Origin: Methylococcaceae bacterium
GTDB lineage: Bacteria; Pseudomonadota; Gammaproteobacteria; Methylococcales; Methylomonadaceae
Length of the DNA: 24,523 nucleotides
NCBI GenBank assembly: GCA_013140465.1
Contig: JABFST010000427.1
Coordinates: 1 to 24,523 of the forward strand
Direction of reading: 5' to 3'
A program made the position numbers and the translations under genes. The notes below the pieces were generated by a model that saw only the letters and a list, made by a program, of their open reading frames with translations, had not been told where the DNA came from and did not search any database. Of the stretch, positions 1-24,523 are shown piece by piece. How positions within the stretch are numbered: the stretch's first letter is position 1; the number at the start of each line of letters is the position of its first letter.

Positions 1-240
1 AGTAATAACTGGGGTCAAATAACTGGGATCAGAGTAAACTAAATAACTGGGGTCAGAGAAATAACTGGGGTCAGAGTAAACTTATATATCACTGAGCTGC
101 TTTTCCTTCCGCCAGCCAACAGGCCTACCCATTTTTAAATTTACTCTGACCCCAGTTATTTCTTCGCTTATACACCATACGCGCTGACCCCAGTTACGGC
201 ATTTAAGTTTACTCTGACCCCAGTTATTTCCAGTTATTTA
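1..240. repeat. Cluster of dispersed repeat family 1 (ACTGGGGTCAGAGT)
   Basis: Eight full or truncated copies of a unit with the core ATAACTGGGGTCAGAGTAAA lie here. Direct copies are at about 4-16 (truncated), 17-39 (one mismatch), 41-58 (truncated) and 59-81. Inverted copies are at about 139-161, 183-196 (truncated), 206-228 and 230-240 (fragment). Further copies are at 2200-2235 and 3092-3233. Such short, often inverted, intergenic repeats resemble REP/BIME elements mobilised in trans by REP-associated tyrosine transposases. No such transposase gene is in this window, so that link is an inference. Confidence 0.85.
59..161. repeat. 103-bp inverted-repeat unit, copy 1
   Basis: This unit has perfect 22-bp inverted ends (59-80 and 140-161), each a full family-1 repeat, around an interior of about 59 bp. 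By base-by-base reading it is identical over all 103 bp to 3092-3194, so it behaves as one duplicated or mobile unit. The interior holds a minus-strand open frame at 132-82 reading MGRPVGWRKEKQLSDI then stop. No ribosome-binding site decides whether it is translated, and it may be the captured 5' end of a gene. Confidence 0.8.
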
Positions 241-252
241 TGCTAGCCGTAT

Positions 253-349
253 AGGTTGGGTTGCCGTGCTTTTTGGCAACCCAACATCACCGCTCAATCA
301 TACCAACACCGCGTTTTTTCTGGGTTGGGCTATCGCCAACCCAACCTAC
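253..349. repeat. Palindromic GTTGGGTT repeat pair
   Basis: Two hairpins are visible. At 255-285, GTTGGGTTGCC pairs perfectly with GGCAACCCAAC over a 9-nt loop. At 322-342, GGGTTGG pairs with CCAACCC plus a one-base bulge. The outer arms (TAGGTTGGGTT near 253 and AACCCAACCTA near 338-348) also face each other, so the block is an imperfect BIME-like unit. It lies just downstream of the minus-strand gene ending at 400 and could help end its transcript. Confidence 0.65.
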
Positions 350-399
350 GCGGCTCCATTGATTTTGCTTGAAACATAACGACCACATCTTTTCATTTT

Positions 400-765
400 T
401 TAGGTTTCTTTGCTTCGTACAGAATAATAAAACCCTAAAATTGTACCTATTAGCGTACCTGAAAAAGCTAGAACCTCACTAAAGTAAGGACTCTTAAAAA
501 TGGCGGCAAAAAATACACCAAATATTAAAACAAAAACAACCCCAAAACCCAGTAAGGCAGGCATACGCTTATTTATACGTTCTGTCTTCGGTTCAGCTTG
601 CCCAATACCTCCACATACGCAGCATGGAATGCCAAAATATTCTTTGCCTTTAAGTTCATTTTCTTTTATGCAAACAGCACAAGATTGCCCATTTACCGCA
701 TTATTACAAGAACCTATTCCTGAGCAGTGAGCGCAAGGATAGAAATTAACCTTAATGTTATGCAT
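400..765 (-). CDS. Small membrane protein with CxxCxGxG zinc-finger motifs
   Basis: This 121-residue protein is not recognised as a named family. The N-terminal half (residues 11-55) has cysteine pairs of the type found in DnaJ zinc fingers: CAHCSGIG, a CAVC and CCVCGGIG. These suggest one or two zinc sites. The C-terminal half has two hydrophobic segments (about 69-91 and 96-113), so the zinc domain probably sits on one face of the membrane. The ATG at 765 is 24 bp downstream of the stop of the gene ending at 790, so the two are probably co-transcribed. The function is unknown. A DnaJ-like role would be speculative because there is no J domain. Confidence 0.6.
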   Translation of the reverse strand: MHNIKVNFYPCAHCSGIGSCNNAVNGQSCAVCIKENELKGKEYFGIPCCVCGGIGQAEPKTERINKRMPALLGFGVVFVLIFGVFFAAIFKSPYFSEVLAFSGTLIGTILGFYYSVRSKET

Positions 766-789
766 AGTTGCTAAAAAAGAGCCGAACTT

Positions 790-1092
790 TTAAATACGAC
801 GTCGAGCGCGAATAGCTGCGCTTGACATCATGATGTTGCAAAAATGAACGACATCGCTATAACTTCGAAGAGAATACACACCCCGCCCATATTTTCCTGT
901 ACTTTCTACATTATCACCAAATTCCCATTGGTGAACTTGAATATAACCTGAAGATGAATTTGCCCATACCTCAAATGAAGCAGCGTTGTATCTGTCAATG
1001 TAAACTTCGAACTTTCGGCCTCCATCTGTAATTTCGTAGCCTTGTTCATTAGCTACTTCCTTGATGATGTCGATTAATTTGTTAAAGTCCAT
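790..1092 (-). CDS. Hypothetical 100-residue protein
   Basis: No family is recognised. The protein is soluble, of mixed charge and rich in aromatic and beta-prone residues (for example KFEVYIDRYNAASFEVWANS), and ends in a basic RARRRI tail. There is no signal peptide or membrane segment. The ATG at 1092 follows a good ribosome-binding site (AAGGA about 6 nt upstream), which supports real translation. It precedes the zinc-finger membrane gene by 24 bp, forming a likely two-gene unit. Codon use is AT-rich like its neighbours and unlike the core genes further right, which fits acquired DNA. Confidence 0.55.
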   Translation of the reverse strand: MDFNKLIDIIKEVANEQGYEITDGGRKFEVYIDRYNAASFEVWANSSSGYIQVHQWEFGDNVESTGKYGRGVYSLRSYSDVVHFCNIMMSSAAIRARRRI

Positions 1093-1156
1093 ATTTTCCT
1101 TTTTATTTTTTGCCTGAAGGGGGGGGTATTAATGTTCAACTATATTTTATGTAAGA

Positions 1157-1183
1157 AATCAATGGAGTCTGACCCCTTTGATT
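1157..1183. repeat. Dispersed repeat family 2 (GGGGTCAGACTCC), full copy
   Basis: This is a 27-bp imperfect palindrome with the core GGGGTCAGACTCC read on the minus strand. AATCAA/TTGATT form the outer stem and GGGGT/ACTCC the inner stem, with one internal mismatch and a 3-nt loop. Matching full copies are at 2996-3022 and, split by an insertion, at 2239-2495. The core GGGGTCAGA is shared with repeat family 1. Confidence 0.8.
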
Positions 1184-1191
1184 GCCATTTT

Positions 1192-1220
1192 GTTGGTCGG
1201 GTGAAGCGCCGTGTTATGCG
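1192..1220 (-). other. Possible half attC (integron recombination) site
   Basis: On the minus strand, just after the PIN-like gene, the sequence reads CGCATAAC, then ACGGCGCTTCACCCGACC, then AAC. This looks like the left half of an integron attC site (R'' core followed by a GC-rich L'' arm). The complementary right half is missing; the expected place holds a family-2 repeat (1157-1183). A GTTGAAC (minus strand, 1140-1134) matching the GTTRRRY core occurs farther on, without a pairing arm. I see a half site only, so the call is tentative. Confidence 0.3.
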
Positions 1221-1247
1221 AACTTTCTTTGCCATTCATAGTTTGCC

Positions 1248-2066
1248 TTATAACAAATCTACTAAATTAGTTGGACGAATAGCTTCGGTGACACTACCTT
1301 TGAACTGATTTACTAATGGCCTATCTGTTGTAAGAAAATATTCACAATTTGACTCCTCGGCAGACCATAGGTGATAAGCGTCTAGGTATAGGTTATTTCT
1401 TTTGTCGCTGCCAACAGAAGAAATATTCAGTAGCTTTAATATTTCCTGAAATCTTATATTATCAATTGACATGAGAAATGGGTGCATGAGTTTCGACGCA
1501 TTTACTTTCAACCCTTGAGTTTCTCGAAGCCCAACAATGCCGGACCTAAAATTTAGCCTTGAATGGAAGCAGCCAACTGGAAGCCTGAAAAATTCGTTCT
1601 CTACTTTTTCATAAATAGTACTTTCAGCACTCGCTTTGTCGTTCCCCCAAAACTTAAATGGGAACTCGGACGTGTCATTCCCATTAAAGTTTTCCTGCGT
1701 CACTTTCAGAAGTGGAGAATGAATGATGTGACAAGGAGATCCCATCATTCTTCCGATTGCCAAGTCAACTTCTGGCTGAAACAATAATTCTAAATTTACT
1801 TCATGCGAGTAAACGAGGTCAATGCTCCCGCAACAGGCTAAATCTGCAATTTTCTTAATAGCAACTTTTTCCCTTTCAAGACATATATCGGCTTCTTCTA
1901 TTTCTTTAACTTCGTTTTCATAGACAAGAAACGTTGCATCTCTGCGTTCTCCACACTTAGAGGTAATAGTTCCTGCTTGCAATTTAGCAGATTGAACAAG
2001 TTTGACACTAGCTGCGTATCTGAAAATCGCCGTATCTACGAATATTTTTGGTTTATTACGCATCAC
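1248..2066 (-). CDS. PIN-like domain protein (putative RNase)
   Basis: The protein has about 272 residues. The N-terminus has a beta strand ending in Asp (IFVDT, D11). The C-terminus has the typical PIN pattern: an Asp-containing helix (YLDAYHLWSAEES, D229), then a cysteine and a strand ending in TTD (FLTTDRPL, D248). PIN domains use clustered acidic residues and Mg2+ to cut RNA, so ribonuclease activity is an inference. At about twice the length of a VapC toxin and with no antitoxin-like gene beside it, a simple toxin-antitoxin pair is not supported. The start may be GTG at 2066 or ATG at 2063; the ATG is more likely. Just upstream is a leader repeat (2082-2200) and the octamer CGCATAAC (2078-2085). 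Confidence 0.6.
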   Translation of the reverse strand: MMRNKPKIFVDTAIFRYAASVKLVQSAKLQAGTITSKCGERRDATFLVYENEVKEIEEADICLEREKVAIKKIADLACCGSIDLVYSHEVNLELLFQPEVDLAIGRMMGSPCHIIHSPLLKVTQENFNGNDTSEFPFKFWGNDKASAESTIYEKVENEFFRLPVGCFHSRLNFRSGIVGLRETQGLKVNASKLMHPFLMSIDNIRFQEILKLLNISSVGSDKRNNLYLDAYHLWSAEESNCEYFLTTDRPLVNQFKGSVTEAIRPTNLVDLL

Positions 2067-2081
2067 AATTTTTTTGGCGCA

Positions 2082-2200
2082 TAACTATAATTAGACATCC
2101 TATTCGACGCAAAACATTACGTCACTTGTTTGTCTAAATGGTTTATAAAATGTAAATTCATTTTTAAATCATTTACATACCTAATTTTAGTACGGCCTGA
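2082..2200. repeat. Leader repeat, copy 1
   Basis: About 120 bp nearly identical to 3876-4000. It starts TAACTATAATTA and contains two hairpins: GACGCAAAACATTACGTC (2106-2123, one mismatch) and ATGTAAAT/ATTTACAT (2150-2157 and 2171-2178). It lies directly upstream of the PIN-like gene in the same relative orientation as copy 2 upstream of the PEP-CTERM gene. Its far end is cut off by family-1 repeats. It could hold the promoter or be a mobile repeat. Confidence 0.75.
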
Positions 2201-2235
2201 ATAACTGGGGTGAATAACTGGGGTCAGAGTAAACT
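2200..2235 (+). repeat. Repeat family 1, two direct copies
   Basis: A truncated copy (about 2200-2211) is followed directly by a full copy (2213-2235) of the ACTGGGGTCAGAGT repeat. Together they interrupt leader repeat copy 1 at its far end. Confidence 0.8.
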
Positions 2236-2246
2236 AGGAATCAATG

Positions 2247-2487
2247 GAGTCTGACCCTAATACTGCTTCCTTAAAACCCTAACCAATTGTAATAATTACA
2301 TAAATTGTGATTAAGGATGCCGTTACGCGGATCAAAAATGTCCAACAACAGCGAAAAAGCCAACCTAGGGCTATTAAGCGCCGTCCTAAACATTATCCTT
2401 TGCTTATGACCCCACGACAACAGGCTTGTTCAACATTATGATTAATAAGGGTTAATATTTTAAGGAAGCAGTATTAGAGTCTGACCC
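2247..2487. mobile_element. 219-bp IS4-like deletion derivative with 11-bp target duplication
   Basis: The element spans 2258-2476. Its 19-bp terminal inverted repeats are perfect (TAATACTGCTTCCTTAAAA at 2258-2276 and its complement at 2458-2476). It is flanked by the direct repeat GAGTCTGACCC at 2247-2257 and 2477-2487. Removing the element and one repeat copy restores an exact 27-bp family-2 repeat (2239-2257 plus 2488-2495), so this is an insertion. A long 11-bp duplication and TAAT-starting ends fit the IS4 family, and the interior encodes an IS4-type transposase tail. Confidence 0.8.
2304..2441 (+). pseudogene. IS4-family transposase, C-terminal remnant
   Basis: Inside the 219-bp element, about 45 codons stay open up to TGA at 2439-2441. 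The translation includes QPRAIKRRPKHYPLLMTPR, which I recognise as the basic C-terminal tail typical of IS4-family transposases. The frame is closed upstream by a stop at 2301-2303, and the catalytic DDE core is absent. It is a relic of an internal deletion and cannot encode active transposase. A full parent element elsewhere in the genome could move it in trans. Confidence 0.7.
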
Positions 2488-2614
2488 CTTTGATTTGTGA
2501 CCCCTTTGATTTTATTTCTAGAATTTGCGACATTGCCCAGCCGCAACTAAGGCCTGACCCCGTCTTGATTGCTTTGGCTTCCCTTGTCGCCGCCGCAAAG
2601 CAGGACAACGATAG

Positions 2615-2905
2615 TCAGCGTATGAATGGGACAAAGCCTATGTGACAGGAATCACATACGATCTCTTCCCCCGAATGACCTGGCGAGGAAGGCACATAGT
2701 TCTGGCAATGCGGGCACACCCAATGGTAACCGCCGCACTCGGGGCACCTAGTATAGCATTCAGATTTAGGCTTAAGCAGATTGGTACCTTTCGACTTGAA
2801 GACGTTCAGAGCTATAGCTGCAATTCCCTTGGCAATTTCACCAGCAGACTCGTCTGCGGACTTGTCGTAGTAAGATGAACAGAAATTGCACCACATATGT
2901 AGCAC
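2615..2905 (-). CDS. Small zinc-ribbon protein
   Basis: The protein has about 96 residues and belongs to no named family I can identify. Cysteine pairs occur along the chain: CNFC near the start, then CPECGG, CPHC and CDSC in the second half, enough for two zinc ribbons. A short alanine-rich helical segment (about residues 22-36) separates them. There is no signal peptide or strong membrane segment. The start is GTG at 2905 or the internal ATG at 2896; neither has a strong ribosome-binding site. A partial leader repeat (3024-3091) lies upstream, separated by family-2 repeats. A nucleic-acid or protein-binding role is a guess from the fold type. Confidence 0.55.
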   Translation of the reverse strand: MLHMWCNFCSSYYDKSADESAGEIAKGIAAIALNVFKSKGTNLLKPKSECYTRCPECGGYHWVCPHCQNYVPSSPGHSGEEIVCDSCHIGFVPFIR

Positions 2906-2956
2906 TCCATACAGCGTTGATATGTTGGCCTAAATAAAGCCGTTCTCCGAAACAAA

Positions 2957-3022
2957 AATCAAAGGGGTCAGACTCCATTAAAAATCAAAGGGGTCAATCA
3001 AAGGGGTCAGACTCCATTGATT
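2957..3022. repeat. Repeat family 2, three copies in tandem
   Basis: Three copies lie head to tail: about 2958-2979, a truncated one at about 2984-2995, and a full 27-bp palindrome at 2996-3022 with core GGGGTCAGACTCC. They sit between the zinc-ribbon gene and its truncated leader repeat, apparently replacing the gene-proximal half of that leader. Confidence 0.8.
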
Positions 3023-3023
3023 T

Positions 3024-3091
3024 AAATTCATTTTTAAATCATTTACATACCTAATTTTAGTACAGCCTAAAAAAAACACCTGACCTATCAA
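3024..3091. repeat. Leader repeat, copy 3 (partial)
   Basis: About 68 bp matching the distal half of leader copy 2 (its part running to 4017). It is truncated on the left by family-2 repeats and on the right by the second 103-bp unit. It lies upstream of the zinc-ribbon gene in the same orientation that copies 1 and 2 have to their genes. Confidence 0.7.
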
Positions 3092-3194
3092 AAATAACTG
3101 GGGTCAGAGTAAACTTATATATCACTGAGCTGCTTTTCCTTCCGCCAGCCAACAGGCCTACCCATTTTTAAATTTACTCTGACCCCAGTTATTT
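3092..3194. repeat. 103-bp inverted-repeat unit, copy 2
   Basis: Identical to 59-161 over 103 bp, with the same 22-bp inverted family-1 ends and the same 16-codon interior frame. Two more family-1 pieces follow at 3195-3208 (truncated) and 3209-3233. The rightmost pieces run into the PEP-CTERM gene and supply its last codons and stop. Confidence 0.8.
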
Positions 3195-3828
3195 AACCCC
3201 AGTTATTTAAATTTACTCTGACCCCAGTTATTTCAACTGCTCCGATACTCAAAAGTAGTAACGTGGATGGCTCTGGGACCGGACCAGATGAAGGTAGGAA
3301 GCCAAGCGTAACTCTTAGTTTTTGTGATTGACCAACGGTATTTCCCATTGTCGTAGCAGTTTGGATATTTCCATCAATAGCATTCCCAACAGAGCTTGGG
3401 ATTGCATTGTTTCCAAGAGCAACAAAACTGGCTACGATGTTTCCGTATTGAGTTGGATTGCTTGAAAAGTTCAAAGCAATTTCTGCTAAATTCAGCCCAC
3501 CACCTGCTGGTGATTCGCGACCATATGAACCTTCAATACTTAAATACTCTCCATTTAAATTGAAAGTCCCATCGGAGTTAGAATAGTAAACATCGTAAAA
3601 TTCAGTCGAAACACCACCAAAATCGTTGTTTGATAAACCTAGCGTACCTGGTAGCTGCGTAGTTAAAGCTGTGCTATTTACTGCGAAAGTGAATGAATTT
3701 ACGCCCCCACTTGTTTCGTAAAAAGTGATGGAAGCTAAATTTGGTATTTGATAAACAGGCAGAGCTTGTGCTGAACCAGATATGGCAATAATTGACCCAA
3801 GAATAAAACGAGTCTTTTTCATCTTCAT
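3193..3828 (-). CDS. PEP-CTERM protein with repeat-truncated sorting signal
   Basis: The 211-residue precursor begins with a signal peptide (basic MKMKKTR, hydrophobic core, likely cleavage after SAQA near residue 22). The middle is Ser/Thr/Asn/Gly-rich, as is usual for these surface or secreted proteins. VPEPST at residues 184-189 starts a PEP-CTERM signal, which exosortase normally cuts and which needs a following transmembrane helix and an Arg-rich tail. Here the helix breaks off after LLLLSIGAV. The last 13 residues (EITGVRVNLNNWG) are translated family-1 repeat DNA, so the basic tail is lost and sorting is probably impaired. The ATG at 3828 has a good AGGA site upstream. The prsK and acyltransferase genes show that a PEP-CTERM system is present in this genome. 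Confidence 0.85.
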   Translation of the reverse strand: MKMKKTRFILGSIIAISGSAQALPVYQIPNLASITFYETSGGVNSFTFAVNSTALTTQLPGTLGLSNNDFGGVSTEFYDVYYSNSDGTFNLNGEYLSIEGSYGRESPAGGGLNLAEIALNFSSNPTQYGNIVASFVALGNNAIPSSVGNAIDGNIQTATTMGNTVGQSQKLRVTLGFLPSSGPVPEPSTLLLLSIGAVEITGVRVNLNNWG

Positions 3829-3875
3829 ATTTCCTATGAGTTGTGTGCTGGGCAGATGGCGGTTTGACGCCCGAC

Positions 3876-4017
3876 TAACTATAATTAAACATCCTATTTG
3901 ACGTAAAACATTACGTCACTTGTTTGTCTAAATGGTTTATAAAATGTAAATTCATTTTTAAATCATTTACATACCTAATTTTAGTACAGCCTAAAAAAAC
4001 ACCTGACCTATCAAAAA
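3876..4017. repeat. Leader repeat, copy 2 (longest)
   Basis: A 142-bp sequence starting TAACTATAATTA and ending in TATCAAAAA. It contains the palindromes GACGTAAAACATTACGTC (3900-3917, 7-bp arms) and ATGTAAAT/ATTTACAT (3944-3951 and 3965-3972). It begins 48 bp upstream of the PEP-CTERM start. Copies 1 (2082-2200) and 3 (3024-3091) are close relatives, cut short by other repeats. Confidence 0.75.
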
Positions 4018-4421
4018 ACGACCCTATTCGCAACGAGCGCGGCCTAATAACTGAAAGGGGCTAATCAAGCTGGCTAACGTTAAAACAACATTGCCTTAAC
4101 CCTTTTAAGTCTAGTAGAAGACTTAAAAAAATACCAGTCAAGTCAGCTGAAATAAGCCGTTTTAAACTTAACTGAAAACGCACCGCTGCCACAATTTGCC
4201 GAAAACACCGCTTTGCACTTATGCTCAAATCGGTTTATTCCGGCTTATAAGCTTAGCGTGCGCCGTTACCGCACGAAATGAAACCACCCTACCCAACCAA
4301 TAAACCCCAAATGAGTGCGTAACCCGCACCTATCGGGTGCAATTGTGCTAGTGCTTGTCAGCATCGCCATCACCGCCTCACTGCCCAAAGTTAAACCGTT
4401 GTATTCTTTATTTCATTGCCG
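4018..4421. other. Non-coding stretch with one hairpin
   Basis: No supportable gene is seen. A perfect 10-bp hairpin lies at 4103-4128 (TTTTAAGTCT, loop AGTAGA, AGACTTAAAA), without a following T-run in either direction. A short hydrophobic open frame (about 4341-4436, reading AIVLVLVSIAITASLPK) resembles a signal peptide but has no clear start and ends in the tandem repeats, so it may be a gene relic. Confidence 0.4.
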
Positions 4422-4553
4422 ACACGGCAACGTCTAAAGCCGTTGTACTCCGTCACACAGCAACGTCTAAAGCCGTTGTACTCCGCGACACGGCAACGTC
4501 TAAAGCCGTTGTACTCCGCGACACAGCAACGTCTAAAGCCGTTGCACTCCGAG
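4422..4553. repeat. Four tandem 33-bp units
   Basis: Units at 4422-4454, 4455-4487, 4488-4520 and 4521-4553 differ by only a few bases. Each contains GTCTAAAGCCGTTGTACTCC and a small CAACG/CGTTG inverted repeat. A degenerate partial unit may precede them (about 4387-4412). Because 33 is a multiple of three, all frames stay open through the array, which creates spurious open frames. Confidence 0.9.
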
Positions 4554-4569
4554 GCTCTGTGCTTATCTG

Positions 4570-4589
4570 TAGGCTATGCGCATAGCCTA
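4570..4589. repeat. Perfect 20-bp palindrome
   Basis: TAGGCTATGCGCATAGCCTA is an exact palindrome with no loop, just after the tandem repeat array and about 240 bp upstream of the kinase gene. It could be a dimeric-regulator operator. No function can be read from the sequence alone. Confidence 0.5.
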
Positions 4590-4814
4590 GGCGCAACACC
4601 AGCCAATTTTGGTGCAATTATTGCTTATCATTTAGCCATTATTGTTAGCGGCTGTTGTGCTGTTGCGTCGCCTAGGGCATCCTGATTTGCCTAAGCCGCG
4701 CCGTCCAGCAGCCCCGCCACAACGACCGAGGCCACGCTTATCCCACTCAAAATTTCTAAAATACGCCGCGACTATAATGCTTGGGTCGCTAATGAAACCC
4801 TAGAAGATTACGCC

Positions 4815-7800
4815 TTGCGGTTTGCTCCGCGCACGTTCCGCAAATGGTCTGAATTTCAGGTTGCCAATACTGCTTTCGGCTCGACATCGTTTTTGGTGTT
4901 AGAGGCGATAGGCGGGTTTTTGTCGATTAATTATGGTTTTACCAATGCTTTTTGGGCGATTTTGGCGGTCGGGCTGGTGATTTTTATCACCAGCTTCCCG
5001 ATTAGTTATTATGCCGCGCGTTATAACATCGACATTGATTTGCTCACGCGCAGCGCGGGCTTTGGCTATATCGGCTCGACGGTCACGTCGCTGATTTACG
5101 CGTCGTTTACCTTTACCTTGTTCGCCTTAGAAGCCTCGATTATGTCTTCGGCTTTGGAGCTGTATTTTCAGATTCCTATCGCTATTGCCCATGTCATCAG
5201 TGCCGTCACGGTCATTCCTTTGGTGACGTTTGGCATCACCACTATCAGCCGTTTGCAATTATGGACGCAACCGTTGTGGCTGCTGTTGTTGGTGACACCT
5301 TATATAGTGGTGTTTAACCGTGAACCCGAAGCGCTAATGACGCTGGAAACTTATTTTTGGATAGCGGGCAGCGGGCAAGGTTTTAATTGGCTGTTGTTTG
5401 GCAGTGCCACCACAATTGCGTTTTCGATGGTTGCGCAAATTGGCGAGCAAGTGGATTTTTTGCGCTTTATGCCGCCGTTGACCGCGCGTAACCGTGGGCG
5501 TTGGTGGCTGGCAACCCTCAGCGCGGGGCCGGGATGGATTTTGTTTGGCATGGTGCGGCAGTTGGGTGGGGCGTTATTGGCGCATTTGGCGGTGCGCCAC
5601 GGCATTCCTGAGCTACACGCCCATGAGCCGACGCAAATGTATTTGGTCGCGTATGGCGAATTGTTTACCGACCCACGGGTGGCGTTGGCGGTAACGACGT
5701 TGTTTGTGGTGGTTTCGCAGTTAAAAATCAATGTCACCAATGCTTACGCGGGGTCGTTGGCGTGGTCCAACTTTTTTTCGCGGCTGACCCATAGCCATCC
5801 GGGACGGGTGGTGTGGCTGGTGTTTAATGTCTCCATCGCCTTGTTGTTGATGGAATTTGGGGTGTTTGGCGCGTTGGAAAAAGTGTTGGGGCTGTTTTCT
5901 AATATGTCGATTGCGTGGATTAGCGTGGTTGCCGCCGAGTTGCTGATTAACAAGCCGTTAGGCTTAAGCCCTAAGATTGTGGAATTTAAACGCGCGTATT
6001 TGCCGGACTTAAATCCGGTTGGCATCGTCTCTACCTTATGCGCGTCTACGGTGTCGATAGCCGCGTATTTGGGGGTGTTTGGCGTGTATATGCAAGCGTT
6101 TTCGGCGTTTATTGCCCTGAGTTTGGCTTTTGTGTTGGTGCCGCTGATTGCCTGGCTGTATGGGCCGGAACGTTATCTGGCGCGGGACAACACCCTCAAC
6201 AATCAACAGCCTGTCAGCCGTTGCAGCATTTGCAATAACACGTTTGAGCGCGAGGACATGGCGCATTGCCCGGTGTATATAGGCGGCATCTGTTCTTTGT
6301 GCTGTACCTTGGATGCCTCGTGCATGGACGCGTGCAAGCCCGGTATGCGCCTGGACGATTATTTGCACCGCTTTGCCGATTATTGTTTGCCGCGTTATTT
6401 TAACCTGACCATCCGCTTGCGCTGGATACGGTTTGCGTTGTTGTTTTTGTTCCTGACCATCCTGACCACGGTGTTTGTCGGCATCATTTATTATCAAGAC
6501 TTGCTGACCGCCGAACACGCCCCGGCGTCGTTTGATTTATTGCTGGGCAATTTTGTGAAGGTGTATGCGTCGTTGTTGGTGTTTATTGGCTTATGCACTT
6601 GGTGGCTGATTTTAAACGACGAAAGCCGCCGCGTTGCGAACGAGGAAATCGCCAAGCAAACCCAACGCTTGTTGCGGGAAATTGCCGAACACGAAAAAAC
6701 CGATGCCAAGCTGCAAGAGGCCATCAAAATGGCGGATCGTGCCAATACCGCCAAAAGCCGCTTTTTAAGCAGCATGAGCCACGAAATCCGCACGCCCTTA
6801 AACAGCATTATCGGCTATGCCTATATTTTGCAAAAAGACCCGTCCATCCCGGAACACCGCAAACAAGCCGTGAATATTTTAAAGCGTAGCGGCGAGCATT
6901 TGTCCGGGCTGATAGAAGACATCCTCGACATTGCCCGTATTGAAGCGCGTAAGTTTGAGCTGCGCCGCGAGCCTATCGATTTTCCGCTATTTATTGAACA
7001 CCTCATCAGTTTGTTTAAGCCCCAAGCGCAAGCCAAAGGCTTGGCGTTTTATTGCCAAATCGTCAACACTTTGCCTAACCGGGTGTCGGGTGATGAAAAA
7101 CGCGTACAGCAAATTTTAATTAACCTCTTAGGCAACGCCATCAAATTTACCCAATCCGGCGAGATTATCCTAAAAATTGCTTATAGCTGCGGGGTGACTA
7201 CTTTTCAGGTGATCGACACCGGCCCAGGCATTGAGCAAGACCAGCTGCAAAATATTTTTCAGCCGTTTACCCAATTGCCTAATGAAAAACTCGACACGGG
7301 CAGCGGCTTGGGGCTGACCATCAGCAAAATCTTGTGCGAGATTATGGGCGGCGAACTGGCGGTGGTCAGTGCCCCCGAACAAGGCTCTACCTTTACGGTA
7401 CGCTTGTTGTTGCCAAATATGGGCGATGAGCAACAAGCCTTACAAGAAGACGATATAGTCGGCTATCAAGGGCCACGACTAACGCTGTTGATTGTAGATG
7501 ACCAACCCGAACACCGCGAATTGTTGCGGGCGATTTTGGCGCCCTTAGGCTTTGCGCTGTTAGAAGCGGGCAATGGCGAAGAGTGTTTGGCAGTGGTGAA
7601 AAGCCAAAAACCACAGCTGATTTTGTTGGATTTAGCCATGTATGGCATGGATGGTTTTGCCACGGCCAAGCGGCTGCGCCAACTCGGTTATGTGATGCCG
7701 ATTATTGTGTTTAGCGCCAACGCCTATCCGGCTGACCGGGTGCGGGCCATTAATGCTGGCTGCAATGACTTTTTAGCCAAGCCCATTCAAGTCAACGCCT

Positions 7801-8096
7801 TGCTTTATAAACTAAAACTGCATTTGGCCTTGACGTGGACATACCACGATGACGACACGATAGCCGAAACGGCGGCCTTGCCACCCACCTTAGCCATGCT
7901 CGATGAGCTTAACAGCTATGTGCGCATAGGTGATATGCTGGGGCTTAAGCAGGCCCTTAACCAACTGATCGCACAACACCCGGAACAGGCGCAATTTGCC
8001 CAACAATTGCTGACTTTGGCGAGTGAGTTTAAGCTATTGGACATTAAATCCCTACTCCACTTAGCCAGCGAGGAACACCACCCCAATGAACCCTGA
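4815..8096 (+). CDS. Transporter-fused hybrid sensor histidine kinase
   Basis: From TTG at 4815 the protein has 1093 residues. Residues 1-450 form a polytopic domain of about 12 helices resembling NCS1 nucleobase permeases (LeuT fold). A cysteine-rich patch follows (470-510, starting CSIC), then two more helices (about 537-560 and 581-602) and a coiled coil. A HisKA domain has phospho-acceptor H656 in SMSHEIRTPL, then a HATPase_c domain (about 765-880) with DTGPG and GSGLGL. A receiver (about 890-1005) has phospho-acceptor D939, and a helical tail follows. It probably senses a small solute at the inner membrane and passes phosphate to the overlapping regulator. The start is uncertain: protein-like sequence (RRDYNAWVANETLEDYALRF) extends upstream in frame to a stop at 4692 with no ATG, GTG or TTG. 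Confidence 0.9.
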   Translation: MRFAPRTFRKWSEFQVANTAFGSTSFLVLEAIGGFLSINYGFTNAFWAILAVGLVIFITSFPISYYAARYNIDIDLLTRSAGFGYIGSTVTSLIYASFTFTLFALEASIMSSALELYFQIPIAIAHVISAVTVIPLVTFGITTISRLQLWTQPLWLLLLVTPYIVVFNREPEALMTLETYFWIAGSGQGFNWLLFGSATTIAFSMVAQIGEQVDFLRFMPPLTARNRGRWWLATLSAGPGWILFGMVRQLGGALLAHLAVRHGIPELHAHEPTQMYLVAYGELFTDPRVALAVTTLFVVVSQLKINVTNAYAGSLAWSNFFSRLTHSHPGRVVWLVFNVSIALLLMEFGVFGALEKVLGLFSNMSIAWISVVAAELLINKPLGLSPKIVEFKRAYLPDLNPVGIVSTLCASTVSIAAYLGVFGVYMQAFSAFIALSLAFVLVPLIAWLYGPERYLARDNTLNNQQPVSRCSICNNTFEREDMAHCPVYIGGICSLCCTLDASCMDACKPGMRLDDYLHRFADYCLPRYFNLTIRLRWIRFALLFLFLTILTTVFVGIIYYQDLLTAEHAPASFDLLLGNFVKVYASLLVFIGLCTWWLILNDESRRVANEEIAKQTQRLLREIAEHEKTDAKLQEAIKMADRANTAKSRFLSSMSHEIRTPLNSIIGYAYILQKDPSIPEHRKQAVNILKRSGEHLSGLIEDILDIARIEARKFELRREPIDFPLFIEHLISLFKPQAQAKGLAFYCQIVNTLPNRVSGDEKRVQQILINLLGNAIKFTQSGEIILKIAYSCGVTTFQVIDTGPGIEQDQLQNIFQPFTQLPNEKLDTGSGLGLTISKILCEIMGGELAVVSAPEQGSTFTVRLLLPNMGDEQQALQEDDIVGYQGPRLTLLIVDDQPEHRELLRAILAPLGFALLEAGNGEECLAVVKSQKPQLILLDLAMYGMDGFATAKRLRQLGYVMPIIVFSANAYPADRVRAINAGCNDFLAKPIQVNALLYKLKLHLALTWTYHDDDTIAETAALPPTLAMLDELNSYVRIGDMLGLKQALNQLIAQHPEQAQFAQQLLTLASEFKLLDIKSLLHLASEEHHPNEP

Positions 8097-9021
8097 ACTT
8101 TCGCACAGCCTTGGTAATGTCATGATTGTTGATGACACACCCGGCAATTTGGCGCTGCTATCCGACACCCTCTCCGAAGCGGGCTACCGGGTGTTGGTGG
8201 CGACTGACGGCTTGTCGGCCTTGGCACAAATCGACTTGTTAAAACCCGACATTATTTTGTTGGATGTGATGATGCCGGGCATCGACGGTTTTGAAACTTG
8301 CCGACGCTTAAAAGCTAAGCCCGACACTGCGCAAATTCCAGTGCTGTTTATGACCGCGTTAAGCGAGCTGGATGATTTGCTGCGCGGCTTTGACGAAGGT
8401 GCGGTGGATTATTTGGTTAAACCGATACGCCCGCCAGAAGTGCTGGCGCGGGTGTCGGTACAACTTAACCAAGTGCGGTTGTTGCGGCGCGCCGAACAGG
8501 CACTCAGCCAAAGCCCGGTTGCCGTCGTCGCGATTAATGCTACAGGCGGCATCACTTGGCTTAGCCCAGGTGGCGTACAGTGGCTAGAAGAGTTTGCGCT
8601 TAAACACAGCTTAACCACGCAACACGGCGTAGGCACTTCCTTACCCAAACCGTTGTTGGAGTGGTTAAGCGCAAGCGATACCCTCAGCGACGAAAACGCG
8701 ACATATAACAGCTACCGCGCAGGGGTGAGTTTTTCCGCCAAAATATGCACTTGCAAACAAACGGGCGAATCGCTGCTCATGCTGGAAAAACAAACAGGCG
8801 AGTGGGATTTGGACGTGGTAAAAAATGCCGTGGGCTTGACTTTTCGGGAAGCTGAGATATTGATGTGGGTATCGCGCGGCAAAACCAATAAAGAAGTCGG
8901 CATTATTTTGGGCAATAGCCCCCGCACCATTAATAAACATTTGGAGCATATCTTTGAAAAACTGGGCGTGGTCACCCGCGCGGCGGCGGTTTCTAAAGTG
9001 TTGCAACGGACGTCTGTATAG
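8086..9021 (+). CDS. LuxR-family response regulator (REC-PAS-like-HTH)
   Basis: This 311-residue protein begins with a receiver domain (about 10-125; VDD acid pocket, phospho-acceptor D60 in LLDVMMPG, K in LVKPI). A middle segment (about 140-230) resembles PAS (AVVAINATGGITW). A LuxR/FixJ-type helix-turn-helix ends the chain (about 245-305; LTFREAEILMWVSRGKTNKE). Its ATG lies inside the kinase gene (11-bp overlap), with GAGGAA about 10 nt upstream, so the pair is translationally coupled. It should be the kinase's DNA-binding output. The targets cannot be deduced. The extra PAS-like segment between REC and HTH suggests a second input. Confidence 0.92.
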   Translation: MNPELSHSLGNVMIVDDTPGNLALLSDTLSEAGYRVLVATDGLSALAQIDLLKPDIILLDVMMPGIDGFETCRRLKAKPDTAQIPVLFMTALSELDDLLRGFDEGAVDYLVKPIRPPEVLARVSVQLNQVRLLRRAEQALSQSPVAVVAINATGGITWLSPGGVQWLEEFALKHSLTTQHGVGTSLPKPLLEWLSASDTLSDENATYNSYRAGVSFSAKICTCKQTGESLLMLEKQTGEWDLDVVKNAVGLTFREAEILMWVSRGKTNKEVGIILGNSPRTINKHLEHIFEKLGVVTRAAAVSKVLQRTSV

Positions 9022-9045
9022 AGAACGTAGAAAGTAAAAGCGACA

Positions 9046-9263
9046 TTAAATCCCCCCTCACCCTACCCTCTCCCTGAGGGCATAGGTATCTACACAAGGT
9101 TTAAAAGCCATAATAACAATAAGTTATACTGTGCACAGCCCCCTCTCCCTCAGGGAGAGGGTTGGGGAGAGGGGTATATAAATCACAAGTTAAATCCCCT
9201 CATCCAAACCTTCTCCTTGAGGGAGTAGGCTCTTTATGGGTTGTGTAGATACCTCTGCCCTGA
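9046..9263. repeat. Palindromic repeat cluster with long inverted repeat
   Basis: Several CCCTCTCCCTGAGGG-type units lie here. One is the perfect palindrome at 9141-9161 (arms CCCTCTCCCT/AGGGAGAGGG around one base). Flanking it, AGGTATCTACACAA (9084-9097) and its exact complement (9241-9254) face each other. With two mismatches the inverted match extends to about 9073-9097 and 9241-9265. The whole block could fold into a large hairpin and may end transcription of the kinase-regulator pair. Confidence 0.75.
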
Positions 9264-9379
9264 GGAGGGTGTCGTAAAAGGTCGGTTGTTCACAATGTAA
9301 AGAAGCATAACATTTTGATTTTGTTGAGTTACGCTACGCTAATCCAACTTAAATTCAGGCTTTTACGACACCCTCCTGA
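9261..9379. mobile_element. 113-bp miniature inverted-repeat element (MITE)
   Basis: The element spans 9264-9376. Its 17-bp ends are perfect inverted repeats (GGAGGGTGTCGTAAAAG and its complement at 9360-9376). It is flanked by TGA at 9261-9263 and 9377-9379. Excising it with one TGA restores CCCTGAGGGAGAGG, the local palindromic repeat, so it inserted into that repeat. The interior has no coding capacity. A 3-bp TNA-type duplication would fit a derivative of an IS5-family (IS1031-like) element, which is an inference. Confidence 0.7.
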
Positions 9380-9413
9380 GGGAGAGGGGGGTTATTCAAT
9401 AAACCTCCCCTAA

Positions 9414-9434
9414 CCCCTCCTTTTTAAGGAGGGG
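9414..9434. repeat. Hairpin repeat CCCCTCCTT/AAGGAGGGG
   Basis: A perfect 9-bp stem around a TTT loop. It belongs to the same class of GC-rich palindromic intergenic repeats seen just upstream. No T-run follows, so a terminator role is unclear. Confidence 0.6.
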
Positions 9435-9435
9435 G

Positions 9436-9694
9436 ACTGAATGTTTACGATTTATCAGCTTCGGACTCTATAAACTTGGCGGCGCAGGTGCTGCCTAACC
9501 CTAGTTTTTAGTTGAACCGTAGCGGGCTTATCGGTATAACTAACGCCGCAACGGCTAGGCCATGCTGGCGGTAACAGCTCAAGGCCGCCTTAAGCTCTGA
9601 CAACTTAACATTAATCGCTAATACAGTGCCGTAAGACTTGGCCTACATCGCCGGATGGATGTACAGCCCAGACCTTGGCGGCCTTATTGACTGC
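9436..9694. other. Non-coding stretch upstream of cobQ
   Basis: I see no gene here. I looked for a cobalamin riboswitch because cobQ follows, and found no convincing B12 box or conserved core. A promoter for cobQ probably lies here but cannot be placed. Confidence 0.4.
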
Positions 9695-9708
9695 TTGAAG
9701 GATGATAG

Positions 9709-11109
9709 ATGAAACCACTAGCTGTTTTGGGGACAAGTTCAGATGCGGGGAAAACCACGCTAACGATGGCATTATGCCGGATTTTTGCCGACCAAGGCAT
9801 CAAGGTCGCGCCCTTTAAGGCACAAAATGTGTCCAATAACTCAGCCGTAACCCAAGAAGGGCGCGAAATTTCTAGGGCGCAGTGCCTACAGGCCGAAGCG
9901 GCGCGGATAGAACCCAGCTATTTGTTTAACCCAGTGTTGTTAAAATCGCAGGGCGAACGCGGCGTACAGGTGATCGTCAATGGGTTGGTGCATAAAACCC
10001 AAACCCCGGTCGGCTATTTTGATGACATTGACACGCTCAAGCCACCCGTGGAACAGGCGTTTACGCGCTTGCTGCAAGATTACGACTTGGTGATTGCCGA
10101 AGGCGCGGGATCGCCTGTGGAGTTAAACCTGCTGGAACAGGATTTAGCCAATACCTTTATCACCAATACTTTCAACACCAAAAACATTTTGGTGGCCGAC
10201 ATCGAACGGGGCGGCGTGTTTGCCGCCATTTACGGCACTATGGCATTGATGGACCCGATTATGCGCAGCAATTTAATCGGCGTGGTCATCAATAAGTTTC
10301 GCGGCGACCGCAGCCTGTTTACCGACGGCGAAAAAATCATCCGCGACCGTTTTGGTTTGCCAGTGTTGGGCGTGTTGCCGTTTTTGCCCTTAAATATAGA
10401 CATGGAAGATTCCCAGTCGCTGCACAATTACCAGCAACGGCGGGCAGACGTTAAAGTGCGCGTGGCGGTGATTGCCTATCCGGGGCTGAGCAATTTTAAT
10501 GACCTCGATGTGCTGATGGCTGATCCCGAGCTGGATGTGGAACTGATCCATGCGCATTGTTCGCTAAGCAGCTTTGATATGGTGCTGTTGCCGGGCAGCA
10601 AAACCGTTATCCGTGACCTGCAATGGCTAAAGCAACAGGGCTTGTTTAAGGAGCTACAGCATTTCACCCAACCTATCTTTGGAATTTGTGGCGGCATCCA
10701 GATTTTGTGCCAGAGCGTACATGATCCCGAAGGCTTGGAACATGACAGTGTCAGCGAAGAAAAGGGCCTAGGGTTTATTGATGATATAGTCACTTACCAA
10801 AACCCCAAAATACTCCAGAACGGTTATTACCAGCTGTTTTCCTACACGGCGATTAAAGGCTATGAAATCCATTGTGGGCGCATGGGCAAATACCCGTTGT
10901 TTTACCAAAATGGGCATGTCATGGCGACACATGTACACGGCGTGTTTGACGACAACACCTTTCGGGGCGATTATTTTAAAGCCATCAACCCCCATTACCA
11001 CGGCTTTGATTATAGCCAATACCGTACCGGACAAATCCAAGGCTTTGCCGACATGGTGGCGGAAAACTTGGATACTGCCGCCATATTGCAAATCTTACAA
11101 GCCGATTAA
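9709..11109 (+). CDS. cobQ: Cobyric acid synthase
   Basis: CobQ (466 residues) amidates side chains b, d, e and g of adenosylcobyrinic a,c-diamide in the cytoplasm, using ATP and glutamine, to give adenosylcobyric acid. The N-terminal synthetase domain has the P-loop-like GTSSDAGKT (8-16) and a second nucleotide-binding stretch around IAEGAGSP and DIERGG. The C-terminal glutamine amidotransferase domain has the nucleophile C327 in FGICGG and the catalytic His H410 in THVHGVFD. The ATG at 9709 follows AAGGA at a good distance. The length is slightly under the usual 480-500. No other cobalamin gene adjoins it, so the pathway is dispersed. Confidence 0.95.
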   Translation: MKPLAVLGTSSDAGKTTLTMALCRIFADQGIKVAPFKAQNVSNNSAVTQEGREISRAQCLQAEAARIEPSYLFNPVLLKSQGERGVQVIVNGLVHKTQTPVGYFDDIDTLKPPVEQAFTRLLQDYDLVIAEGAGSPVELNLLEQDLANTFITNTFNTKNILVADIERGGVFAAIYGTMALMDPIMRSNLIGVVINKFRGDRSLFTDGEKIIRDRFGLPVLGVLPFLPLNIDMEDSQSLHNYQQRRADVKVRVAVIAYPGLSNFNDLDVLMADPELDVELIHAHCSLSSFDMVLLPGSKTVIRDLQWLKQQGLFKELQHFTQPIFGICGGIQILCQSVHDPEGLEHDSVSEEKGLGFIDDIVTYQNPKILQNGYYQLFSYTAIKGYEIHCGRMGKYPLFYQNGHVMATHVHGVFDDNTFRGDYFKAINPHYHGFDYSQYRTGQIQGFADMVAENLDTAAILQILQAD

Positions 11110-11636
11110 GCCACGCCAGACCATCGGAACACAACGGCTTTAGACCTTGCCGACCAGGCAAAAGCTATAGCCGTTGCCCGCAAACCAGTTGGGTGGTCAC
11201 GTCCTTGTAGCCACGTTAAACCTTCCGGCCATCACCAACATTATTCAAATTAATGTGAGCTTTTACCAAGCGATTTAGCCGCAAACTGTTACCCTAAGCA
11301 TTAAGCAATAGCACAAGCATTCGACCGCAATAGTGCCAAAAAGCCTACCTCCTCTCAAAATCGGCTAGGCAAGACTGTACCCAACACCTGTTTGTGCGGA
11401 TTGCAGTGGCTGTGGCGACTATAAGCAATAGGTATGCCTAAATTATCCAGTGTTTTAATAATCACTCGCCAGCATACGGAGTTAGTGTTGCAACATAGGG
11501 CTAGGTTGTGCTTAAAGCCACGATTTATCTGGGCATAAAGAACCTTCCTTAAACTATAAAATGCTTCTGTTCCTGCAATTCCATAGTAGAATTGTGAAAA
11601 ATTACCATTTATTTATTTTTTTAAGGTGGACTGTTT
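11110..11636. other. 527-bp intergenic region, cobQ to acyltransferase
   Basis: No convincing gene. Near the start, ACAACGGCTTTAGAC (11131-11145) is the exact complement of 15 bases in the 33-bp tandem units at 4422-4553. CAACGGCT (11132-11139) faces AGCCGTTG (11169-11176) and could form a weak terminator for cobQ. A minus-strand frame of about 80 codons (roughly 11610-11370) is open but lacks ATG, GTG or TTG near its 5' end. It may be a gene fragment, and its product is not recognised. An A/T-rich segment precedes the next gene. Confidence 0.4.
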
Positions 11637-12371
11637 ATGACTACGACTAAAAGCCTGGTTGATATTTTTAATGATTATTTTGATATGGTGCCGGCCATTA
11701 CCGACGAACTGAAGGCCGAGGTGTACCGCTTACGCTACCAAGTTTACTGCCTAGAAACGGGCTTTGAAGATCCGTCCGATTACCCTGACGGCTTGGAGTT
11801 TGATGAGTTTGACAGCCACTCGGTGCATTACCTGATCTATCACCGCAAGCAAGGCGTTTATATGGCAACTACGCGGCTGATTCTGCCCGCAGCCGACAAT
11901 ATCGACAAGCTATTCCCTATTGAAATCCATTGCCCTATCGACAACCTCGAAGCCTTACAGCATGTTTCCAGGCCACATTTGGCAGAAGCCTCACGGTTTT
12001 GTGTCTCTAAAGACTTCAGGCGCAGAAAAAACGAAATGAACACCGTGATGGGTATCAACACCGAAGCCGAAAACGTGTTCTCCCAAGACGAGCGGCGTAT
12101 TTTTCCGCATATCACCCTGGCCTTGTTTGCCTGCCTGATCCGCATGAGTTGCGAAAATGACGTGCGCGATTGGTATGCGGTGATGGAACCTGCGTTAATA
12201 CGCGTGTTTTCAACCCTAGGCATGGATTTTATCGGCATAGGGCCATTGACCGATTATCATGGCAAACGCCGCCCCTGCACGATTAAGGTCAGTGACTTGC
12301 TCAGTGGTGTGGAACACAAGGATTTGAACAGTTGGCACATGCTGACCAATCATGGGCAGTTTGTGCAATAA
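11637..12371 (+). CDS. PEP-CTERM/exosortase-associated acyltransferase
   Basis: This 244-residue protein matches the GNAT-fold N-acyl-amino-acid-synthase-like family that accompanies exosortase/PEP-CTERM loci. The diagnostic stretch is YRLRYQVYCLETGFED (about 27-42), followed by acidic FDEFDSHSVHYLIY and TRLILP, as in autoinducer- and acyl-amino-acid-synthase relatives. The exact substrate is unknown; transfer of an acyl chain from a carrier to an amino group is inferred from the fold. The ATG at 11637 has a strong AAGGTGG site upstream. The prsK gene follows after 84 bp on the same strand, and the two probably work in the same exopolysaccharide and protein-sorting programme. Confidence 0.9.
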   Translation: MTTTKSLVDIFNDYFDMVPAITDELKAEVYRLRYQVYCLETGFEDPSDYPDGLEFDEFDSHSVHYLIYHRKQGVYMATTRLILPAADNIDKLFPIEIHCPIDNLEALQHVSRPHLAEASRFCVSKDFRRRKNEMNTVMGINTEAENVFSQDERRIFPHITLALFACLIRMSCENDVRDWYAVMEPALIRVFSTLGMDFIGIGPLTDYHGKRRPCTIKVSDLLSGVEHKDLNSWHMLTNHGQFVQ

Positions 12372-12455
12372 GCTAGCTAACGCAACGTGCCATATAGCCC
12401 TATAAAAAGCCCTTTCTAGGACTATATCCCCAACGGTTTAGGGCAAGAGAATCAC

Positions 12456-14537
12456 ATGGATTTCATGGATAGCTATAGCTATTACAGCTATTTGACCGCA
12501 GCCGTCGGCTATTTGCTGTTACTGTTTTTGACCCTCATCAACGTCAAAAGAAACTCGGTGACAGTACCTTTAGCCGTTGCGGTGGGTTTTTCATTACTTT
12601 GGTGTATCGCCACGACCTACATTCTCCAAGACCCGCTGTTGATGATTTCTGACAGCTTCCCGTTTGAAACTTTACGCAATACGGCCTGGTTTTTTTTGTT
12701 GTCTGCCTTCATTTCGCAACAACAATACGGCGACAACCATACCTTATTGCTAAAGTCTAAACTGGCCCTTGGGTTATTGTTGTTTATTGGGTTTATTGCC
12801 GCACTGGAGTTTTTCAGTGGCTTGCGCTATCAAATCCAGCAGCTTTTGGGCTGGGATATGCGGCTGTTTGCCCATGTCATTTTTGCTATAGTCGGGCTCA
12901 TGTTGGTCGAACAACTTTACCGCAACACACGTTCGGACCAGCATTTGCCGATTAAGCTATTGTGTTTGGGCTTGGGTGCGTTGTTTGCGGTGGATTTTAT
13001 CGTTTATAGCAAATCGCTGTTGTTTAGGCAGCTAGACATACTGCTCTGGGATTCACGCGGCTTTATCAATGCCATTATTGTGCCGTTGATGGCGATTGCT
13101 ATCCTGCGTTTGCACAATGATACCCTCAGCCGCATGACCGCCTCCCGAAAAGTCGTGTTCCACACCACGGTATTGTTAGGTTCGGGCTTGTATTTAATCC
13201 TGATGTCTTTGGCAGGGTTTTATATCCGCGATTATGGCGGCACTTGGGGTAGTATCGCGCAGCTGTTCTTTATCTTTTTGGCGGTGTTGTTGCTGTCGAT
13301 TTTGTTTGTGTCGGGCAAAGTCCGCATTATGGCGAAAGTGTTTATCAACAAGCACTTCTTCCATTACCGCTATGATTACCGCGACGAATGGATCAAACTC
13401 AGCAAAACCATTGCCAGGTTGGACTCGATCAATGAATTGTCCGGCTTTATCATTAAAGTGCTGTCTGAGTTGGCGGACTGCTCGGGTGGGGGCTTGTGGC
13501 TTAAAAATGACCACGGTGACTTTTATTTGGCTGAAGAAAATAACTTAGGCTTCACCCCGCCACAAACGCTTAATATCGACCAATCCCTGATCCAATTTAT
13601 GCTAAAAAAACGTTGGGTGATTGATTTTTTTGAGCAAGCCAACAGCCCCGAAGTCTACGAAGAAGTCGATTTGTCGGCTTGGCAGCCAGAGTCCAACCAA
13701 ATTTACCTGATTATCCCGCTATTTCGGCAAAACGACCTCGAAGCTTTTGTGGTGTTAAGCAAACCTAAAATTTATCGGCAACTTAACTGGGAAGACCACG
13801 ACTTGTTAAAAACCGTCGGTATGCAGTTGACCAATGCCTTGGCCTTAAGCCATGCCAGCGATGCCTTGTCGCGCTCACGCCAATTTGAAGCCTACCACAG
13901 GCTATCGGCTTTTCTAGTGCACGACTTAAAAAACCTAGTCGCGCAAGTCTCATTAATTGTAAAAAATGCCGAAAAGCATAAACGCAACCCCGAGTTTGTC
14001 GATGATGCGATCAGCACCTTAGAAAATGTGGTGCATAAAATAGACCATTTGTTAGGTCAACTGAAAAACGGCGAAATGGCCGCCGACCAGCAACTACCCG
14101 TCAACTTGCAGGACGTTATCCACGACGTGGCCTTGCAACAAGCGGGCAACACCCCCGCACTGCAAGTGGACATGCCGCCAGAAGCCTGTAATGTTTTTGG
14201 GGAAAAAGCCAAAATGACTGCCATCTTAGGGCATCTGGTGCAAAACGCCCAAGAAGCCACCCCACCTGATGGCTGGGTGCGCCTGACCTTAAACCAAGTC
14301 GGAACCCTAGCCATCATTAAGGTGCAGGACAATGGCTCGGGCATGGATGCCAAATTTATCGCCGAACGCCTGTTCAAACCTTTTGACACCACCAAAGGCA
14401 ATGCTGGCATGGGCATAGGCGTATATGAGGCGCGTGATTATATCCTTAAACATGCGGGGACTTGCGCAGTGGCAAGCCAGCCTGGTTTAGGCACAACCTT
14501 TACCCTCACTTTGCCGCTAGCGTCCCCAGCCGAATGA
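12456..14537 (+). CDS. prsK: PEP-CTERM system histidine kinase PrsK
   Basis: PrsK (693 residues) is the membrane kinase of the exosortase-linked PrsK-PrsR two-component system. About eight or nine membrane helices fill residues 10-300. A GAF-like domain follows (about 320-475), then a dimerisation and phospho-acceptor segment with H489 in VHDLKNL. The HATPase_c domain (about 590-690) has QNAQEAT (N box), DNGSGMD and GMGIGVYEARDY. PrsR, a sigma-54-dependent regulator, is usually the next gene, but here an intergenic repeat and recC follow. The ATG at 12456 is used; an in-frame ATG lies three codons later. The signal is unknown. Confidence 0.93.
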   Translation: MDFMDSYSYYSYLTAAVGYLLLLFLTLINVKRNSVTVPLAVAVGFSLLWCIATTYILQDPLLMISDSFPFETLRNTAWFFLLSAFISQQQYGDNHTLLLKSKLALGLLLFIGFIAALEFFSGLRYQIQQLLGWDMRLFAHVIFAIVGLMLVEQLYRNTRSDQHLPIKLLCLGLGALFAVDFIVYSKSLLFRQLDILLWDSRGFINAIIVPLMAIAILRLHNDTLSRMTASRKVVFHTTVLLGSGLYLILMSLAGFYIRDYGGTWGSIAQLFFIFLAVLLLSILFVSGKVRIMAKVFINKHFFHYRYDYRDEWIKLSKTIARLDSINELSGFIIKVLSELADCSGGGLWLKNDHGDFYLAEENNLGFTPPQTLNIDQSLIQFMLKKRWVIDFFEQANSPEVYEEVDLSAWQPESNQIYLIIPLFRQNDLEAFVVLSKPKIYRQLNWEDHDLLKTVGMQLTNALALSHASDALSRSRQFEAYHRLSAFLVHDLKNLVAQVSLIVKNAEKHKRNPEFVDDAISTLENVVHKIDHLLGQLKNGEMAADQQLPVNLQDVIHDVALQQAGNTPALQVDMPPEACNVFGEKAKMTAILGHLVQNAQEATPPDGWVRLTLNQVGTLAIIKVQDNGSGMDAKFIAERLFKPFDTTKGNAGMGIGVYEARDYILKHAGTCAVASQPGLGTTFTLTLPLASPAE

Positions 14538-14600
14538 CTCGCGGTCGAGACTGTGAAAGAATGGCTTCCCGTTTAAGCTTGGACAGTTTGGGTGTCGTTC

Positions 14601-14677
14601 GCTGAGCGGAGTCGAAGCGAATCCCGCCGCCGGCTTCGACTCCGCTCAGCCAACGGCTCCGCTCAGCCAACGGCTCC
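14601..14677. repeat. GAGCGGAGTCGAAGC inverted repeat plus 17-bp tandem pair
   Basis: GCTGAGCGGAGTCGAAGC (14601-14618) and its exact complement (14633-14650) form an 18-bp stem with a 14-nt loop. It overlaps two tandem 17-bp copies of GCTCAGCCAACGGCTCC (14644-14660 and 14661-14677). CTTCGACTCCGCTCAG is a dispersed repeat motif found in many bacteria. The block could end the prsK transcript. Confidence 0.75.
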
Positions 14678-14729
14678 TCAGTCCCGCTTTAAGTGAGTAG
14701 CCGAAAGAATTAACGCAAGCTTGCTCATC

Positions 14730-14757
14730 GGAGTGAAAAAACCTGTTTTTTCACTCC
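14730..14757. terminator. A/T-armed hairpin, possible terminator
   Basis: GGAGTGAAAAAA and TTTTTTCACTCC form a perfect 12-bp stem around CCTG. The six-T run is inside the stem, not after it, so this could act as a rho-independent terminator on either strand if only the GGAGTG part pairs. It stands between prsK and recC. Confidence 0.4.
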
Positions 14758-14858
14758 AGTCTCTACTTAAAACAGTGGCTTACGAAAATAAAAAACACCT
14801 TTTTATGAGTATTTGAAATACTTTCACAGTCTCAGTCGGGCATCCTCCTTAAGACATC

Positions 14859-17800
14859 ATGTTCATCCTGCATAGCTCTAATAAAACTGAAAATTTGCTC
14901 TGGCATTTGACCACGGTCATCGAAACTGCCCCACTGTCGTCGCCGTTTGCCCAAGAAGTGTTCCTAATCCAAAGCCAAGGCATGGAACGCTGGCTATCGC
15001 AACAATTGGCCAGCCATTTTAAGGTGTGGGGCAATTATCAGTTTTTATTTCCCAGCAAATTTTTCAGTGCCTTGGCACAACAAATAGACAGCCGCTTAAA
15101 TGATGCCGATTTTGCGCGGGAACGGATGCTGTGGCGCATTGAAATGCACTTGCGCGATCTCGACGGGCCGGTATTTTTGCCCTTAAAGCACTATCTGGAC
15201 GGCCCCAACAGCAACCTTAAACGCTACCAGCTGGCACGGCAATTGGCACAAGCGTTTGACCAATACCAACTGCTGCGCCCCGATATGCTGGCACTATGGC
15301 AACAGGGCGAAACTTTGTACCACACCGCGACCGAACGCTGGCAACTCGCCCTGTGGCAGAAGCTCAGCGCACAACTGGGCGAGCAACACCGAGGTGCTTT
15401 ATGGTTGGACACCATCGCCAAATTTAACCTAGCCCCCGTCGGTACTTATGCGTCTGTGTTGCCCGAGCGCATTTTCATTTTTGGTGTCAACACCTTACCG
15501 CCGTTGTTTTTAAGCTTTTTGGACGGCTTGTCCAAACATTGCCAATTACATTTGTTTTTGCTTAATCCCGCGCAAGATTATTGGGCCGATTTAGCCAGCA
15601 AACGCCAACGCACCCTGACCGAAGACGCAAGCGGACACCCGTTGCTAGCGGCCTTAGGCCAGCAAGGCCGTGAATTTCAAACCTTATTGCTGGAACAGAT
15701 GCAGTTTGACTTTGAGCCGGAAAGCTTTGAACCCAGCGCGGCACATAACAACCTGCAACACTTGCAAAACGATATATTGGCTAACCAATTGCCCACTAAC
15801 GGCATAGCCTTAAGCCTAGATGATTCCATCAGCATCCATGCCTGCCACTCTCGAATGCGCGAAGTGGAAGTGTTAAAAAACCTGCTGTTGGCACGTTTAG
15901 AAAGCTCGCCCAGTTTGGCCTTGCGCGACATCGTGGTCATGGCCCCTGACATTCAGGTCTACGAACCTTTTATAGCCGCCGTGTTCAGCGACATCCAACA
16001 TGCGATTGCCGACCGCAGCCTTCGCCTGGACAACCACGCGCTAGACGCCTTTATCCGCTTTTTAAGCCTAAGCCAAGGCCGCTTTGGCTGGCATGAAATC
16101 TTAGATTTACTCGAACAGCCCGTGGTTTACCCGCACTTTGGCCTGTCGGAAACCGACTTGGAAACCATCAGAGTTTGGCTACAAGCCACCCATGTGCGCT
16201 GGGGCAAATCGGCGGCGCACAAACACGAATTAGGCTTGCCAGCACTCGCCGAAAACACTTGGCTAGCCGCCTTAGAACGGTTGTTGATGGGTTATGCGGT
16301 CGGCAATGAAGAACATTTTGTCGGGCAGATACTGCCGTTTGCCGATATTGAAGGGACATCAGCACTCGCCTTGGGTGGCTTATGCGACTATCTACAGCTG
16401 TTGTTTGCCGCCAGCACTGACTTAAAACAGCCGAAAACCTTAAAGGCATGGAGTGCGCAGCTGTTATTTTATGCCGACCAATTACTGGCGGCTGACCCGC
16501 TAGAACGCCAACAACTGAACGAACTGCTGGTGGAATTGGCGGCAGACTTTGGTGTGCTGCATACCGCCCCGCTGGAACTGCCTGTGTTGGTATGTTGGCT
16601 GGAAGATCGCGTGGCTGAGCACAAATCCGCCAACGGATTTTTACGCGGGCAACTGACGTTTTGCTCCATGCTGCCCATGCGTTCGATCCCTTTTCAGGTG
16701 ATTGCCTTGCTGGGCATGAATGAGGGCGAATTCCCAAAACTGGAGCGCAACCCCAGCTTTGATTTGCTGACCCACCATTTCCGTAAAGGCGACCGCTCTC
16801 GCCGCGCCGATGACCGCTACCAATTTTTGGAAATTTTATTGTCCGCACGCGAGCAACTGATTATCACTTATATCGGGCAATCGATCAGCGATAACCAGGC
16901 CATTGCGCCCGCAGTCGTCATCAGTGAATTGCTAGAGGTATTGCAGGACAGTTACCAGCTGACCGGACTCATCACCCGCCATCCCTTGCAAGCGTTTAGC
17001 CCGCGCTATTTTGACACCCGCACTAGCGCACAAGGCAACAGGCTATTCAGTTTCTCGGCACACGATTGTGCCACTGCACAAGCGCTGTCCACACCCAAAC
17101 CGCCGTCTACGCCTTGGTGGCAAGGCGTGTTGCCCGCCCACACCGAAGCGGTAATAGCCGTAGATGAACTGTTTAGTTTTTTTCGGCATCCACAACGCCA
17201 TTTTCTGCGCCGACAATTGGACATCCGCTTTTTAGGCATCAGTGCCGACGCCGAAGAACGCGAACCGTTTACCATTGAAAAAATGGACAGCTACCTGATC
17301 CACCATGAATGGCTAGAACAGCTGCTGACAGGGCAATCGGGTTCGGTTAAAAAATTGCAGGCGCAAGGCCGCTGGCTGTCGGGGGTATTGGGGGAATTGG
17401 AATATGCCAAACAGTACGCGGCTATCAGCGCCTTTGCCGAACGCATACAGGATGACAACTTGGGTGCGCCGTTAGATGATATGCCTATCGACATAGACAT
17501 CGACGGCTTTCGGGTGGTGGGCTTATTACGCAACCGCTACCAAAACGGCAGCTTGTTTTACCGCTATGCCGACTTAAAGGGCAAAGATTTTGTTTGTGCT
17601 TGGCTACACCATCTATTGGCTAACCAAGTTGAACCCCAAAGCACTTATTTGCACAGCAAAGACGAAGCCATCGTCTTGCTGCCTGAACATTGCCAAGCAG
17701 GGGAGTTGGCGGCATGGTTGGCAATTTATCAGCAGGGCAACACGCGCCCAGATGCGTTTTTTACCGAGGCGGCCTTGGCTTATATCCGGCAAGCCGCAAA

Positions 17801-18005
17801 ACTGGCATACGGCAGCCGCGCCCAAAAGCCACCCTTGGTGGTTGCGCAAGAACACTTGGCATTAGCCATACAACAAGCCTATGAACCCGAACTGCAACAA
17901 CTGTATGCCACCACAGCGACGGACGCGTTATTGGGTGACGTGTTTGTGCAGCAGTGCGGGCAGATGTTGTTGCCGATATGGCTAGCAACCCACGAACCGC
18001 CTTAA
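14859..18005 (+). CDS. recC: RecBCD exonuclease V, subunit RecC
   Basis: RecC (1048 residues) is the Chi-recognising scaffold of RecBCD, which repairs double-strand breaks and degrades foreign linear DNA. The opening (LHSSNKTENLLWHL) and QSQGMERWLSQQLA (about 43-56) are typical, as are the later HSRMREVEVL and GLLRNRYQNGSLFYRYA. The helicase-like N-terminal half and the nuclease-like C-terminal half lack catalytic residues in known RecC. The length is a little under E. coli RecC (1122). recB and recD are not in the window, and the next gene is convergent. The stop codon shares TTAA (18002-18005) with the phoR stop. Confidence 0.95.
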   Translation: MFILHSSNKTENLLWHLTTVIETAPLSSPFAQEVFLIQSQGMERWLSQQLASHFKVWGNYQFLFPSKFFSALAQQIDSRLNDADFARERMLWRIEMHLRDLDGPVFLPLKHYLDGPNSNLKRYQLARQLAQAFDQYQLLRPDMLALWQQGETLYHTATERWQLALWQKLSAQLGEQHRGALWLDTIAKFNLAPVGTYASVLPERIFIFGVNTLPPLFLSFLDGLSKHCQLHLFLLNPAQDYWADLASKRQRTLTEDASGHPLLAALGQQGREFQTLLLEQMQFDFEPESFEPSAAHNNLQHLQNDILANQLPTNGIALSLDDSISIHACHSRMREVEVLKNLLLARLESSPSLALRDIVVMAPDIQVYEPFIAAVFSDIQHAIADRSLRLDNHALDAFIRFLSLSQGRFGWHEILDLLEQPVVYPHFGLSETDLETIRVWLQATHVRWGKSAAHKHELGLPALAENTWLAALERLLMGYAVGNEEHFVGQILPFADIEGTSALALGGLCDYLQLLFAASTDLKQPKTLKAWSAQLLFYADQLLAADPLERQQLNELLVELAADFGVLHTAPLELPVLVCWLEDRVAEHKSANGFLRGQLTFCSMLPMRSIPFQVIALLGMNEGEFPKLERNPSFDLLTHHFRKGDRSRRADDRYQFLEILLSAREQLIITYIGQSISDNQAIAPAVVISELLEVLQDSYQLTGLITRHPLQAFSPRYFDTRTSAQGNRLFSFSAHDCATAQALSTPKPPSTPWWQGVLPAHTEAVIAVDELFSFFRHPQRHFLRRQLDIRFLGISADAEEREPFTIEKMDSYLIHHEWLEQLLTGQSGSVKKLQAQGRWLSGVLGELEYAKQYAAISAFAERIQDDNLGAPLDDMPIDIDIDGFRVVGLLRNRYQNGSLFYRYADLKGKDFVCAWLHHLLANQVEPQSTYLHSKDEAIVLLPEHCQAGELAAWLAIYQQGNTRPDAFFTEAALAYIRQAAKLAYGSRAQKPPLVVAQEHLALAIQQAYEPELQQLYATTATDALLGDVFVQQCGQMLLPIWLATHEPP

Positions 18006-19279
18006 TTGCACCGCCGCGTTAAGGGAAAATGGCAGCTAAAACAACTGCCTTTGCCCAATTCGCTGGTGATGCTCAAACGGGCATCATGGCGCATCAGCAC
18101 ATGTTTGACGATAGCCAAGCCCAATCCGGTCCCGGTGACTTTTTTGGCACGCTTGGCCTCCACGCGGTAAAAGCGTTCGGTCACACGCGGGATGTCGGTT
18201 TTGGCGATGCCTTCACCATAGTCTTCGACCGACAGCACAAAAGCCTTGTGTTCCTGATACCAACGTACTTTCACTAACGAGTCATCGGGCGAATATTTGA
18301 GCGCATTGCCCAGCAAATTGGTGAACGCGCTGCGTAGTTCCTGCTCTTCACCAACAATATGGGCGGGGGATTCTAAGGTCAGTTGGATGCGCCTCGCGTC
18401 GTTTTCCAAACTATCGCCTTCTTGGCAAATCTGGCTCAACAAGGCCGGCACATCAACGCATTGGGTTTTTTTCTGCTGGGTCTCAAGACGTGTGAGCAAC
18501 AGCAAATCATCGACCAAATGCTGCATACGTTCGGTTTGTCCGCGCATTTGCTGGAAGGAGTTGGTCAGCAGCGGCGAATGCCCGTCATCCATGTCTTGCA
18601 AGGTTTCCAGATAACCTTTTAATACGGTGAGGGGGGTTCTGAGTTCATGCGAAACATTGGCGACAAAATCTTTGCGCATCCGCTCCATTTTTTTCAGTTG
18701 GGTAACGTCTTGCGCAAGCAACAGGCGCAAGCCCGCACCGTAAGGCACGACGCGCACTTCCAAAATAATGCGGTGGTCTACGGGCGAAGGCAAAAACACC
18801 GATTCTTGGAAGTTGCCCGATTTAAGGTAGCGGATAAATTCAGGATAGCGTATCAGATTGGGAATGCGCTGGCCTTTGTCAGAAGCTTGCAAACCAAACA
18901 CATCGCGGGCGGCTTTATTAGCCCAGTCGATCTCATCATGTGTGCCCAATACCACGGCAGCGTCGGGTAGGGCTTCGGTGGATTGGCGAAATTGGTCTAT
19001 GATTTTGCGAAATTTCTTTTTACGGCGTTTTTCGTCTTTTTTTATCCGGTAAACATGGTAGTAGATGGTTTCCCAAATACCCGTCACTTTGGGGTATTTG
19101 CCACGACCGCCTTTACTGATCCATTTTTCAAAGCGGTTAATCATCACCACTTGGCGCATGATGATGGCGGCCATCAGCATAAACAGCAAGGGCATGAACA
19201 GTCCTGTTGCCCATCCGACTAGCGCCACCCCCATAAACATTAAAACAACAGTGTTTATCTCCTTTTGCCAATTCCCCAT
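18002..19279 (-). CDS. phoR: Phosphate regulon sensor kinase PhoR
   Basis: PhoR (425 residues) is the inner-membrane kinase that phosphorylates PhoB under phosphate starvation. Two hydrophobic segments (about 9-25 and 27-45) are followed by a basic linker, a PAS domain (about 95-190), a HisKA domain with H211 in VSHELRTPL, and a HATPase_c domain (GNALKYS, VEDYGEGI, GTGLGLAI). The ATG is 5 bp after the phoB stop, so the two genes form one operon. The length matches E. coli PhoR (431). The 3' end overlaps the convergent recC stop by 4 bp, leaving no room for a terminator between them. Confidence 0.93.
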   Translation of the reverse strand: MGNWQKEINTVVLMFMGVALVGWATGLFMPLLFMLMAAIIMRQVVMINRFEKWISKGGRGKYPKVTGIWETIYYHVYRIKKDEKRRKKKFRKIIDQFRQSTEALPDAAVVLGTHDEIDWANKAARDVFGLQASDKGQRIPNLIRYPEFIRYLKSGNFQESVFLPSPVDHRIILEVRVVPYGAGLRLLLAQDVTQLKKMERMRKDFVANVSHELRTPLTVLKGYLETLQDMDDGHSPLLTNSFQQMRGQTERMQHLVDDLLLLTRLETQQKKTQCVDVPALLSQICQEGDSLENDARRIQLTLESPAHIVGEEQELRSAFTNLLGNALKYSPDDSLVKVRWYQEHKAFVLSVEDYGEGIAKTDIPRVTERFYRVEAKRAKKVTGTGLGLAIVKHVLMRHDARLSITSELGKGSCFSCHFPLTRRCN

Positions 19280-19284
19280 CGTGC

Positions 19285-19977
19285 CTAATCCACCAATGAA
19301 AACCGATAACCAAAACCACGCACAGTCTGCACCAAATCTTCGCGCCCGTATTCCTCTAGGATTTTTCTCAGGCGGCGGATATGCACATCGATTGTGCGCT
19401 CTTCAATATACACACTACGGCCCCACACTTGATCCAACAATTGGGTGCGACTATAAACTTTGTCGGGGTGGGTCATAAAAAAGTGCATCAAGCGGAATTC
19501 GGTGGGGCTGACTTCCAGTTGTTTGTCGCCTATGCTCAAGCGATGTTGCTCGGTATCCAGCATCAAATCACCCAAGGTGATTTGCGCCTGTCCGGGTATT
19601 TTGCCGCTACGGCGCAACACGGCACGGATGCGGGCAATCAGTTCTTTGGGCGAAAACGGCTTGCTGACATAGTCGTCGGCGCCTATTTCTAGGCCGCGCA
19701 CTTTGTCTTCTTCTTCACCGCGTGCAGTCAGCAAAATAATGGGAATATCCCGATAAATAGGTTCTTTCTTCAACCGTCTGGCCCACTCGGCACCACTGAT
19801 GCCGGGCAGCATCCAGTCCAGCAAAATCAAGTCGGGCAGCTTGTCATCCAAAATTTTCTGTGCCTCTTCGGCATCAGCGGCGGCAATCGGCATAAAACCC
19901 GCTTGCTCAAGAACCATCATTAACATTCCCCTGATAGCATCTTCGTCTTCAACAATAAGAATATTAAAACTAGACAT
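19285..19977 (-). CDS. phoB: Phosphate regulon response regulator PhoB
   Basis: PhoB (230 residues) is the OmpR-type activator of phosphate uptake genes. The receiver domain has the acid pocket E10/D11, phospho-acceptor D54 in LLDWMLPG, and K in VSKPFSP. The C-terminal winged helix (about 135-228) has the typical [11 protein letters not shown] and the RRLRKILE recognition region. It is the first gene of a phoB-phoR operon. A possible Pho box lies about 55-75 bp upstream (20031-20052), which would allow autoactivation. Confidence 0.94.
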
Positions 19978-20030
19978 AATTAGATAATGGCATAGAAATT
20001 GGCTATTGTAACAAAGAACGCCTTAACGCC

Positions 20031-20052
20031 TTGTTACCCTTTTGTGACAAAG
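20031..20052 (+). promoter_or_regulatory. Possible Pho box upstream of phoB
   Basis: Two direct half-sites spaced exactly 11 bp, TTGTTACCCTT (20031-20041) and TTGTGACAAAG (20042-20052), resemble the 11-bp-phased PhoB repeats (consensus CTGTCAT/CTGTCAC), with mismatches in each half. Read on the minus strand, the TTGTCAC half matches better but the second half is poorer. The position upstream of phoB fits autoregulation. Confidence 0.35.
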
Positions 20053-20084
20053 CCAAACTGTTGCCAAATCAAACCGTGGCGGAG

Positions 20085-20123
20085 AAAAAACAAGGAGGCT
20101 ACTGGGCCACAACAGCCCAGCAG
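20085..20123 (-). terminator. Possible terminator after the radical SAM gene
   Basis: On the minus strand, CTGCTGGGC pairs with GCCCAGTAG (one G-T pair) over a 7-nt loop (20123-20099). A run of six T (20090-20085) follows after about 8 nt. It is placed correctly to end the radical SAM transcript before phoB. Confidence 0.4.
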
Positions 20124-20136
20124 CTTGGATTGGGGC

Positions 20137-20889
20137 TTAGGGCCTAGGGCAGGTTTCGCAATAAGGGTAGGCTTTGCGCCCGCCGTTTTGTTGCAAAGTC
20201 AGCAGCATTTCTTGGTGACGCTCGTTGAACCACAGGTCTTCTAAGGGGGTTTCAGGAAAAGTCCCCAGATTGAAATTGCCCACCACATCATCACAACACA
20301 GCAACATTTGGCCTTTGTGGTTTAAGATCATGCGGATATGCGGCTGGGTACAGGGTCTCTCGACATATTGCGCAGCCAAGGCGGCAGTGTCAAACACAGG
20401 GCTAAAGTGGGTGGGGATATGTACGCCTTTGGTGAAATGCAAATAGGTTTTTTTGAATTGTCCGCGCAACCAAGCTTCGCGCTTGATGTGTTGTTCTTCG
20501 GTGTGGCTATATAAGGCTATTTGTATGCTGTCAAAAACGCCGTCTAATTCTTGGGCTTTTTCCTCGTCAATCAAGTCGGCATTGCTGCATATAAACACCT
20601 GCGAAAAAGGCAGGGTTTTGGCAAAACGCCCCAACTCAATAATGCGCGGGTCTTGCAACGGCTCGTTATAATGCTGTAGGCACAAAGCACCGCGAAACCC
20701 CAAGGCGATGGCCTGATGGCAAGCTTCTTCAAACACGGCTTGGGGCAACAAATTAGGCTCAAACCACGAGCTGACGGCTTCGCGGTCAGGATGCGAATTT
20801 CTGATACAGCTTTCGCAATAACGGTTACAAGTGCTGTTGGTTTCGATTTCTAATTGTTGGAATAAGGGGATTTTTCTGGTGACAGACAT
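20137..20889 (-). CDS. Radical SAM/SPASM domain protein
   Basis: This 250-residue enzyme has the radical SAM cluster motif CNRYCESC (C21, C25, C28), which binds a 4Fe-4S cluster and S-adenosylmethionine to make a 5'-deoxyadenosyl radical. The C-terminal part has a SPASM-like cysteine set (C180, C198/C199, C244, C247), which usually holds one or two auxiliary clusters for peptide or protein modification. The chain is short for the group. No precursor peptide or transporter gene adjoins it, so the substrate cannot be named. The ATG at 20889 is used; the ribosome-binding site is weak. It stands alone between phoB and bioD. Confidence 0.88.
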   Translation of the reverse strand: MSVTRKIPLFQQLEIETNSTCNRYCESCIRNSHPDREAVSSWFEPNLLPQAVFEEACHQAIALGFRGALCLQHYNEPLQDPRIIELGRFAKTLPFSQVFICSNADLIDEEKAQELDGVFDSIQIALYSHTEEQHIKREAWLRGQFKKTYLHFTKGVHIPTHFSPVFDTAALAAQYVERPCTQPHIRMILNHKGQMLLCCDDVVGNFNLGTFPETPLEDLWFNERHQEMLLTLQQNGGRKAYPYCETCPRP

Positions 20890-21138
20890 GACAACTCTCG
20901 TAACAATAAAAAAGCAGCGGCGGGGAGATGGACTAAAAAGAGTCAGGGTAAACCCTACTTAAGTGGGCCATAGCATAGGTTATCAATACGCTTCTTGCAA
21001 GATTACCTGAGCATTACTCTAGGTTTTAGCCCATGCAGAAACTAAGCCGAGTTGTCTGGCTAATGTTTTAAGGTAGACGGCCTTGAGGTTATCATAAGCT
21101 TTAGTATCCACCGAACCCCACTCCAGAACACTCAGACT

Positions 21139-21798
21139 ATGAAACAAGGCTATTTTATTACCGGTACAGACACCAACGTAGGCAAAACCGTCGCAACAGT
21201 TGCCCTGATGCGTTATTTTAAACAGCAAGGGCAATCCGTGCTAGCCATGAAGCCCGTGGCGGCAGGTGCCGAGTTACAGCGCGGGCAGCTGCGCAATGAA
21301 GACGCGCTGTTACTGCAAGCAAATGCTACGGTCGATGTCGGCTATGACCTTATCAACCCTTATGTTTTTGCCCTGCCTGTGTCGCCGCATCTTGCCGCAG
21401 GTGATGCTACGGTTAGCTTAGAGGTTATCGCCGAACACTTTAACACGCTAAAACACTTGGCTGACATTGTGTTAGTTGAAGGTGCGGGCGGCTGGTATAC
21501 GCCGCTTAACGCCACCCAAACCATCTGCGACTTGGCGAGTGCCTTGAGTTTGCCTGTTATTTTAGTGGTGGCGGTAAAACTGGGTTGCCTTAACCACGCC
21601 CAACTTAGTTATCAGGCCATCGTGCAGTCTGGCAGCAGTTGCGCGGGCTGGCTTGCCGTCCATGTTGATCGCCAGCAATTGCTGCCCGAAGCCAATATTG
21701 CGACGCTACAAGCCCGCTTGCCCATACCCTTGCTAGGGGTTTTGCCCTTCCAGGATGACTTGGATTTTGATGTATTGGCGGGGTGTTTGGCGTTATAG
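21139..21798 (+). CDS. bioD: Dethiobiotin synthetase
   Basis: BioD (219 residues) closes the ureido ring of 7,8-diaminopelargonate with CO2 and ATP to give dethiobiotin, the next-to-last step of biotin synthesis. The P-loop GTDTNVGKT is at residues 9-17, the substrate lysine lies in AMKPVAAG (K38), and VEGAGGW is conserved. It is a complete single-domain enzyme of normal length. bioA, bioB, bioF and bioC are not in the window, so it is a detached biotin gene. A small hairpin (21797-21813, AGCCGA/TCGGCT) begins within the stop codon, and rlmB converges 30 bp on. Confidence 0.95.
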   Translation: MKQGYFITGTDTNVGKTVATVALMRYFKQQGQSVLAMKPVAAGAELQRGQLRNEDALLLQANATVDVGYDLINPYVFALPVSPHLAAGDATVSLEVIAEHFNTLKHLADIVLVEGAGGWYTPLNATQTICDLASALSLPVILVVAVKLGCLNHAQLSYQAIVQSGSSCAGWLAVHVDRQQLLPEANIATLQARLPIPLLGVLPFQDDLDFDVLAGCLAL

Positions 21799-21828
21799 CC
21801 GAGTAGGTCGGCTTTACAGCTACAGCCA

Positions 21829-22572
21829 TCAACGATAATGGCGTTGGCGCAACACCTCATACAGCAACACCCCTGTTGCCACCGACACATTCAGGCTATC
21901 CACCTGCCCCAGCATTGGCACTGCCACCAGCATATCGCAATGGTCTTTAGTCAAACGCCGTAAACCCGTGCCTTCTGCGCCCATCACCAAGGCCATCGGC
22001 ACAGTAAAATCAGTTTTATAAAGCACATCGGCGGTTTCCCCTGCCGCACCGATAATCCACAAGCCTTCGTCCTTAAGCCAGCGCAAGGTGCGCGACAAAT
22101 TAGTCACTTGATATACAGGCACGGTCTCCGCCGCGCCGCTGGCGACTTTGCATACAGTAGGGGTAATGCCCGTGGCTTTGTCTTTGGTGATAATCACGCC
22201 ATGCACACGCGTGGCATCTGCCGTGCGCAAACATGCGCCTAAATTATGCGGGTCTTGGATATTGTCCAACACCAAAAACAGCGCGGGTTCGTTAAGGTTT
22301 TCCACGGCGGTTTTGAGTTCGTGTTCGGTTAATTCACCCGGCATTTCCACGGCAATCACGATGCCTTGATGGTTGCTGCCGTCCGCCAAACGATCTAGGC
22401 GTTTTTTATCGACTTTTTCGGGGGTAATGCCTAGTGCCAATAAGTCTTCGCTCAGTTGGTTAAGGCGTTTGTCTTGCCGCCCGCTGTCCAGCCACGCTTG
22501 TTGGATTTTGCCGGGGGAATAATCAAGGGCGGCTTGGACGGAGTGTAGGCCGTAGAGTTTGCTGAGTTTCAT
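21829..22572 (-). CDS. rlmB: 23S rRNA Gm2251 2'-O-methyltransferase RlmB
   Basis: RlmB (247 residues) methylates the ribose of G2251 in the peptidyl-transferase region of 23S rRNA. An N-terminal substrate-binding domain (about 5-90; LYGLHSVQAAL) precedes a SPOUT catalytic domain. All three motifs are present: NIQDPHNLGACLRTAD, VMGAEGTGLRRLT, and DSLNVSVATGVLLYE, whose knot binds S-adenosylmethionine. In E. coli rlmB follows rnr directly. Here a phage-defence gene lies between them, ending 34 bp upstream of the rlmB start. Confidence 0.96.
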   Translation of the reverse strand: MKLSKLYGLHSVQAALDYSPGKIQQAWLDSGRQDKRLNQLSEDLLALGITPEKVDKKRLDRLADGSNHQGIVIAVEMPGELTEHELKTAVENLNEPALFLVLDNIQDPHNLGACLRTADATRVHGVIITKDKATGITPTVCKVASGAAETVPVYQVTNLSRTLRWLKDEGLWIIGAAGETADVLYKTDFTVPMALVMGAEGTGLRRLTKDHCDMLVAVPMLGQVDSLNVSVATGVLLYEVLRQRHYR

Positions 22573-22606
22573 GAATTAATAAAAAGGTGCAATGGTGCTG
22601 TTTTAG

Positions 22607-24355
22607 TTAGATAAGATTTGCTAATTGCAGTGCCAACAAAGCAGGGTCACTAAACGTATCGCTCAGGCCAAGTGCTTCGATTAGATCAAATTGTGATTTG
22701 TAAGTTTTAAAATACCGTTCATGCGCGTAAGTTGCTTTACTAGATGCGAGGTTTATTTTTTGACGCTCAATTGAGTTAAGAATGGCGTCAAAAACCATAG
22801 CATAAGCACTTTCTAAGTGTTCCTTAGCAAACCCCGCTGATTTATCTCTAAGTTTATAAATACCATAAGCCATCAACTCATCCGCAAATAAAACAAAATC
22901 GGCTTGATCGTTTTGTGCTTGGCGTTGGGCGACAACAAACTCATAAATCCAAAACGCTTCCAGCAATTGCTGATACACAGGCGAATCTCTACCGCCATCA
23001 AACAAGCGGTTCAAGTCATTCTTAGGATTATTGGTGGCATCAAAAAGCTCTTCTAGCACTTTTGATTTTGCGCTTTTAGCTTTTACTGGTTGTTCATAAA
23101 ATGTGGCATACCAAAATTTAAGCACGGTTTCACTGTGTACGGCTTTTTGTAAGGTGATGCTCATTGGATCGTAAAAAGTTTCGCCACGTTTGCTTAAATA
23201 AGCAATACCCGCATTGGCAAACACTTCTTTGGCGTAATCGTTAAATCGGCGTGTGCTGATTTTATCGCGGAAATTAATAGGCGATTGCGTATTGGTGGCT
23301 TCGGTGATTTTATCGATGAGATCAGCATCCGTGGTTTCATAAAGCCTGACCACGACATAGACGCCTATCAAGGCATTTGGACTATCACGATAAATATCGT
23401 ATATAACGTGTGTGGTTTGTAAACCATTGACGATAACTGGATTGAGGACTTCCAATGGGTAAACCCCCGCCTGCATATCATTAGGCAACTTAAGCCGCTC
23501 GGCAATCAGGGTGATACCATTATTTAAAAACGGGAAGTATTCCGCATCATGGCTGAGCAAGGTATCACGAATATTTTTGTTGGTTTTGTTATATCGCAAA
23601 AAATCACGGACATTATCACTAAACAGGGCATCAATCCGCTTATTAACAACTTGCTCGTAATCTAATAACTGACAAAGCTCTAAAGCCGATAAGCGAAAAT
23701 TGACAGCTTTGACATTTTTAATGGAAAAAGAGATTAAGGCTTGCGGGTCGTTGCGAAAAGAAATATTAGATTTTTCGGCTTTAAAACTAAAGGCAACGGG
23801 TTTGCGTTTTTTTCTTTCCGCCACCAAATTATCAATTTGTTGGTATAAATCGTTGCTGTCAAAAATAAGCAGGTTTTCCGTGTTATTGGCATGACGGTTT
23901 AACAGTGCTTCGTTTTGCTTAGTTTTGTCGCCTTTAAAAATAAAATATAAACGGACATTAATGACCCGGCCTGATTGGGTCCATTGTTGATAAGTATCAA
24001 AAACCGAACGTACTTTTTTGTTGAGCGGCAACGCGAGGGTGTTGCCATCGACGAATAAGTTACGGTAGTCGCTAATAAATTTGCTGAGTTCATTATCACC
24101 TACCGTAGGTGCGGACTTAACCTGAAAGACATGCAAAGTATTGTCGCCGTCATCTTCTTCCAGATAAAGCCCGTCAAAACCGCCATCATGGCTGCCACTA
24201 CGGTTTTCAAGCGTGGACACCCCATCGTACACTTCATCAAAACTTAAATCTAAAATAGCGGCTATAGCCAAGATTTCAAAGGCCAGCGGCTTAGGCAAAC
24301 TGAATTTTTCGGCGATTCTGTCGATATAACCGCTAAAAAAAAGTTCTTTGTTCAT
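22607..24355 (-). CDS. AIPR-family abortive-infection phage-resistance protein
   Basis: This 582-residue protein carries the AIPR domain (abortive infection phage resistance, Pfam PF10592) at about 245-405, recognised by NVRDFLRYN, FPFLNNGITLIAE and NPVIVNGLQTTHVIYD. The N-terminal part has a restriction-nuclease-like signature: D61 in GGFDG, then Q78-V-K80 in VFQVKS, a PD-(D/E)XK pattern of the Mrr type. Nuclease activity is an inference. The ATG overlaps the rnr stop by one base (TAATG), so it is translationally coupled to RNase R, and rlmB follows after 34 bp. The gene is more AT-rich than its neighbours, which suggests it was inserted into a housekeeping operon. AIPR proteins have been linked to phage defence; the mechanism is not known. 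Confidence 0.9.
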   Translation of the reverse strand: MNKELFFSGYIDRIAEKFSLPKPLAFEILAIAAILDLSFDEVYDGVSTLENRSGSHDGGFDGLYLEEDDGDNTLHVFQVKSAPTVGDNELSKFISDYRNLFVDGNTLALPLNKKVRSVFDTYQQWTQSGRVINVRLYFIFKGDKTKQNEALLNRHANNTENLLIFDSNDLYQQIDNLVAERKKRKPVAFSFKAEKSNISFRNDPQALISFSIKNVKAVNFRLSALELCQLLDYEQVVNKRIDALFSDNVRDFLRYNKTNKNIRDTLLSHDAEYFPFLNNGITLIAERLKLPNDMQAGVYPLEVLNPVIVNGLQTTHVIYDIYRDSPNALIGVYVVVRLYETTDADLIDKITEATNTQSPINFRDKISTRRFNDYAKEVFANAGIAYLSKRGETFYDPMSITLQKAVHSETVLKFWYATFYEQPVKAKSAKSKVLEELFDATNNPKNDLNRLFDGGRDSPVYQQLLEAFWIYEFVVAQRQAQNDQADFVLFADELMAYGIYKLRDKSAGFAKEHLESAYAMVFDAILNSIERQKINLASSKATYAHERYFKTYKSQFDLIEALGLSDTFSDPALLALQLANLI

Positions 24356-24523
24356 TATTTCTTACGCCGCTTCTTCTTAACCTTACCGCTACCATCCGCT
24401 GTTTTCGCCGAACCCTGTTTTTGCAGCAACTCAAAATCGATTTTCTTTTCGTCCAAATCCACGCGGGCAACGCGTATTTTTACGCGGTCGCCTAAACGGA
24501 AATTAACGCCAGTGCGTTCACCT
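24355..24523 (-). CDS. rnr: RNase R, C-terminal end (partial)
   Basis: Only the last 55 codons lie in the window; the 5' part runs off the right edge. The translation GERTGVNFRLGDRVKIRVAR followed by VDLDEKKIDFEL is the end of the S1 RNA-binding domain of RNase R, and the basic tail KKKRRKK is typical of the enzyme. RNase R is a 3'-5' exoribonuclease that unwinds and degrades structured RNA. The stop TAA (24357-24355) shares its last A with the start of the AIPR gene. Confidence 0.92.
   Translation of the reverse strand, partial: GERTGVNFRLGDRVKIRVARVDLDEKKIDFELLQKQGSAKTADGSGKVKKKRRKK

Follow-up and report, generated by a model that had tools for sequence, protein, structure and literature searches.

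Core-flanked defense hotspots are known. The available text on cDHS1 and cDHS2 of Pseudomonas aeruginosa describes many systems within one species, with cDHS1 spanning 1 to 224 kb (median, 26 kb) (PMC10250203). There, as at the locus described here, defense genes lie between fixed core genes and do not obviously belong to one group of mobile elements, and homologous recombination in the flanks is the route of transfer proposed there (PMC10250203), as it is by us here. The slot behind rnr differs in being mostly 0.6 to 4 kb long, in lying between closely spaced genes, and in being common to genera of one family. Defense systems of the E. coli pan-genome likewise occupy recurring chromosomal places; however, the terms rnr and rlmB are absent from the main text of that report (PMC10121019), and the E. 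coli rnr-rlmB junction carries no large insert. Hotspots in P2-like phages and P4-like satellites hold varied defense cassettes at one fixed place, with AIPR among the domain abbreviations of a legend (PMC9122126). Those hotspots are carried by phages or satellites, according to the available text of that report (PMC9122126), whereas no phage gene was found among the proteins scanned here.

In this study, we describe the stretch that follows the rnr stop codon, usually up to rlmB, and propose that it is a small defense slot within a housekeeping operon of a methanotroph family, with the AIPR gene described here as one resident. We give this reading, including the way of working proposed below, a probability of about 0.7. 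A small slot embedded in an operon, with codirectional and often overlapping cargo, is a variant of the core-flanked hotspot. No earlier report of a defense slot between rnr and rlmB was found, by title or abstract opening, among the matches listed.

An AIPR gene overlaps rnr and precedes rlmB

The window is the whole stretch of DNA that was analyzed (24,523 nucleotides) and represents the entire contig C492 of a draft genome (507 contigs; completeness, 83%; contamination, 2.5%). At its right end, the minus strand carries the 3' stub of rnr, the AIPR gene, and rlmB, in that order:

24355 to 24523, minus strand: 3' end of rnr (RNase R), the last 55 codons plus the stop codon TAA at 24355 to 24357; the contig ends inside the gene
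24353 to 24357, minus strand: TAATG junction, rnr stop TAA and AIPR start ATG with one A in common
22607 to 24355, minus strand: AIPR/AbiU1-type gene, the slot cargo here; 582 amino acids, ATG start; matches to AIPR (PF10592) and PADLOC AbiU
24074 to 24355, minus strand: N-terminal region of the AIPR protein, residues 1 to 94, with the Mrr-like nuclease signature D61-x16-Q78-x-K80
22573 to 22606, minus strand: AIPR-rlmB gap, 34 bp from the AIPR stop to the rlmB ATG
21829 to 22572, minus strand: rlmB, the downstream flank, named by family as the 23S rRNA G2251 2'-O-methyltransferase gene; SpoU_methylase, 1.2e-43

The initial annotation described this arrangement correctly: an AIPR gene lies between rnr and rlmB, its start shares one base with the rnr stop, and it is more AT rich than its neighbors (GC content of 40.3% versus 53.2% for rlmB and 47.3% for the rnr stub; GC3 of 0.40 versus 0.59 for rlmB). 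As also claimed there, rnr and rlmB are neighbors in E. coli K-12, where they are 179 bp apart. The extent first given to the gene, 22607 to 24523, needs trimming, since the AIPR open reading frame (ORF) covers 22607 to 24355 and the stretch from there to 24523 is the rnr stub. That stub encodes a lysine- and arginine-rich tail and matches RNase_II_C_S1 at 2.4e-4, under the curated cutoff. The remainder of rnr is found in the same genome on contig C26, at its beginning; a stretch of 201 residues there shares 99% identity with the sister genome G012, and with the ends of C492 and C26 joined across a 20-base overlap, 249 of 249 C-terminal residues align at 98% identity to G012.

The rnr/AIPR junction sequence ends ...GTAAGAAATAATGAAC. 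The AIPR start is well fixed because an in-frame TAA lies three codons upstream of the ATG and because N2 is invariant in 80 aligned sequences. On the other side of the gene, blastn alignment with G012 picks up again 2 bp 5' of the rlmB ATG. No integrase was found among the window and cargo proteins scanned (a subset of ORFs), and ARAGORN found no tRNA in the window. Elsewhere in the window, positions 1 to 4000 at the left end have a GC content of 38 to 42%, versus 46 to 54% for the remainder up to 22 kb, and a bioD-like AAA_26 gene at 21139 to 21798 is convergent with rlmB, with 30 bp between them.

The AIPR protein has conserved nuclease-type residues

The window's AIPR gene is the only AIPR match found in its genome. 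Its product matches PF10592 over residues 245 to 501 (4.5e-44; 151.8 bits versus a curated cutoff of 25) and, at near full length, the PADLOC profile of AbiU, which was reportedly first described from Lactococcus (residues 8 to 509 to profile positions 7 to 486 of 537; 1.5e-47). In these two respects, it resembles the AbiU1/AIPR family. It differs at its N terminus, which looks Mrr-like here, whereas the available text of one paper states that AIPR proteins have an N-terminal HEPN domain (PMC3506569). The same source describes the family as frequently associated with restriction-modification (R-M), whereas no R-M gene was found among the window neighbors scanned. The available text of a survey of HEPN domains treats AbiU2 and does not contain the word AIPR (PMC3710099).

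We examined the N-terminal region in 80 aligned sequences, all of which match the AIPR family. Residues E27, E41, D61, Q78, and K80 are invariant in all 80. Three of these residues, D61, Q78, and K80, form the pattern D ... (E/Q)-x-K, which we take to be the active-site pattern of Mrr-type PD-(D/E)XK nucleases. The Pfam family Mrr_cat (PF04471) matched 37 of the 80 sequences at E values up to 0.05 (best, 1.6e-4), with no match to the window protein; the related AIPR protein of G222 scores above the Mrr_cat cutoff. The scan of the 80 sequences returned 11 families, none of them HEPN, and a profile search gave no PDB sequence at E values up to 1. From these residues, we infer that the window protein is an Mrr-type nuclease fused to an AIPR domain, and membership in the family suggests that the gene acts in phage defense.

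Defense-type cargo alternates between rnr and rlmB

We searched 237 genomes of the family for rlmB and the rnr C terminus. Among the matches listed for both genes, the interval could be set for 104 genomes (31 in the genus and 73 outside), with distances read by eye, overlaps entered as 0, and an approximate value for G195. The count leaves out G015, where the locus meets a contig edge, G175, whose flanks fall on separate contigs, and genomes with the two genes on different contigs. The interval exceeded 500 bp in 20 of the 104 genomes, and 18 of these 20 held cargo of probable defense or toxin-antitoxin type. In all of these 18, which exclude G064 and G182, cargo and rnr run in the same direction. 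The kinds of cargo were AIPR (7 intervals), an AAA ATPase with an unplaced partner (6; G178 has both of these), PDC-M03 (3), HicA pairs (2), and Uma2/PDC-S03 (1). The 20 long intervals hold the following:

G000, G006, G075, G076, G167, and G172 (the last with an extra 102-amino-acid ORF): AIPR
G178: ATPase, partner, and AIPR
G012, G020, G038, G083, and G165: ATPase and partner
G063 (relatives: G062 and G065): PDC-M03A/B, HipA_C-like and HIRAN-like by Pfam matches under curated cutoffs
G045 and G179: HicA toxin gene and small partner
G183: Uma2 gene, which matches PADLOC PDC-S03
G182: ATPase fragment of 83 amino acids
G064: 7.5 kb; the two ORFs scanned are a GGDEF-EAL protein with hemerythrin and PAS domains and a BTAD regulator, not known defense genes

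The comparison across relatives proposed in the initial annotation thus returned different defense-type cargo in different genomes. It also showed that AIPR is not fixed in all relatives, because the lineage stands at the rnr-rlmB junction in 8 of the 237 family genomes: the seven with AIPR above and G175, which has AIPR beside rlmB and the 102-amino-acid ORF beside rnr on two contigs. The same core genes flank at least five kinds of cargo in 18 of 104 measured intervals, as in a core-flanked hotspot.

Within the genus, full-strength RlmB was found in 32 of 35 genomes (none in G003; weak matches in G004 and G028). Apart from G015 at its contig edge, the interval was readable in 31, of which 27 were empty (from overlap to about 290 bp) and 4 were occupied, by AIPR in G000 and G006 and by a 462-amino-acid AAA ATPase with a 191- to 200-amino-acid partner in G012 and G020. 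The slot AIPRs of G000 and G006 are 78% identical. Close relatives carry different cargo: AIPR in G000 versus the ATPase pair in G012 (rlmB, 97% identical) and AIPR in G006 versus the ATPase pair in G020 (rlmB, 95% identical).

The ATPase matches AAA_15/AAA_21 (best PADLOC match, HEC-02A) and is followed by a partner of 187 to 200 amino acids in G012 (L040:4836-6833), G020, G038, G083, G165, G178, G068, and G166. This partner had no Pfam or PADLOC match where scanned. We regard the pair as a candidate two-gene defense system.

Three further features of these loci were observed. The 102-amino-acid ORF between rnr and AIPR (L079:837-1145 in G172; L097 in G175) has no Pfam or PADLOC match. The PDC-M03A-like gene of G065 (L084) is split over two frames, and rnr of G165 (L176) lies in several frames beside an intact ATPase pair; either may reflect assembly error or decay.

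Long intervals are absent from one control pair but also occur beyond the family

As a control we used phoB-phoR, also a close pair in the window, in 111 family genomes sampled evenly and read by eye. With both genes on one contig, no gap exceeded 500 bp (0 of 99), and the longest was 408 bp (G161); G205, with the genes on two contigs, was left out. The difference between 20 of 104 and 0 of 99 gives a P value of 7.7e-7 by Fisher's test, uncorrected for relatedness and against one control pair. Among the 44 genomes measured for both pairs, rnr-rlmB was occupied in 6 and phoB-phoR in none.

Beyond the family, we sampled the class with 114 genomes, one per family, including the window's own. Both genes lay close together on one contig in 84 of the other 113 (by eye), and 16 of these 84 intervals exceeded 500 bp by match coordinates, a rate similar to that within the family. 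The loci of all 16 long intervals and 4 with shorter gaps were fetched, and Pfam was run on ten ORFs taken from 9 of the 16 long intervals. By genome, these yielded an OmpA-like lipoprotein in four, PLD in one, an Imm33-like gene plus a caspase domain in one, and no family in three; some of the other seven long intervals probably reflect a long rnr tail. Long intervals with mostly ordinary genes suggest that the rnr-rlmB gap is permissive more widely. As far as was sampled (Pfam, 9 of 16 class intervals), recurrent defense content was seen only in the methanotroph family. G237 (L179), from another family of the class, has the Imm33-like gene and the caspase-domain protein between rnr and rlmB.

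In E. coli, the 980-bp junction was matched in 5,375 of 5,426 genomes, and one place covered at least 80% of it in 5,373 of these 5,375; because the search merges fragments separated by as much as about 1 kb, this excludes only inserts above that size. Of 30 matches listed, the 29 that were junction rows spanned 891 to 981 bp. A universal defense hotspot at rnr-rlmB was considered and rejected, given that E. coli has no large insert and that the class ORFs scanned were mostly ordinary.

Defense-type genes also follow rnr when rlmB is elsewhere

Forty further loci were fetched downstream of rnr. Five had rlmB beside rnr after all (G036, G094, G099, G195, and G231). In seven genomes, defense-type genes directly follow rnr, with rlmB on another contig:

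G068, G166, and G039: ATPase (the G039 copy is shorter, near a contig end)
G222 (L131:307-2046) and G226 (L132): a second AIPR lineage, 40 bp after rnr, 45 to 46% identical to the window's
G227: PIN gene behind a 75-amino-acid ORF
G228: protein with N6_Mtase and HSDR_N matches

Since defense-type genes follow rnr even with rlmB elsewhere, the rnr end seems to be the steadier side of the slot. In the remaining loci, read by eye, rnr is followed by ordinary genes, short contig ends, or an IS200-like transposase gene (G229, by Pfam; G225, by eye); a similar look-alike was seen by eye in G226. A PIN gene lies about 150 bp past rnr in G090.

We then counted the cargo families wherever they occur. 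At E values up to 1e-60, the family has 15 AIPR matches: 8 in the slot, 2 after rnr with rlmB elsewhere, and 5 elsewhere. Nine of the 18 ATPase matches follow rnr, and at least 6 of the 18 are away from it (G021, G208, G224, G226, G229, and G233); for those of G095, G143, and G190, the position of rnr fell outside the matches listed. Copies of the ATPase with its partner away from rnr occur in G233, G226, and G224.

Cargo junctions are often tight and may couple expression to rnr

At least one junction overlaps or lies within 6 bp in 11 of the 16 occupied loci tabulated; the other 5 are looser. The rnr stop codon and the start codon of AIPR share sequence in G000, G006, G075, and G076. The AIPR stop lies 2 to 6 bp before rlmB in the six carriers besides G000 (G006, G075, G076, G172, G178, and G167). 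The last 4 bp of the ATPase partner, its stop included, lie within the start of rlmB in G083, G038, and G165; G012 and G020 show no such overlap. A promoter scan of window positions 20900 to 24523 gave 2 sites (5.9 expected), and each lies inside AIPR on the minus strand. The same span has 10 terminator-like sites, counting both strands, versus 4.9 expected; of those on the minus strand, the one at 23968 to 23952, inside AIPR, falls after the rnr stop and before rlmB begins.

The initial annotation held that AIPR expression is tied to RNase R, and the overlap and orientation of the genes are consistent with such a tie. Read-through and coupled translation are likely, given that the genes overlap and run in the same direction and that the rnr tail is purine rich. 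We propose that the slot accommodates one short module, or occasionally two, of defense or toxin-antitoxin type and codirectional with rnr; these modules often abut a flanking gene within a few bases or share start- and stop-codon bases with it. The rnr transcript would continue through the module into rlmB, and ribosomes finishing rnr would restart immediately on the AIPR ATG, aided by the purine-rich codons of the rnr tail. The result would be steady, low AIPR expression without a promoter of its own. Upon infection, the putative N-terminal Mrr-type PD-(D/E)XK nuclease, together with the AIPR domain, would cut nucleic acid. Modules probably enter, leave, or replace one another at the gene edges through recombination in flanking sequence, without a dedicated element.

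If the housekeeping operon does drive the cargo, new systems would need no promoter of their own, and unplaced slot genes, such as the 187- to 200-amino-acid ATPase partner, would be good candidates for new defense genes. Defense genes of this kind may be missed when only islands are searched. With two fixed flanks, single modules, and no large island, the slot offers a small, clean place to study the exchange of immune genes.

The cargo appears old, and its history bears on the alternatives

Across six carriers, AIPR and rlmB plus rnr yield trees of identical topology; an AU test compared two trees of that one topology and so shows agreement only. Because the AIPR tree matches the core tree, AIPR looks like an old resident that was patchily kept and often lost. 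It looks neither fixed in the slot nor like a clear recent arrival there. This divides the earlier suggestion that AIPR marks a preferred insertion site: the varied cargo and the control comparison support a preferred site, whereas the match between trees argues against a fresh insertion. The slot ATPases form one group, split with support of 100 from the copies of G208, G224, G226, and G233, which have neither rnr nor rlmB beside them. In the wider AIPR tree, the GLR68 copy, whose locus is elsewhere, nests weakly (support, 57) within the slot copies, and G167 joins G075/G076 (94), whereas the rlmB tree unites G167 with g20 (55); these placements count mildly against pure vertical descent. Nucleotide and third-position profiles did not clearly point to imported flanks. 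G000 and G012 are more alike near the junction (third positions of rlmB 90, 72, and 75% along the gene), a trend also present in several empty-slot pairs; the ungapped G006/G020 profile was left out because of an indel. The tree and junction pattern fits two old residents, each with its own junctions, that were lost, swapped, or combined (G178). A single old arrival may lie behind each of the two slot lineages, AIPR and ATPase, which would mean fewer independent insertions.

A possible alternative, which we consider doubtful, is that the ancestor of several genera had an array of rnr, ATPase, partner, AIPR, and rlmB from which lineages deleted part or all, so that exchange is only apparent. 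G178 carries both modules in that order today, G182 keeps its ATPase fragment, and the array would account for the topology shared by AIPR and core trees and for the separateness of the slot ATPases. However, agreement among six taxa is a weak test of topology, and the junctions point the other way: AIPR overlaps the rnr stop in four of the six AIPR-only genomes, the partner overlaps the rlmB start in three of the five ATPase-only genomes, and deletion from a tandem array would need to remake such overlaps each time. The array also leaves PDC-M03, the HicA pairs, Uma2, the second AIPR lineage, and the PIN and R-M-like cargo unexplained.

The remaining explanations each seem improbable to us. 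AIPR could be an ordinary accessory gene that landed by chance in a merely permissive gap, the defense flavor of the other cargo being coincidental. AIPR genes are widespread, with matches in 109 plasmid and 10 phage records (all below 60% identity), several of the 16 long class intervals carry nondefense genes, and so does that of G064; still, chance does not sit well with the excess over phoB-phoR (uncorrected for relatedness), with 18 of 20 intervals of defense or toxin-antitoxin type, all codirectional, or with sister genomes that differ in cargo. The genomes sampled are nevertheless not independent, and the gap may simply be permissive. It is similarly unlikely that a functional tie to RNase R or rRNA methylation, such as protection of RNase R from phage attack, keeps the cargo beside rnr, as opposed to the convenience of the site. 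The seven genomes in which cargo follows rnr with rlmB on another contig would suit such a link, as would the nuclease- or nucleic-acid-related families among the cargo types, but these types are mutually unrelated, other genomes of the methanotroph family carry the same kinds of gene at sites away from rnr, and 84 of the 104 measured genomes have no interval above 500 bp. The operon defense slot remains our preferred reading. More speculatively, the rnr tail could be an allelic defense locus: a few competing modules (AIPR, the ATPase pair, and others), each with its own junctions, would be kept across genera, exchanged by recombination with no dedicated element, and expressed solely because the rnr tail offers ribosomes an entry to any ATG behind it.

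Related modules lie behind other genes

Other housekeeping genes may likewise be followed by these modules, with AIPR after a glyA-like gene and the ATPase after a pheS-like gene (both by eye). In GLR68 (L108; same coordinates as G231:C133), an AIPR copy 68% identical in sequence follows the glyA-like gene and precedes two more ORFs, defense related by eye. Three further AIPR copies of the genus, those of G024, G026, and G017 (L170, L171, and L172), on other contigs beside polysaccharide-synthesis-like genes (by eye), are 57 to 60% identical to the fully sequenced slot copies. In G233 (L177:1-2111), the ATPase-partner pair outside the slot lies on the same strand as, and after, an apparent pheS end (by eye).
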